From Sphaerobacter sp. (GTDB lineage: Bacteria > Chloroflexota > Chloroflexia > Thermomicrobiales > Thermomicrobiaceae), in NCBI GenBank assembly GCA_029961075.1, contig JASBVL010000090.1, forward strand, positions 1-64,000: 64,000 bases of DNA, written 5' to 3'. The notes under the pieces are model-generated. The model had not been told where the DNA came from. It searched no databases and saw only the letters and a list, made by a program, of their open reading frames with translations. The position numbers were made by a program, and so were the translations under genes. Of the stretch, positions 1 through 64,000 are shown piece by piece. Numbering within the stretch: position 1 is the stretch's first letter; every line of letters starts with the position of its first letter.

Positions 1-18
1 GAGGAGGTCGGACACGCC

Positions 19-1665
<1,647 letters not shown>

Positions 1666-1681
1666 GGGAGAGGAGGTGGAG

Positions 1682-2107
1682 ATGGTCACAGCCAGGCGCG
1701 CCCGCCCCATCCGCGTCCTGGTCGCCAAGCCCGGCCTCGACGGGCATGACCGCGGGGCCAAGGTTATGGTGCGGGCGCTGCGCGATGCCGGGATGGAGGT
1801 GATCTACACCGGGCTGTTCCAGACGCCGGAGATGATCGCCCGGGCCGCGGCCGACGAAGACGTGGACGTGGTCGGGCTGAGCATTCTGTCCGGCGCGCAC
1901 AACGTCCTGGTACCGCGCGTCGTCGAAGAGCTGCGGAAGATGGAAATGCACGACGTGCTGGTCGTCGTCGGCGGCACGATCCCCGAGGCGGACGTCCCCG
2001 CACTCAAGGCGGCCGGCGTCGCCGCGGTCTTCGGCCCGGGCACGCCCCTGCCGGAGGCGATCGACTTCATTCGTACCCACGCGCCCGCACGAGAGGACGA
2101 GGCGTGA
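1682..2107 (+). CDS. B12-binding small subunit of the acyl-CoA mutase
   Basis: 141-aa cobalamin-binding (Rossmann) subunit that pairs with the preceding large subunit. It carries the DxHxxG motif as DGHDRG near the N-terminus, whose His is the lower axial cobalt ligand, and the later SxL...GG features (GLSILSG, VVVGGT). The ATG at 1682 sits five bases after AGGAGG (1671-1676). A GTG six bases upstream would lie inside that ribosome-binding site, so I reject it. Its stop overlaps the next start (GTGA, 2104-2107), which suggests translational coupling with meaB. The size matches IcmB/HcmB-type subunits. Confidence 0.93.
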
Positions 2108-3072
2108 GCGCCCTGATCGAGCGATTCCTGGCCGGCGACCGGCGTGCCCTGGCGCGCCTCCTCAGCCACGTCGAGAATCGGACCGAGCTGGGCCGCCGCG
2201 CGGTCCGCGAGGCCTTCGCGCGCACCGGGCGCGCCCACGTGGTCGGCGTCACCGGCCCGCCCGGGGCCGGCAAGAGCACCCTGACCAACGCGCTGATCCG
2301 GGAACTGCGCTCCCGCGGCCGGACCGTCGGCGTGCTGGCCATCGACCCGTCCAGCGCCGTGACCGGCGGCGCCACCCTCGGCGACCGCATCCGCATGATG
2401 GAGAACCACACCGACGCGGGGGTCTACATCCGCAGCATGGCCACGCGGGGACAGATGGGCGGCCTGTCGCTCGCCGCAACCGGCGCGATCCACCTCCTCG
2501 ACGCCTTCGGCTTCGACATCGTGCTCGTCGAGACGGTCGGGGTCGGCCAGGACGAGGTCGATGTCGCCGACACTGCCGACACGACGCTGCTGATCCAGGT
2601 CCCCGGCCTGGGCGACAGCATCCAGACCATCAAGGCCGGTATCATGGAGATCGCCGATATCCTGGTGGTGAACAAGGCCGACCGGCCGGATGCCCGGCAG
2701 CTGGTGCGCGACCTCCGCAACATGCTGCTGCTCGGTGAGCCGCTGCCCGGCGGCTGGGACATCCCCATCGTCGAGACGATCGCCACCGAGGGGTCGGGCA
2801 TCGCACGGCTCGTCGACAAGCTCGATGAGCATCGCGCCTGGCTCGCCGCGGGCGGTCGCCGCCGCGCGCGCATCGAGCGCCGCCTGGTACGGGAGGTCGC
2901 ACTGCTGGCACGGGAGCGCTTCGACCAGTGGGTCGCGGCCCGGCTCGGGTCGGAGCAGTTCGCCGCCGCGCGTGAGGCGCTGGTCAACCGGCAGGCCGAC
3001 CCGGGGACCGTCGCGTCGCAGCTCGTGGGGGGCGTGTTGGACGCCGTCGATCCGGCCGAGTCCCGCCGCTAG
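2104..3072 (+). CDS. meaB: MeaB-type G3E GTPase, mutase chaperone
   Basis: 322-aa GTPase of the MeaB/ArgK family, which loads and protects the B12 cofactor of acyl-CoA mutases. Walker A is GPPGAGKST (residues 51-59). DPSS follows strand 2, then ETVGVGQ, and NKAD is the base-recognition motif. The GTG start overlaps the stop of the B12-subunit gene by four bases. Position as third gene of the operon fits a dedicated chaperone. Its stop overlaps the convergent larB stop by three bases, leaving no room for a terminator between them. Confidence 0.95.
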
Positions 3073-3833
3073 GCGCGCCGCGCCCGGGCAATGGCGTTGG
3101 CGATGGTCGCGGCCGCGGCGCCCGCGCCGACCCCGTTGTCGATGTTCACCACCGTCAGGCCCGGGGCGCAGGTCTGGAGCATGCTCATCAGCGCGGCCTG
3201 CCCTCCCCCGCCAAAGCCGTAGCCGACCGACGTGGGCAGGCCGATCACCGGCACCGGCACTAGCCCGGCCACGACCGATGGCAGGGCCCCATCCATGCCC
3301 GCGGCGACCACGATCACGTCCACGCCGCGATCGAGCAGCCGCCGAAGCGGGCCGATCAGGCGGTGCAGCCCGGCCACTCCGACGTCGGCGACCAGCTCCA
3401 CGTCGCAGCCCATCTCGAGCGCCACCACCCGCGCCTCGTGCGCGGCCGCCAGGTCCGACGTGCCCGCGGTCAGGATCGCGACGCGGCCTCCGGTTCGCGG
3501 GCGCTCGGTACCGGGGAGCGCGACGACCGCCGGCCCGGGGTCGCCCTCGTGGGTGACCTCCGCGTCGGGCAGGGCCGTCCGCAGTCGCGCGACGAGGTCC
3601 GTCGGCGCGCGGCTCACCACCGCCCGGCCCGCCTGCCGCAGCAGCTCGCGCACCATCGCGATCACCTGCTCGGGCGACTTGCCGGGCGCGTAGATGATCT
3701 CCGGCACGCCGGTCCGGGCCGCGCGGGCGCCGTCGACCCGCGCCACCGCGCCGTCGTCGCTGGGCGGCGTACCCACCAGCGCACGGATCAAGTCGGCGAA
3801 TGCCCGATCGGATGGACGGGTCCCGTCGCGCAT
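3069..3833 (-). CDS. larB: LarB-like pyridinium biscarboxylate mononucleotide synthase
   Basis: 254-aa protein of the LarB group of the PurE/AIR-carboxylase superfamily. LarB carboxylates and hydrolyses nicotinate adenine dinucleotide in the first step of nickel-pincer cofactor synthesis. Seen here: an N-terminal region with GVPEIIYAPGKS, then a PurE-like fold with AILTAGTSD, a GVAGLHR segment, VVAAGMDGALPSVVAG and the glycine-rich GYGFGGGGQ. LarC, LarE and LarA are not in this window, so the pathway cannot be confirmed locally. It is the last gene of the ruvC-tlyA-larB minus-strand set; its ATG directly abuts the tlyA stop. Confidence 0.85.
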   Translation of the reverse strand: MRDGTRPSDRAFADLIRALVGTPPSDDGAVARVDGARAARTGVPEIIYAPGKSPEQVIAMVRELLRQAGRAVVSRAPTDLVARLRTALPDAEVTHEGDPGPAVVALPGTERPRTGGRVAILTAGTSDLAAAHEARVVALEMGCDVELVADVGVAGLHRLIGPLRRLLDRGVDVIVVAAGMDGALPSVVAGLVPVPVIGLPTSVGYGFGGGGQAALMSMLQTCAPGLTVVNIDNGVGAGAAAATIANAIARARRA

Positions 3834-4642
<809 letters not shown>

Positions 4643-4646
<4 letters not shown>

Positions 4647-5149
4647 GCCCGCTCCACGGCGCGGCGGAAGCGGCTGGTCTGCACGTGGCAGAGCGCCACC
4701 GCGAGCGCATCGGCGGCATCGTCGGGCTGCGGCACCTCGTCGAGGTTCAGCAGCAGCCGCACCATCTCCTGCATCTGCGCCTTGTCCGCCTTCCCGTACC
4801 CCGCGACGGCCTGCTTCACCTCGGCCGGCTTGTACTCCACCACGGGAACCCCGGCCTGCGCCGCGGCCAGCAGGACGACGCCGCGGGCCTGGCCGACCGA
4901 CAGCGCGGTCGTCACGTTGCGGGAGAAGAAGAGCTCCTCGATGACCACGACCTGGGGCCGGTGGCGCTGCATCAGGCTGGTCAGCCCCTCGTAGAGACGC
5001 AACAGCCGCGCCGGCATCCGCTCGTGCGGCGTCGTGGCGATCACGCCGAAGTCGACCACGCGGGGGGTGTCGCTGCCGATCACCACACCGTAGCCGAGCA
5101 ATGCCGTCCCGGGATCGACCCCAAGCGTCACCTCATCGCGCTCCGTCAT
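4643..5149 (-). CDS. ruvC: Holliday-junction resolvase RuvC
   Basis: 168-aa RuvC endonuclease that cuts Holliday junctions in the RuvABC system. The RNase H-like catalytic acidic residues are visible: Asp12 in GVDPGT, Glu71 in VVIEEL, and the C-terminal Asp cluster in [13 protein letters not shown] ribosome-binding GAGGA lies about 8 bases upstream of the ATG. It is first in the operon with tlyA and larB. ruvA and ruvB are not adjacent. Confidence 0.96.
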
Positions 5150-5252
5150 CGGGATCCTCGGATAACCGGCAGCGGATCGTACCGCCCAACCCCGCTTCCG
5201 ATCAGCAGGGGAATGTCCGATGTACCCTTCGGCAATGGGAGCCGCTCCCCAC

Positions 5253-5281
5253 TTGCAATTCGGAAAACTTCCCGCTATACT
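5253..5281 (+). promoter_or_regulatory. Sigma-70-type promoter of the rpoD leader
   Basis: TTGCAA (5253-5258), a 17-base spacer and TATACT (5276-5281). This is among the best promoter matches in the window. It predicts a start near 5288 and a leader of about 175 nt before the rpoD ATG. Confidence 0.75.
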
Positions 5282-5310
5282 GACGCGTGAGAGTTGCTAC
5301 AAGGGGCGGC

Positions 5311-5385
5311 ATGGTCGGAATGCGACAGACGACCCACGCGTATACCCTCGATTCAGACCGGTGGCGGACCGTGCCCAGGCCATAG
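5311..5385 (+). CDS. Putative 24-aa leader peptide upstream of rpoD
   Basis: A short ORF: AAGGGG, four bases, ATG at 5311, 24 codons, TAG at 5383-5385. It lies wholly within the predicted rpoD leader, and its stop codon falls in the loop of the terminator-type hairpin 5372-5396. No single amino acid dominates (several Thr and Arg). The position relative to the hairpin is what makes it notable: a ribosome finishing the peptide would cover the left arm. Translation is inferred from sequence only. Confidence 0.4.
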
Positions 5386-5403
5386 GGGCCGGGGCATTTT
5401 TTT
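5372..5403 (+). terminator. Intrinsic terminator/attenuator in the rpoD leader
   Basis: TGCCCAGGCC (5372-5381), loop ATAGG, GGCCGGGGCA (5387-5396) with a single mismatch, then seven T (5397-5403). It has the form of a strong Rho-independent terminator but lies between the rpoD promoter and rpoD. The gene on the other side (ruvC) is divergent, so there is no upstream gene for it to terminate. Confidence 0.7.
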
Positions 5404-5462
5404 ATCTGTATATTTGCACCCTCAGGCGGTGCCAGCGCCTCGAGAAGGTGGTGAAGAAGAGT

Positions 5463-6638
<1,176 letters not shown>

Positions 6639-6659
6639 TCCCGACGCGATGCGGTCTCG

Positions 6660-6697
6660 CGCGACCGGGTCGGGCCCGCGGGCCCGACCCGGTCGCG
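6660..6697. terminator. Perfect 38-nt palindrome between convergent rpoD and fabF
   Basis: The arms 6660-6678 and 6679-6697 are exact reverse complements, 19 bp of almost pure G/C, starting 22 bases after the rpoD stop. There is no T-tract on either side. It is best read as a bidirectional transcript end or mRNA 3' stabiliser for the two converging genes. Confidence 0.55.
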
Positions 6698-6782
6698 TGC
6701 CTGCCATTGCCTGCCCAGCGGCCCGGTCCAGCGTCTCCCCGGGACCGTTCCGCGCCGCTGCCAACACGACTCGCCGCTCCCC

Positions 6783-8033
6783 CTACTCCTCGAAGCGCGA
6801 GAAGAGCAGGCTCACATTATGTCCCCCGAACCCGAACGAGTTCGACAGCGCGTGGCGGATGGTCGCCGGGCGCGGCCCGTCGGTGACGTAGTCGAGGTCG
6901 CACGCGGGGTCCGGCGTCCGCAGGTGCCAGGTCGGCGGAATCACGCCCCGGGTGAGGGCGAGGATGGTGAAGACGGCCTCGACCGCCCCCGCCGCGCCGA
7001 GCAGATGCCCGGTGAGCGCCTTCGTGGAGCTGACCGGCGGCACCCGGTGGCCCGCGAAGACGCGCTTGAGCGCGACCGTCTCCAGGCGGTCGTTGAGCGG
7101 CGTCGAGGTGCCGTGCGCATTCACGTAGTCGACCTCGGCCGGGGTGCAGCCGGCTCGCTCGATCGCGATCGCCATGGCCTCGGCGGCGCCGGCGGCGTCG
7201 GGCGCCGGCTGGACGATGTGGCAGGCATCGCCGGTCGCGCCGTAGCCGCGCAGCTCGGCCAGGATAGGCGCGCCGCGGCGCACGGCGTGCTCGAGCGACT
7301 CGAGCACCAGCGTCGCCGCGCCCTCGGCGACGACGAAGCCGTCACGCGTGGCGTCGAAGGGACGGCTGGCGGTCTCCGGCTCACTGTTGCGCGTCGAGAG
7401 GGCCCCCAGCGCGTTGAACCCGGCGACCGAGCCCGGCGTCACCGGCGCCTCGGCCCCACCAGCGAGCATGACGTCGGCGTCGCCGCGCCGGATGATCTCG
7501 GCCGCCTCCCCCAGCGCGTGCGCCGCGCTGGCGCAGGCCGAGAGGGTCGCGAAGTTGGGGCCCTTCGCCCCGACGACGATCGACACGTAGCCCGACCCCA
7601 TGTCGGCCAGGAACATCGGGATGAAGAACGGGCTGACGCGCCCCGGCCCCCTCTCCGCCAGCGTCCGCAGCTCGCGCTCGGCCGTCTCGATCCCGCCGAG
7701 CGCCGTGCCGAGCAGCACGCCGACGCGCCGGGCGTTCGCCTCGGTGATCTTCAGTTCGGCGTGGGCCAGGGCGTCCTGCGTCGCGGCCACTGCGAGCTGG
7801 ATGAAGCGATCGGTGCGGCGGGCCTCCTTGGCATCGAGCCGGTCGCGCGGGTCGAAGTCCCGCACCTCCCCGGCGATCTGGGTGGCAAAGCCGCTGGCGT
7901 CGAAGCGCGTGATGGGTCCGGTACCCGAGCGGCCGCTGAGCAGCGCGTCCCAGGCCGCGTCGAGCGTGTTGCCGACCGGGCTGACGATGCCCATACCGGT
8001 GACCACGACGCGCCGCGCGTCAGGCTGAGTCAC
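6783..8033 (-). CDS. fabF: 3-oxoacyl-ACP synthase II (KAS II)
   Basis: 416-aa condensing enzyme of fatty-acid elongation. The catalytic triad is complete: Cys167 in SACASAAH, His307 in [11 protein letters not shown] and His343 in [10 protein letters not shown], with Lys338 in TKAL. The C-terminal GFGGHN loop is intact. Translation starts at GTG 8033 behind GGAGGT. The upstream dehydrogenase gene ends 14 bases inside this gene, so the two are probably co-transcribed, although their functions are not obviously linked. No acpP or fabD/fabG lies nearby. Confidence 0.95.
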
Positions 8034-9000
8034 GTGTGAGTACCTCCGGATTCAGACAGCGTGGGGGCGTCTCCCCGCGGAGCACGGCAAGCACGTTCTG
8101 GGCCGCCAGCTCGGCCATCCGCGCCCGGGTCTGGTAGCTCGCGCTCGCGATGTGCGGCGTCACGAGCACGCGGGGGTGGCGCAGCAGCGGATGGTCGGCC
8201 GGCAACGGCTCGGGGTCGGTCACGTCGAGCCCGACGCCCCAGATCCAGCCCTGCTCCACGGCCTCGAGGAGGGCGTCGGTCTGCACGATCGGGCCGCGCG
8301 CCGTGTTGATCAGGATCGCGCCGGGCCGCATCCGTCGAAGCTGTTCCCGCCCGATCAGACCACGCGTGGCTGGCGTGAGGGGGACGTGCAGCGACACGAA
8401 GTCGCTCTCGGCGAGCAGCCCATCGAGATCTCGCCACTCCACGCCGAGCTTGGCTTCCAGGTCCGGCTCGCGCTGGCGATTGGTATAGAGGATGCGCATG
8501 GCGAAGCCGCGGGCACGGCGGGCGACCGCCTGCCCGATCCGCCCCAGCCCCACGATGCCGAGCGTGGCGCCGTGGACGTCCGGCCCCAGGAAGCCCATCG
8601 GCTCCCAGGTGCGCCAGCCGCCGGCGCGCACCACGTCGTACGACTCCACCAGCCGCCGCGCGACGGCCATGAGCAACGCGAACGCCAGGTCGGCCGTCGT
8701 CTCGGTCAGCACATCGGGCGTGGTGCACACCGCCACCCCCCGGGCGGTGCAGGCTTCGACGTCGATGTTGTCGTAGCCCACGGCCATGTTGCTGACCACC
8801 TTGACGGTCGGCAGGCGATCGAGCAGGTCGCCGTCGACGCGCTCGGTCAGGAGCGTCAGGAGGCCGTCGGCGCCTTCCGCCAACTGCACGAGCTGGTCAC
8901 GATCCGGCGGCAGCGGCTCCGGCCAGACGACCACCTCGGCCGCGTCACGGAGCAGGTCGAGCCCCGCGTCCGGGATCACCCGCGTCACCGCGATGCGCAC
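8020..9000 (-). CDS. D-2-hydroxyacid dehydrogenase (glyoxylate/hydroxypyruvate reductase type)
   Basis: 326-aa NAD(P)-dependent oxidoreductase. GLGRIG (151-156) is the nucleotide-binding turn; Arg235 (NTARGP), Glu264 (DPEPLP) and His283 (TPHIAS) are the catalytic set. YTNRQ after strand 2 lacks the acidic residue that favours NADH, so NADPH use is likely, as in GRHPR enzymes. The start is GTG 9000 because GGAGGGAGGGG lies five bases ahead of it. The ATG at 9024 would put that ribosome site inside the gene. Its 3' end overlaps fabF. Confidence 0.88.
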
Positions 9001-9117
9001 GCTGCCCCTCCCTCCATCGAGCATTGAGCGGATTCTAACGGCCCGCCGCAGCGCGGGCAACGCTGGCGGCCGACGCCAGCGGGCGGATGCGGCGAAGACG
9101 TGTGGCACGCTCACCAT

Positions 9118-9557
9118 TACACATGAATCCGTTCCGTGTACCTAGTGGCCGGAATACATCACTGGAGCAGTATGGCGGTGAGCGCGATCACGGAAGCGTA
9201 GCATCTCAGACACGTGTGCTGCTTTGGTTGACATTGGCGCGGCCCGGCCGGTCCCGGAATCCGGACCGGCCGCGCTCCTCCTACTGAGGAGCGCCGCCGT
9301 CCCCGCACGCGCCCCATCCGTGGCATCGTAGCCCCGGCCTGGCTGGCACCCCGCGACCGCAGGAAACGACGCCACCAACTGCGACTCCTGGGCTCGGCCA
9401 GGCGCATACAGCCCCTGTTCCGGCGCACGCGCAGACCGTCAGCTCGTCGGGCCCCGCGATCATCAGGGCACGGGACCAGGTACGCCCGGTCCGGTGATCC
9501 CCGGCCTGCCGGTGCTGGTGGCCATCACCCGTCAGGTCCGAGCGTGCTGCGCGGCGC
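9118..9557. other. Non-coding stretch with two tandem hairpins
   Basis: I see no convincing gene here. Two hairpins lie side by side: CGGCCGGTCC (9245-9254) with GGACCGGCCG (9263-9272), and GCTCCTC (9274-9280) with GAGGAGC (9286-9292). A perfect TTGACA (9228-9233) has no good -10 at the expected distance. Confidence 0.5.
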
Positions 9558-9586
9558 TTGAAGGGAAGCCTCACGCGTGGTACTAT
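9558..9586 (+). promoter_or_regulatory. Promoter of the structured small RNA
   Basis: TTGAAG (9558-9563), a 17-base spacer and TACTAT (9581-9586). The predicted start is near 9592, which coincides with the beginning of the structured region below. Confidence 0.65.
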
Positions 9587-9591
9587 TCTCG

Positions 9592-9767
9592 CGGGCCAAG
9601 CCCCACCCCGCTCGGAGTGCGTGACAGCGTTTTGAGCCAACGTGAAGTAACCGACGGGAGCTGCTAAGCGGGCCTCGTGGGGCTCGGGGTTGCGGCGCCC
9701 ACCTGCCTTTGCAGGTTCAAAACAAAGTTGCACCCGGCGGAGGTGGGGACTTGCCCCACCTCTTTTT
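9592..9767 (+). ncRNA. Structured small RNA, possibly 6S RNA
   Basis: About 176 nt between a good promoter and an intrinsic terminator, with no ORF that fits. Its ends pair with each other: 9597-9600 with 9750-9753, 9601-9607 with 9742-9748, 9608-9611 with 9737-9740, 9617-9620 with 9730-9733, and GTTTTGAGCC (9629-9638) with GGTTCAAAAC (9714-9723). A small hairpin CCTGC...GCAGG sits on the 3' side of the internal region. Length, long interrupted rod and a central opening are those of 6S RNA, which binds housekeeping RNA polymerase. I do not see SRP RNA, RNase P or tmRNA signatures. That it is an RNA gene is fairly well supported; the 6S identity is a guess. Confidence 0.5.
9740..9767 (+). terminator. 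Intrinsic terminator of the small RNA
   Basis: GAGGTGGGG (9740-9748), loop ACTTG, CCCCACCTC (9754-9762), then TTTTT. The left arm can alternatively pair with the RNA 5' end (9601-9607), so hairpin and closing stem are mutually exclusive. Confidence 0.8.
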
Positions 9768-9793
9768 GGTGGCACGGTGAGGGGGAGCGCACG

Positions 9794-10795
9794 GTGATCC
9801 TCGTGCTCCACGGCGCCAACCGCCTGGGGATCGACGAGCGGGTGCGGGAGCTCCGCGACGCGCACGACCCGCAGGGGCTGACCACCACCGTCGTCGAGGA
9901 CGCCGCTTCCCACCTCGCGGACCTGCGCAGCGCCTGCCTCTCCCCCGGATTCTTCGGCACCAACCGGCTCGTCATCGCCCGCGACCTCCTCAGCGCCCGC
10001 CCCGCGGGCCGGGGCCGGCGCGGCGGCAGCGACCGGCGCGAGGTCGTCGATCTGCTCGCGCAGGTTCCGCCGAGCACCGTCCTGGTCGTGGTCGAGTCGG
10101 AGCTGGGCGCGGCCGATGAGCGCGCCCTGCGCGCGGCCGTGCCGGACCTCAGCGTCGAGCGGCACGAGGTGCCCCGCGGGCGGGAGCTGGTCGACTGGGT
10201 GCGCGCGCGGGCGCGGCGCTATGGCGTGACGGTCGAGCCAGACGCGGCCACCCGCCTGCTGGAAGCGCTCTTCCCGACCGCGTGGCGGGCCGTCGCGCGA
10301 CGCGACGACGTGCCGCCCGACCTCTACCGGCTCGACGCCGAGGTCGCCAAGCTGGCAACCGCCGCCGGGCCGGACGGGACGGTCACGCCGGACCTGGTGG
10401 CCGAGCTGGTGCCGGACGCCGAGGCCACCAACCTGTGGGGGCTCACCGACGCCATCGTGGCCGGCGATCCGGCCGCGGCCGTGCGCGAGGCCGAGCGTGC
10501 CCTGGCGACCGGCACGGCGGCGGAGTTGCTTTTGGGCCAACTGGTGTCGCAGTTCGAGGTCTTCGCCGTGCTCGCCGCGGGCGAGCGGCACAGCCCGGCC
10601 GCGCTGGCAGCCGAGACGGGGATCAGCGAAGCCCGGCTGAAGCAGGCCGGCCAGGTGGCACGCCGCTTCTCCCGGCAGCGCATCGCGCGCGGGCTGGCTG
10701 CGCTGCGCGAGGTCGACGTCGCGACCAAGCAGGGCGAGGCGGAGACGGCCGACCTGCTGGTCGGAGTCGTGGCGCGGCTGGCGGCGGACCGCTAG
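9794..10795 (+). CDS. holA: DNA polymerase III delta subunit
   Basis: 333-aa clamp-loader delta subunit, which opens the beta sliding clamp. Recognised from the N-terminal LVLHGANRLGIDERVREL block, the DLLSAR / LVVVESELG region and the C-terminal helical collar (LWGLTDAIVAGDPAAA, LLLGQLVSQFEV). Delta subunits lack Walker motifs, and none is seen. GTG 9794 is preceded by GAGGGGGAG. An upstream extension of the frame would run through the small-RNA terminator and is rejected. Length agrees with the family. Confidence 0.88.
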   Translation: MILVLHGANRLGIDERVRELRDAHDPQGLTTTVVEDAASHLADLRSACLSPGFFGTNRLVIARDLLSARPAGRGRRGGSDRREVVDLLAQVPPSTVLVVVESELGAADERALRAAVPDLSVERHEVPRGRELVDWVRARARRYGVTVEPDAATRLLEALFPTAWRAVARRDDVPPDLYRLDAEVAKLATAAGPDGTVTPDLVAELVPDAEATNLWGLTDAIVAGDPAAAVREAERALATGTAAELLLGQLVSQFEVFAVLAAGERHSPAALAAETGISEARLKQAGQVARRFSRQRIARGLAALREVDVATKQGEAETADLLVGVVARLAADR

Positions 10796-10827
10796 AGCCG
10801 GGTCCGCGAATTCCAGCCACAACAAGA

Positions 10828-10850
10828 ACGGGCCGCGCAGCGCAGCCCGT
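10828..10850 (-). terminator. Terminator of rpsT
   Basis: Read on the minus strand: ACGGGC (10850-10845), an 11-base loop that can partly pair, GCCCGT (10833-10828), then a T-rich TCTTGTTGT. It lies 33 bases after the rpsT stop. Confidence 0.5.
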
Positions 10851-10882
10851 ATCTCCCGGTCTATCCAATAGAGCGCAGGTGC

Positions 10883-11158
10883 CTACGCTTCGCCGCGCGC
10901 GAGACGATTGAACTTCTTCATCAGGCGCGACTTGCGCCGCGCGGCATTGTTTGGATGGATGATGCCCTTGATCGCGGCCTTGTCGAGCGTGCTGATCGCG
11001 TCCCCAACGGCCGCCGCTGCTGCCTCGGCATCACCCGCGTTGATGAACCGCTCCGCCTTGCGAATATAGGTGCGGGCCGCCGACCGGAAGATCCGGTTCC
11101 TCAGCCGTCGCCGCTCGGCGACGCGGACTCGCTTCGCCGCTGACTTCGTGTTGGGCAA
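10883..11158 (-). CDS. rpsT: Ribosomal protein S20
   Basis: 91-aa 30S protein with the typical MPNTKSAAKRVR start, RSAARTYIRKAE and IHPNNAARRKSRLMKKFNRL. The start codon is TTG (11158), preceded by GGAGGG about ten bases upstream. E. coli rpsT also uses a UUG start and is autoregulated at translation, so the rare codon may matter here too. It is monocistronic, with its own promoter and terminator. Confidence 0.97.
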   Translation of the reverse strand: MPNTKSAAKRVRVAERRRLRNRIFRSAARTYIRKAERFINAGDAEAAAAAVGDAISTLDKAAIKGIIHPNNAARRKSRLMKKFNRLARGEA

Positions 11159-11221
11159 GTGTCACATCCCTCCGCGTTTCCAACGCACGCAACAACGCCG
11201 GCGCCACCGCCGAACCGCTAC

Positions 11222-11251
11222 AGTCTAGCATCCTCAGGGCAATCCCGGCAA
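11222..11251 (-). promoter_or_regulatory. Promoter of rpsT
   Basis: On the minus strand: TTGCCG (11251-11246), an 18-base spacer and TAGACT (11227-11222). It lies about 65 bases upstream of the TTG start. Confidence 0.55.
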
Positions 11252-11363
11252 TAGCGTGCCCGTAGCCCAGCCTGCTGTCGCCCAAGGGAGCCGGGCACCC
11301 CTGCCGGGGTAGAATGAGGGCGGCTCGAAGCGGGGTCGAGCCACGACGAGATCGGGAGCGGCA

Positions 11364-11645
11364 ATGGCCAACTCGACGGGGGACGTCAGCCTGTTGCACA
11401 GCCGGCTGCGCGCGCTCCGTGACGAACTGGAGCGCGTCCGGCAACGAGATCGCCGCCGGCTCGCCGAGGCCGAGCGGCGCATCGAGGCGGGCACAATGCA
11501 CCCGCCCACGAGCCCAGAGGGGATGCACGAGCTGTTTCAGGCGTACGAAGAGCGTGCGTTCGTCCGCGGCCGGCTCGACGCGCTGAGCGGCGTCCTCGAC
11601 CGCCTCGATCGCGTGCTCGGGATGCCTGCGCAGGGACAAGCGTGA
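11364..11645 (+). CDS. Small coiled-coil protein of unknown function
   Basis: 93 aa, rich in Arg, Leu and Glu with heptad-like spacing (LHSRLRALRDELERVRQRDRR), so an antiparallel helical hairpin is likely. It contains no Cys and no membrane segment. ATG is preceded by CGGGAG, and a -10-like TAGAAT lies at 11310-11315. It sits 61 bases before murJ and may be co-transcribed with it. I do not recognise the family. Confidence 0.65.
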   Translation: MANSTGDVSLLHSRLRALRDELERVRQRDRRRLAEAERRIEAGTMHPPTSPEGMHELFQAYEERAFVRGRLDALSGVLDRLDRVLGMPAQGQA

Positions 11646-11706
11646 TCGCGATGCCGTCCGCACGCTCCTGCCCGCTCTGCTGCTCCGCCGCCAGGGGATA
11701 GGTCCG

Positions 11707-13323
11707 ATGAGGAGCGCGCCTCGGCGTCGCCCGCGCCGCATCCACCTCACGCCCCCGGCCCCGTCCCGCTCGGTGGCCGCAAACGCGGCGATCGTCGCGG
11801 TGGCCTTCGTCGCCAGCCGCGTGCTCGGCCTGGTGCGGGAGATCCTGATCGCGCGGCAGTTCGGTACCAGCGGCGCCTACGACGCGTACGTCGCGGCCTT
11901 CCGCATCCCCGACCTCTTGTTCCTCGTGGTGATGAGCGGCGCCTTCGGCTCCGCCTTCATCCCGGTGTTCGCCGGCTTCCTGACCCGCGACGAGCACGAT
12001 CGCGCCTGGCGGCTCGCCAGCGCGGTGCTGACCTACACCGTTATGACGCTGCTGGTCGCCGGGCTGCTGGTGTTCCTCTTCGCCGGGCCGTTGATGCGCA
12101 CCGTCGTCGCGCCCGGCCTCGCCGAGCGGGAGCAGCACCTCGCCGTCAACGTCACCCGGATGCTGCTGCTCTCCCCGCTCCTGCTCGGTCTCGGCGCCGC
12201 GGCTCAGGGCATGCTCCAGGCGCAGGACGCCTTCACCCTGCCGGCCCTGGCCCCCATCCTGTACAACCTCGGGATCATCGTCGGCGCGGTGACCCTCGCG
12301 CCCAGCCTGGGCGTCTACGGGCTCGCCATCGGGGTAATCCTCGGCGCCACCGGCCACGCCGGCATCCAGTTCGCCGGTCTGATCCGGCGCGGCATGCGCT
12401 TCACCCCCACCCTCTCGCGGCACGTCCACGGGCTGGCCGAGGTGGCCCGGCTCATGGCCCCCCGCCTCGTCGGCCAGGCGGCCTTCCAGGTGAACTTTAT
12501 CGTCATGACCAACTTCGCCTCCCGCCTGGGCGAGAGCAAGGTGTCCGCGATCAACTATGCCTATCAGGTCTTCATGCTGCCCCACGGCGTGCTCGCCCTC
12601 AGCCTCTCGACCGTGATATTCCCGATGATGGCCCGGCAGTACGAGCTGAACCGGATGAGCGAGCTGAAAGCCACGCTCCGCAGCGCGCTCGGCCCGCTCC
12701 TCTTCCTGACCTTCCCCGCGGCGGTCGGGCTCTTCGCCTTCCGCACCAGCATCGTCCAGACGCTCTTCCAGGTCGGGTCCTTCTCCGCCGAGTCCACCCG
12801 GCTCGTGTCGCAGGCGCTGGCCTACTTTGCCGTCGGCCTGGTGGCCTTCGCCGTCGTGGAGGCGGTCACGCGGGCCTTCTACGCCATGCACGACACGCGC
12901 ACGCCGGTGATCGCCGCCGTGGTGACCGTGGCCGCCAACATCGCCCTGAGCTGGTACCTCGCGCCGCGGCTGGGCCACGGCGGGCTGGCGCTCTCGATCT
13001 CGATCACGACCATGATCGAGATGCTGATCCTGCTCACGGTGCTCTATCGCCGCATCGGCGGCCTGGGGTGGGCGCTGCTCACCTCGCTGGGGAAGACCCT
13101 GGTCGCGACCGCGATCATGGCCGTCGTGGCGGCGCGCTTCGCCGGGCCGCTGGCCGAACTGACCGCACCGTCCCGTGGGCGGTCCGCCACGTCGCTCGCC
13201 ATGTTCGTCATCACGCTGGGCGCGGTCGGCATCACCTACCTGGTGGCTGCCTACTACGTGCGCTCCCCCGAGCTGTTCGAGACCCTGGCGCGCATCCGGT
13301 CCCGGCTGCGGCGCGGCCGCTAG
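11707..13323 (+). CDS. murJ: Lipid II flippase MurJ
   Basis: 538-aa polytopic membrane protein of the MVF/MOP superfamily that moves lipid II across the membrane for peptidoglycan synthesis. Some 13-14 hydrophobic segments are visible. The N-terminal ASRVLGLVREILIARQFG and the AYVAAFRIPDLLF segment are the family hallmarks. The N-terminus is basic (RSAPRRRPRR). Other wall genes (murE, femX) lie 12-15 kb away. Length is normal. Confidence 0.94.
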   Translation: MRSAPRRRPRRIHLTPPAPSRSVAANAAIVAVAFVASRVLGLVREILIARQFGTSGAYDAYVAAFRIPDLLFLVVMSGAFGSAFIPVFAGFLTRDEHDRAWRLASAVLTYTVMTLLVAGLLVFLFAGPLMRTVVAPGLAEREQHLAVNVTRMLLLSPLLLGLGAAAQGMLQAQDAFTLPALAPILYNLGIIVGAVTLAPSLGVYGLAIGVILGATGHAGIQFAGLIRRGMRFTPTLSRHVHGLAEVARLMAPRLVGQAAFQVNFIVMTNFASRLGESKVSAINYAYQVFMLPHGVLALSLSTVIFPMMARQYELNRMSELKATLRSALGPLLFLTFPAAVGLFAFRTSIVQTLFQVGSFSAESTRLVSQALAYFAVGLVAFAVVEAVTRAFYAMHDTRTPVIAAVVTVAANIALSWYLAPRLGHGGLALSISITTMIEMLILLTVLYRRIGGLGWALLTSLGKTLVATAIMAVVAARFAGPLAELTAPSRGRSATSLAMFVITLGAVGITYLVAAYYVRSPELFETLARIRSRLRRGR

Positions 13324-13386
13324 CGGGTAGGCGCACGCAGGGGAGCCCGAGAGCGACCCTCCCCGGGGCCGGGCCGCGCACCCGCG

Positions 13387-14916
13387 TCAGATCGGGAACG
13401 AGGAGCGCCCGAGCGGCTCGAGGAGCTCGTCCTCCTCGTAGGCCAGGTGCGAGAGGAGCACGTCCGTGAGGTCGTCGACGATCCGCTGGACGCCCTCTAC
13501 CTGCTCCGGGTCGGTGATCATGGCCCCAAGCGCCCGGTCCAGCCGATCCAGCACTTCGGCGATGACCTCGTGCTCATCGGTGAGGCGCTCCAGCACGGCG
13601 GCCAGCGACTCGTCCTCGCGGCGGAGGTTGGGGAACACGCGCCGATCCTCGATGGTGTGGTGGAGGCTGACGATCCGGCAGTACTGCGCGCAGAATGCGC
13701 CGAGCGTCCAGTAGTTCTGCCGCATCGTCAGGCGGTTGAGCAGGCCCCGCGCCGCCGCGGGATCGATCCGGCCGGCGGCCACCCGCGCGGCGACGTCCCG
13801 GATCTCCGCCAGCTCCTGGCGCAGGTGGTCGTGGACCGCCAGCAGCGTCTCCTGATTCGCCCGCCCGACAGCGGTGACGGGCGCGTTCGGGTCCTTCGGC
13901 AGCCGTGGGCGGCTGTCCTCATCCAGAAGCCGTGACCGCGGCGCGGGGGCGGTGCGCCGCAGCGCTCCGGCCGACTCGAGACGGACGGCCGCCGCCTCCG
14001 CGGGGCGCGCCGCTCCCGCCGTGCCGGCCTGCCGCGCCGCCGCCACCGCCTCCCGGACACCCGGCGCCACCTCCTCGGCGAAGCGGCGCAGGTCGGTCAC
14101 GGGGTCCTGGCCCGGTGCCAGGACGAAGGCGCTGAAGCCGTGCTCCAGCACCAGTTCCGTCAACTGTTCCACCCACAGGCCCGGCGGACCGTCAAGGAAG
14201 CCGCGCGCCGCGGGCGCGAACCGTCCGGCGATGTTGTAGACACGGCGGATGGCGCTCGGATCGCGCCCGGCGGCGCGGGCGGCGTCGTCGACCACCCGCG
14301 TCATCGTGGCGACCTCGCTCGGCGGGGCGTACATCGACGAGGGGATCCAGCCGTCGGCGAGCGCACCGGTCAGGCGCAGCATGCGCGGTCGATACGCGCC
14401 GACCCAGATCCCGACCGGATGCACCGGGAACGGGCCGGGTCGCGCCCCGTCGAGCTGGTAGTGCTGGCCCGCGAAGCGCACCGCGGGACCGGGGGTCCAC
14501 AACGCGCGGATCACCGCGATCGCCTCGGTGAGCGCCTCGACCGCCGCCCGGGCGTCGCGCCGCGGCCCGCCCATGGTGGCGATCGCCTCCGCTGAGGCCC
14601 CGGCCCCGAGACCCAGCTCCACCCGGCCGCCGCTCAGGATGTCGAGCGATGCCACCGCCCGCGCCAGCGTGGCAGGTGGGCGGAGCGGCAGGTTGACCAC
14701 GTCGGGCACGAGGCGAATCCGCTCGGTCTCCGCCGCGAGCGTCGACAGCAGGGTCCACATGTCAAGGAACCCCGGGTTGTAGGGGTGGTCCTGTACCCCG
14801 ATGAGGTCGAGCCCCAGGGAATCGGCCAGGCGGGCCAGGGCAACGACCCCCTCCGCCTGGCGCGCGTCCGGGATCAAGAAGCAGCCGAACCAGAGCTCGT
14901 GGCCAAGATCAGGCAT
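13387..14916 (-). CDS. LLM-class flavin/F420 oxidoreductase fused to a hemerythrin domain
   Basis: 509 aa in two parts. Residues 1 to about 300 form a luciferase-like monooxygenase TIM barrel (GVQDHPYNP, VNLPLRPPATLARAVASLDILSGGR, HPVGIWVGAYRPRMLRLTG). After an Ala/Arg-rich linker, about 360-505 form a hemerythrin-type four-helix bundle with metal-ligand candidates in VHDHLRQEL, LHHTIEDRRVFP, TDEHEVIAEVL and SHLAYEEDELL. The first part would use FMN or F420; the second binds a di-iron centre that can sense or carry O2 or NO. The flanking nitroreductase gene is on the same strand, 12 bases away. Substrate unknown. Confidence 0.85.
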   Translation of the reverse strand: MPDLGHELWFGCFLIPDARQAEGVVALARLADSLGLDLIGVQDHPYNPGFLDMWTLLSTLAAETERIRLVPDVVNLPLRPPATLARAVASLDILSGGRVELGLGAGASAEAIATMGGPRRDARAAVEALTEAIAVIRALWTPGPAVRFAGQHYQLDGARPGPFPVHPVGIWVGAYRPRMLRLTGALADGWIPSSMYAPPSEVATMTRVVDDAARAAGRDPSAIRRVYNIAGRFAPAARGFLDGPPGLWVEQLTELVLEHGFSAFVLAPGQDPVTDLRRFAEEVAPGVREAVAAARQAGTAGAARPAEAAAVRLESAGALRRTAPAPRSRLLDEDSRPRLPKDPNAPVTAVGRANQETLLAVHDHLRQELAEIRDVAARVAAGRIDPAAARGLLNRLTMRQNYWTLGAFCAQYCRIVSLHHTIEDRRVFPNLRREDESLAAVLERLTDEHEVIAEVLDRLDRALGAMITDPEQVEGVQRIVDDLTDVLLSHLAYEEDELLEPLGRSSFPI

Positions 14917-14928
14917 GCCATCCGTTCC

Positions 14929-15621
14929 TCACTGGTGCCGCGGGACGTCGACGATGCCGCCGCCCGCCCACTCGCCGCGGCGGATCGGGCCTGAGGCGGC
15001 TTCGGCGTCGTCGACCAGGGGCGCTACCTGATCGAAGCGGGCGCGGAAGACGAACTCAGGCAAAGGCTTGCGCTCTCGCGGGGCGCGCTCGCGCGCCCTC
15101 AGTTCCTCCGGCAGGTCATCGGGGTTGCCCGGGTAGCCGAGGGCGATCACCACGACGGGCGCGTAGCCCTCGGGGATGGCGAACACCCGGCGGGCCGCGT
15201 CGGGATCACAGCCGGACATCTGGTGGGCGTACACCCCGTGGGCCATCCCCTCGACGACCAGGTTCTCAACCGCCAGCCCCAGGTCATAGAAGGCCAGCGG
15301 GTGCTCCTTCCCGTCGGGCCGACGCGTAGGCGCGATGGCCAGCACGAGGGCGGCGGCATGACGGGCCCACGCCTGCTTCTTCTCCGTGAGGACACCCAGC
15401 AAGCGGGCGAATTCCTCCGCATCGTCGCGCGTGGCGACGATGAAGGCCCAGGACTGGCCGTTGCCAGCCGAGGGCACCCAGCGCGCCGCCGCGAACAGGC
15501 TGCGCAGCACCGCCGCCGGGATGGGCCGGTCGGCAAACGCGCGCGAGCTTCGGCGCTGGCGGAGTAACTCGTAGATCGCAGAGGGCGTCTCAACGACCGC
15601 AGTGCGTCTCTGTTCGAGCAT
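14929..15621 (-). CDS. Nitroreductase-family FMN oxidoreductase
   Basis: 230 aa. The FMN-binding RRSSRAF near the N-terminus, SAGNGQSW and the C-terminal VVIALGYPGNPDDLPEE are typical of the nitroreductase superfamily. ATG 15621 has GGAAG at a good distance; the TTG two codons earlier does not. It is transcribed from TTGACT-17-TAGAAT, whose -35 overlaps half of a palindrome shared with the divergent HxlR gene. Control by that regulator is therefore likely. It forms an operon with the LLM-hemerythrin gene. Substrate unknown. Confidence 0.87.
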   Translation of the reverse strand: MLEQRRTAVVETPSAIYELLRQRRSSRAFADRPIPAAVLRSLFAAARWVPSAGNGQSWAFIVATRDDAEEFARLLGVLTEKKQAWARHAAALVLAIAPTRRPDGKEHPLAFYDLGLAVENLVVEGMAHGVYAHQMSGCDPDAARRVFAIPEGYAPVVVIALGYPGNPDDLPEELRARERAPRERKPLPEFVFRARFDQVAPLVDDAEAASGPIRRGEWAGGGIVDVPRHQ

Positions 15622-15687
15622 GGCCAACTTCCAGAGCGCTGACCTGGGTTACCACCGATCCGCCGGTAGGGATCAGTATGCCGCTCG

Positions 15688-15716
15688 ATTCTAGTTATGG
15701 GTCTATGGCTAGTCAA
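15688..15716 (-). promoter_or_regulatory. Promoter of the nitroreductase operon
   Basis: Minus strand: TTGACT (15716-15711), a 17-base spacer and TAGAAT (15693-15688). It starts about 70 bases upstream of the nitroreductase ATG. Confidence 0.7.
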
Positions 15717-15742
15717 GGGACTTACGATACGTTAGACTAGCC
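15707..15742. promoter_or_regulatory. Inverted repeat, probable HxlR operator
   Basis: GGCTAGTC (15707-15714) and GACTAGCC (15735-15742) are exact inverted repeats 20 bases apart in the divergent nitroreductase/hxlR region. The left arm covers the -35 of the nitroreductase promoter, and the right arm lies just before the hxlR ribosome-binding site. Confidence 0.5.
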
Positions 15743-15760
15743 GTCGGAAGGAGGTCGCGG

Positions 15761-16168
15761 ATGCCATCACGCGCACCGTCACCGTCCGTCGCCGTGTGCC
15801 CGCGCTTCCACTACGCGGTCGAGTTGATCGGCCGCCGCTGGACCGGCGCGATCCTGCGCGCGCTGCTGGACGGCGCCACCCGCTTCACCGAGATCAGCGC
15901 GGCCGTCCCTGGGCTCAGCGACCGGCTGCTGTCCGAGCGGCTGCAGGAGCTCGAGGACGAGGGGATCGTGACCCGCACGGTGATCCCCAACCGGCCCGTG
16001 CGCGTCGAGTACCACCTGACCGAGAAGGGGCGCGCCCTCGAGGCCGTCCTGACCGCGATCGCCACCTGGGCCGAGACCTGGATCCCCCTCCCGGTGGCGG
16101 AGGCCACCTGCGCTGAGCGCGAGGCCGCCGCGGTGGCGAAGGAGGCACAGCCGGAGCCGCGTCAATAG
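15761..16168 (+). CDS. HxlR-family transcriptional regulator
   Basis: 135-aa winged-helix regulator. The N-terminal Cys in VAVCPRFHYAVELIGRRWT is the conserved HxlR cysteine, followed by the helix-turn-helix and wing (FTEISAAVPGLSDRLLSERLQEL, VRVEYHLTEKG). ATG is preceded by a near-perfect GGAAGGAGGT. It is divergent from the nitroreductase. Members of this family commonly sense electrophiles or redox changes through the Cys, which fits flavin-enzyme targets. Confidence 0.9.
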   Translation: MPSRAPSPSVAVCPRFHYAVELIGRRWTGAILRALLDGATRFTEISAAVPGLSDRLLSERLQELEDEGIVTRTVIPNRPVRVEYHLTEKGRALEAVLTAIATWAETWIPLPVAEATCAEREAAAVAKEAQPEPRQ

Positions 16169-16324
16169 CGCCGTCGCTGCCGACGGTGCGGCGGTCGACG
16201 CGACGCCGGCCCGCCGCGGCGCCTCGCGGCGTCGCACTCCTCGACCTCACGGCGGATGACGCGCGGCAGGCGCGGGTTCACCCGCGACCCACACCTGTCG
16301 CCGATCGAGACCTGGAGGCACCCG

Positions 16325-17263
16325 ATGACGTCGACCACACCCGAGTCCGCAGCCGACGCGATCGACCCCGCGACGGAGGTGGGCCTGCTCGCCCTCACCG
16401 TCGCCGACCTCGAGCGCTCGCTGGCGTTCTACACGGAGGCGATCGGGCTCGCGGTCCTCGCCCGCGAGGCCGCGAACGCGACGCTGGGCGTGGCGGGGAG
16501 GCCGTTGCTCCTGCTCCGCGAGCAGCCCGGCGCGGCGCCGTGGCCCCGCGGCGGGCGGAGCCACACCGGCCTGTACCACTTCGCGATCCTCGTGCCGACG
16601 CGGCCCGATCTGGGGCGCTGGCTGCGCCACTGGCTCGAGCTGGGCCTGCCGCTGCCGGGTCAGGGCGATCATCTGGTCAGCGAGGCTCTCTACCTCGAGG
16701 ACCCCGACGGGCACGGCATCGAGATCTACCGCGACCGCCCGCGCCAGGCGTGGCGCTGGGTCGATGGCCAGGTCCAGATGGCGACCCTGCCGGTCGACAT
16801 CGACGGCCTGCTCCACGAGGCCGAGCGCGCGGGAGAGCCCTGGACCGGACTGCCGGCGGGCACCCGACTCGGGCACATCCACCTGCAGGTGAGCGACATC
16901 CGGCGCGCCGCCGCGTTCTATCACGACGTCCTCGGCTTCGACATCGTGGCGCGGTTGCCGTCCGCGCTCTTCGTGTCGGCCGGGGGGTACCACCACCACA
17001 TCGGCATGAACGTCTGGCACAGTCGCGGCGCCGGCCCGCCGCCGGCTGACTCGGTGCGCCTCCTGTTCTTCACCATCGACCTCCCGAGCGCGGCCGCCCT
17101 CCGGGCCGTACGGGCGCGGATCGAGGCTGCCGGGCTGCGCTACCGGGGCGATGGTGACCTGGTAGTCATCCGGGACCCGAGCGACATTGCGCTGCTGCTC
17201 CACGTCGGTCCCGCGGCCAGGGCCGCGGATGCGGCGGCGCTGGCGGCGGCGCTCGGCGACTAG
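16325..17263 (+). CDS. Two-domain VOC protein, catechol-2,3-dioxygenase (CatE)-like
   Basis: 312 aa with two vicinal-oxygen-chelate modules: about 18-135 (VGLLALTVADLERSLAFY, GLYHFAILVPT, DPDGHGIEIYRDRP) and about 180-305 (GHIHLQVSDIRRAAAFYHDVLGF, SAGGYHHHIGMN). The domain order and the GLPAGTRLGHIHLQV segment resemble Bacillus CatE. The His of HIHLQV and the His cluster of GYHHH are probable metal ligands. ATG 16325 has TGGAGG seven bases ahead; an upstream in-frame start adds an atypical Arg-rich stretch. A glyoxalase-type activity remains possible. Confidence 0.8.
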   Translation: MTSTTPESAADAIDPATEVGLLALTVADLERSLAFYTEAIGLAVLAREAANATLGVAGRPLLLLREQPGAAPWPRGGRSHTGLYHFAILVPTRPDLGRWLRHWLELGLPLPGQGDHLVSEALYLEDPDGHGIEIYRDRPRQAWRWVDGQVQMATLPVDIDGLLHEAERAGEPWTGLPAGTRLGHIHLQVSDIRRAAAFYHDVLGFDIVARLPSALFVSAGGYHHHIGMNVWHSRGAGPPPADSVRLLFFTIDLPSAAALRAVRARIEAAGLRYRGDGDLVVIRDPSDIALLLHVGPAARAADAAALAAALGD

Positions 17264-17324
17264 GGCGGCCTGGCCTGTCGGGTCGGCCCACCCGGGCGAC
17301 TGGGGCCACCCCGCGGCTTCCCGG

Positions 17325-17361
17325 CACGCCGCTGGGAGCGGCGTGAGGGCTGGGATATACT
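17325..17361 (+). promoter_or_regulatory. Hairpin and -10 element upstream of lepA
   Basis: CACGCCGCT (17325-17333), loop GGG, AGCGGCGTG (17337-17345) is a perfect 9-bp stem. Eleven bases on is TATACT (17356-17361), a good -10 without a clear -35. The stem could end the VOC transcript or be an activator/repressor site for lepA. Confidence 0.35.
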
Positions 17362-17406
17362 TGTCGTTCGAGCGTCCGCAGGGGTGGAGGTCGCCACGCG
17401 CGCCCT

Positions 17407-19239
<1,833 letters not shown>

Positions 19240-19246
19240 CAGCCCA

Positions 19247-20647
19247 ATGCCTGGGCTCACCCTGGTCGGCCTCGGCGCCGGCGACTGGACCGCCCTCAGC
19301 CCGACGGCGCGCGCGGCGCTCGCGGCCGGCGAGGTCTACCTGCGCACGCGGCACCACCCGACGGTGCACCAGGAGCCCACGTTGGCGGCGCGGCCGGCGT
19401 TCGCCGAGCGCCTGCGCGACGGCGAGTCGATCGCGGCGACGATTGATGCCTGGGTCACCACGCTCGTCGACGCGGCCGCAGAGCGCCCGGTGGTCTACGC
19501 GGTGCCGGGCAATCCGCTGGTGGGTGATGCCACGGTGGCGGCGCTGCTCGCCCGCGCTGGCGAGGCGGGCATCGACGTGCAGGCCGTGCCCGGGGGCAGC
19601 CTGGTGGATGCGGCGGCTCAAGTCTTGCCGCCCGCCGCGCTCGCGCCGGGACTCCAGGTGATCGACGCGCTGGACCTGGCCATGGTGGCCGAGCGTGCCC
19701 CCTGCGGCGGCGGCGCCGACGCCCTCTCACCGCTGCGGCCGCTGCTGCTGTTGCACTCGGCGCCCGCGCTGGTCATCGACCTCGCGCGCCGCGTGCTGGC
19801 ACGCATCTACCCCGCCGACGCCGCCCTGCGCATCGTCGCCCCCGCCGGACCGGGCGAGCTCGCGACGCGGGCAGCGACGCTGGCCGACTGGACGAGCGCC
19901 CCGGAGGACGCGGTGGCCCTCTACGTCGAGCCCGTCTCGCCCGTCCGCAGCGGCCGGACATCGGATGCGCTGCAGCAGATCGTCGCGCGGCTCCGGGCGC
20001 CCGGCGGCTGCCCCTGGGACCGCGAGCAGACGCATCGCTCGCTGGTGCAGGCCGCCATCGAAGAGGTCTATGAGGTGGTGGACGCGATCGAGCGCGACGA
20101 CCCGGCCGCGCTGCGGGAGGAGCTGGGCGACCTGCTGCTCCAGGTCTACCTCCACGCGCAGATCGCCGAGGAGGCCGACACCTTCACGCTGGAGGATGTC
20201 CACAGCGACCTGGCGGCCAAGCTCGTGCGCCGCCACCCGCACGTCTTCGGCGCGACGCCGGCCGCGACCGCCCACGAGGTGCTGGAGAACTGGGACCGGA
20301 TCAAGCGGGCGGAGCGCGCCGAGCGGGGCGAGAGCGATGACGCCCACCCCCTCGGTCGGATCCCGGAGGCGCTTCCGGCGCTGATGCGCGCCCAGACGGT
20401 GGTGCGCCGGGCGCGGCGGCTGGGCTGTCTCCCGAGCGACGTCGCGGCCACGCCGGCTGGCTGGTCACCCCGCGCCGCCGAGCCGGGGGCATCGGTCGCC
20501 AGCACCATCGCCGACGCGCTCATGGCGATCGTGCTGGCCGCTACCGAGGCAGGGGTCGACGCCGAGCAGGTGCTCCGCGAGCGAACGCGGCAGCTTGAGG
20601 CCGCGACCCGAGGCGCGACGATCGGCACCGAGAATAACCGACCGTAG
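19247..20647 (+). CDS. mazG: MazG nucleotide pyrophosphohydrolase fused to a tetrapyrrole-methylase-like domain
   Basis: 466 aa with the YabN arrangement. An N-terminal SAM-dependent methylase-like domain ([31 protein letters not shown]; about 1-220) is followed by a MazG domain (about 235-420) with [25 protein letters not shown] and [10 protein letters not shown] supplying the Mg-binding acidic residues. MazG hydrolyses NTPs, including damaged or alarmone-related ones. ATG 19247 is used because homology begins there; an upstream GTG would overlap lepA. Confidence 0.88.
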
Positions 20648-20717
20648 ACGCTCGCCTGGGGATCTCCGTGCGCGATCTGCCAGGCACGAGCATTTCTCAG
20701 AAGGGAGCGCGATCCGC

Positions 20718-22547
20718 ATGACCGACTCGGGTGAGATCCACGAGCGTGCCGGGCAGCGCCGCTACTCCACCTGTGGAGAGCTGCGGCCCGAGCACATTGG
20801 CCGCACCGTGACGCTCAAGGGCTGGGTGAACCGCCGACGCGACCACGGCGGGTTGATCTTCCTCGACCTGCGGGATCGCTACGGCATCACCCAGGTCGTC
20901 GCCAATCCACAGCACTCGCCCGAGTCTCACCGGGTCGCCGAGACGGTGCGCAATGAGTACGTCCTGTCGGTCACCGGCACGGTCACGGCCCGCCCGGCCG
21001 GTACCGAGAACCCGGCGATGGCGACCGGGGCCATCGAGGTCCAGGCGGAGCAGATCGAGGTCCTCAACCCGGCCAAGACGCCGCCGTTCTACATCAACGA
21101 GGACACCGAGGTGGATGAGACGCTCCGGCTGGAGTTCCGCTACCTCGACCTGCGGCGGGAGCGCATGCAGCGCAACCTGATCCTCCGGCATCGCGTCGTG
21201 AAGTTCATCCGCGACTACCTGGATGCGCGGGACTTCATTGAGATCGAGACCCCGCACCTGGTGAAGAGCACGCCGGAGGGCGCGCGCGACTATGTCGTGC
21301 CCAGCCGCATCCACCCCGGGCACTTCTACGCGCTGCCCCAGTCGCCCCAGCAGCTCAAGCAACTGCTCATGGTCGCGGGGATGGATCGGTACTACCAGAT
21401 CGCCCGCTGCTTCCGCGACGAAGACCAGCGCGCCGACCGCCAGCCCGAGTTCACCCAGCTCGACCTGGAGATGTCCTTCGTCGACACGGAGGACGTCATG
21501 GCACTCACCGAGGGCCTGTTCACGGCGCTGTTTGAGAAGCTGGCCTCGAAGCCGATCCTCCAGAAGCCCTTCCCGCGGCTGACCTACGCCGAGGCGATGC
21601 TCCGCTACGGCTCGGACAAGCCGGACCTGCGCTTCGGGATGGAGATCGGCGACGTGACGGACATCGTCGCCCAGAGCGCGTTCGGCGTCTTTGCCAACAC
21701 GGTCCAGTCCGGCGGCGTGGTGCGCGGCATCGCGGTGCCGGGACAGGCCGACATCAGCCGCAGCCAGGTCGATCAGGTGACCGAGCAGGCGCGTACCTTC
21801 GGCGCCAAGGGGCTGGTCTGGATCGGCCTCCAGGCCGGCGACGGCGGCGAGCTGACGCCCCGCTCGCCCGTGGCCAAGTTCCTCTCACCGGACGAGATCG
21901 CTGGCATGGCCGAGCGACTCGGCGCGGGCCCCGGCGACCTGATGCTCCTGGTGGCGGATCAGGCGCCCGTCGCCGCCAACGTCCTCGGCCGCCTGCGCGT
22001 CTCGCTCGGCCACGCGCTGGGGCTCGTCAACACCGGGGTCCATGCCTTCTGCTGGATCACCGAGATGCCGTTCTTCGAGTGGGACGAGGAGCACCGCCGC
22101 TGGGAGGCGGCGCACCACCCCTTCACCTCGCCCATGGACGAGGACCTGGACATCCTCGAGAGCGACCCCGGGCGCGCCCGCGCCAAGGCCTACGACATCG
22201 TCCTCGATGGCTACGAGCTGGGCAGCGGGAGCATCCGCATCCACCGCCGGGACGTGCAGAACAAGATCTTCGAGCTGATGGGCTACGACGACGCGGAGAT
22301 CGAGCGCCGCTTCGGGCACCTCTTGCGCGCGTTCGAGTACGGCGCGCCGCCCCACGGCGGGATCGCGCCGGGCATCGACCGCGTCGTCATGATCCTGGCC
22401 GGGGAGGAGAACATCCGCGAGGTGATCGCCTTTCCGAAGAACCAGAGCGCGCAGGACCTGATGCTGGGGGCGCCCTCCCCCATCGACCAGGCCCAGCTCG
22501 ACGAGCTCCACATCGCGCTCAAGCTGCCGAAGCCGGCGGGCGCCTAG
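20718..22547 (+). CDS. aspS: Aspartyl-tRNA synthetase, bacterial type
   Basis: 609-aa class II synthetase. N-terminal OB fold ([19 protein letters not shown]), motif 2 ([23 protein letters not shown]), a GAD insertion and C-terminal motif 3 ([11 protein letters not shown]). His43 in RRRDHGG is the residue seen in non-discriminating AspRS, which also charges tRNA-Asn for later amidation; discriminating enzymes such as that of E. coli have Leu there. ATG 20718 follows AAGGGAGCGCG. In-frame codons upstream are Arg-rich and unlike the family. Confidence 0.96.
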
Positions 22548-22649
22548 CTCGCCGGCGTCGGCCCGGCCGCCTCGTTGACAGGCCACTGCCCGCCTCCTAT
22601 GCTGGCATCATCGGCACGATCGACATGCGACGAGGGAGGCACGGGCACC

Positions 22650-24149
22650 ATGGCGTCCGAGGGTCGGGCCACGCGTGACGAACTCGCCTACGTCAGCGCC
22701 GCCGAGCTGGCGGCGCGCATCAGGCGCCGGGACCTGTCGCCGGTTGAGGTCGTCGACGCCTTCATCCAGCGCATCGAGGAGCGCAACCCCAGCCTCAATG
22801 CCTTCGTCTACTTCGGCTTCAACCTCGCCCGGCAGCGCGCCAGGGAAGCCGAGCGAGCGGTAGTGGCCGGCGAGGACCTGGGGCCGCTCCACGGCGTCCC
22901 CACGGCGATCAAGGACCTGTTCGACTTCCGCCCCGGCTGGGTGAGCACCTTCGGCGGGGTGCGTGCCTTCAAGGACTACGTGGCGGACTCGTACTGCGTC
23001 TACGCCGAGCGGATGGAACGGGCCGGCGCCATCCTGCTGGGCAAGACGAACAGCCCGATCATGGGCTTCCGCGGCACCTGCGACAACTATCTCTTCGGTC
23101 CGACCCGCAACCCGTTCGACCTGTCGCGAAACAGCGGCGGGTCCTCGGGGGGCAGCGCCGCGGCCGTGGCCGATGGGCTCCTACCGCTCGCCGAGGGCAC
23201 CGATGGCGGCGGGTCGATCCGGATCCCGGCCGCCTGGTGCGGCGTGTACGGCTACAAGCCATCGTTCGGCCGGGTACCCTACGTCAGCCGACCCAACGCG
23301 TTCGGCGGCACCATGCCGTTCCTCTTCGAGGGGCCGCTGACCCGCACGGTCGAAGACGCGGCCCTCGCCCTGAACGTGCTCGCCGGCTACGACGCGCGCG
23401 ACCCGTTCAGCCTGGACCAGCAGGTCGACTTCACCGCTGCCCTCCGGCGATCGATCACGGGTTGGAAGATCGCGTACAGCCCCGACTTCGATGTCTACCC
23501 GGTGGACGCGCGGGTTCAGGCGGTCGTGAGCGACGCCGTCACGGCCTTCGCTGACGCAGGGGCCGAGGTCGACGAGGTGCGGGTGGGGATCACCCGCGAT
23601 CAGCGTGAGCTGAGCGATCTCTGGTGTCGCCAGATCATCCCCATCAACGTCGCCCTGTTCGAGGGGATGAAGCGCGCCGGGATCGACCTGCTGCGGGATC
23701 ATCGCGACGACTTCCCCCCGGAGTATCTCCGCTGGATCGAGGAGGGCTACCGCCTGACGGCGGTCGACTACGTTCGCGACCTGGAGATGCGGACCGAGGT
23801 GTACGACGCTATCCAGGGCGTGCTCCAGCAGTACGATCTGCTCGTCACCCCCACCCTCGCCTGCCTGCCGGTCGAGAACGCAGACGACGGCAACACGGTG
23901 GGCCCCTCCGCGATCAACGGCGTACCGGTCGACCCGCTCATCGGCTGGTGCATGACGTATCTGGTCAACTTCACGGGTCACCCGGCCGCATCGATCCCGG
24001 CCGGGCTGGTCGACGGGCGGCTACCGGTGGGGATGCAGATCATCGGCCGGCGGTATGCCGACGCGGACGTGCTCACCGCCAGCGCCGTGTTCGAGCAACT
24101 GCGTCCCTGGCGCCAGACCTACGATATCCCGGCCAACCGGCCCATCTGA
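22650..24149 (+). CDS. Amidase-signature-family hydrolase
   Basis: 499-aa amidase with the Ser-cisSer-Lys machinery: Lys in TAIKDL, the glycine/serine-rich SGGSSGGSAAAVADG and EGTDGGGSIRIPAAWCG. It resembles 6-aminohexanoate-cyclic-dimer or fatty-acid-amide hydrolases more than GatA, since it lacks gatC/gatB neighbours. I would not link it to tRNA amidation despite adjacent aspS. GGGAGG precedes ATG 22650. It ends at a GC-rich hairpin. Substrate unknown. Confidence 0.88.
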   Translation: MASEGRATRDELAYVSAAELAARIRRRDLSPVEVVDAFIQRIEERNPSLNAFVYFGFNLARQRAREAERAVVAGEDLGPLHGVPTAIKDLFDFRPGWVSTFGGVRAFKDYVADSYCVYAERMERAGAILLGKTNSPIMGFRGTCDNYLFGPTRNPFDLSRNSGGSSGGSAAAVADGLLPLAEGTDGGGSIRIPAAWCGVYGYKPSFGRVPYVSRPNAFGGTMPFLFEGPLTRTVEDAALALNVLAGYDARDPFSLDQQVDFTAALRRSITGWKIAYSPDFDVYPVDARVQAVVSDAVTAFADAGAEVDEVRVGITRDQRELSDLWCRQIIPINVALFEGMKRAGIDLLRDHRDDFPPEYLRWIEEGYRLTAVDYVRDLEMRTEVYDAIQGVLQQYDLLVTPTLACLPVENADDGNTVGPSAINGVPVDPLIGWCMTYLVNFTGHPAASIPAGLVDGRLPVGMQIIGRRYADADVLTASAVFEQLRPWRQTYDIPANRPI

Positions 24150-24150
24150 T

Positions 24151-24177
24151 GCGGTGGGCCCGTTCTGGGCCCGCCGC
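24151..24177. terminator. Hairpin between convergent amidase and TolB-like genes
   Basis: GCGGTGGGCCC (24151-24161), loop GTTCT, GGGCCCGCCGC (24167-24177): 11 bp with one G-T pair, starting one base after the amidase stop. No T-tract. Confidence 0.5.
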
Positions 24178-24274
24178 CCCACAACACCATCAGGGTTGGG
24201 CAGGGTCGCTCACGGCGCGTGAACGGAAAACTGGGGTCGGCACACCCGCTGGGCTCAGGCGGCCGCGGGGCGGA

Positions 24275-25273
24275 CTAGGGCGCCCAGGACATGCCGGAGA
24301 CGGCGTCGATGCCGTCGTCCTTGAACAGGGTCTCGGGATTGCCCAACGCCGGTACGCCGTCCGCGCCGACGCGGAAGGGAGCCGCCACGGCCTTGAACGA
24401 CGCGCCATCCGCGCGGAAGAACGCCAGGTAGGTCCCGTCGGGCGACCACGCCGGGGACGCGACATCGCCCAGGTGGGTCAACTGGATCGGCGTGCCGCCG
24501 TCCGCCGGCACCACCCAGATGTCGTTCGCGGTCCCGGTTCGCCCAACGTAGGCGATCCAGCGGCCATCCGGCGACCAGGCGGGCGCGTAGGCGCCCTGCT
24601 CACTTTGGACGAGCGGCTCGAGCGCGCCGGTATTGAGGTCCACCTTCCAGAGCTGCGTCCAGCGCTGCAGGTCGCTCTCGCCGGTGGTGCGCTGAGCGAA
24701 GACGATCTGCGAGCCATCCGGGGAGAAGTCCGGATGCTCGACGTTCTCACCGCTGATCGTGGACTGGGAGACCGGGACCGGGTCCGCCCCCAATAATGGG
24801 ATGAGCCACAGGGCGTTCTTGACCGAGTTACGGTCGCTCACGAACGCGATCGCATCGCCGGTGCGGGACCAGACCGGGTCGAGCGCCCACATCGCCTGGG
24901 CGACGTACGCCTGGGTGCCGGGCTGGAGGGGTGGCTGGTGGTAGGTCAGTTGCTCCATCCCGCTGCCGTCGGCGCTGGCGACGTACAGATCAGAGAAAGC
25001 ATCGCCGGTGCGCACGAACACGAAGCGGGTCCCGTCGCCCGACCAGCGCGGGTACGACGCATCGCCGACGTCCGTGATCCTGGTGGAATCGCCGTCCCAG
25101 ACGTGGACGTCGCCATTCTTCACGTAGAGGATCCGCCCGCGCGGCGGCGCGCCGGGCGCAGCCCGCCCGTCCAGGAGCGGATCGGGCGCACCGCAGGCGG
25201 CACCGACGATCCCCAGCACCAGGAGGAGGATCGGTCCCAGCCACACGACCGGACGCCAGGTTCGCATCATCAT
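24275..25273 (-). CDS. TolB/PD40 beta-propeller lipoprotein
   Basis: 332-aa secreted protein. The N-terminal membrane segment (VVWLGPILLLVLGIVG) ends in GAAC, a plausible lipobox. Five or more PD40 blades follow, each with a P-x-WSxDGxxIAF-type core (PRWSGDGTRFVFV, PDFSPDGSQIVFA, PAWSPDGRWIAYV, PAWSPDGTYLAFF). It probably folds as a six-bladed propeller for protein or glycan binding. Its first ATG overlaps the murE stop (ATGA), so it closes the wall-gene operon. No partner such as Pal is visible. Confidence 0.85.
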   Translation of the reverse strand: MMMRTWRPVVWLGPILLLVLGIVGAACGAPDPLLDGRAAPGAPPRGRILYVKNGDVHVWDGDSTRITDVGDASYPRWSGDGTRFVFVRTGDAFSDLYVASADGSGMEQLTYHQPPLQPGTQAYVAQAMWALDPVWSRTGDAIAFVSDRNSVKNALWLIPLLGADPVPVSQSTISGENVEHPDFSPDGSQIVFAQRTTGESDLQRWTQLWKVDLNTGALEPLVQSEQGAYAPAWSPDGRWIAYVGRTGTANDIWVVPADGGTPIQLTHLGDVASPAWSPDGTYLAFFRADGASFKAVAAPFRVGADGVPALGNPETLFKDDGIDAVSGMSWAP

Positions 25274-26817
25274 GGCTCGCCTTTTCCCGCGGCATCGCTC
25301 AGGCCGTAGCCACGCTCACGCAGCGCCAGGGCGGCCTCCTCGGCTTCATCCCAGGTCCGCCGCTCGGCCCCGTAGATAATACAGCGTTCATGGCCTTTGC
25401 CGGCGAGCAGGATCGCATCGCCCGGCGCGGCGCGCTCGATCGCCGCGCGGATCGCGGCGCGGCGGTCCTCGACGCAGATGTAGTCCCGGCCCTCGACCGC
25501 CCCGGCCTCGCGCGCGCCGGCCGCGATCTCGGCAATGATCGCGTCCGGGTCTTCAAAGCGTGGATCTTCGGAGGTGAAGACCGAGAAGTCGGCCAGCCGC
25601 GCGGCGACGGCTCCCTGGAGCGGGCGCTTGGTCCGGTCGCGCTCGCCCGCGCTGCCGAAGACCGCGATGATCCGCCCCGGCACCAGCGAGCGGATCAACC
25701 GCAGCGCCTTCTCCAGGGAATCGGGCGTGTGCGCGTAGTCCACGATCACGGTGAAGGGCTGCCCGAGGTCCAGGCGCCGCATCCGCCCCGGGACGCCCGG
25801 CAGCGACGCCAGTCCCCGCGCGATCACATCCGGGCTGAGGCCCAGCAGGTGCCCCACACCCGCGGCGGCCAGCGCATTGTCCACGTTGAAGCCACCGATG
25901 AGGTTCAGGTGCACGGTCGCGTCGCCCGCGGGGGTGATCAGGCGGAACGACGTCCCGCTGGCTGAGAGGCGCACGTCCTCCGCCCGCAGGTCGGCCGCGT
26001 TCCCGCGGCTGCTGAACCAGAGAATGGGCGCAGCCCCGGCCGCCGCGGCGATCGATCGCACCCCCTCGTCGTCCCGGTTCAGGACCACACCGGTTGCGTA
26101 GGGCCGCGCCGGGCGGGCCGCGACACGCTCCAGCAGCCGCGCCTTGGCCTGGCGGTAGGCCGCGATCGAGCCGTGGAACTCGAGGTGCTCGTGGGTGATG
26201 TTGGTGACCACGGCCACGTCGAACGGGCACCCGTCGAGTCGGTGGAGCGCGAGCCCGTGCGAGGTGGCCTCCAGGATAGCCCAATCCACGTCGGCATCCC
26301 GCATCCGGGCCAGCAGACGCTGCACGTCCAGCGACTCGGGCGTCGTCTGACGCGCGTCATGATCGACGATCTCGTCGCCCACCCGCACGGCGATCGTGCC
26401 GATCAAACCGGTGCGCAACCCCGCCGAGCGGAGCAGCGCATCCACCAGGTAGGAGGTCGTCGTCTTCCCGTCGGTGCCGGTGATGCCGATCATGCCGAGC
26501 GCGTCGGCTGGGTGCTGGAAGAAGTTCAGCGCCACCTGCGGCAGCGCCGCCCGGGTGTCCGGCACCGCCGCGGCCGCCGGGTACTCGGCCAGCGCCGGCT
26601 CCCACGCCTCGACGAGCGCCGCCACGGCGCCGCGGGCGCGGGCATCCTGCAGATACCGGTGCCCGTCGGTGTAGCCGCCGCGGAGGGCCACGAAGAGGCT
26701 GCCCGGCCGCGCCAGCCGCGAGTCGTAGCAGACATCCGTGATCGGCAGCGCCGGGTCGCCGTCGCAGCGGACGACCGGCACCCCGCGCAGCAGGTCAGCG
26801 AAGCTGATAGGTCTCAT
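25270..26817 (-). CDS. murE: UDP-MurNAc-tripeptide synthetase MurE
   Basis: 515-aa Mur ligase that adds the third residue of the peptidoglycan stem. ATP site GTDGKTTT (114-121); the carbamylated Lys is probably Lys225 in YRQAKARLL; C-terminal VDYAHTPDSL and AGKGHE. The motif that reads the diamino acid is EDPR (417-420) instead of the DNPR of meso-diaminopimelate enzymes. A non-DAP residue such as Lys or Orn is therefore plausible, which the adjacent femX supports. ATG 26817 overlaps the femX stop (ATGA). An upstream in-frame extension lies in femX and is rejected. Confidence 0.94.
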   Translation of the reverse strand: MRPISFADLLRGVPVVRCDGDPALPITDVCYDSRLARPGSLFVALRGGYTDGHRYLQDARARGAVAALVEAWEPALAEYPAAAAVPDTRAALPQVALNFFQHPADALGMIGITGTDGKTTTSYLVDALLRSAGLRTGLIGTIAVRVGDEIVDHDARQTTPESLDVQRLLARMRDADVDWAILEATSHGLALHRLDGCPFDVAVVTNITHEHLEFHGSIAAYRQAKARLLERVAARPARPYATGVVLNRDDEGVRSIAAAAGAAPILWFSSRGNAADLRAEDVRLSASGTSFRLITPAGDATVHLNLIGGFNVDNALAAAGVGHLLGLSPDVIARGLASLPGVPGRMRRLDLGQPFTVIVDYAHTPDSLEKALRLIRSLVPGRIIAVFGSAGERDRTKRPLQGAVAARLADFSVFTSEDPRFEDPDAIIAEIAAGAREAGAVEGRDYICVEDRRAAIRAAIERAAPGDAILLAGKGHERCIIYGAERRTWDEAEEAALALRERGYGLSDAAGKGEP

Positions 26818-27878
26818 CTGGTTCCTGGTCCAAACCTGCGCCACACGCGCACCAGCGCGGGCAGAGAGGAGCGCTCGACGACGCCCGGGTAGCTGACAAC
26901 TTCGCCCCCGAACCCTTGCTTGAAGCGGTAGACGCCCCACAGCCCGGCGCGTACATTGACCGTGTCGCGGGGCTCCGCCACGTCGGGCGGCGGCTCGTCC
27001 TTGGGCGGGATCCCCCACAGGTCGTAGACCCGACACCCCGCCGCCCGGGCCCACTGCATGGCCGCGAACTGTAGCAGGTAGGACGGCATGTGTCGCTGGT
27101 GCCGGCCCGCCGACGCGCCGTACAGATAGATCGCCTCCTGCCCCTGACGCACCACGATGATCGCCGCCGCGGGATCGCCATCCACCTCCGCCAGGATCAG
27201 GGCCGCGTCGTCACCGAAGGTGGTGAGGACGTCCCGATAGTATTCAACGCGGTGAATGCCGAACTTGTCACGTTGGCCGGTCTCGGTGAGCAGGCGATAG
27301 AAGCGCGGGATGTCGTCCAGGGTGCCGATCCGGGTCGACACGCCGCGTCGCCGCGCCAGCCGGATGTTGTACCGGGTCTTGGGGCGCATGGCGTTGAGGA
27401 GCTCGTCGTCGGACCGGTCGACGCGGACCTTGATCGTGCGCTGCGGCTGGAACTCCAGGTCGCTCGGCTGCCAGCCGAGCGAGCCGGCGCGCAGCGCGCC
27501 GGACCAGGGGCGGTCTGGCTCAATGAAAAGGACCATCGCGCGCTCGCGCCGGGCCCAGTGATCCAGCGCGGTGGTGACCGTGGCCGCGAGCACCGGATCG
27601 TCGAGGTCGCGCCCCATCGGCCCACGCGGCACGTAGGCTATCCGAACCGGCCCCGCGGTTCGAAGCAGCATCTGCGCGGCGGCCACCGCCGTGCCGTGCT
27701 GCGACAGGAGCAGGCGACGCGGCTGCCAGCCGTGGCGCGACTTGAAGGCGCCCCAGCGCCAGCCCTGGAGCAGATGGCCGCCTAACTCGGCCACCACCGC
27801 GTCCCAGGACGCCGCATCATCGACGATGCGCGCCGTCACGGCACCCGCTCGGCCCGGATCAATCGGCCGATGGGTCAT
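26814..27878 (-). CDS. FemX/FemAB-family peptidyltransferase
   Basis: 354-aa protein with the two GNAT-like domains of Fem ligases, which add amino acids from aminoacyl-tRNA to the side chain of the third stem residue of lipid II. Seen: LLQGWRWGAFKSRHGWQPRRLLL, YVPRGPMG, the central MRPKTRYNIRLARRRGV, YLYGAS and the C-terminal YDLWGIPP...GVYRFKQGFGG, all typical. It overlaps the HEAT gene upstream and murE downstream by ATGA each, so stem-peptide synthesis and branching are encoded as one unit. The amino acid transferred is unknown. Confidence 0.9.
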   Translation of the reverse strand: MTHRPIDPGRAGAVTARIVDDAASWDAVVAELGGHLLQGWRWGAFKSRHGWQPRRLLLSQHGTAVAAAQMLLRTAGPVRIAYVPRGPMGRDLDDPVLAATVTTALDHWARRERAMVLFIEPDRPWSGALRAGSLGWQPSDLEFQPQRTIKVRVDRSDDELLNAMRPKTRYNIRLARRRGVSTRIGTLDDIPRFYRLLTETGQRDKFGIHRVEYYRDVLTTFGDDAALILAEVDGDPAAAIIVVRQGQEAIYLYGASAGRHQRHMPSYLLQFAAMQWARAAGCRVYDLWGIPPKDEPPPDVAEPRDTVNVRAGLWGVYRFKQGFGGEVVSYPGVVERSSLPALVRVWRRFGPGTR

Positions 27879-28831
27879 AGGTGCGGCCGCAGGGGATCGG
27901 TAGCATACAGCGCCTGGGCCAGCGCGTCCTCGGCAGCCTCCCGCACGACGGCGTCTTCATCCCGGCTCAGGCGCCGGAGCGCGTTGATCGCGGTTCGCCC
28001 GCCAATCTGCCCCAGTGCCCCGATCGCCGCCGTCTGCACCTCGCGGTCTTCATCGCCGAGCAGACTCAACAGGGGATCGACTGCCTGGGGATCGCCCAGC
28101 TCGCCAGCAGCCTTGGCTGCCTCGTAGCGGAACTCGGGGTCGTCGTTCTCCATCTCGGCCAGCACCGTCGGCAGCCAACGCTGATCGAGGCTCCGGCCCA
28201 TGCCGAAGAGCGCGCTCACGCGCATCTCCCGGTCGTCGGAGGCATAGGCCGCCGCGATCTCATCGTGCACCTCGGGGTCATCCGCCCACCACGCGAGCGA
28301 CTCCAGCGCCCGTCGCCGGACCCACACCGCCGCCTCGGAGTGGAGAAGCCCGATCAGCGCCGCCCGCACCTGCGCCGCGCGGGTCGCGTCGAGTTCGTCG
28401 ATGCTCGCCAGGTAGGCGAACTGCCCCAGTGCCGCCGCGATGGCCTCGAGGACGGCCGGCTCCCGCTCTTGCGCCAGGAGCGCGAGCAGGTCGTCGAGGC
28501 AGGTGGTGCTCTGGTCCTCCCACAGGCCGGAGACCGCCACCGCCCGGACCTCGGGGTCGGGATCTTCCAGGGCGATCCGCAGGATGCGGCAGAAGTTCAG
28601 CCCCAGGTTGGTCTCCGCCAGGTCGACCATCTGCCGCACCAGGTAGCGGCGTGCCTCCAGCGGCATCTCCGGCCAGGCGCTGCGGATCCGCCCGGCCGTC
28701 CCCCTACTCACATCGGAGAGCTCCGCGACGGCGCTGGCGGAGCGCTGGCCCTCCGCGATGGCCTTCAGTCGCTGGAGGATGCGCTCGTCGCCAGGATCAG
28801 TCAGTCGTGCTCGGTTGATAGTAGAAGACAT
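27875..28831 (-). CDS. HEAT-repeat protein
   Basis: 318 aa made of helical HEAT/PBS-lyase-like repeats, e.g. DPDPEVRAVAVSGLWE, DDREMRVSALFGMGR, DDPEFRYEAAKAAGELGD, DEDREVQTAAIGALGQIGG and DEDAVVREAAEDALAQAL. It has no catalytic motif or signal peptide, so a cytoplasmic scaffold is likely. Its start overlaps the upstream unknown gene by 35 bases and its end overlaps femX by ATGA. The ATG at 28831 has no good ribosome site, so coupling to upstream translation is probable. Confidence 0.85.
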   Translation of the reverse strand: MSSTINRARLTDPGDERILQRLKAIAEGQRSASAVAELSDVSRGTAGRIRSAWPEMPLEARRYLVRQMVDLAETNLGLNFCRILRIALEDPDPEVRAVAVSGLWEDQSTTCLDDLLALLAQEREPAVLEAIAAALGQFAYLASIDELDATRAAQVRAALIGLLHSEAAVWVRRRALESLAWWADDPEVHDEIAAAYASDDREMRVSALFGMGRSLDQRWLPTVLAEMENDDPEFRYEAAKAAGELGDPQAVDPLLSLLGDEDREVQTAAIGALGQIGGRTAINALRRLSRDEDAVVREAAEDALAQALYATDPLRPHL

Positions 28832-30500
28832 CTTCCACGTCTGGATCTTCAGTGAACTGCGGATGCTCCGGCGATCGAACGATGTCGCGGATGAGCTCAG
28901 CCGTCATCGGCCGCTCGATGTTCGCCACGGCGAGCAGGTCATCGAGCATTGCCATGTACCGCCCCCCGTCGGCCTCGCCGATCCGCTCGAAGGTCACGGC
29001 GAGCACCTCCTCCGGCCGGCGCCGGATGCGCTCTTCCAGCGGCGCCTGGTTGGCCAGCCGCGGGAAGCGGTTCTCCGTGAGCAGCATGTTCTCCTGGGTA
29101 GCGCAGTAGAAGGTCGTCGGCCGGAAGACGTACCGCCCCTTCTTCTCGTCGAGGTAGAGGAGCTTCCGGTCTTCGCCCGACACCGGCAGGTACTCGATCA
29201 GGTACCGCCCGCTGTTCCCATTACGCTCAATCGTGATCAGCGCCCCCGGGACGAGGTTCTCGCTGAAGAACCGCTCGAACCCGGCCAGGTAGCCACCGCG
29301 GTTCGCGGTCGGGTACCGCAGCTCGACCAGGAAGGTCTCGAACGTCTGCGGCGACTCGAAGACGAGCACCGCGGCGCGCTGGTCGGGGACCATCGGCGGC
29401 GGGAATAGGGAGGCGAAGGTGGCGTCGTAGGGCAGCACGCCCAGGTTGTACTCATAGAACGTGAGCACGTGCTCCGCCACCGGCTCGGCGCGCTCGACCA
29501 CCTGCCCGGCGTAGTCGAGAAGGAAGCGATAGTCGCTGCCGATCTCGCTCGCCTTGCGCTTGGTCGTGCCGATGGTGGGGAGACCCGTCGTGGTCCAGAG
29601 GCGCTGGTCCGGCGTGCCGACGAACTCAAACTCACGATGCTCCCGCAGGAGGCGGAAGTTGAGCGCGAAGCGCGTCAGCTCGTAGTCGCTCGCCGACGGC
29701 GAGGCGCCCAGCGCGTCCTGGGCCAGGGTGTCGTCCGCCAGCGGCTCGCCCCGCTCCAGCAGATACTCGCGGATGCGCCGTAGCTCACCGCGGCTGAGGC
29801 GCGGAACCTTCTCCTCCGCCATCCACAGGTCGCCGAAGTTGGCAACCGATAGGTCCTGCCGTAGCTCCCGCCGAATGAGGTCGGCCAGCGCCGCATCATC
29901 CAGCGCGGCAAGCGCCTCGTCGGACAGCGCCTCGGCCGCTACCGAGACCACCTCAGGCTCGGGCGCAACCGCGGCCGGCTCCTGCTCCGCTGTGGGCTCG
30001 GGCGCAACCGCGGCCGGCTCCTGCTCCGCTGCGGGCTCGGCCTCCGCGGTCACGGCCCCGACCGGCTCGCCCGGGACTTCGTCCGCGACAACCTCCGGCC
30101 GACGGCGCGGCTCGAAGGCGGCGGGCTGCTCCGGGAGCGGGACGGGCTCCTGGAAGCGCCGCTTAAGCATGTGCGCCTCATCGACCTCGGGCTCGAACGT
30201 CGGCGCTCGCCCCTCCGCGGTCGTCGAGAAGACGACGCGGTCGTCGCTCTCCTCCCGATGGAACACCGCGGGGTTCATGGAGAGGACACGGTCGATCTCC
30301 GCGCTCCACTCCTCGGCGGAGCGCTCCGTGTGACGCGCGGCGTAGTACTCGGCAAGCGCGGCGAGCGGCCCTCGGATCGGCGCCGAGCGGGGGAACAGTC
30401 TCCCCATCGCGCGGAGCGCCTGGAAGATCTCCGCTGCCATCCGCTGCTCGTCGTCGGTCCCTGCGAACTGCGGGTTGGAAGCTACCTCTGCCGTCTGCAT
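28797..30500 (-). CDS. Large protein of unknown function
   Basis: 567 aa. Residues about 1-100 are helical, and about 105-205 are acidic, Pro/Ala/Glu-rich and probably disordered, containing a near-perfect 13-residue tandem repeat. Residues about 210-567 look folded (VLTFYEYNLGVLPYDATF, PQTFETFLVELRYPTANRGGYL, ENMLLTENRFPRL, ERIRRRPEEVLAVTFERIGEADGG). No signal peptide, membrane segment or known motif. GAGGAGAG lies ten bases before the ATG. It overlaps the HEAT gene and belongs to the femX-murE operon. I do not recognise it. Confidence 0.8.
   Translation of the reverse strand: MQTAEVASNPQFAGTDDEQRMAAEIFQALRAMGRLFPRSAPIRGPLAALAEYYAARHTERSAEEWSAEIDRVLSMNPAVFHREESDDRVVFSTTAEGRAPTFEPEVDEAHMLKRRFQEPVPLPEQPAAFEPRRRPEVVADEVPGEPVGAVTAEAEPAAEQEPAAVAPEPTAEQEPAAVAPEPEVVSVAAEALSDEALAALDDAALADLIRRELRQDLSVANFGDLWMAEEKVPRLSRGELRRIREYLLERGEPLADDTLAQDALGASPSASDYELTRFALNFRLLREHREFEFVGTPDQRLWTTTGLPTIGTTKRKASEIGSDYRFLLDYAGQVVERAEPVAEHVLTFYEYNLGVLPYDATFASLFPPPMVPDQRAAVLVFESPQTFETFLVELRYPTANRGGYLAGFERFFSENLVPGALITIERNGNSGRYLIEYLPVSGEDRKLLYLDEKKGRYVFRPTTFYCATQENMLLTENRFPRLANQAPLEERIRRRPEEVLAVTFERIGEADGGRYMAMLDDLLAVANIERPMTAELIRDIVRSPEHPQFTEDPDVEDVFYYQPSTTD
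29956..30033. repeat. Two tandem 39-bp units inside the unknown gene
   Basis: Units 29956-29994 and 29995-30033 differ at one base near their ends; a partial third unit begins at 30034. They encode 13-residue acidic Ala/Pro/Glu repeats in the linker of the 567-aa protein. Slippage could change linker length without shifting the frame. Confidence 0.85.
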
Positions 30501-30546
30501 GCCGGATCCACTCTCCTCGCGTCGATGCCTGGGAGGTCCGCGCGCC

Positions 30547-30669
30547 TCAGCGGCTCAATCGCTCCCGGAGCGCACGGACGAGGTCGTCGGTCGTCATCGG
30601 TTTGGACGAATTCCGGAGCAAGAACAAGAGATAGGTGAGATGCTCATCGCTAAGGCGCATGCTCGACAT
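30547..30669 (-). CDS. Small 40-aa protein
   Basis: 40 aa beginning MSSMRLSDEHLTYLLFLL and ending DDLVRALRERLSR; two short helices, possibly amphipathic. The ATG at 30669 has GGGAGG seven bases ahead. A likely promoter (TTGCCC-18-TACACT on the minus strand, around 30705-30745) precedes it. It would be the first gene of the operon that continues through the 567-aa, HEAT, femX, murE and TolB-like genes. No family recognised. Confidence 0.55.
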   Translation of the reverse strand: MSSMRLSDEHLTYLLFLLRNSSKPMTTDDLVRALRERLSR

Positions 30670-30758
30670 GCCGATCCCTCCCATCGTCGAGGCCCCTTCG
30701 TCAAAGTGTACATGTGGGGGACGGGATCGGGCAACGCGCGAGCACGCCGCGCAGCCCC

Positions 30759-31766
30759 TCACCCGCTCGCGGCCGCCCGCAGGGCGAGCGCCACCGCACC
30801 GAGGATCGCCGAGTCCCCACGGAACTCGGCGGTGGCCAGTCGCAGGCGGCGCACCGACGCCGGGTAGGAATACTGGCGCACGCGCGCCCCGAGCGGATCC
30901 ATCAGCGGCGCGCCCACCTCAGCCACGGAGCCGCCGACGATGACCGCCGCCGGATTCAGCACCGTGATTAGATTGGCGATTGCCAAGCCGAGCACGCGAA
31001 CCGTCTCCGTGACGACCTCCCGCGCAATCTCGTCGCCCGCCTGCGCCTGCTCGAAGATCGAGCGCACCGTGATCGCGCGGGGGCGCGACCACGCCTCGAC
31101 CGCCTCCGGCCGTGCCCGCCTCAGCCGCTCCCGGAACCCTTCGATGATCGCCGGCGCAGCGGCATACGCCTCCAGGTGCCCTGGCTTGCCGCACGAGCAG
31201 ATCGGTCCGCCGGTCGAGACCACCATGTGCCCGATCTCACCCGCCGTCCCGCTGCCGCCATGCACCAGTTGGCCGTCCACGATGATGCCGCCGCCGACGC
31301 CGGTGCCCAGGTGGACGTAGACCACGTCGGCGCAGCCGCGCGCGGCCCCGTAGGTCGCCTCGCCGACCGCCGCCGCGCGGGCGTCATTCTCCAGCACGCT
31401 CGGGATGCCAACCAACTCTTCCAGAAGGTTGACGAGCGGGAACTGCTCAAACCCGGGGGCGCGATGCGACAGGAGGGTCACCCCACGGTCGGGGTCCACC
31501 GGTCCACCGAAGGCGATGCCGATGCGCGCGATCTCGCTCAGGTCGGCGCCAGCCGTTCGACAGGCCTGGTCGATCAGGCTCTTCACCGTGTCCACCACCA
31601 CGGGAGCCGGCGCCGAGGCGTCGATCGACCGGGCCTCCGCCACGATCCGGCCGGACGGCTCCGCCACCACCACGCGCTGACCCCGGCCGGCGATCTCCAC
31701 GCCGATGACATAGCGCTGATGCGCGGGAAGCGCACCCCACTGTCCCGGGAGCTCGGCCTGTCTCAA
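30759..31766 (-). CDS. ROK-family sugar kinase or regulator
   Basis: 335 aa. Sugar-kinase phosphate loops (VIGVEIAGRGQRVVVAEPSGR, VHLGTGVGGGIIVDG), ENDARAAAVGEA, and the ROK zinc motif as GEIGHMV...CSCGKPGHLEAYA. Its last Cys is replaced by His. There is no N-terminal helix-turn-helix, so a kinase (glucokinase-like) is more likely than an NagC/XylR repressor. The TTG start at 31766 is chosen because GGAGGAGGT lies five bases ahead. Upstream in-frame starts have no ribosome site. Confidence 0.87.
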   Translation of the reverse strand: MRQAELPGQWGALPAHQRYVIGVEIAGRGQRVVVAEPSGRIVAEARSIDASAPAPVVVDTVKSLIDQACRTAGADLSEIARIGIAFGGPVDPDRGVTLLSHRAPGFEQFPLVNLLEELVGIPSVLENDARAAAVGEATYGAARGCADVVYVHLGTGVGGGIIVDGQLVHGGSGTAGEIGHMVVSTGGPICSCGKPGHLEAYAAAPAIIEGFRERLRRARPEAVEAWSRPRAITVRSIFEQAQAGDEIAREVVTETVRVLGLAIANLITVLNPAAVIVGGSVAEVGAPLMDPLGARVRQYSYPASVRRLRLATAEFRGDSAILGAVALALRAAASG

Positions 31767-31926
31767 CCGGTACCTCCTCCGGTCGCCGCTCGCATCGGGA
31801 AAACCAGCGCGCGCCCGTTCGGAGTTCGGGCGGGCGATCATTCTAACACGCGCCTCGGCATTTGTGCGGAGTTGCACGAAGCAGGGCGATACCCAGCCCA
31901 AGACGGGCCCGCCGGGCCGTCGCGCC

Positions 31927-31955
31927 TTGCACCCAGCCCGCGTCCGTGCTACACT
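31927..31955 (+). promoter_or_regulatory. Promoter of tRNA-Asn
   Basis: TTGCAC (31927-31932), 17 bases, TACACT (31950-31955), about 25 bases before the tRNA. Confidence 0.7.
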
Positions 31956-31980
31956 CCTCTGCGGCAATACGGCGGGACGT

Positions 31981-32055
31981 TCCCCGATAGCTCAACGGTA
32001 GAGCAGGCGGCTGTTAACCGCAAGGTTGAAGGTTCGAATCCTTCTCGGGGAGCCA
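31981..32055 (+). tRNA. tRNA-Asn (GTT)
   Basis: The acceptor stem TCCCCGA (31981-31987) pairs with TCGGGGA (32045-32051). D arm GCTC...GAGC, anticodon loop CTGTTAA with GTT at 32013-32015, T arm GAAGG-TTCGAAT-CCTTC, discriminator G and an encoded CCA. The top pair of the anticodon stem (G-A) is mismatched; otherwise the cloverleaf is complete. Confidence 0.96.
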
Positions 32056-32088
32056 CGTAGATCCGTGCCCAGCCGTCCGGACAGGTAG

Positions 32089-32111
32089 GAGCCGGTCGGC
32101 TCTTTTCTTTT
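32089..32111 (+). terminator. Terminator of tRNA-Asn
   Basis: GAGCC (32089-32093), loop GGTC, GGCTC (32098-32102), then TTTTCTTTT. Confidence 0.75.
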
Positions 32112-32352
32112 CCGCGCTGCCGCGTCATGACTCGTCACGTGCGGGAGCACGTCCACCACCGCGTCCCCCGCGAGTCGCTCGGCCACCGCCACAGCGAGAA
32201 CGCGGTGCCCATCTAGCGCGGGCTCGAGGACGAGGCCCTCCTTCGAGCGGGAATGCCGGAAGACGATGCCGTGGAAGCCGGTGGCACCGATCCCGCTGCA
32301 GCGCGGGTGCCACCAGGGGGTGAGGTCCATCGACACCCGCGGAGGGTCGGGG

Positions 32353-34963
32353 ATGAATCGGGAGCACGCCCGGGCGGGAAGGCGAGCCAGTGCGGGTGCC
32401 CCGCCGCTGGTGCGGCCACTCTGGGCGCTCGGGCGGCGTGATCTGCCGGCGGCCGGCGGCAAAGGGGCCAACCTGGGCGAGTTGGTGCGGGCTGGCTTCC
32501 CGGTCCCGGACGGCTTCGTCGTGACCACGGCGGCCTACGACCGCTTTGTGGCGCACAGCGGCCTGGACAAAGCGATCGCCCGAGCGCTGCGCGGGGATGA
32601 CGGGACCGCCATCCGGGCGGCCTTCGAGGCGGCGCCGATCCCGCCCGAGATCGAGCGGGAGATCCTGGTCGCCTATGAGCAGCTCGGTCAGGGCGCGGTG
32701 GCGGTCCGCTCGAGCGCGACGGCCGAAGACCTGCCGGAGGCGGCGTTCGCCGGCCAGCAGGACACGTTCCTGAATGTGCAGGGCGCGGCGGCGCTGCTGG
32801 ACGCCGTGCAGCGCTGCTGGGCATCCCTCTGGACCGACCGCGCCATCGCCTATCGCGACCGCCTGGGCATCAACCAGCGCACGGTGAAGCTGGCGGTCAT
32901 CGCCCAGCGCCTGGTGCCGGCGGAGACCGCGGGAGTGCTGTTCACCGCCAACCCGGTCACGGGCGCACGGGACGAGATCGTGATTGATGCCAGTCCCGGG
33001 CTCGGCGAGGCGGTCGTCGCCGGCCTCGTCACCCCCGACCACGTCGTCCTGCGGCGGCGTTGGTGTGGGCGGTGGGGGTGGCGCGTCGTGGAGCGCCGCC
33101 TGGGGCGGCGGGAGGTTGTGGTGCGCCCGCGCGCGGGAGGGGGACCGAGCGCGTCTCGCCCCCAGTCGCGGCCGCGTCCTCGCGGGCGTTGCCCGACCAG
33201 GCGCTGCGCCAGCTCGCGGAGCTTGGCGTGGCCATCGAGCGGCACTTCGGCGCGCCGCAGGATGTCGAGTGGGCATGGGCTGGTGGTGAGGTGTTCATCC
33301 TCCAGGCCCGACCGATCACCGCCCTGCCGGAGCCGCCGCCGCGCGCGGGCAGGGCGCAGCGACAGATGGCCCGCCTTGTCGCGGAGCTGCTGCCCGCCCG
33401 GCCCTACCCACTGGAGGCAACCATCTGGGGGTTCGATTACTTTTCGTCCTCGCTGCTTCGGCCGATCTTGCGGCCGCTCGGCCTGGCAGTCCACTTCGAC
33501 CGAATGTTCGTCGAGGAGGAGGGCGTCGTCGTCCGCTTCACCGGACGGTTGCCCTACCGCGTGACCCCGGGCCTCCTCCTGGCGCCGCTCCGGCTGCTGC
33601 GGCTCGCCCGTCGCTTTGATCCCGCCCGCTGGCGGAGCGACCCCCTCCTGGCCGAGGTGCAGGCGCGGGCCCGCGCGCTGGAAACGAAGGACTTAGGTGC
33701 GCTCTCGTGGGCCGGTGTGAACGAGACGGTGCACCAGGCGCTTGCCATCCCGCTCCTGGTCGGGCAACTGCGGATGCGCTACCAGCTGCCGAGGCTGCCC
33801 GCCGTCGGCGCACTCCGCCTCCTGCTCAGCCTGCTTGGGGCCAGGGACCGTTTCGGCACGATCCTCTTCGCCGGCCTCGAAACCCGAACACTGGACGCAA
33901 ACCGGGCGCTCGAGGCGTTGGCAGCGCGTATTCGGTCCGATCCGACTCTGGCTGATACCTTTGCCCGCCACGAGCCCGCTGCGCTGTGGACGGCCCTGGA
34001 GGCGCATCCGTCGGGCCGTGCCGTCCTGGCCGAGCTGCGCAGCTTCTTGGACGAGTACGGCCACCGCGAGGTAGGGGGCACCCTCCAGGTCTCGCATCCG
34101 ACCTGGAGAGACGCGCCGGAGGTCGTGCTCGGCATGCTGCAGGGGCTCGCCCGGACGCCGCCGAAGCGCCGGCCGCAGCGGCCCGCCTGGGCGGTGGCGC
34201 GGGACGAACTCCTGACCCACCCACTGCTGCGGTTGCCGCCCCTGCGGTCCGCCTTCGTCAGGCTCCTGGACGATGCCCCCTGGTTTCACCAGATCCGCGA
34301 GGACACCCGGTTCTACCTGACGCTGGTTCTGCCCGTTCTGCGGCGGACGGTGCTCGAGCTCGGCCGGCGCCTCGTCGACACCGGCGTGCTCGATGCCGCC
34401 CCGGATGTCTTCTACCTCAAGCTGGGCGAGCTCGAACGGATAGACGGAGCGTGGCCCCCGCCACCGCCGCTCGTCGGAGAGCTGCGCGAACTGGTGGCGC
34501 GGCGCAAGGCCACGTATGCGGAGCTGGAGAGCGTGCCGCTGGTAGATCCGCGACTGCTTGGACGCGCGGAGACGACGGATGCTAGGGATGCGCTGCTGCG
34601 TGGAATCCCCGGCAGCCCCGGCGTGGCGGAGGGGCCCGTGTGTGTCGTCCGCGGTAGCACGGAGTTCGGCAAGCTCCGCCCGGGGAGGTGCTCGTCGCCC
34701 CCTACACCAATCCCGCCTGGACCCCGCTCTTCGAGCTGGCAGCGGCGCTTGTGGTCGATACCGGTGCGGCTGTCTCGCACGCGGCCATCGTGGCGCGCGA
34801 GAACGGCAACCCGGCGGTGATGGCCACTGGCGATGGCACCCGCCTCGTCGACGGCCCGCAGGTGCGCGTCGATGGCGCGCGGGGCCTGGTCTTCGGCCTG
34901 GCGGCGCCGACGGCCGGGCGCGCTGCGCGAGAGCGGCCAGGCTCAGAGCACCTGGCGCGCTGA
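32353..34963 (+). pseudogene. Rifampicin-phosphotransferase-like PEP-utilising enzyme, two frameshifts
   Basis: If repaired, about 870 aa in the order ATP-grasp domain (GGKGANLGELVRAGFPVPDGF, VRSSATAEDLPEAAFAGQQ, GLGEAVVAGLVTPDH), a long helical middle domain and a C-terminal swivelling His domain (TGAAVSHAAIVARENGNPAV). This order and length fit rifampicin phosphotransferases rather than PEP synthase, which ends in a PEP-binding barrel. The frame breaks at the G5 run 33139-33143 and again at the G4 run 34682-34685; each is restored by one extra G. GGAGGG precedes ATG 32353. Codon use between the breaks is normal, so either the lesions are recent or they are sequence errors. Confidence 0.82.
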
Positions 34964-35250
34964 GTTGGGAGGGACGAGAACGCTGCCGGTCATGCGTCCG
35001 ACCCGCGCTCGCCCTGGGTCGCAGAAATCCTCGATCCCGAGCTCGCGACGCAGCGGGAACTCATCGCCTGAGCGGCGTCGCCCCGCTGAGGCGAGATCAT
35101 GTGTCGCCTGCTTCTCTCGAACGATCGGCTTCCGCGCTGAGCCGCCGGTCATCGGTGCGCTCCCGCGCGGCCGAGATGGGCCCGCCACATTGAGGAGCCG
35201 GACACCCCACCGGTGCGCACGCCCCGAAACGTTCGCGCTGCGCCACCGCG
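34964..35250. other. Non-coding stretch, possible gene remnant
   Basis: No gene with a start signal or recognisable product. A minus-strand open frame across it has no family features that I can name. Confidence 0.4.
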
Positions 35251-35925
35251 TCACCCTGACCCACGCCGGCTCAGGCGGCGCATGGTCCGGTACACCTGGG
35301 CAGGTGTCGGAGCGGGTGGCAGCGGTTGTGCACTGGTCGCGCGGCACCCATCGAGCACGAGGCCGACGAACCGCTTCCACGCGGATGGGGCAGCCTCCCG
35401 CGTCCCGCGCACGACGCCCGCGTTCGCCATCAGCAGCAGGACAAAGTCCTCGGGCACGAAGTCGGCCCGGAGTTGACCAGCGGCTTGGGCACGCCGACCC
35501 AGTTCGACAAAGTCGCGGAAGGCTCGGTCGCGCAGCTCCTCCAGCCCCCCGGCGGTTGGGAACGTCATGGTCAGGACGTCGCAGGCACCGTGGTCGGCCG
35601 CCTGCATCGCGCAGACCCGCTCCACATACCGGCCGAAGCCTTCCCAGGGGTCAGGGGATTGTAGCGCCTCCGCCGCGGCGCTGGCGTACTCGGCCAGGCG
35701 GTCCTTGAAAGCTGCGGCGACCAGGGCGTCGCGCGTGGGGAAGTGGCGGTAGAGCGTGGCGTTGCCCACCCCAGCACGTCGGGCGATCTCGTCCAGCGGC
35801 GCGTTAACCCCGCGCTCCGCGAACACGGCCCGCGCCGCGTCCACGATGCGCCGGCGGTTCCGCGCGGCATCCGCCCGAAGCGATGGACGCGCCTCATGGG
35901 AGTCGGACACAAGCGATCGGCTCAT
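35251..35925 (-). CDS. TetR-family transcriptional regulator
   Basis: 224 aa. The N-terminal TetR helix-turn-helix is clear: RIVDAARAVFAERGVNAPLDEIARRAGVGNATLYRHFPTR, about residues 25-65, in segments. The C-terminal ligand domain is of the common AcrR-like kind. ATG 35925 is the last start before the conserved domain and leaves an ordinary N-terminal arm; it lacks a strong ribosome site. It is divergent from the MDR oxidoreductase gene, with a palindrome in between, so it probably represses that gene and perhaps itself. Confidence 0.88.
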   Translation of the reverse strand: MSRSLVSDSHEARPSLRADAARNRRRIVDAARAVFAERGVNAPLDEIARRAGVGNATLYRHFPTRDALVAAAFKDRLAEYASAAAEALQSPDPWEGFGRYVERVCAMQAADHGACDVLTMTFPTAGGLEELRDRAFRDFVELGRRAQAAGQLRADFVPEDFVLLLMANAGVVRGTREAAPSAWKRFVGLVLDGCRATSAQPLPPAPTPAQVYRTMRRLSRRGSG

Positions 35926-35978
35926 GGCCTTGAGTGTACACCGGCAACGGACGGCCGTCCCCGGCCGTGATAGATTGG

Positions 35979-36006
35979 CATAAGTGGGGTTCATTCCCCA
36001 TTTATG
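35979..36006. promoter_or_regulatory. Palindrome between tetR and the oxidoreductase gene
   Basis: CATAAGTGGGG (35979-35989) and CCCCATTTATG (35996-36006) are inverted repeats with one mismatch and a 6-base centre. The site lies 26 bases before the oxidoreductase ATG, a suitable place for the TetR protein to block expression. Confidence 0.5.
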
Positions 36007-36031
36007 TGGCGGTTCAAGGAGGAGGAACCCG

Positions 36032-36965
36032 ATGCGCGCGATCGCGATATCCGATTTCGGGGCCGCTCCGGCGCTTCATGAGCTGCCAGTCCCCGAGCCG
36101 GGGGAAGGCGCGATCCTGGTGCGCGTCCAGGCGTCTTCAGTCAATGGCTTCGACCTGGCCGTCGCCGCCGGGCACATGAAGGGCATGATGGAGCACCGCT
36201 TCCCGGTCATCCTCGGCAAGGACTTCGCCGGCACGGTCGAGGCAGTTGGTCCGGGAGCATCCCGCTTGGCCATCGGCGCCCCGGTGTTTGGGGTGGTGAT
36301 GAAGCCCGTGCTGCGTGACGGCGCGTTCGCTGAGTACGTCACCGTCACGGAAAGGCTTCGGCGTCGCCTCGATCCCAACGGGGCTCGACACCGCCGCCGC
36401 TGGCGCGCTCGGCCTGGCCGGCACCGCCGCGCTCCAGTCCATCGAGGCGGTGGCACCCACCGCCAGCGACACCGTGCTGATCTCCGGGGCGACCGGCGGG
36501 GTCGGCGCCCTTGCGGTGCAACTCGCCGTGGCCCGGGGTGCACGAGTCATCGCCACCGTCCGGCTGGGGGAAGAAGCCGACTTCGTGCGCGACCTGGGAG
36601 CGGCCCATACGGTCGACTACACCGGCGACATCGCCGCGCAGGTCCGCGCCATCAGCCCCCAGGGTGTGGACGCAGTCATCCACCCCGCGGGAGACGGTCG
36701 GGCGCTGGCCGACCTGCTGGCGCCGGGCGGTCGGTTTGCATCCCCCGTGGGCCTAGGGCCGGACCAACTCGGTCGCCAGGATGTACAGGCCACCAGCGTC
36801 ATGGCCACCCCAACGCCGGAGGTGCTGGCCCACCTCGCCGAGGAGGTCGTCGCCGGCCGGCTGCACGTCCCGATCTGGCGCAACTACCGGCTGGAAGAGG
36901 TAGCGCAGGCACTGGCCGACTTCGCCGCACCCCACGTCGGCAAGCTCGCCGTCAGTATCGGCTGA
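36032..36965 (+). pseudogene. MDR-superfamily quinone oxidoreductase-like gene with one frameshift
   Basis: A zinc-independent medium-chain dehydrogenase of about 311 aa if repaired. N-terminal catalytic domain (VQASSVNGFDLAVAAGHMKG, GKDFAGTVEAVGPGASRL, DGAFAEYVTV); Rossmann domain SGATGGVGALAVQLAVARGARVIAT; C-terminal YRLEEVAQALADFAAPHVGKLAV. Reading moves from one frame to another at AAA 36351-36353, where removing one A restores TEGFGVASIPTGL. AAGGAGGAGG precedes the ATG. Both halves are well conserved, so a sequence error or a very recent mutation is likely. Confidence 0.8.
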
Positions 36966-37341
36966 GCGCGGCGCTGCCCCCTCACCGCCACGCTGATACG
37001 GGCGGGACTTGTCCCCGCCCGGAGGCGCCCGGTGACACCGACGCAGATCATGCGGAGAAACTGGGCAACACCGGGAGGGCACAAGGCCGAATGCTGTCGC
37101 ACGAACCGCTGCGGCAATGCCGGCGGCCGAGGGAGGCGCCGAGCGCCCGCAGACAGGCCTCCCACCAACCCTGTGCACATCGGGATCACGAAATGGCTCG
37201 ACGCCGCGCGCGAGCGCCGCGGGTGGGTCCGTCCCCCGGCCGGTGAGCGGAGCGCCGGCCCGGGACGACGCCAGCCACCCCCAGGGCCCTGGCGCGTCCC
37301 CTGCGATAGCGTCGTCCACGGCGGGCATCGGAGGCGCGCTC
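36966..37341. other. Non-coding stretch with one short repeat hairpin
   Basis: No gene found. It holds a single hairpin of the dispersed two-hairpin family (CGGGCGGG...CCCCGCCCG, 36999-37022). The rest shows no signal that I can support. Confidence 0.5.
36999..37022 (-). repeat. Single half-copy of the dispersed two-hairpin element
   Basis: On the minus strand GGGCGGGGACAAGTCCCGCCC (21 bases at the core, here with its ACAAG loop) matches the right-hand hairpin of the copies near 41.5, 56.6 and 59.7 kb. Confidence 0.55.
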
Positions 37342-38004
37342 ATGAAGGAGGCGTTCGACATCGACCTGGCCCTCGCGCGCGTCCGCGAGGCGGTCCGCGA
37401 CTACCCGCCCGCGGCCATGTTCGCCCTGGCCGATGAGGGCCACCGCTCGCTGTTTGAGCAGGTAGTGGGCTGCATCCTGTCGATCCGCACCTACGACGAG
37501 GTGACGCTGCCGACCGCGCGCCGCCTCTTCGCAGCCGCCCCCACGCCCGACGCGATGGCCGCGCTCCCGGTGGAGGACCTGCAAGCCCTCATCGCCCCGG
37601 TCTCCTTCGCCGAGCCGAAGGCCCGGCAGATTCAGGCCATCGCCGCGGCGACGGTCGAGCGCTACGGCGGCACGCTCCCCTGCGATCGAGACGTGCTGCT
37701 GGCCTTCACCGGGGTCGGCCCGAAGTGTGCCCATCTGGCGCTCGCGATCGCCTGCGGCCAGCCCTGGGTCAGCGTGGACGTGCACGTCCACCGCGTGACC
37801 AACCGCTGGGGCTACGTCCGGACCCGGACCCCGGAGCAGACCACCGCGGCGCTGGAGGCGCAACTTCCCCGGCGGTACTGGATCGAGATCAACCGGCTGC
37901 TCGTGCCGTTCGGCAAGCACATCTGCACCACGCGGCGGCCGCGCTGCTCGACCTGTCCCGTCCTGTCGATGTGCCAGCAGGTCGGCGTCACGGACCACCG
38001 CTGA
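37342..38004 (+). CDS. Endonuclease III-like HhH-GPD DNA glycosylase with FeS cluster
   Basis: 220 aa. The helix-hairpin-helix segment FTGVGPKCAH carries Lys128, and Asp146 lies in SVDVHVHRV: the Lys/Asp pair of bifunctional endonuclease III. The C-terminal Cys195, Cys202, Cys205 and Cys211 give C-X6-C-X2-C-X5-C, the 4Fe-4S loop. It therefore appears to be an active base-excision repair enzyme for oxidised pyrimidines. ATG 37342 follows GGAGG. Its 3' 193 bases are overlapped by the convergent peptidase/transglycosylase frame. Confidence 0.9.
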   Translation: MKEAFDIDLALARVREAVRDYPPAAMFALADEGHRSLFEQVVGCILSIRTYDEVTLPTARRLFAAAPTPDAMAALPVEDLQALIAPVSFAEPKARQIQAIAAATVERYGGTLPCDRDVLLAFTGVGPKCAHLALAIACGQPWVSVDVHVHRVTNRWGYVRTRTPEQTTAALEAQLPRRYWIEINRLLVPFGKHICTTRRPRCSTCPVLSMCQQVGVTDHR

Positions 38005-39845
38005 CGCGGCTCCTGCCGCCTGCCGGGTCCGGTGCCCGGGCGAGCGCCGCCGCCCGCGGCGCCCGGCCTCGAGGCCGCCGACGCGGCGACGCCCCTTAGC
38101 CTCACCAGCCTGCGCGCAGCGCCGAGCGCGCGGCGTGGTAGCCGCACATGCCGGCTCCATCTGGCGCAGGCGCTGCACAAGCTCGCCTCCTGGCGCGTGA
38201 ACCGTCGCCCTTCGCCATCGCCGGCGAGCGGCGTGCTGGACTTGCGCATCAATGCAGCTTGTCCATCCGGAACGGGCCTCCAACCGTATCCGGCTCTCTT
38301 TTGCGCTTTCCTGGGTGGGGCCGGCGCCTGCACCGGCGGGTTGCCGGGCGCGGGGCTCGGCGCCGCGACGAGGAGCGGCAGCGTGGCATCCTCGCCCGCG
38401 AACAGGGCCGTGTAGTACGCGTACCAGGCCATCACCTTGGCCACGTAGTGCTCGGTACAGGTCCCGTAGATGTCGCACCCCTGCCCGAAGTACCTGCCCG
38501 CTACCTCCGCCAGCGACAACCCGCGCGCCAGGCGCTCCGCGATCATGCGCACGCCGGCGTCGATGTTGGCCGCCGGGTCGCGCCAGCGATCCTGCGGCAC
38601 TCCGAGGCGCAGCAGGTTCTCCGGCATCACCTGCATCAGCCCCTGGGCGCCGGCCGCCGAGACCGCCTCCGGGTTGCCGCCCGACTCGACCGTGATGATC
38701 GCCGCGATGAACGCCAGCGGCACGCCGTAGCGCTCGGCGGCCGCCTGCATCAGCACCACCCACTGGAGCACGCTGGCCGGCGCCTCCGTCAGCACCTGCC
38801 CGCTGCCGACGGCCACCACCACGGCCCCGGCCAGCCAGCCCAGCGGGTCGATGGCGCGGCCCGCGTCGTCCCGGACCGCGAAGTGCAGGTGCGGGCCGGT
38901 CGCGTAGCCCACCGAGCCGACCTGGGCGATCACCTGGCCGGCCACGACGCGGTCTCCCGGCTTGACGAAGGCGCGCTCCCAGTGGAGGTACTCGGTGCGG
39001 TAGCCGGCATTCTCACCGCTGTGCTCGATGACGATGACCGAGTTCGCCCCCGGCTCGCTCGCGTCAAACCCCACCCGGATGACGGTGCCCGCCGCCGCGG
39101 CGACGATCGGCGTCCCGGCGGCCGCGGCCAGGTCGATCCCGTTGTGGAAGCTGGGCCGGTCGGCCGGGCAGATGGAGAGCGTCGCGTAGCCCGGGTTGTG
39201 GGGCACGCAGCCAAAGCCCTGGCTCAGCGTGTAGCGCCCGAGGAGGGGGAACACGCGGGTGCCGGACCCGCGCGCAGTCGGGATGAACGTGAGCCCGGCC
39301 GGCGACGCGGCCTCGTCGGGGATCCACGTCCAGGCGAAGAAGGTCTGGCTGAGCGGGCTGTAGTTCAGGTACCAGGCCCCGCTCGGCCAGGACCCATCCG
39401 GCCGGCGGGTGCGCGCGCCGTTGCTGAGCTGACGATAGGCGGGCGCGAGGGCAGGGTTATCCGGTCCGCCCATGATCCGCGGCGGGCCTTCCCGGCCCTC
39501 CCCCACCGGCACGCAGTCGGCGCACGGCGCGTTCTCGCCGAGCGTGCGGACGCGGGTCGCGACATAGTAGGCGGGCGACACCGGTTGCCCTACCGTGGTG
39601 TTGTCTCCCACGAAGGCGAGGGTGACCCAGTGCCAGCTCCGCTCCTCGCTCCAGGCCATGTCCCCCCTGAACGGCGCCGGCACGACCGAGTTCGGATCGC
39701 GCGCCGGGACTTGCGGCCGGGGCCCGCCGGCCGTCATCGCCCGCGCGGTCCAGGTCGTCCCGATCAGCAAGAGCAGGAGCGCGGCCGCGCCGAGGAGGAT
39801 ATCGTCACGGCGACGCCTCGCCTGACGAGAAGCGATGCGATCCAC
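37812..39845 (-). CDS. Secreted M23 metallopeptidase fused to a lytic transglycosylase domain
   Basis: About 677 aa. An N-terminal membrane anchor/signal (LLGAAALLLLLIGTTW) is followed by a spacer, an M23/LytM domain with metal ligands in FHNGIDLA and GPHLHFAV, then an SLT domain with the catalytic Glu in ITVESGGNPEAVSAAGAQGLMQVMP and GRYFGQGCDIYGTCTEHYVAKV. It would cut both stem-peptide bridges and glycan strands. GTG 39845 is preceded by AGAGGGGGG. After about residue 525 the frame runs on for some 150 low-complexity residues and overlaps the nth-like gene. The true end may be earlier, hidden by a frameshift or lost stop. Confidence 0.82.
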   Translation of the reverse strand: MDRIASRQARRRRDDILLGAAALLLLLIGTTWTARAMTAGGPRPQVPARDPNSVVPAPFRGDMAWSEERSWHWVTLAFVGDNTTVGQPVSPAYYVATRVRTLGENAPCADCVPVGEGREGPPRIMGGPDNPALAPAYRQLSNGARTRRPDGSWPSGAWYLNYSPLSQTFFAWTWIPDEAASPAGLTFIPTARGSGTRVFPLLGRYTLSQGFGCVPHNPGYATLSICPADRPSFHNGIDLAAAAGTPIVAAAAGTVIRVGFDASEPGANSVIVIEHSGENAGYRTEYLHWERAFVKPGDRVVAGQVIAQVGSVGYATGPHLHFAVRDDAGRAIDPLGWLAGAVVVAVGSGQVLTEAPASVLQWVVLMQAAAERYGVPLAFIAAIITVESGGNPEAVSAAGAQGLMQVMPENLLRLGVPQDRWRDPAANIDAGVRMIAERLARGLSLAEVAGRYFGQGCDIYGTCTEHYVAKVMAWYAYYTALFAGEDATLPLLVAAPSPAPGNPPVQAPAPPRKAQKRAGYGWRPVPDGQAALMRKSSTPLAGDGEGRRFTRQEASLCSACARWSRHVRLPRRALGAARRLVRLRGVAASAASRPGAAGGGARPGTGPGRRQEPRQRWSVTPTCWHIDRTGQVEQRGRRVVQMCLPNGTSSRLISIQYRRGSCASSAAVVCSGVRVRT

Positions 39846-40154
39846 GACCACCCCCCTCTGCGTGTACGCGGGTGTGCCGGATCTCGGAGCCTCTTCCCCT
39901 CCCTCATCGTGGCAGGAGGCGGGGGCGTCGTTCGTGGGTGACGATCCGATGCCGACGACGAGACGGTCTCCGCGCGGGAGCCCAGCATGCTCAATGCCAC
40001 GCTCCCCGCCGGGACGCGCCCGCCCGGCCCGGTGTGGGCCTAAGTGTGCGGCAGGCTGCATCTCCTGTGCAAGTGGACCTATGACCTGCCGGCACGAATG
40101 GCGTTTCGGGTGCCGTTTGTCGGCGCGCCGCTCGCGCGCGGGTGCGCGCCGGGC
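39846..40154. other. Non-coding stretch upstream of the M23/SLT gene
   Basis: No gene seen. It must contain the promoter of the M23/SLT gene (minus strand) and the end of the aminotransferase transcript. No convincing -35/-10 pair was found. Confidence 0.4.
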
Positions 40155-41333
40155 TCAGTGCCGGCGGAGGCTCGCCAGCGCGGCGAGTCGGTCGGCCGCC
40201 GCGGCGATCGTCTCCGGCCGCTTGGCGAAGCAGAAGCGGGCCAGCAGCGGCGCGCGCGCCGGATCGGCGTAGAAGGCCGAGGGCGGGATGGCGGCCACGC
40301 CCACCTCGGCCGTCAGGAAGCGGCAGAACGCGACATCGCTGTCGAACCCCAGCCCGGCGATGTCGGCCAGCAGGAAGTAGCTGCCCCGGCAGGGCAGCAC
40401 CGGCAGCCCGGCGGCCTCCAGCGCCTGGCGCAGGCGGTCGCGCAGGTCGGTGTAGGTCGCCGCCAGCCGGGCGTAGTAGTCGCTGGCGAGCGCGTACTCC
40501 AGCGCCACCGCCATGGCCTCCTGGAGCGGCGTCGCGGTGGCGAAGGTGATGAACTGGTGCGTCGTCCGCAGCGCCCGGGTCAGCGCCGGCGCGGCGATGG
40601 CGTAGCCGACCTTCCAGCCGGTCATGCTGAAGGTCTTGCCGGTGGAGTTGAGGGTGACGGTCCGCTCCCACATCCCCGGCAGCGTCGCCAGGGGCACGTG
40701 CACGGCGTCGTCGAAGATGATCCGGTCGTAGACCTCGTCGCTGATGGCGATGAGGTCGTGCTCCCGGCAGAGCGCGGCGAGGCCCTCCAGCTCGGCGCGG
40801 CTGAAGACCTTGCCCGTCGGGTTGTGCGGGGTGTTGATGACGAGGGCGCGCGTGCGCGGGCCGATCGCGGCCGCCAGCGCGTCCAGGTCCAGCGACCAGT
40901 CGGGCGCCTGGAGCGGCACGTAGCGGGGCACCCCGCCAGCGAAGGTCACCTGCGCCGGGTAGGCGTCGTAGAACGGCTCGATCAGGATGACCTCGTCGCC
41001 CGGCTCCAGCACGGCCAGCAGCGTCGCCAGCAGGGCCTCGGTCGCGCCGGAGGTCACGGTCACCTCATGCTCCGGGTCGACCGCGCGGCCGTAGGTGTGC
41101 GCGAAGGTCGCGGCGATGGCGCGGCGGAGGCGGGGCAGGCCGTGGCTCGGGGCGTACTGGTTCAGATCCGCCTGGATCGCGGCCGCGGCCGCCTCCTTCG
41201 CCAGGTCCGGCCCGGGGAAGTCGGGGAAGCCCTGCCCCAGGTTGATCGCCTCGTGCTCGACCGCCAGCCGGCTCATCTCGCTGAAGACCGACGTCCCGAA
41301 GCCCCGCAGCCGGCTCGCCGCCACCTGCCGCAT
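40155..41333 (-). CDS. Fold-type I PLP aminotransferase, methionine/kynurenine aminotransferase-like
   Basis: 392 aa. INLGQGFPDFPGP at the N-terminus, NTPHNPTGKV, SDEVYDRIIFDD, and the PLP Lys in STGKTFSMTGWKVGYA. The GQGFPDF opening and the overall pattern resemble YbdL and kynurenine aminotransferases, which prefer methionine and aromatic amino acids. GAGGAGG precedes ATG 41333. It is downstream of metE on the same strand, separated by a 235-base repeat-filled gap; a link to methionine metabolism is only suggestive. Confidence 0.9.
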   Translation of the reverse strand: MRQVAASRLRGFGTSVFSEMSRLAVEHEAINLGQGFPDFPGPDLAKEAAAAAIQADLNQYAPSHGLPRLRRAIAATFAHTYGRAVDPEHEVTVTSGATEALLATLLAVLEPGDEVILIEPFYDAYPAQVTFAGGVPRYVPLQAPDWSLDLDALAAAIGPRTRALVINTPHNPTGKVFSRAELEGLAALCREHDLIAISDEVYDRIIFDDAVHVPLATLPGMWERTVTLNSTGKTFSMTGWKVGYAIAAPALTRALRTTHQFITFATATPLQEAMAVALEYALASDYYARLAATYTDLRDRLRQALEAAGLPVLPCRGSYFLLADIAGLGFDSDVAFCRFLTAEVGVAAIPPSAFYADPARAPLLARFCFAKRPETIAAAADRLAALASLRRH

Positions 41334-41437
41334 CGCTGCCGCCTCCTCGCGTGCTGCCCCTGACCGCCCGCGGGCCCCGCCTCCACGGGGGAGCCGGGAG
41401 CGATGCCCCGCTCGCGCCCCCTGAGAGGAACAACGGC

Positions 41438-41568
41438 GGGAGGGCACCAGGCCCTCCCCTACCACACGCGGCCGTCGCGCCGCCCGGTAGGGGCGGGGCT
41501 TGTCGACCCGAGCCCCCGCCCGGCGTCGCCCGGGATGGCGCGGGAGGGCATGCGGCCCTCCCCTACCC
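41438..41568 (-). repeat. Dispersed two-hairpin element, copy A plus an extra half
   Basis: Minus strand, from 41568: a GTAGGGGAGGGCC...TGCCCTCCC hairpin (41566-41541), then CGACAAGCCCCGCCCCTACC ending at 41485, then another GTAGGGGAGGGCC...TGCCCTCCC hairpin (41462-41438). The metE stop codon lies at its edge (41569-41571). It occupies most of the metE-aminotransferase gap and could act as a transcript end. Confidence 0.8.
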
Positions 41569-43854
41569 CTACGCCATGCGCGCCCGCATGGCGCGCGCCG
41601 CCTCCACCATGTGCTCCAGCGACGGCCAGACCTCGGCGTTGCCGCGGGTCTTCAGCCCGCAGTCCGGGTTGACCCAGATCTGACTCGGGTCGAGCACCTG
41701 GCTGGCCCGCTCCAGCAGCGCCACGATCTCCGCCGTGCTCGGCACGCGGGCCGAGTGGACGTCGTAGACGCCGGGCCCGATGTGCCGGCTGTAGCGGTGG
41801 TCGGTGAAGGCTTGCAGGAGCTCCGCGTTGCTCCGGCTATTCTCGATCGAGATCACATCGGCGTCCAGGGCCTCGATCGCGTCGATGATGTCGTTGAACT
41901 CGCTGTAGCACATGTGCGAGTGGATCTGCGTGCGGTCGGCCACGCCCGAGGAGGCCAGCCGGAAGGCGCGCACCGCCCAGTCGAGGTACTCCTGCCAGTC
42001 CTCGCGCCGCAGCGGGAGCCCCTCGCGCAGGGCCGGCTCGTCGATCTGGATGACGCGGATGCCCGCCGCTTCCAGGTCCTGCACCTCGTCCCGCAGGGCC
42101 AGCGCGATCTGGAAGGCGATCTCCCGGCGCGGCAGGTCCTCCCGCGGGAAGGACCAGTTCAGGATCGTCACCGGGCCGGTCAGCATCCCCTTCACCGGCT
42201 TGTCGGTCAGCGACTGCGCGTAGCGGATGATCTCCACCGTCATCGGTGCCGGGCGGTAGACGTTGCCGTAGATGATCGGCGGGCGGACGGCCCGGCTGCC
42301 GTACGACTGCACCCAGCCGTGCTCGGTGACGGCGAAGCCGGCCAGTTGGGCGGCGAAGTACTCCACCATGTCGGTCCGCTCGAACTCGCCGTGGACCAGC
42401 ACATCCAGCCCGATGGCCTCCTGGCGGCGGATCACCTCGGCGATCTGCGTGCGGATGAACGCCTGGTACTCCGCGTCGCTGAGGTGGCCCTTCCGCCACT
42501 TGGCGCGGGTCGCCCGCACCTCGGGCGTCTGCGGGAAGCTGCCGATCGTGGTGGTGGGGTAGCGCGGCAGGCGCAGGTGCTCCTGCTGCGCCGTGATCCG
42601 CTCCGCGAAGGGCGCCGAGCGCTGGAAGTCCCGCTCGGTCAGCGCGGCCACCCGCTGGCGCGTCGGGGCGTGGTGGATGCGGTCGGAGTCGAGCGCGGCC
42701 TGGAACAGGGCGGCGTCGGCCTCGAGCGCGTCCTGGATCGCGCTGCGTCCCTCGTTCAGCCCGCGGGTGAGCACCACGAGCTCCTCCAGCCGCTGCTCGG
42801 CGAAGGCCAGCAACTGCTTGATCTCCGGGGCGAGCGCCGTCTCCAGGTCCACGTCGTAGGGCAGGTGGAGCAGCGAGCAGGAGGGCTGCACCCAGATCCG
42901 GTCCGGATCGACCCGCTGGGCGAGCTGCTCCAGCGTCGAGAAGGCCGACACCAGGTTGGTCCGCCAGATGTTCCGTCCGTTGACCACCCCCGCGCCGAGC
43001 ACCTTGTCGGCCGGGAAACCGTGGCGGTTCACCAGGTCCAGGTTCGTCGGCGGCCGGACCTCGCGCACGAAGTCGAGCCCGATCCCCTCGACCGGCAGCC
43101 CGACGACCGTGTCCCAGTTGCCGTCCAGCGCCTCGAAGTAGGTCTGGAGCATGAGCCGCGGCCGGTCCGGCAGATTGCCGAGGTAGGTGTACGCCTCCCG
43201 GTAGAGTGCCAGCTCCTCCGGCGTGCGGTCCTGCACCAGCGTCGGCTCGTCGATCTGCACCCACTCGGCGCCGCCCGCGGCCAGGCGCGCGAGCACCTCG
43301 GCGTAGACCGGCAGCAGGTCGCGCAGGTGGTCGGCCAGCGACCTGGTGTGGTGCTTGCCGAGGAGCAGGAAGGAGACCGGGCCGATCAGCACCGGCTTGG
43401 CCGCCCGCCCCAGCACGGCCGTGGCCTCGGCCAGCTCGTCGAACGGCTTCGTGCTGGCCAGCCGCGGCGGGCCGGCATCGAACTCCGGCACCAGGTAGTG
43501 GTAGTTGGTGTCGAACCACTTGGTCAGCTCCAGCGCCGGGGTATCGGTCGCGCCGCGCGCCATGGCGAAGTAGGTGGGCAGGTCCACCACATCCCCCGGC
43601 TGGCCGAAGCGTGCCGGGACGAGGCCGGTCAGGCAGACGGTGTCGAGCACCTGATCGTAGTAGCTGAAGTCGTTGCAGGGGATGAGGTCGATGCCGGCGG
43701 CGCGTTGCGTCTCCCAGTTGGCGCGGCGGATGTCGCGCCCGGCGGCGGCGAGCTCCGCCGCGCCGAGCGTGCCGGCCCAGTAGGCTTCGACGGCGCGCTT
43801 CAACTCGCGGCGCTTGCCGATGCGGGGGTAGCCGAGCACGGAACTCTTCGCCAT
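41569..43854 (-). CDS. metE: Cobalamin-independent methionine synthase
   Basis: 761-aa MetE, which transfers methyl from methyltetrahydropteroyl-triglutamate to homocysteine. The N-terminal barrel has GYPRIGKRRELK and the C-terminal barrel PTTTIGSFPQT. Zinc ligands: His and Cys of QIHSHMCYSEF, a Glu (SIENSRS), and Cys in WVNPDCGLKTR. Length is normal. The minus-strand leader of about 150 nt is highly structured, but I find no known riboswitch consensus. Possessing MetE alongside B12-dependent mutases is not contradictory. Confidence 0.97.
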   Translation of the reverse strand: MAKSSVLGYPRIGKRRELKRAVEAYWAGTLGAAELAAAGRDIRRANWETQRAAGIDLIPCNDFSYYDQVLDTVCLTGLVPARFGQPGDVVDLPTYFAMARGATDTPALELTKWFDTNYHYLVPEFDAGPPRLASTKPFDELAEATAVLGRAAKPVLIGPVSFLLLGKHHTRSLADHLRDLLPVYAEVLARLAAGGAEWVQIDEPTLVQDRTPEELALYREAYTYLGNLPDRPRLMLQTYFEALDGNWDTVVGLPVEGIGLDFVREVRPPTNLDLVNRHGFPADKVLGAGVVNGRNIWRTNLVSAFSTLEQLAQRVDPDRIWVQPSCSLLHLPYDVDLETALAPEIKQLLAFAEQRLEELVVLTRGLNEGRSAIQDALEADAALFQAALDSDRIHHAPTRQRVAALTERDFQRSAPFAERITAQQEHLRLPRYPTTTIGSFPQTPEVRATRAKWRKGHLSDAEYQAFIRTQIAEVIRRQEAIGLDVLVHGEFERTDMVEYFAAQLAGFAVTEHGWVQSYGSRAVRPPIIYGNVYRPAPMTVEIIRYAQSLTDKPVKGMLTGPVTILNWSFPREDLPRREIAFQIALALRDEVQDLEAAGIRVIQIDEPALREGLPLRREDWQEYLDWAVRAFRLASSGVADRTQIHSHMCYSEFNDIIDAIEALDADVISIENSRSNAELLQAFTDHRYSRHIGPGVYDVHSARVPSTAEIVALLERASQVLDPSQIWVNPDCGLKTRGNAEVWPSLEHMVEAARAMRARMA

Positions 43855-44052
43855 GGATGTCTCCCTCGTAGGGTGGCCGATGTCCTGGCGCCTGCGGCGG
43901 GGCCGCGGCCCCCGGCGCCGACCGGCGCCGGCGGGCGGGACGCCGCGCCCCGCGCTGCGCGTCGGCTCCGACCGGCGCCCCGCCGGTCGAAGACCTCCGC
44001 ACAACTCTAGCCGAAGATCGGGCCGGTGCGCAGGGGGTGGCGTCCCGGGCGC
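43855..44052 (-). promoter_or_regulatory. Structured GC-rich leader of metE
   Basis: Read toward metE: a possible -10 TAGAGT near 44008-44013, then a hairpin GACCGGCG-GGG-CGCCGGTC (about 43989-43971) and further GC-rich palindromes. No match to cobalamin, SAM or SAH riboswitch consensus was seen. A regulatory role is possible but unsupported. Confidence 0.3.
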
Positions 44053-44922
44053 TCAGGCCGCCCCGGCGCGCTCGGCGGCGAGCACCTGGCCGAAGAAGTC
44101 CTGCACCGCCCCGATGACCTTGAAGCCCTCGTGGGCGACGCCGGGCACGACATCGTAGCGCACGGCGATGCCGGCCCGCTCGAAGCTCGCCCGCAGCGCC
44201 GCAAGGCGCTCGACCCGCGTCTGCCCGGCGTCGTTCGCGCCCGGCATCCAGTAGGCGCGCCACAGCGGGCTGTCGGGCGTCATGATGATGTCCCAGTTGT
44301 CGACGTCGTCGCCCCCGATCACCATCTGCACCGCCACCTGGCGCATCGCCGCGTAGTCGAGCGAGCGCCCGAACACCGCCTCCAGGTTGCGGACACCGAC
44401 CCACCAGTCGCGCTCCTCATCGAGCAGCGTCACCACGCCGGGGGCGCCGATCGAGACCGCCCGCAGGCGCTCCGGGTGGAGGTAGAAGAAGCGGTGCGCG
44501 AACTGCCCGCCGCCCGAGAAGCCGTGGAGCAGGAAGCGCGCGCGATCCACGTGGTAGACCGCGGCGACCTCGTCCACCATGGCCAGCAGCACCTGATCGA
44601 AGCGAATGTCGTGCCACGCGATGAACTTGTAGTTGTGGATCTCGTGCGGCTCGTAGATGCCGCAGGGGAAGAGCGGGGCCAGCACGACGCACTCGTGCCG
44701 CTCGGCGAAGGCTGCGAAGCGGTCGCGGTACTCCATCGCCGGCCGGTTGGTGCCGTGGACGATGACGACGAGGGGGTAGGGCGCGGTGCGATCGGCGCGG
44801 TACGAGGTCGGCACGTAGAGGCAGAACGAGAAGCGCTGGTCGAACTGGCAGGCATAGAAGGCGGTCGGCCCGAGGCCGAAGCCCACCTTCTGGTACTGGC
44901 GCGCGGGCGCAGTCTCGGTCAT
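44053..44922 (-). CDS. Alpha/beta hydrolase, esterase-like
   Basis: 289 aa. YPLVVIVHGTNRP provides the oxyanion region, HGFSGGGQFAHRFF the nucleophile elbow with Ser, an acidic partner probably in IGGDDVDNWD, and the His in GVAHEGF. It has no signal peptide, so it acts in the cytoplasm. It lies 31 bases downstream of the permease gene and is probably the last gene of the peptide-uptake operon, acting on the imported substrate. Substrate unknown. Confidence 0.85.
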   Translation of the reverse strand: MTETAPARQYQKVGFGLGPTAFYACQFDQRFSFCLYVPTSYRADRTAPYPLVVIVHGTNRPAMEYRDRFAAFAERHECVVLAPLFPCGIYEPHEIHNYKFIAWHDIRFDQVLLAMVDEVAAVYHVDRARFLLHGFSGGGQFAHRFFYLHPERLRAVSIGAPGVVTLLDEERDWWVGVRNLEAVFGRSLDYAAMRQVAVQMVIGGDDVDNWDIIMTPDSPLWRAYWMPGANDAGQTRVERLAALRASFERAGIAVRYDVVPGVAHEGFKVIGAVQDFFGQVLAAERAGAA

Positions 44923-44953
44923 CGTGCGATCGTGCTCCTTTCGCGTAGCGGTC

Positions 44954-45898
44954 CTAGCGTCCCACGCGGCGCGGGTCGAGCGCGTCGCGCAGCCCATCGC
45001 CGACGAAGTTGACCGCCAGGATCGTGAGGAAGATCATCAAGCCGGGGAAGAACCCGCGCCACCACTGGCCATCGTTGACCACGGTCCGCTGCGCCTCCTG
45101 GAGCATCCGGCCCCAGGTCGCCTGCGGCGGCTGGAAGCCGACCCCGAGGAACGACAGCGCCGACTCGGTCAGGATGGCGCCCGCGATGCCGAGCGTCGCG
45201 GCGACGATCACCGGGCTCATGGTGTTCGGCAGCAGGTGCCGCACCACGATGCGCGCGTGGCCCGCGCCCACCGCCCGGGCCGCCTCGACGAACTCCTTCT
45301 CCCGGAGCGACAGGAAGGTCCCCCGGACCAGCCGGGCGGTGGTCATCCAGCGGAGCAGCCCGAGCACCAGCACGATCGTCGCGAAGCGCGGGCCGACCAG
45401 CGTGACGACGAGAATGATCACGAACAGTCCGGGCATCGAGTAGAACACGTCGACCAGGCGCATCAAGGCGTTGTCGACCACCCCGCCGGCGTACCCGGCG
45501 ACGGCGCCGACGGTGACCCCGACCGTCATCGCCACCACCACCACCGCCAGGGCGACGGCGAGGGAGATGCGGCCCCCGTCGAGCACGCGCACCAGTTGGT
45601 CGCGGCCCAGCTCGTCGGTGCCCATCGGGTGCGCCAGGCTGGGCGGCTGACTCTTCGCGGCGAAGTCGATCCGCTCCGGGTCGTAGGGCAGCAGCGCCGG
45701 ACCGACGATCACGGCCAGGCCCATCAGGGCGAGCACCGCGAGACTGACGAGGGCCAGCCGGTGCCGCCGGAACTGGCGCCAGGTGTCCGACCAGCGCGAC
45801 CGTGGCGCCGCGTGCCCGAGGTCGGCGGCGCCGACCGGCCGCAGGGGAAGGGCGGCGGCCAGCGATGCGTCGTCGGTGTGTTTGACCAGCTTGCTCAT
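44954..45898 (-). CDS. ABC peptide/nickel-type permease, DppC-like
   Basis: 314-aa inner-membrane permease. An N-terminal cytoplasmic segment and TM1 (LALVSLAVLALMGLAVIVG), the conserved HPMGTDELGRDQLVR, five more membrane segments, and the EAA loop EAARAVGAGHARIVVRHLLPN that contacts the ATPase. Its ATG overlaps the stop of the DppB-like gene (ATGA). No ATPase gene follows. Confidence 0.93.
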   Translation of the reverse strand: MSKLVKHTDDASLAAALPLRPVGAADLGHAAPRSRWSDTWRQFRRHRLALVSLAVLALMGLAVIVGPALLPYDPERIDFAAKSQPPSLAHPMGTDELGRDQLVRVLDGGRISLAVALAVVVVAMTVGVTVGAVAGYAGGVVDNALMRLVDVFYSMPGLFVIILVVTLVGPRFATIVLVLGLLRWMTTARLVRGTFLSLREKEFVEAARAVGAGHARIVVRHLLPNTMSPVIVAATLGIAGAILTESALSFLGVGFQPPQATWGRMLQEAQRTVVNDGQWWRGFFPGLMIFLTILAVNFVGDGLRDALDPRRVGR

Positions 45899-46869
45899 CG
45901 GTACCGAATCCGCGGGTCGAGCCGGCTGTAGAGGATGTCGGCGATCAGGTTGAACAGGATGACGAGGAACGAGGCGATCAGCAGGATCCCCATCAGGACC
46001 GGGTAGTCGCGCAGGTCGGCGGACTCGACGAAGAGCCGCCCCATCCCGGAGATGGCGAAGATGGACTCGACGATCACCGACCCGATGAAGAGGTCCGGGA
46101 TCTCCAGCGCCAGGATCGTCACGATCGGGATGGCGGCGTTCTTCAGCGCGTGCACCGTGATCACCGCCTGCTCGGCGAGCCCCTTCGCCCGGGCGGTGCG
46201 CATGTAGTCCTGACCGAGGACGTCGAGCATCGCCGCCCGCACGTAGCGGGTCAGGCTGGCGGTCGACACCAGGGCCAGCACGCTGACCGGCATGATCAGG
46301 TGCTGCGCCCGATCGACGACGGCGGCCAACCCGTCGTGCTGCTGGCGCGGGTCGGACAGCCCCACCGCCGGCAGCCAGTCCAGCGTGAAGGTGAACACAT
46401 ACAGGAACATCAGGGCGAGCCAGAAGCTCGGCACCGCGATGCCGAGGAAGGCGGCGGAGGTCGCCAGGTAGTCGAACAGCGAGTACTGGCGGGCTGCCGA
46501 GACGATGCCGATCGGGAAGGCCAGCGCGAGCGCGACCAGGAAGGCCAGGCCGGTCACCAGCAGGGTCGTTGGGACCCGCTCCCAGATCATGGTCAGCACC
46601 GGCTGGCCGGTGTTGAACGAGGTGCCCCAGTCGCCGCGGACCAGGTCGCCCGCCCAGCGCAGGTAGCGGACGTAGAGCGGGTCGTCGAGCCCGTACCGGG
46701 CCCGCAGCCGCTCGAGCTGCTCCTGCGTCACGCGCCCCGACCCCCCGGGGTTCTCGACAACGGCCAGCGGGCCCCCCGGGGTCATCTGGAGCAGGACGAA
46801 GACGATCACGCTGATGCCGATGAGCATCGGGATCGCCTGGAGCACGCGCCGGATGACGTAGTGGCTCAT
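45895..46869 (-). CDS. ABC peptide/nickel-type permease, DppB-like
   Basis: 324-aa permease with the DppB opening YVIRRVLQAIPMLIGISVIVF, the GLDDPLYVRYLRW segment, six membrane segments and the EAA loop RTARAKGLAEQAVITVHALKN. ATG 46869 is preceded by GAGTGAGG at an unusually short distance; a GTG one codon upstream is the alternative. A strong palindrome separates it from the binding-protein gene. Confidence 0.92.
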   Translation of the reverse strand: MSHYVIRRVLQAIPMLIGISVIVFVLLQMTPGGPLAVVENPGGSGRVTQEQLERLRARYGLDDPLYVRYLRWAGDLVRGDWGTSFNTGQPVLTMIWERVPTTLLVTGLAFLVALALAFPIGIVSAARQYSLFDYLATSAAFLGIAVPSFWLALMFLYVFTFTLDWLPAVGLSDPRQQHDGLAAVVDRAQHLIMPVSVLALVSTASLTRYVRAAMLDVLGQDYMRTARAKGLAEQAVITVHALKNAAIPIVTILALEIPDLFIGSVIVESIFAISGMGRLFVESADLRDYPVLMGILLIASFLVILFNLIADILYSRLDPRIRYR

Positions 46870-46916
46870 CACCTCACTCGCTCGGGCTCGGTCGAACGAA
46901 CCGTGGGGGCGCCCGG

Positions 46917-46946
46917 CCCGGCCCGCCCCGCGCGGGGCGGGCCGGG
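46917..46946. terminator. 30-nt palindrome between binding-protein and permease genes
   Basis: The arms 46917-46931 and 46932-46946 are exact reverse complements (15 bp, all G/C) with no T-tract. It lies between the solute-binding gene (stop 46962) and the permeases, where hairpins often protect the upstream mRNA so that more binding protein than permease is made. Confidence 0.6.
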
Positions 46947-46961
46947 GAACGCGGGCCGCGC

Positions 46962-48800
46962 CTACTCCTCGATGTACCAGTCCGCGGCGCTGTAGAGCGT
47001 GCCGCGCGGGTTGAAGTAGTCGGTGCGCTGCCCCTTGAGCCGGGTGCTCCAGGCGTCCGCCGCGGCCGACTGGTAGAGCGGCAGCGCCGGGCGCTCCCGG
47101 GCGAAGATCTCGGCCGCCCGCGCATAGGCCCGCTTGCGGGCCTCCTGATCGAGCGTCGCGCCCGCCTCCTCGATGGCCGCGTCGAACTCGGCGTTCCGCC
47201 AGTGGGAGTAGGTGAACCCGCCGGGGTTCGCCTCGCTCGGGATCGAGTCGGCGGTGAAGATGGCGGCCCAGTCGGCGGGATCGACCTCGTAGCCGTCGCG
47301 GCTCATGACGATGTCGTAGTTGCCGCGCGCCAGCAGGCCGCCCTCCTGCCAGCTCCCGAAGATGGTGTTGGACGGCACGTTCTCGATCCTCAGCTCGATG
47401 CCGATGTCCTTCATGTTCTGCTGGATGAGCTGCTGATACAGCTCGCGCGTCTGGTCACCGGCGATCGTCTGGAAGCGCAGGCTGGCGCGGACGCCGTTCT
47501 TCTCGCGGATGTCGTCGGCCCCCCGCTGCCAGCCCGCGGCGTCGAGGATCTCGTTGGCCTTGTCCGGGTCGTACGGCGTGGCCGGGCGGTCGAGGGCGGC
47601 CCAGCCGGCGTAGATGAACGAGCCGGTGAGCGAGCCGAAGCCGCCGAGGATCTCGTCGATGATCGCCTGGCGGTCGATGCCGTAGTCCATCGCCTCGCGG
47701 ATCGCCGGGTCGCCGAGGACCGGGTGCGGCTTGGTCGGGTCGCCGCCGTCGGAGAGGTTGAGCCAGAGCCACTCGACGCTCGCACCGCCGTCGAACAGCT
47801 CGACGTGGACCGGCTTCCCCTCCTGCTCCGCCTGGGTCAGGGCCGGCAGGTCGCCGGTCACGATGAAGTAGACGTAGTCGTACTCCCGGGCGATGAAGGC
47901 GGCGATGGTGGCCTCCTTCTCCGGCGAGACCTTGATGGTGATGCCGTCGAGGTAGGGCTTCTCCGGATCACGGTAGTTCGGGTTGCGCTCGAGGATGATC
48001 TGGTCGCCCGTCTTCCACTCCTTGAAGACGAACGGCCCCGTGCCGAGCGGGAGGCGGGCCAGCGGGTGCTCCTGGGTGACCGCGGTCGAGTCGAACTTGT
48101 GCTTCGGCAGGACCGTCTGCCAGAGGTCGAGGTAGCCGGGGTTGATCTCCTTCATCTTCACCTCGACGGTGAGCGGGTCGATCGCCCGGACCGACTCGAT
48201 CTTGTCGTAGGCGGCGGGGAGCAGCGGGGTGCTCTCGGGGTTCTGGTAGACCTCGAAGGTGAAGACGATGTCCGCGGCGGTGAACGGCTCGCCGTCGGAC
48301 CAGGTGATCCCCTCCTTGAGCTTGTAGGTGATCGTCAGCGAGTCCGCCGAGATCCCGCCGTTCTCGATCGTCGGCACCGCGGCGGCCAGCACCGGCTGGT
48401 ACTCGCCGTTGGCGTCGGGGATGAAGAGCGGCTCCACGACGAGCACGGACAGGAACGAGCCGGACTGGCTGTTGAAGAACTCGCTCATCTGGCCCGGCTC
48501 CTGGATCAGGGCGATGACCGCCCGGCCGCCCTTCTTCGGCCCGCCGCTCGACCCGCTCCCCGACGTGCCCGCGCCGCTCGCCGGCGTTCCGGACCCGCTC
48601 CCGGGCGTCGCCCCGGCGTTGCCGGCCGCCGGGGTCGGCTGGCCGTCCTCCCCGCCGCCGCAGGCCGCCACCAGGGTCATGAGCGCCGGGGCCGAGAGTC
48701 CCAGCGCCGCCCCGCGGCGCAGCAGCTCGCGCCGGCTGAGGCGCCCGGCCATCGCCAGGTGCGCCAGTCGCTGGGCGTGGCCCAGTCCCCGTGCGTCCAT
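46962..48800 (-). CDS. Family 5 solute-binding lipoprotein of a peptide ABC importer
   Basis: 612 aa. N-terminal LSRRELLRRG with a twin Arg (23-24), a hydrophobic segment and the lipobox VAAC with Cys47; then a Gly/Ser/Pro linker. The SBP_bac_5 domain shows GEPFTAADIVFTFE, LGTGPFVFKEWKTGDQIILERNPNYR and AIREAMDYGIDRQAIIDEI. It probably binds peptides or N-acylated amino compounds outside the membrane and hands them to the DppBC-like permeases. The twin Arg hints at Tat export. It follows the C45 gene on the same strand. Confidence 0.92.
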   Translation of the reverse strand: MDARGLGHAQRLAHLAMAGRLSRRELLRRGAALGLSAPALMTLVAACGGGEDGQPTPAAGNAGATPGSGSGTPASGAGTSGSGSSGGPKKGGRAVIALIQEPGQMSEFFNSQSGSFLSVLVVEPLFIPDANGEYQPVLAAAVPTIENGGISADSLTITYKLKEGITWSDGEPFTAADIVFTFEVYQNPESTPLLPAAYDKIESVRAIDPLTVEVKMKEINPGYLDLWQTVLPKHKFDSTAVTQEHPLARLPLGTGPFVFKEWKTGDQIILERNPNYRDPEKPYLDGITIKVSPEKEATIAAFIAREYDYVYFIVTGDLPALTQAEQEGKPVHVELFDGGASVEWLWLNLSDGGDPTKPHPVLGDPAIREAMDYGIDRQAIIDEILGGFGSLTGSFIYAGWAALDRPATPYDPDKANEILDAAGWQRGADDIREKNGVRASLRFQTIAGDQTRELYQQLIQQNMKDIGIELRIENVPSNTIFGSWQEGGLLARGNYDIVMSRDGYEVDPADWAAIFTADSIPSEANPGGFTYSHWRNAEFDAAIEEAGATLDQEARKRAYARAAEIFARERPALPLYQSAAADAWSTRLKGQRTDYFNPRGTLYSAADWYIEE

Positions 48801-48889
48801 CCCACCTCCTCCTTCCGGGCGCCCCGCGCGGCGCGGGGCCCCATCGCGCCGCCGGGCACGGCTGCCGGCGGTCTCTGCCAGCGGGTCGC

Positions 48890-49987
48890 TCAGGCCTGGC
48901 CGAAGGCGTAGCGCTGATACGGATGCTGGTCGGGCGGGCCGACCGCGACCCAGATCTCCCCCCGCGTCGGCCGGGCGATGACCGACGCGAACGTCATGAC
49001 GTCCGACTCCGCATCATCCTCGGGCCACCGGCAGAGCGCGTCGGGCCACCCCTCCCGACTGCGCAGGATCTCCTGCATCACCGCGACGCTGAGCTGCCCC
49101 CGCCGGGCCCGGAGCAGGCGCGCCATCTGCGCGTGGCGCGCCCGGGAGTTCGCCAGGGGCCGCCCCGTCGAGCGCTCGGCGTCGAGCAGCTCGGGGGCGA
49201 CGTAGTGGTTCGCGTGCACCAGCAGGCCGTCGTCGGGGTCGAGGCGCGCGGCGCGCGTCGGCGTCGTCTCCAGGTCCGCCGCGTTCCCGTGCCGGTCGAG
49301 CATGATGAGGTTGCGGGAGGAGGCCCGGTGGACGCGGGTGATGCGCGCGATGGCGTCGTCGACCGTCTCCTGGGTCAGGGCGAGGCGGGAGAGGAGGTAG
49401 CGCGGGAAGCCGACGCGCCAGCCGTCGCAGGTGACGTAGTTGGCGAAGACGCCCATCCCCCGGTCGTTGATCCCGATGTAGGAGACCTGCCCGGCGGGCG
49501 TCAGCATCAGCACCGCCGGGGCGTCGTCGGGCACCAGCTCGACGACGACGCCGATCTCCCGGTAGAAGGCCGGCAGGTCGGCGTTCTGCCCGATGATCGG
49601 CACGCCGTCGGCGGTCGCCCCGGCCAGGGCGGCGAAGGTGGTGCACTCGTCCGCCGGCTCGCCGGCGACGCCGGGCTCGGGCGTCACGGCCAGCTCGGCG
49701 CGGAGCTGGAGCAGGTATGCCTCGCCCAGGGAGAGGCCCGCGCCCTCGGCGATGCCCTGGATCTCCTCGTCGAAGAACGGCGCCTCGCGCAGCACCGCGG
49801 CACGGTACCGTGCCGCGGCGGCGCTGGCCTGCGCGGGCGAGATCCCGTGCCGCGCCTGCAGGCGCGCCTGCGCGAGATCGCGGTGCCGGTGGATCAGCTC
49901 GGCGCAGGCCTCGCCGAACTGGCGGCCGATCTCCCGGTGGGTTCCCCGGAAGCGGTAGAACGGGAACGAGCGTTGCTGCTCGTGCAC
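48890..49987 (-). CDS. Peptidase C45 / acyl-CoA:6-APA acyltransferase-family protein
   Basis: 365 aa. The family's N-terminal nucleophile Cys115 stands in ADECTTFAAL, the site where precursors self-cleave. Downstream IGQNADLPAF, GMGVFANYVTCDGW and the LMLDRHGNAADLE region are typical. Related enzymes transfer or remove acyl groups on amino acids and beta-lactam nuclei. There is no signal peptide. GTG 49987 follows GAGAGGGGGG. It is first gene of the peptide-uptake operon, divergent from a GntR regulator, suggesting that it processes the imported compound. It is not evidence of beta-lactam metabolism. Confidence 0.85.
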   Translation of the reverse strand: MHEQQRSFPFYRFRGTHREIGRQFGEACAELIHRHRDLAQARLQARHGISPAQASAAAARYRAAVLREAPFFDEEIQGIAEGAGLSLGEAYLLQLRAELAVTPEPGVAGEPADECTTFAALAGATADGVPIIGQNADLPAFYREIGVVVELVPDDAPAVLMLTPAGQVSYIGINDRGMGVFANYVTCDGWRVGFPRYLLSRLALTQETVDDAIARITRVHRASSRNLIMLDRHGNAADLETTPTRAARLDPDDGLLVHANHYVAPELLDAERSTGRPLANSRARHAQMARLLRARRGQLSVAVMQEILRSREGWPDALCRWPEDDAESDVMTFASVIARPTRGEIWVAVGPPDQHPYQRYAFGQA

Positions 49988-50057
49988 ACGCCCCCCTCTC
50001 GGTCGGCGGACAGCATGTCGGTGCCACGTGACGACTGAAGTCGGGCCCAATCTAGCA

Positions 50058-50092
50058 TGCATGCGCGTGCATGTTAATGCATACAAGTGCAT
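50058..50092. promoter_or_regulatory. Four TGCAT direct repeats with exact 10-bp period
   Basis: TGCAT begins at 50058, 50068, 50078 and 50088, one per helical turn, so all copies face the same side of the DNA. Some copies extend to GTGCATG or ATGCAT. The array lies between the divergent C45 gene (start 49987) and the GntR gene (50172) and is the obvious candidate operator. Confidence 0.65.
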
Positions 50093-50171
50093 GCGGGTGG
50101 GCACCGGGCCGGGCGCGATGCGATACCATTGGGGGCAGCAGGCCGGAGCACGACGGGGAGTGAGGTGCGGA

Positions 50172-50888
50172 GTGGCGGACACGGGTGACGGGCTGCGGGC
50201 GGGCCTGGTCGCGCTGCGCGAGCGCCACGCGCGGCGCGGCGCGGCGACGGAGATCGCCTACTGGACCATTCGCGATGCCCTCCGCACCGGGCTCCTGCGG
50301 CCGGGCGACCGCCTCATCGAGGTGGACCTGGCGGCCGCGCTCGACATGAGCCGCACGCCGGTGCGCGAGGCGCTGCGGCGGCTCGAGGCCGAGCGCCTGG
50401 TCGAGAACGTGCCGCGCCGGGGACTGGTGGTGCCCGCCATCACCCTCGACGACCTGGTCGATATCTATGAGATCCGCGGGGCGCTGGAGGGGTTGGCCGC
50501 GCGGCGCGCGGCGCAGCGCATGCGCGGCGCCGAACTCGAGGCGCTGCGCGAGGCGGTCGAGCGCATGGAGCGCGCCCTCGCCAGCGACGACCTGGAGCTG
50601 GTCTCCGAGATGAGCCGGCAGTTCCACCGCCTGCTGCGGGGCGGCTCCCCGCACGGCCGCCTGCCGGCGCTGATCTCACTCCTCTTCGACTCGCATGGCT
50701 CGCTCGGGCTGCACGAGTTCAACGCGCCCGGGCGGCTGGCCGCGGCCGTGGCCGAGCACCGCGCCATCTACGAGGCCATCGCGGCGCGCGATGAGGCCCG
50801 CGCGGAGCGCCTGGCGCGCGAGCACTCCGACCACGCGCTCCAGGCCCAGATCATCGCCCACCACCTGGCGAACGACGTCGGAGGCTGA
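50172..50888 (+). CDS. GntR-family regulator, FCD (FadR) subfamily
   Basis: 238 aa. The N-terminal winged helix is clear: IAYWTIRDALRTGLLRPGDRL, MSRTPVREALRRLEAERLVENVPRRG. The C-terminal FCD helical domain has DIYEIRGALEGLAARRAAQRM and HRAIYEAIAARDEARAERLAREH, whose His and Asp residues usually bind a metal and an acid ligand. GTG 50172 has GAGG seven bases ahead. Longer in-frame versions would translate the TGCAT repeat array and are rejected. It probably controls the divergent uptake operon. Confidence 0.9.
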   Translation: MADTGDGLRAGLVALRERHARRGAATEIAYWTIRDALRTGLLRPGDRLIEVDLAAALDMSRTPVREALRRLEAERLVENVPRRGLVVPAITLDDLVDIYEIRGALEGLAARRAAQRMRGAELEALREAVERMERALASDDLELVSEMSRQFHRLLRGGSPHGRLPALISLLFDSHGSLGLHEFNAPGRLAAAVAEHRAIYEAIAARDEARAERLAREHSDHALQAQIIAHHLANDVGG

Positions 50889-50903
50889 CCGGCGCCGGCC
50901 GGC

Positions 50904-51263
50904 CTACGCGCCGGCTGCGTCGCACTCGTCCGGGAGATCGTCCTCGACCAGCCAGGTCTCGCCGTAGGCGCGGAGCTGCTCGACGATCGGGAGCGCCGCG
51001 CGCCCCTTCTCGGTCAAGGTGTACTCCACCCGCGGCGGGATCTCACTGTATTGCCGCCGCGTGATCATGCCGGCCGCCTCCAGGCTGCGCAGCCGCCCGG
51101 AGAGGACGCCCGGGCTCATCCCGGTCGACTCCTGCAGCTCGCGGAAGCGGCGGCAGCCGCCTCCCAGGTCCCGCAGGATCAGCAGCGTCCAGTGATCACC
51201 GAGGAGTCTCGCCGCCCGCGTGACCGCACAGGCGCAAGCGGTGCTCTGTCGTGTCCGCGCCAT
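50904..51263 (-). CDS. HxlR-family transcriptional regulator
   Basis: 119 aa. The N-terminal Cys cluster STACACAVTRAARLLGDHW includes the conserved HxlR cysteine; winged helix with FRELQESTGMSPGVLSGRLRSLE and PRVEYTLTEKG. ATG 51263 fits the family start; upstream in-frame residues are not family-like. It is divergent from yceI with a palindromic operator between, the usual arrangement for an HxlR repressor and its YceI target. Confidence 0.9.
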   Translation of the reverse strand: MARTRQSTACACAVTRAARLLGDHWTLLILRDLGGGCRRFRELQESTGMSPGVLSGRLRSLEAAGMITRRQYSEIPPRVEYTLTEKGRAALPIVEQLRAYGETWLVEDDLPDECDAAGA

Positions 51264-51321
51264 CTCATGCCGCTCCCTCGGTGCCGCCATCTGTCCGCCC
51301 CAGTATAGCAGCGCGGCACCC

Positions 51322-51350
51322 TTGACAGCGTGTCGCCACAATGATACCAT
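51322..51350 (+). promoter_or_regulatory. Promoter of yceI
   Basis: Perfect TTGACA (51322-51327), 17 bases, TACCAT (51345-51350). Confidence 0.75.
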
Positions 51351-51355
51351 GTGGA

Positions 51356-51382
51356 TAGTCACTACGGGAAGCGTAGTTACTA
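51356..51382. promoter_or_regulatory. HxlR-type operator overlapping the yceI start region
   Basis: TAGTCACTACG (51356-51366) and CGTAGTTACTA (51372-51382): inverted repeat with one mismatch and 5-base centre, directly downstream of the -10. The AGTNACT half-site is typical of HxlR-family operators. Binding there would block the transcription start. Confidence 0.65.
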
Positions 51383-51399
51383 GCAGCGAGGGAGGGACT

Positions 51400-51966
51400 A
51401 TGTCGACGCAGGTTCAGGCAACCCAGACGGCCACCGGGCGGGCACGCTGGGTCATCGACCCCGTCCACAGTGAGATCGGCTTCGCCGTCCGGCACATGAT
51501 GGTCAGCACCGTCCGGGGGCGCTTCGGCGAGTTCTCCGGGCACATCGACCTCGACCCGGCCGACCCCAGCACCGCCTCGGCCGAGGTAACCATCAACGTC
51601 AACAGCATCGACACACGCAACGCGGATCGGGATGCCCACCTGCGCTCGCCCGACTTCTTCGACGCCGAGCACTACCCGACCATCACCTTCAAGAGCCGCC
51701 AGATCGAGCCCCTCGGCGACAACCGCTACCGGATCGTCGGCGACCTGACCATTCGCGGCGTCACCCGTGAGGTCGTGCTCGACGCCACCGTCGCGGGCCC
51801 GCATCCCGACGCCTACGGCGGGATGCGGATCGGGATCAGCGCGAGCACCAGCATCAACCGCTTCGATTTCGGCCTGAACTGGAACGCGGCCATCGAGGCG
51901 GGCGGCGTGGTCGTCGCCGACACGGTCAAGATCGAGCTGGAGGTCGAGGCGGTGCGCCAGGGTTAG
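51400..51966 (+). CDS. YceI-family lipocalin-like protein
   Basis: 188 aa. The YceI signature is plain: WVIDPVHSEIGFAVRHMMVSTVRGRFGEFSG, then DTRNADRDAHLRSPDFFDAEHYPTITF, in an eight-stranded lipocalin-like barrel that binds isoprenoids or amphiphiles. No signal peptide is visible, so it is probably cytoplasmic. GGAGGG precedes ATG 51400. It is expected to be repressed by the divergent HxlR protein and is followed by a strong terminator. Confidence 0.93.
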   Translation: MSTQVQATQTATGRARWVIDPVHSEIGFAVRHMMVSTVRGRFGEFSGHIDLDPADPSTASAEVTINVNSIDTRNADRDAHLRSPDFFDAEHYPTITFKSRQIEPLGDNRYRIVGDLTIRGVTREVVLDATVAGPHPDAYGGMRIGISASTSINRFDFGLNWNAAIEAGGVVVADTVKIELEVEAVRQG

Positions 51967-51995
51967 TCTTCGGCGCCCGAGTGATAGGAAGCGAC

Positions 51996-52021
51996 CCCCG
52001 CTGCGCGCGCAGCGGGGTTTT
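51996..52021 (+). terminator. Terminator of yceI
   Basis: CCCCGCTGCGC (51996-52006) and GCGCAGCGGGG (52007-52017), a perfect 11-bp inverted repeat, then TTTT. Confidence 0.8.
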
Positions 52022-52130
52022 CGTCGTCAGCGCAGCGGCGCGCCGGGGCGGGAGATGCGCAGCCGCCAGTGGGGCGTATCGACCGCCACCGTCCGTGGTG
52101 CACAAGCCGCCGGGGACACTCACCGCCCCC

Positions 52131-52298
52131 TCACCGCAGGCGGGGGACGATGGTGAAGAGCAGGGCCAGGGCCAGGAGCACGACCACGCAGAGGAGCAGG
52201 CCGAACCCAACCCCCAGCACCGCCGCGCGGCGAACCTCGCTCTGCCGCGCGAGCCAGCGCCCCACCCGATCGATGGCGCGCTCCAGGCGTTCCCGCAC
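52131..52298 (-). CDS. Small single-pass membrane protein
   Basis: 55 aa. An amphipathic, basic N-terminal helix (RERLERAIDRVGRWLARQ) is followed by one membrane segment (AVLGVGFGLLLCVVVLLALAL) and a short basic tail. The GTG at 52298 has GGGAGA seven bases upstream. It is divergent from moxR, 93 bases apart. Family not recognised; by design it could be a membrane-bound regulator or assembly factor. Confidence 0.55.
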   Translation of the reverse strand: MRERLERAIDRVGRWLARQSEVRRAAVLGVGFGLLLCVVVLLALALLFTIVPRLR

Positions 52299-52391
52299 TC
52301 GCGTCTCCCTGTCCTTCTGTCCGCGGTCGCCGTGGGTCCGCGCACACGTATGATATAGTGCGCACGAGGGGACATCACCAGGAGGGTTGGC

Positions 52392-53339
52392 GTGGTCGGC
52401 CAGGTCGCGGCGCTGGGCCGCCGCATCATCGACAACGTTGACCGCGTCATCGTCGGCAAGTCCGCCGTGACCGAGCTGGTCCTGGTCGCGCTCCTGTGCG
52501 AGGGGCACGTCCTCATCGAGGATGTCCCGGGGGTCGGCAAGACGACCCTGGCGCGGGCCGTGGCCCGCTCGATCGGGGGTCAGTTCCGGCGCATCCAGTT
52601 CACCCCCGACCTGCTCCCCTCCGACATCAGCGGGATCTCCTACTACAACCCCCAGCGCGGTGAGTTCCAGTTCCGGCCAGGGCCGGTCTTCACCAACATC
52701 CTGCTCGCGGACGAGATCAACCGGGCCACGCCGCGGACCCAGTCGGCCCTGCTCGAGGCGATGGAGGAGCGGACGGTGACGGTCGAGGGCGACACCATGC
52801 CGCTGCCGCGCCCCTTCCTCGTGCTGGCCACCCAGAACCCGATCGAGCTGGAGGGGACCTTCCCGCTGCCGGAGGCGCAGCTCGACCGCTTCCTCCTGCG
52901 GATCGATCTCGGCTACCCGGACGACGCGGAGGAAGCCGAGATGCTGGTCCGCTACCAGACGACCAACCCGCTCGACGAGTTGGCGCCGGTCGCGACCCTG
53001 GACGACCTCCGCGCCGCCGCGGCCGTGTGCCGCACCGTCTACGTGGACGAGGACCTGCGCCGCTACATCACCGGGATCACCCGGGCGACCCGCCAGCACG
53101 AGGCGGTGTCGCTCGGCGTGAGCCCGCGCGGCACCCTGGCCCTGTTCCGCGCCGCGCAGGCGCTCGCGACCCTGCGCGGGCGTGGCTTCGTGCTCCCCGA
53201 CGACATCAAGGAGGTGAGCCGGCCCGTGCTGGTCCATCGGCTGATCCTCAGCCCGGAGGCGCGCCTGCGCGGGCGCGACGCCCGGCAGATCGTCGACGAG
53301 GTGCTGGCCGCCATCGGCGTGCCGGTCGAGCAGGTGTGA
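52392..53339 (+). CDS. MoxR-family AAA+ ATPase
   Basis: 315 aa. Walker A PGVGKTT (46-52), Walker B ILLADEINRA, sensor 1 ATQNPIE, then EAQLDRFL. MoxR ATPases act as chaperones with DUF58/VWA partners. GTG 52392 is preceded by AGGAGGG. DUF58 and DUF4129 genes follow, the standard set, but a repeat element of about 270 bp now fills the gap to DUF58. Confidence 0.93.
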   Translation: MVGQVAALGRRIIDNVDRVIVGKSAVTELVLVALLCEGHVLIEDVPGVGKTTLARAVARSIGGQFRRIQFTPDLLPSDISGISYYNPQRGEFQFRPGPVFTNILLADEINRATPRTQSALLEAMEERTVTVEGDTMPLPRPFLVLATQNPIELEGTFPLPEAQLDRFLLRIDLGYPDDAEEAEMLVRYQTTNPLDELAPVATLDDLRAAAAVCRTVYVDEDLRRYITGITRATRQHEAVSLGVSPRGTLALFRAAQALATLRGRGFVLPDDIKEVSRPVLVHRLILSPEARLRGRDARQIVDEVLAAIGVPVEQV

Positions 53340-53340
53340 G

Positions 53341-53608
53341 GCGTATCGCGTATTGCGTACTGCGTGATGCGTGATGCGTGCTCCGTTCGTCTCCCCTCTC
53401 CCAATCCTGGGAGAGGAGTTGGGGGTGAGAGCTGCTCCGGGAGCCGGCGAGGGCCTCGGGGTGACCCAGCCAAGCCGGCCAAAGCCGGCTGGAGCGTCTC
53501 TCAGTTCCCGTGTGCGAGCCGGGCGGGCGGACCGGCTGGCGCCTGACGCATGACGGGACACGCAACACGGAATACGCACTACGCACTACGCAATACGGAG
53601 TACGCGCC
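53341..53608. repeat. Heptamer-bounded repeat element between moxR and DUF58
   Basis: Six direct 7-bp units GCGTNNY (53341-53382) are followed by a core that opens with CCCCTCTCCC-loop-GGGAGAGG and GGGGGTGAG and contains other hairpins (AGCCGGC-CAAA-GCCGGCT). It ends with nine inverted units ACGSNNN (53546-53608). The two heptamer arrays are in opposite orientation, so the whole element is a long degenerate inverted repeat. The same left part recurs at 63898-64000. No ORF in it is convincing. Confidence 0.8.
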
Positions 53609-53616
53609 ACGACGCC

Positions 53617-54876
53617 ATGCGCAGCCACTTCTTCACCTCCATCTGGCTCTATGGTGCGGCCGCGCTCTTGCTCCTCGGCCTGGCGCTCCGCCAGCCCGCG
53701 CTCGCCATCCTGGCGCTGCTGACGCTCACCACTGCCGGCGGGAGCTGGCTCTGGAGCCGGGTCAGCCTCGCGGGCGTCGCCTACACGCGCAGCCTCTCGG
53801 CGACGCGCGTCTTCGCCGGCGAAACCATCGAGTTGACCGCCAGCGTGGTCAACCGCACCTGGCTGCCGCTCCCCTGGCTCGCGGTGGAGGACCAGATCTC
53901 CGACCGGGTCAAGGTGCGCGAGCGGGAGACCCTCCCCAGCGCCCGCCCGGGGATGACCCTGCTGCGCATCGTGACCGCGGTCCGCTGGTTCGAGCGGGTG
54001 ACCTGGACCTTCCACCTCGATTGCCCCCAGCGCGGCGCCTACACCCTCGGCCCGATCACCCTCCGCTCCGGCGACCTCTTCGGCTTCTTCTCCCGCGAGG
54101 TCCGGCTCGACGACCAGTGCCGCTTCATCGTCTACCCCCGCGTCGTTCCCCTGACCGACCTCGGGCTGCCGGCCTTGCACCCGTTTGGCGAGCGGCGGGT
54201 GCCCCACCATCTGCTCACCGACCCGGCGCGCACCATCGGGGTGCGCGACTACCACCCGGAGGACTCCTTCCGCTTCATCCACTGGAAGGCGACGGCGCGG
54301 ATGCAGGAGGTGCAGGTCAAGGTCTTCGAGCCGATGGTCGCGGTGCACCTCGGCGTCTTCCTCTGCCTGGACACGTTCGAGCGCTACTGGGAGGGGGTGG
54401 ACTACCAGCGGGCCGAGAGCGCCATCGTCGCGGCCGCCTCGATCGCGGCCTACGCGCTCGACCAGCGCTACCTGGTGGGGATGTACGCCAACGGCGTGCT
54501 GGCCGGCTCGGACCAGACGCTGCGGATCCCGGCCGGGCGCGGTCCGGCGCAGCTCCCCGCCATCCTGGAGGGGCTGGCCAAGCTCACGCCGCTCGCCGCG
54601 ACCAACTTCACCCGCCTGCTGCGCCAGGAGGCCGGCCGCTTCCCCTGGGGGAGCACCGTGGTCGTCGTCGCGGCGCTCATGACCCCGGCGCTGACCACCG
54701 AGCTGGCGGCGCTGCTCGTCGCCGGGCACCGGGTCGTCCTCGTCTGCGTCGGCCCCCTGGAGGTGCCCCCGCTGCCCGGCCTGGTGGTCCACACCCTGCC
54801 GGAGAACCTGCTGGGGCCGTCGCCGCCCGACCACCGCTACGCGCTCACCATCGACCTCGGGATGCCGGCGCCATGA
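53617..54876 (+). CDS. DUF58 protein
   Basis: 419 aa. Two N-terminal membrane segments (LYGAAALLLLGLALRQPALAILALLTL), a beta-rich region, then the DUF58 signature VRDYHPEDSFRFIHWKATARM and a VWA-like fold. It is a usual partner of MoxR ATPases and TgpA-type proteins, with poorly known function at the cell envelope. ATG 53617 has no ribosome site at normal distance; the repeat element ends nine bases before it. Expression may therefore be altered. Its stop overlaps the next ATG. Confidence 0.9.
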   Translation: MRSHFFTSIWLYGAAALLLLGLALRQPALAILALLTLTTAGGSWLWSRVSLAGVAYTRSLSATRVFAGETIELTASVVNRTWLPLPWLAVEDQISDRVKVRERETLPSARPGMTLLRIVTAVRWFERVTWTFHLDCPQRGAYTLGPITLRSGDLFGFFSREVRLDDQCRFIVYPRVVPLTDLGLPALHPFGERRVPHHLLTDPARTIGVRDYHPEDSFRFIHWKATARMQEVQVKVFEPMVAVHLGVFLCLDTFERYWEGVDYQRAESAIVAAASIAAYALDQRYLVGMYANGVLAGSDQTLRIPAGRGPAQLPAILEGLAKLTPLAATNFTRLLRQEAGRFPWGSTVVVVAALMTPALTTELAALLVAGHRVVLVCVGPLEVPPLPGLVVHTLPENLLGPSPPDHRYALTIDLGMPAP

Positions 54877-56366
54877 TCGCCCGCGATCCGCTCGGCCTGG
54901 TAACGATCGCCCACGACCTCCGCCGTCGGATCGACTGGCGCGAGGAGATGGTCGCGCTGGCGCTGATGGTGGCCGAGAGCGCCATCGTCTACCTCTACCT
55001 CGGCGGCCTCCTGCCCGCGATCACGCCGCCCTACGCGCCCTTCCCGGGCTGGCTGATCGGGCTGCTGCTGGCGCTCGCCTACGTCGTGCCGCGGCTGCTC
55101 GACGCGCTGCGGGTGTGGGGTGCCCGCTACGAGCTGGTGCTGGCGCTCGCCCTCCTCGCGTCGCTCTTGCTGGCGCTCAAGGTCGCCGCCTTCCCCAGCG
55201 CCCCCTGGCTCGCCACCGGCTGGCTGCGCGGCGCGCTGGACGGCCTCATCGTCCGGCCGAACCCCGCGATCCGCCCGCCGTGGGCCATCGTCGGCGTCGT
55301 CGCCTACGCCTGGTGGCGCGGGCGGACCCGCGCCGAGCCGATGCTGGAGACGACCTACCAGATGCTCCGCTGGGGCACCCTGGCCGCGGCCGGTGGGCTG
55401 CTGCTGGTGCTGCTGGGGGCGCCCGCGGCGTCGCCGATCCGCGAGCGCATGGCCAGCGCCGTGGTGCTCTACTTCGTCGCCGCGCTGGCGGCGGTGAGCC
55501 TGGCGCGCTCCCGCCTGGAGGGACTGCGCAGCGGCTCCCCGCTCGGCCCGCCCTGGCTGGCGACCTTCGCCCTCCCGATCGCCGCCGTCGTGCTCGTGGC
55601 CGTGCTCGCCGCCGGCCTCGTCTCCCGCCACCTGCTGGAGGCGCTGCTCGCGGCCTTTGGCCCCCTCCTCTGGGGCCTCGGCCTGGCCGCGCGGGCGCTG
55701 GTGCTGCTGGTGGCGCTGCTCGCCTTCATCGTGATCTCGCCGGTGCTGTGGCTGCTCGAGCGCACCGGCTTCGGCACCCTGCCGCTGCTGGAGCGGCTCC
55801 CGCGGGCCACGAGCCCGCTGGCGCAGCTCGACCGGGTCGCGCGCGAGGTGCTGCACATCGCCGACCCGGCGCGCTACCTGATCGCCGGGGCCGTGCTCGC
55901 GCTGCTCGGCTCGGCGCTGGTCCGCTACGCCCACCGCCGCCGGCACCGCTGGCGCGACACCGTGGCGGAGCGGCGCGAGTCGGTCCTCGCCTGGGAGGAC
56001 GCGGTCGGCGGGCTGGCCCGCCCGCTGCGGCGCGCCGCCCGGCGCCTCCGTCCCCGGGGCGACCCACTCGCCCATCTGCGCGCCGATCCCCGCTGGGCCC
56101 ACACCCTCGCCATCCGCGAGACCTACATCCGCCTGCTGCGGCGGGGCGCCCGCGCCGGCCTGCCGCGCCCCGCGGACGTCACTCCGGCCGAGTACGCGCG
56201 CCGCCTGGCCGCGCACGCCCCGGACGACGCCGCGGCGATCGCCCAGATCACGGCCCACTACGAAGCCGCCCGCTACCGGGCCGAGCCGGCCACCCCCGAG
56301 GAGGCCGCCGCCGTCCGCGCGGCGTGGGCGGCGCTGACCGGCCGCCCACCCGCCCCGCGCGACTGA
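54873..56366 (+). CDS. Multi-pass membrane protein with C-terminal DUF4129
   Basis: 497 aa. About eight membrane segments over residues 25-380, then a cytoplasmic tail. The stretch IRETYIRLLRRGARAGLPRP...TPAEYARRLA is the DUF4129 pattern found at the C-terminus of transglutaminase TgpA. No transglutaminase Cys-His-Asp domain is present, so only the membrane and tail parts of the usual partner remain or it is encoded elsewhere. It overlaps DUF58 by ATGA. Confidence 0.85.
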   Translation: MIARDPLGLVTIAHDLRRRIDWREEMVALALMVAESAIVYLYLGGLLPAITPPYAPFPGWLIGLLLALAYVVPRLLDALRVWGARYELVLALALLASLLLALKVAAFPSAPWLATGWLRGALDGLIVRPNPAIRPPWAIVGVVAYAWWRGRTRAEPMLETTYQMLRWGTLAAAGGLLLVLLGAPAASPIRERMASAVVLYFVAALAAVSLARSRLEGLRSGSPLGPPWLATFALPIAAVVLVAVLAAGLVSRHLLEALLAAFGPLLWGLGLAARALVLLVALLAFIVISPVLWLLERTGFGTLPLLERLPRATSPLAQLDRVAREVLHIADPARYLIAGAVLALLGSALVRYAHRRRHRWRDTVAERRESVLAWEDAVGGLARPLRRAARRLRPRGDPLAHLRADPRWAHTLAIRETYIRLLRRGARAGLPRPADVTPAEYARRLAAHAPDDAAAIAQITAHYEAARYRAEPATPEEAAAVRAAWAALTGRPPAPRD

Positions 56367-56468
56367 CCGCCGCGCCCGGCCCCGTGGAGCGCCGGCCTCG
56401 CACGGAGCCCGGCCGGCTCCCGTCCACCCGACCGCCCGGTGCCCCCGAGAAGGCGCAGCCCGAGAACC

Positions 56469-56687
56469 GGGGTAGGGGCGGGCCTGGTGCCGCACGGAGC
56501 CGCGCCGGCCCCGGCGTGGCTGGGGAGGCCGGGTGCCCTCCCGCGGCAGACCACGCATCGCCGGGCGGTACTCCGTTCGCCAAGCCCCGCCCCTACCGGC
56601 GGGCTGCGCCGGGGGTGCGTGGTAGGGGAGGGCCTTGTGCCCTCCCGCGTTCGATACAGGCGGGCGGGGACAAGCCCCGCCCCTCCC
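56469..56687 (+). repeat. Dispersed two-hairpin element, copies B1 and B2
   Basis: B2 (56621-56687): GTAGGGGAGGGCC-TTG-TGCCCTCCCG, then GCGGGGACAAGCCCCGCCCC. B1 (56521-56597): GGTGCCCTCCCGCGG, then CGGGCGGTACTCCGTTCG and CCAAGCCCCGCCCCTACC. A further broken half lies at 56469-56492. They fill the gap between the DUF4129 gene and the convergent cytochrome-like gene; no gene is seen in 56367-56731. Confidence 0.8.
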
Positions 56688-56731
56688 GGTAGCGGGCGAA
56701 CGGGGGTGGTTAGTCGGGCCGGGCGACGCGC

Positions 56732-57130
56732 TCAGTTCTCCTTGGCCCCCTGGGCGATCCAGAGGCGGATGGTCTCGATCTGCTCGGGCTTGAGCTTGCG
56801 GCCGCCGATCGGCATGGCGGGCTGCTTCCGCCCGGTGATGCGCAGGTACAGCTCGCTCTGCTCCGGCTCGCCGGGCACGATCACGGGCCCGTTCGCGCTG
56901 CCCTGCATCACCGTCTCGTAGCGGTCGAGCCAGAGGCCGGCGGTGCCGCCGTGGCAGCCGACGCAGCTGCGCAGCAGGATCGGCTGCACGTGCTGCGTGA
57001 AGCTCACCTCGCCGGTCGGCACCGTCGCGGCCTGCCCCGCGGCGTCGCCGCCGCAGGCGGCGAGCGCCGCCCCGGCGAGTCCTCCCAGCGCCAGCCAGGC
57101 AGCCAGGCGCCGCCCACGCATCCTTCCCAT
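56732..57130 (-). CDS. Cytochrome c-like lipoprotein
   Basis: 132 aa. Lipobox LAAC after LALGGLAGAALA; haem motif CVGCHG (CxxCH) in QPILLRSCVGCHGG; distal Met probably in QPAMPIGGRKL; C-terminal KPEQIETIRLWIAQGA. The layout is that of the small planctomycete-type (PSCyt) or c-type domains exposed outside the membrane. GAGGAG precedes ATG 57130, and the gene follows the glycosyltransferase by eight bases. An electron-transfer role is likely; partners are not visible. Confidence 0.85.
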   Translation of the reverse strand: MGRMRGRRLAAWLALGGLAGAALAACGGDAAGQAATVPTGEVSFTQHVQPILLRSCVGCHGGTAGLWLDRYETVMQGSANGPVIVPGEPEQSELYLRITGRKQPAMPIGGRKLKPEQIETIRLWIAQGAKEN

Positions 57131-57138
57131 TGCTCTCC

Positions 57139-58581
57139 TCACTCGTGCTGGCTGGCCGGAGGCGCCCCCTCCGGCCCACAGGCCGCCCACGCGTAGGAAT
57201 CTTGCGCGACCAGGAACATGCGCCGGCAATTCTCGGAGCAGAAGCGGAGCACGACATCGCCGACGCGGGTCTCCACCCCGGTGCCAGGCTCGAGCGAGCG
57301 GCCGCAGACCGGGTCGCGGACCACCGCTGCCTGCCCGCCGCCCAGCAGGTCGGCATACAGGCGCAGCTCATCGGCGAGCAGGCGCGGCAGCAGGAAGCGC
57401 TGGCGCACGCGCGCCCGGCCCAGCTCGGCCAGCGCCTTCCCCTCCTCCGGGTGGCGCAGCAGCCAGAGAGTCCGCTCGGCGTAGGCTTCGATCGAGTCGA
57501 CCAGGAAGCCGCCGATCCCCTTGGGCATCTGCAGCGGGATCCCGCCGACCTTCCCGGCCACCACCGGGGTCCCCTTCCAGAGCGCCTCCGAGACGACCAG
57601 CCCGAAGCCCTCGCGGATCGACTTCTGGACGATGACGTCGGACAAGCGCTGGAAGGCGTTGACCTCCAGGTTGCTGACGCCGGTCAGGTTGGTGAAGACG
57701 TGGATGCCGGGGTCGGCCGCGGCCGCCGCCTGGATCTGACGGTAGATCTCCCACGCCTGGGGATCATCGAGCGCCATCGAGCCGACCAGCGCGAGCTGTA
57801 GGTCCGGCACCTCGCGCCGGATGAGCCGGTAGCCATCGATCACGCCCAGCGGGTCTTTCCAGGGATCGAACCGGCTGACCTGGGTGATCAGCGGCTTGTC
57901 GACCTCGACCCCGATCCACTGGAGCACCCGCCGCGCCAGCCCCGGGTCGAGGTCGAGGTTCTTCGGGCTCTCGGGGTCAATGGCGGGCGGGATCACGTCG
58001 ACGCGCACGGCCGGGAAGTCCGGTGGGACAAAGGCCCCGAGGGTGAAGACCGCGGCGTCGTAGCCGTCCAGGTAGGGCAGCAGGAACTGCCAGACCGTCG
58101 GGTTCGGCTCCGAGGTGTCGATGTGGCAGCGCCAGATCCAGCGGGTGGCGTGCCGGCCGTGGTCGGCGCGGTAGTGACGCAGCGCCAGCGGCTGGGGATC
58201 ATGCACGACGATCAGGTCGTAGTCCCGATCGAGGTGCGCCGCATTGCGCGCCGAGATGGCGCGGTAGATCTCCTGCTCGTCGGCCGTCAAGGGCTCCGGC
58301 GCGCCCTGCAAGCCGTTGTGGATCTTCTTGGTGACCCGGAAGAAGACCTCGTCGCCGCGAATGATGCACCAGTCGGCGGCCAGGCCGAGGTCGCGCAGCA
58401 GCGGGATCTGGGAGCGGAGGATCTCGGCCACGCCGCCGCCGTAGGGCGTGGCGTTCAGGTGGAGCACCCGCGCGCCGCGCAGCGGCGCGGCCAGCGCCCG
58501 CAGCTCCTCGACGGCCTCGGCGCCCGCGCTCGCCGCGTAGGCCGCGATCGACTGGGTTCCGACATCGACCACTTCCAGCAT
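57139..58581 (-). CDS. treT: Trehalose synthase-type GT4 glycosyltransferase with C-terminal YHS domain
   Basis: 480 aa. Residues about 1-415 are a GT-B fold: [50 protein letters not shown] and the EX7E element E324-E332 in [13 protein letters not shown]. These are typical of TreT, which joins NDP-glucose and glucose to trehalose. Residues about 421-468 form a YHS-like metal-binding module ([20 protein letters not shown] with Cys426, Cys448, Cys452), which is not normally part of TreT. GAGGAGGT precedes ATG 58581. The gene symbol applies to the N-terminal part. Confidence 0.85.
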
Positions 58582-58665
58582 CGCGCACCTCCTCGCACGC
58601 TCACCGCGGCCCCACCGGACGCCACGTCCCCAGTGAGGATAGCCCACCAGGCAGGATCCTGGCCG

Positions 58666-59640
58666 TCAGCCGGCCAGCTCGGGCCAGATGGCCAGCAGGA
58701 CGCGCTCCGCGTCGTGGCGGATCAGCCGCTCGGTGTGCGCGAAGTCGCCGGTCAGGACGCGCGGGACCAGCGCGCGGACCTCGTCGATGTCGGCCCGCAC
58801 CGGCTCGGCGCGCTGTGCCGCGTAGCGCGCCAGCAGCGCCGGCGGGAAGTCGCCGGTGTTGACCACGACGGTATCGACCCGGCGGCCGAGGTAGCGGTGC
58901 ACCTCGCGCACGAAGTCCGAGGCGGCGAAGCCGTCGGTCTCCCCGTGCTTGGTCATGACGTTGCAGATGTAGATCACCTCGGCGTCGCTGGCCCGGATGG
59001 CCTCCGGGACCCCCTCGACCAGCAGGCAGGGCAGGACGCTGGTGTAGAGGTCACCGGGCCCGATCAGGATCTTGTCGGCACGCTCGAGCGCCTTGCGCGC
59101 CCGCCCGGTGGCCCGCACCGGGGGGTCCAGGAATACCCGGCGGATGGGCAGGACCGGCCGGCCCTCCGGGTGGTCGATGGCGGCCTCCCCGCGGATCACC
59201 GTGCCGTCGCTCAACTCGGCGCACAGCGTCGCCTGCTCCAGCGTGACCGGGATGACGTGCCCGGCGGCGCGCAGCAACTCCTCGGCGTCGTCGAGCGCGC
59301 TGAGCAGGTCGCCGTCGTTGAGGTCTTGCAGGGCGTGGAGGATGAGGTTGCCGAGGGAGTGCCCGCTGACGCCCGCGCCGTTCACGTCGGGGAAGCGATA
59401 GTTGAAGATCTCGCGCCAGAGCGCGCTGGCGCGCGAGAGGGCGACCAGCGCCTGGCGGAGGTCGCCCAGGGGCAGGGGCCGCCCGAACTCGTCGATCAAG
59501 CGGCGGGAGGAGCCGCCGGAGTCCATCATCGTGACGATGGCCCAGAGGCGCGTCGCGACCCGGCGCAGCTCCGACAGCATCGTGTACGACCCGGTCCCGC
59601 CGCCGATCGTCACGATGCGCTCATCGATTTGCGGTCGCAT
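58666..59640 (-). CDS. YvcK/GlmR-family protein
   Basis: 324 aa of the CofD/YvcK fold. GGGTGSYTMLSELRR at the N-terminus, MMDSGGSSRRLIDEFG, PLGDLRQALVAL, GHSLGNLILHAL and ADKILIGPGDLYTSVLP are the family blocks. Members bind UDP-GlcNAc and steer carbon into cell-wall precursors (GlmR in Bacillus). The usual rapZ and whiA neighbours are absent. It lies 84 bases upstream of the treT-like gene on the same strand. AGAGG is seen upstream of ATG 59640. Confidence 0.92.
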   Translation of the reverse strand: MRPQIDERIVTIGGGTGSYTMLSELRRVATRLWAIVTMMDSGGSSRRLIDEFGRPLPLGDLRQALVALSRASALWREIFNYRFPDVNGAGVSGHSLGNLILHALQDLNDGDLLSALDDAEELLRAAGHVIPVTLEQATLCAELSDGTVIRGEAAIDHPEGRPVLPIRRVFLDPPVRATGRARKALERADKILIGPGDLYTSVLPCLLVEGVPEAIRASDAEVIYICNVMTKHGETDGFAASDFVREVHRYLGRRVDTVVVNTGDFPPALLARYAAQRAEPVRADIDEVRALVPRVLTGDFAHTERLIRHDAERVLLAIWPELAG

Positions 59641-60024
59641 CGGTCATCCTCTTGCTCTGGCTCCCGTGGTCTGTCCGGTGGGCCGCTCTGGTCGGGGCGG
59701 CGCTTGTCGAACGGAGTACCGCCCGTGGTGGCCGCCTGGCCGGGTCGGGGCGGGCACATGGCCCGCCCCGACCGGCGGTGGGTCATCCTTCGCGCCGCTC
59801 AGGATGACCGGCACCGCGGCACCGTGACGATGACACATCACGCGGGTCGGAGCCCCCTGGTCCGCCCGCGGCATCCCGAGCGCGCCTCCGATCATGATCG
59901 TACCGCACGCGGGCAGGCGCCGGCCGCGCCGGCCGGGCGGCCGTGGACGCGGCGGCCAGGATGGGGTACAGTCCAAGGCACACGGGCCGAGTTGCCGCGT
60001 GTCTCGTCAGCCACCGGAGGGGTG
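59641..60024. other. Non-coding stretch holding repeats
   Basis: No gene. It contains copy C of the two-hairpin element and directly after it a GGTCATCCT (59781-59789) / AGGATGACC (59801-59809) hairpin. The rest carries no signal that I can support. Confidence 0.5.
59690..59773 (-). repeat. Dispersed two-hairpin element, copy C
   Basis: Minus strand from 59773: GGTCGGGGCGGGCC-A-TGTGCCCGCCCC hairpin, a spacer, then CGGGCGGTACTCCGTTCG and ACAAGCGCCGCCCCGACC. The second part matches copy B1 (56561-56597) over about 36 bases with few differences, despite lying 3 kb away in the other orientation. Confidence 0.8.
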
Positions 60025-60261
60025 GTGCAGACAGTCGTCATCTACACCCGGCCTGGCTGCCGGGCCTGCCGCCAGGTGAAGGCCTACCTGGCGCGGCGCG
60101 GCGTCCGCTTCACCGAGCGGAACGTCGCCGACGACCCGGCGGCCATGCAGGAGCTCCTGGCACGCGGCTCGCTGATGACCCCGACCATCGTGATCGACGA
60201 CGAGCACGTCGTGATCGGTTTCGACCCGGCCCGGCTGGACGAACTCCTCGAGCGGGAATGA
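60025..60261 (+). CDS. Glutaredoxin/NrdH-type thioredoxin-fold protein
   Basis: 78 aa. Active-site Cys12-Arg-Ala-Cys15 in YTRPGCRAC, cis-Pro in MTPTIVIDDE (Thr52-Pro53), and the C-terminal VIGFDPARLDELL. It is a small dithiol reductase, probably cytoplasmic. GGAGG lies four bases before GTG 60025; the GTG one codon earlier is an alternative. The following small membrane-protein gene starts almost at its stop, so the two are likely co-expressed. Confidence 0.88.
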   Translation: MQTVVIYTRPGCRACRQVKAYLARRGVRFTERNVADDPAAMQELLARGSLMTPTIVIDDEHVVIGFDPARLDELLERE

Positions 60262-60269
60262 GGACGGCG

Positions 60270-60440
60270 ATGGCCGAGAGACCCGACGAGCCGCCGGTGC
60301 CGCCGACGGCGGAGGTCCCGGGGGACGACGAGGCAGAGGAAGAGATCCCGCGCACGGCCATGGTCATGATCGTGGTCGTCGCCCTGGCCGTGGCGCTCCT
60401 CTACCTGACCGCGGGCGGCGGCCACCAGCACTTCCACTAG
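60270..60440 (+). CDS. Small membrane protein with His-rich C-terminus
   Basis: 56 aa: a Pro/Glu/Asp-rich head, one membrane segment (AMVMIVVVALAVALLYLTA) and the tail GGGHQHFH. GAGGA lies six bases before ATG 60270; an ATG at 60258 overlapping the glutaredoxin stop is possible. The tail could bind a metal. Function unknown. Confidence 0.6.
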   Translation: MAERPDEPPVPPTAEVPGDDEAEEEIPRTAMVMIVVVALAVALLYLTAGGGHQHFH

Positions 60441-60636
60441 CGGCGCGCACCGGGCGGGACGCGCCGGCCGGCGCAGGCGGCGCACGGACGCCAGACCTGC
60501 TAGACTCTCCACGGCGCCAGCGTCAGGCGCAGACATCATCGCAAGCGTTGCGTCACGACGAGCGCGACGCCAGTGATCAGGGCGCGCGTCGGCGCCCGTC
60601 GCCAGCGGCGAGTGGAGAAGAGGTCGAGAGCGCAGC

Positions 60637-62139
60637 ATGCAGCGCCACCCGCGGGTCACGATTGTCCTCGTGCTGCTCCTTGCCAGTGTGAGCCTCACCC
60701 CGCCGAGCGCCCGTGCGGACGCGGCGCCGGCCATCAGCGAGCCCGCCTTTGCCCGGCTCTGGGAGCTGACCGAGCGCCCGGTGGCCCGCGCGGCGGTGAT
60801 CCGGTCCTGGCTCTGGGGCCCGGCGCCGCTCGACGCGGCCGTCACGGAGCGCTACGTCGATGCGCCGGGCGGGGCCCGGCGGGTGCAGTATTTCGACAAG
60901 GGGCGCATGGAGCTGACGGACCCGGCGGGGGATCCGACCTCCCCGTGGTACGTCACCAGCGGCCTGCTCACGCGCGAGCTGATCTCCGGGCGGGTGCAGA
61001 TCGGCCACGCGACCTACCTGAACGGGACCGGCGCCGCCGTGCCGGTCGCCGGCGACCCGACGAACGACTTCCCCACCTACCGCGACCTCGCCGCGATCGT
61101 GGACCAGCCGCAGCCGGATCGCACCGGCGCGGCAGCCACGACCGTGCTGACGCCGAGCGGCACGAGCACGCGGGACGACCTCGGGCAGGACGCGGCGGTG
61201 CGCTTCGTCCGCTACGTGACCTACACCGGCCCCGCGGGCACGCCGGTGGGCTACAACATCCCGGCCGCCTTCTGGGCGTTCATGACCCAGCCGGGGATGG
61301 TCGAGCGCGGCGGGAGCCTGACCCACGCCACGCCGCTGTTCGACTGGCTCTTCGTCCTCGGCTACCCGATCGCCGACCCCTTCTGGGTGCGGGCCCAGGT
61401 CGCCGGGGTCGCGCGCTGGGTGCTGGTCCAGCCCTTCGAGCGGCGGGTGCTCACCTACACCCCGGACAACCCGCCCGGCTGGCAGGTGGAGATGGGGAAC
61501 ATCGGCCAGCACTACTGGCACTGGCGCTACGGGGCCACCCCGCCCACCACCTCGACCGGCGAGCTGGCGGGCTACGGGATCGCCCAGGGCCGGGAGTGGA
61601 GCTACGCGACCACCATGGGGATCGACACGACCTGGCGCATCAGCGGGACGTCCGACTCCTTCACCGGTGGGTCGACGCTCATCACCCGGGAGGAGCGCGG
61701 CTGGAACGGCCGGTTCGTGAGCTACTGGTCGGTCGGCCCGAGCGGCCTGGTGCTCCACGGGCAGGATCAGCTCGACGCCGACGGCAACCTGCGCGACTCG
61801 GTCCTCTACTGGCCGCCGGTCCGCTACCTGCCGTCCCTGCCGCTCCAGACAGGCGTCCACTGGCAGACGAATGCGACCGTGCTCTCCATCGGCTCGCCGG
61901 CCCGCGACACCATCGTCAGCGGGCTCGTGCTGGGGCGGGATCTGGTCGCGACGCCGGCCGGCTTCTTCCTGGCGTGGAAGATCGAGCTCGCCTCCACGGT
62001 CGACCGGACGGCGCCCTCCGGCTTCGGCCTCTCGGCGACGCTGTGGTTCGAGCCGGGCATCGGCGTCATCCGCTGGCAGACGCGCAGCTACGCGGCGCAG
62101 CTCAAGTCGGCCACGGTGCTGCCGCTTGACGCCTCCTAG
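60637..62139 (+). CDS. Secreted protein of unknown function with a degenerate FGYP-type module
   Basis: 500 aa. The Sec signal peptide VTIVLVLLLASVSLTPPSARA is cleaved around residue 28. The mature part includes RRVQYFDKGRMELTD, then VLGYPIADPFWVRAQVAGVARWVLVQPFERRVLTYTPDN in segments that echo the GYPxS.../VQYFERAR module of the next protein. The C-terminal half (about 310-500) is beta-rich. No catalytic motif found. ATG 60637 has only a distant GAAGAGGT. It is probably an extracellular or wall-associated protein. Confidence 0.75.
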   Translation: MQRHPRVTIVLVLLLASVSLTPPSARADAAPAISEPAFARLWELTERPVARAAVIRSWLWGPAPLDAAVTERYVDAPGGARRVQYFDKGRMELTDPAGDPTSPWYVTSGLLTRELISGRVQIGHATYLNGTGAAVPVAGDPTNDFPTYRDLAAIVDQPQPDRTGAAATTVLTPSGTSTRDDLGQDAAVRFVRYVTYTGPAGTPVGYNIPAAFWAFMTQPGMVERGGSLTHATPLFDWLFVLGYPIADPFWVRAQVAGVARWVLVQPFERRVLTYTPDNPPGWQVEMGNIGQHYWHWRYGATPPTTSTGELAGYGIAQGREWSYATTMGIDTTWRISGTSDSFTGGSTLITREERGWNGRFVSYWSVGPSGLVLHGQDQLDADGNLRDSVLYWPPVRYLPSLPLQTGVHWQTNATVLSIGSPARDTIVSGLVLGRDLVATPAGFFLAWKIELASTVDRTAPSGFGLSATLWFEPGIGVIRWQTRSYAAQLKSATVLPLDAS

Positions 62140-62537
62140 GCGCGTCCGCCCCGGCCTAGGGCGGCTTCGCGCCACCATCGCCCCGCACCAGTCGCCCGGC
62201 ACCGCGCACGCAGGCTGCCCCTCGCGGGAGCCAGGTACCCGCGCCGCGACGGACGGTCGGGCTGGTCATCCTGGCCGAAGGGACAGGGGCAGCGTGCGGT
62301 GAGGTGTCACTATCATAGAGGATGACAAGATAGGTGGGCGGCAGCGCCGGTGGACGGCATCCGCCGTTGATGTCATGCGCAGCGCGCGGTGCGTTCTTGT
62401 AGATGAAAAACTCGTCTGCGTGCGTGTCTCGGTGACGTCGTTCGCGCTGCCGCGTCGTCAGCGAGGGGCGCTGCGCCCCTGGGACGGCGGGGTCGGAGAG
62501 CGGTTCGCGCGTGTCGATCGGTTGGGGAGGGGATGAG
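62140..62537. other. Non-coding stretch before the L,D-transpeptidase gene
   Basis: No gene seen. It contains a hairpin AGGGGCG-CTG-CGCCCCT (62464-62480) about 57 bases before the next start. Several AT-richer patches exist (TATCAT, TAGATG), but no spaced promoter that I can defend. Confidence 0.45.
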
Positions 62538-63896
62538 GTGCCACGTCACCGGCGATGGCTGCCGCTGCTTGTCGTGCTGATCGCAGGGCTGATCGCGGGC
62601 GGGTCCGGCGCGCTGAGCGCGCCCCGGGCGCGCGCCGCGGACATCCTGCCGGCGCAGGTCTACTTCCACGAGACGGGGCACCATCTCGGCGGGGATTTCC
62701 TCACCGCCTGGCAGGCCAACGGCGGCCTGATGACCTTCGGCTACCCGCTCAGCGAGCCGTTCGTCGAGGACGGCATGCTCGTCCAGTACTTCGAGCGCGC
62801 CCGCTTCGAGCACCATCCCCAGTTCGCGGGCACGCGCTACGTGGTGCAGGCCACGCTCCTCGGCAACTGGGTCGCCGAGCGCATGCGCCAGAGCCCGCCC
62901 TTCCAGCCCCTCCCGCCCGACACCGGCACCGGTGGCGACCCGGACCGGCTCTTCTTCCCGGAGACCGGGCATAGCCTCGCCTACGGCTTCAAGCACTACT
63001 GGGAGACCCACGGCGGCCTGTACGTCTTCGGCTACCCGATCAGCGAGGAGTTCACCGAGAACGGGCGCACGGTGCAGTACTTCGAGCGGGCACGCTTCGA
63101 GTGGCATCCGGAGCACCGCGGCACCGAGTTCGAGATCCTGCTCGGCCGGCTCGGGGCGGACTACGCCGCGGCCCGCGGCGTCAACATCGCGCCGGTACCC
63201 AAGGCCGCCGGCGCCATCTCGGCCTTCCCGGGGCTGCTCGACCCCGCTTGGGGCAAGGCGATCCGCACCGGTGACGGCGCCGTGATCGGGGTCGTGACCG
63301 GCGACAGCCTCAACATCCGCTCGGCGCCGCGCCTCAACGCGCCGGTCGTCGGCACCACCTACCGGCGGCACCCGGTGATCATCCGCGGCATCGTCGAGGG
63401 CGACCCGGTCGACGGCGTGCCGGTCTGGTACCAGATCGGCGACGGCCGCTACCTCGCCGCGGTCTGGGTCCGGCCCCTCGTGCCGACCGCGCCGCCGCGG
63501 ACTTACGGGGGGAAGTGGGTCGATGTCAACCTCTCGACCTTCTACGCCGTGGCCTACGAGGGCTCGCGGCCGGTCTACGCCGCCATCATCACCGCCGGGC
63601 GCGACGGCAAGACCCCGGTCGGCGTGTTCAACGTGATGTACCGCGTGCGCAACGAGACGATGGACTCGGCCACAGTGGGCATCCCCAAGGGGCACCCGGG
63701 CTACTACCACCTGGAGAACGTGCAGTTCACCCAGTACTTCAAGTCGGGCGGCTACGCGCTGCACCAGAACTACTGGACGCCGCCCTGGGCCTTCGGCGGC
63801 TTCGGCAGCAACGGCTGCGTCGGCCTGCTCTTGCCCGACGCCGAGTGGTTCTGGAACTTCCTGTCGATCGGGTCGGTCGTGGCGATCCACTACTGA
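62538..63896 (+). CDS. Secreted L,D-transpeptidase (YkuD) with two FGYP modules and an SH3 domain
   Basis: 452 aa. Signal peptide (LLVVLIAGLIAGGSGAL); two repeats at about 41-113 and 137-207, each with ETGHxLxxxF...FGYPxSExFxE...VQYFERARFExHP; a bacterial SH3 at about 248-314 (SLNIRSAPRLNAPVVG); and a YkuD domain at about 326-452 with His409 (ALHQNYW) and Cys427 in GSNGCVGL. The usual SHGC is SNGC here. It would form 3-3 peptidoglycan cross-links or anchor proteins. GGGGAGGGGATGAG precedes GTG 62538. Confidence 0.88.
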   Translation: MPRHRRWLPLLVVLIAGLIAGGSGALSAPRARAADILPAQVYFHETGHHLGGDFLTAWQANGGLMTFGYPLSEPFVEDGMLVQYFERARFEHHPQFAGTRYVVQATLLGNWVAERMRQSPPFQPLPPDTGTGGDPDRLFFPETGHSLAYGFKHYWETHGGLYVFGYPISEEFTENGRTVQYFERARFEWHPEHRGTEFEILLGRLGADYAAARGVNIAPVPKAAGAISAFPGLLDPAWGKAIRTGDGAVIGVVTGDSLNIRSAPRLNAPVVGTTYRRHPVIIRGIVEGDPVDGVPVWYQIGDGRYLAAVWVRPLVPTAPPRTYGGKWVDVNLSTFYAVAYEGSRPVYAAIITAGRDGKTPVGVFNVMYRVRNETMDSATVGIPKGHPGYYHLENVQFTQYFKSGGYALHQNYWTPPWAFGGFGSNGCVGLLLPDAEWFWNFLSIGSVVAIHY

Positions 63897-63897
63897 T

Positions 63898-64000
63898 ACG
63901 TCGTACGTGATGCGTCACACGTCATGCGTGGGGCGTGGTGCGTGCTGCGTATTGCGTGTTCCCCTCTCCTCCCGCTGGTGGGAGAGGGGGTGGGGGTGAG
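63898..64000 (+). repeat. Left part of a second heptamer-bounded repeat element
   Basis: Nine consecutive 7-bp units RCGTNNN (63898-63960) begin one base after the transpeptidase stop. They are followed at once by CCCCTCTCC-loop-GGGAGAGGGG and TGGGGGTGAG, as in the element at 53341. It is cut by the window end. Confidence 0.8.

Follow-up and report, generated by a model that had tools for sequence, protein, structure and literature searches.

Among described repeats, those nearest in kind to the element analyzed here are convergent heptamers found in Xanthomonas. These GGGAATC or GGGANTN heptamers have about five fixed positions and occur at up to 186 loci, with 70–75 convergent inverted pairs; they lie close behind stop codons, are few in divergent spacers, vary in length, and occupy the same gene context in a sister species in 83% of cases (PMC4692102). 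The Sphaerobacter arrays are likewise degenerate heptamers that form convergent pairs, are intergenic near stops, and are few between divergent genes. They differ in that the unit, GCGTNNY, is without G runs for quadruplexes, and in that a dispersed, flipping hairpin core lies between the arms and a whole-element consensus exists for each species. Degenerate heptanucleotide repeats (TDNGATT, NNTGAGT), of a class that has been replaced over time, are also present in Nostoc, in stem P6b of the trnL group I intron (PMC4476775). That stem resembles the present element in being a stem-loop formed by seven-nucleotide degenerate repeats, but it lies inside a self-splicing intron, whereas the Sphaerobacter element is intergenic between protein genes and has no intron. 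An earlier reading of this DNA (the preliminary description) knew of no named element of the kind, which holds for the exact sequence but not for convergent heptamers (Xanthomonas, PMC4692102) or heptamer stems (Nostoc, PMC4476775).

REP/BIME elements and MITEs are also short, extragenic, palindromic, many-copy and non-coding repeats that are depleted from divergent spacers, and MITEs combine high copy number with terminal inverted repeats; the arms of the Sphaerobacter element differ in being built of 7-bp units that vary in number. In parS of plasmid pSM19035, 7-bp repeats adjoin one another in both direct and inverted orientation and are bound by the protein omega. The parS repeats differ in sequence, belong to a plasmid centromere and have a known cognate protein, whereas none is known for the Sphaerobacter arrays. 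An open-access literature search by sequence words returned nothing relevant, a result that cannot prove the element undescribed, and CRISPR is the only repeat mentioned in the S. thermophilus genome paper (PMC3035262).

In the window (the whole 64,000-nucleotide stretch of DNA that was analyzed), the element between moxR and DUF58 occupies 272 bp at 53341–53612, with a 153-bp core between its arms (Table 1). The 5′ arm reads GCGTATC GCGTATT GCGTACT GCGTGAT GCGTGAT GCGTGCT CCGTTCG, and the 3′ arm, from its outer to its inner end, TCGTGGC GCGTACT CCGTATT GCGTAGT GCGTAGT GCGTATT CCGTGTT GCGTGTC CCGTCAT GCGTCAG. Within the core (53390–53542) the hairpin CTCCCCTCTCCCAATCCTGGGAGAGGAG lies at 53391–53418 and the tail GGGGGTGAG at 53421–53429. 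The six GCGTNNY units first counted in the 5′ arm are joined by one CCGT unit to make seven, and the inverted units number ten rather than nine, ending at 53612 and not 53608. Spacing is exactly seven throughout, and variation falls mostly at unit positions 5 and 6. Three consecutive RCGTNNY units, with one mismatch allowed, gave 16 matches in the window versus 0.62 ± 0.79 in shuffles; the original view of the facing arrays as a single element between the two genes is confirmed, and shuffles give nothing similar. The two arms are 75% complementary over 51 nt, and the element folded as single-stranded DNA gave z = −5.4 relative to shuffled sequence.

Table 1. Positions of the element, its flanking genes and the second copy, numbered in the window.
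Feature	Coordinates	Strand	Description
MoxR-type AAA ATPase (AAA_3)	52392..53339	+	flanking gene
GTGA overlapping moxR stop	53336..53341	+	position of coupled DUF58 start (ATGA) in sister genus g2; 12-codon dead-end frame now follows
5′ arm	53341..53389	+	seven 7-bp units, six GCGTNNY then CCGTTCG, pointing to core
Core part 1	53390..53431	+	hairpin CTCCCCTCTCCC-AATCCT-GGGAGAGGAG, asymmetric tail TTGGGGGTGAGAG; dispersed core repeat common to nearly all copies
Core part 2	53432..53542	.	copy-specific spacer, GCCGGC-type palindrome at 53465-53492
3′ arm	53543..53612	-	ten inverted units, counted by CGT criterion
DUF58 protein	53617..54876	+	flanking gene
Second copy	63898..64000	+	nine-unit 5′ array then same hairpin core, cut by window end

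The second copy lies directly behind a stop codon, and the end of the preceding gene resembles those before the elements at L043 and L065 (paralogues). Open frames at 52131–53579 (−), 53248–54834 (−) and 53550–56366 (+) cross the arrays and encode repeat peptides such as ITHHAVRNTRYA and NTHYALRNTEYA; these long frames are likely false genes made by the repeats.

Two congeners within the genus Sphaerobacter (Chloroflexota), G001 and G002, were compared with the window genome, G000. Both carry the element at the same place between moxR and DUF58, the unit numbers being about 2/5 and 10/4. DUF58 of genus g2, from the same family, starts with an ATGA that overlaps the moxR stop, and about 25 extra codons precede the conserved MRS/ESR start region. 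There are no in-frame start codons between 53554 and the DUF58 ATG, and there is no Shine-Dalgarno sequence at normal spacing before 53617, in agreement with the initial observation that DUF58 is left without a normal ribosome site. On the simplest reading of these sequences, the element would have taken over a coupled moxR-DUF58 start in Sphaerobacter. Since sister genera have a coupled start here, its main effect at this site is probably to uncouple DUF58 translation and to add a 3′-end hairpin. That the element sets DUF58 apart from what lies upstream is supported. We assign it no gene-specific role. The same junction in a genome of another family (G030, L081 1307–1473) has facing arrays whose heptamer, RACAGGY, is unrelated.

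Absence of further copies was to count against the preliminary description; many copies were found, clearly in its favor. Genome searches for four exact units returned 106 matches in G000, 33 in G001 and 47 in G002, and none in the 18 other genomes of the family that were searched, the genus sisters being without GCGTNNY arrays. The 39 stretches of G000 examined for array clusters, together with the window, contain at least 57, of which 43 are two-armed and nearly all of these convergent. Nearly all G000 cores bear the CCCCTCTCCC...GGGAGAGGGG hairpin followed by CCGGGGGTGAGG, and searches for the core alone, tolerating at most three mismatches, gave 82, 159 and 142 matches in G000, G001 and G002, respectively. 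Aligned copies yield one whole-element consensus per species; the copies are thus homologous and not constructed site by site. Unit types are species-specific, with CAT in G001 and G002 and ATT, ACT or GTT in G000. Loci L050 and L051 have in common a unit run, the core and some of the opposite arm and differ in their flanks, while L043 and L065 share the element plus a gene end. A core variant with GGGCTCCGTCCGAGAGGGG replacing GGGAGAGGGG is common in G002 and present at some G001 sites, and a GGGCGGGTACCCGCGTGCGGG variant occurs in G000. The assemblies of G000 and G001 are drafts, and many G001 contigs start or end near the hairpin core (e.g., C44, C48, C88, C118, C161, C288, C299); short-read assemblies therefore seem to break at these repeats.

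A Y1_Tnp (RAYT) protein is present in all six array-bearing genomes versus 22 of 55 others (Fisher p = 0.007). The RAYT gene of G002 (C1:86751–87356, in L112; L324) has inverted copies of a different repeat (GCCCGGGGCTAAAGCC...; GCCCGGGGCTAAAGCCGCCGGGCTGACAAGGCGAAGCCC...) on its two sides, likely a separate REP family; this speaks against mobilization of the exact GCGTNNY element by RAYT, which may still have some part in its spread. The repeat around this gene has more than 100 partial matches in 1.19 Mb.

Genomic context was tabulated over 1.19 Mb of G002 with simple, rough gene calls, so that the figures are approximate. The 57 G002 arrays fall in 39 tandem, 14 convergent and 4 divergent spacers; all G002 spacers of at least 100 bp comprise 283 tandem, 102 convergent and 120 divergent. 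Divergent spacers are depleted in arrays (4/57 versus 120/505, Fisher p = 0.0008). Median distances from the elements are 7 bp to 3′ ends and 74 bp to 5′ ends of genes.

Sites with flanks found on both sides were treated as orthologous, using 1.19 of the 3.99 Mb of G002 and selected contigs of G001. Element sites are old and almost always occupied: array-bearing orthologous sites were occupied in 17/17 and 15/15 cases between G001 and G002, in 15/19 between G000 and G002, and in 10/10 between G000 and G001. The 17 array-bearing pairs of the G001-to-G002 set show 93% identity. Three near-empty sites were without a clean target-site duplication; with so few clean empty sites among relatives and no such duplication found, insertion is not demonstrated. 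Unit number differs between species in 7-bp steps, being equal in 7 of 25 G001–G002 arms and never where G000 was one of the two genomes compared. Orthologous arms of G001 and G002 are more alike than shuffled pairs, whereas those of G000 and G002 are not, which indicates that units have turned over fully within the genus at sites that stay in place.

Turnover leaves part of each unit nearly unchanged. Across Sphaerobacter arms, CGT is conserved at 96–100% and T at position 7 at about 86%, while positions 5 and 6 vary. In gapped unit alignments, divergence is 0–2% at CGT, about 29% at NN and 45% at position 1, as against 16% at third codon positions. The inference that an exact 7-bp unit reflects functional or structural constraint is supported by these values. 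The accompanying statement that this was so "rather than recent copying" is not supported, given the dispersed family, the whole-element consensus, the copies shared by L050 and L051, and the fast turnover of units. T is almost never found at position 5 in Sphaerobacter arms and AA is nearly absent at positions 5–6, although GCGTAAT is frequent in other Chloroflexota. Within an element, the two arms resemble each other no more closely than arms taken from separate elements do, so that the variable positions are not being kept paired. Structural covariation of the arms was absent from these comparisons and was rejected. Identical neighboring units make up 10–21%, about twice the random expectation.

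The interior of the element was found reverse-complemented relative to its flanks in 9 of 24 sites in the comparison of G001 to G002 and in 10 of 22 in that of G002 to G001, as judged by local alignment. With the tail motif alone as the orientation mark, inversion was seen at 7/17 and 7/14 orthologous sites. The best case is L180 (1214–1385), where a core without the dispersed hairpin (TTAGCTTGGGTTCGGACTCGCCATGACGAACC), which is unique sequence, is inverted in G002. At this site the inner arm units moved along with the inverted core and the right outer landmark stayed in place, which makes this an inversion between facing arms and not a re-insertion. In copies that consist of the core alone, such as that at L199, the flip is bounded by other short inverted repeats. 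Template switching of the polymerase at short inverted repeats, with inversion of the spacer, is documented in yeast (PMC8604942).

Period seven is not peculiar to GCGTNNY. Degenerate tandem arrays in these genomes are overwhelmingly of period 7, with 70 in G002 versus 5 for the next commonest period. In 1.19 Mb of G002, period 7 accounts for 40 facing pairs of degenerate arrays and periods 4–6 and 8–12 for 0–2. The 5′ arm is richer in T than in A in 102 of 102 pairs. Among the matches listed in a scan of public genomes, GCGTRNT arrays were found in many Chloroflexota, Kiritimatiellales, Gemmatimonadota, Desulfococcaceae and others, some of them plain perfect repeats. Four exact GCGTRNT units were present in only 8 of 301 Chloroflexota genomes sampled, a patchy distribution on which a general spread through the phylum was rejected. 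Unrelated heptamers (CCAATAY, GCAGATT, CAGTTGG, AGTNGTC) occur at L229, L244, L246, L296, L299, L303 and other loci, often as facing pairs. Some unrelated facing arrays sit on the same contigs as GCGTNNY arrays. A universally GT-rich 5′ arm was rejected, as this holds in Sphaerobacter and in only 18 of 29 pairs of other heptamers; a 5′ arm with more G than C is the better rule, seen in 24 of these 29 non-GCGT facing pairs (20/23 counting one per locus, p = 0.0005). The generality of the period-7 and G-strand rules is only suggested by these counts, because the contigs were chosen by the period-7 pattern. It is conceivable, if rather doubtful, that bacteria share an unrecognized, sequence-independent process that builds exact seven-base facing arrays with the G-richer strand directed centerward, from many unit sequences in many phyla and with continual inversion of the interior.

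Taken together, we consider it fairly probable that the element is a many-copy, non-coding, non-autonomous dispersed palindrome of the REP/MITE-like kind, with remodelled arms and a flipping core. Under this explanation, arms would gain and lose units by replication slippage in steps of 7 nt, template switching of the polymerase from one facing arm to the other would flip the interior, and copies would spread by block copying, in one case along with a duplicated gene. The element would be tolerated or favored just behind stop codons. Frozen CGT beside free NN could mean that pairing or switching needs CGT in register or that a protein reads CGT; we favor the first. Not every observation fits. 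Template switching should homogenize the two arms of an element, but arms within an element are no closer than arms of different elements. Simple slippage should leave many identical neighbors, yet these are limited to the 10–21% noted above, and slippage alone leaves unexplained why the unit vocabulary differs species-wide across all loci.

The main competing reading is that the arrays might be cooperative binding sites, coated by a small protein like omega (ParB-type) of pSM19035 that bridges or insulates genes or organizes the nucleoid. Such a protein would fit the exact 7-bp spacing, the combination of a frozen CGT and free NN, the fixed convergent polarity and the retention of sites across species, and the plasmid system provides a precedent for a heptad array (PMC9499535). 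We nevertheless regard it as unlikely: the unrelated heptamers with the same facing layout on the same contigs would call for many proteins, GCGTNNY arrays are absent from the genus sisters, the unit vocabulary shifts between congeners, and no candidate protein was identified.

Less probable still is a 3′-end RNA element, in which a transcribed hairpin behind the stop codon would act as protector or terminator of the upstream mRNA, with its pairing preserved by selection. Its appeal lies in the location just after stop codons, the avoidance of divergent spacers and the strong fold, obtained with DNA parameters and also in RNA energy. However, the variable unit positions are without covariation between arms, the hairpin is without a T run after it, and a search of 53200–53750 against Rfam gave zero families above the gathering score.

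A plain neutral microsatellite, produced by seven-base slippage followed by unconstrained random mutation, would account for unit turnover and the mild excess of identical neighbors, and an excess of heptamers in bacteria has elsewhere been ascribed to polymerase slippage, according to a passage in the Xanthomonas study (PMC4692102). We judge it very improbable, since it cannot leave CGT at 0–2% beside NN at about 29% in the same units and does not explain a facing layout found only at period 7. Addition of G-rich heptamers to both ends of a break by a telomerase-like reverse transcriptase is scarcely credible: convergent arrays do place the G-rich strand 3′ toward the center, with G exceeding C in the non-GCGT 5′ arms as counted above, but RVT_1 proteins are absent from G000, G001, G002 and G031, the genomes richest in arrays, and an origin by reverse transcriptase is excluded at the PF00078 level.

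An excess of heptamers in bacterial genomes was noticed in 2007 and, by one account given in the Xanthomonas study, has had little follow-up since (PMC4692102). In practical terms, the Sphaerobacter elements seem to interrupt short-read assemblies and are a likely source of long, false open reading frames. With rows that change in length and a middle that flips between sister species, the element preserves a natural history of the growth and turnover of seven-base repeats. It also offers a clean test system, in which loci come in many replicates, flanks are known in sister species, the step is constantly seven, each unit has frozen and free positions, and the middle flips; these elements allow one to ask directly whether the polymerase, a bound protein or the geometry of the hairpin fixes the step at seven.
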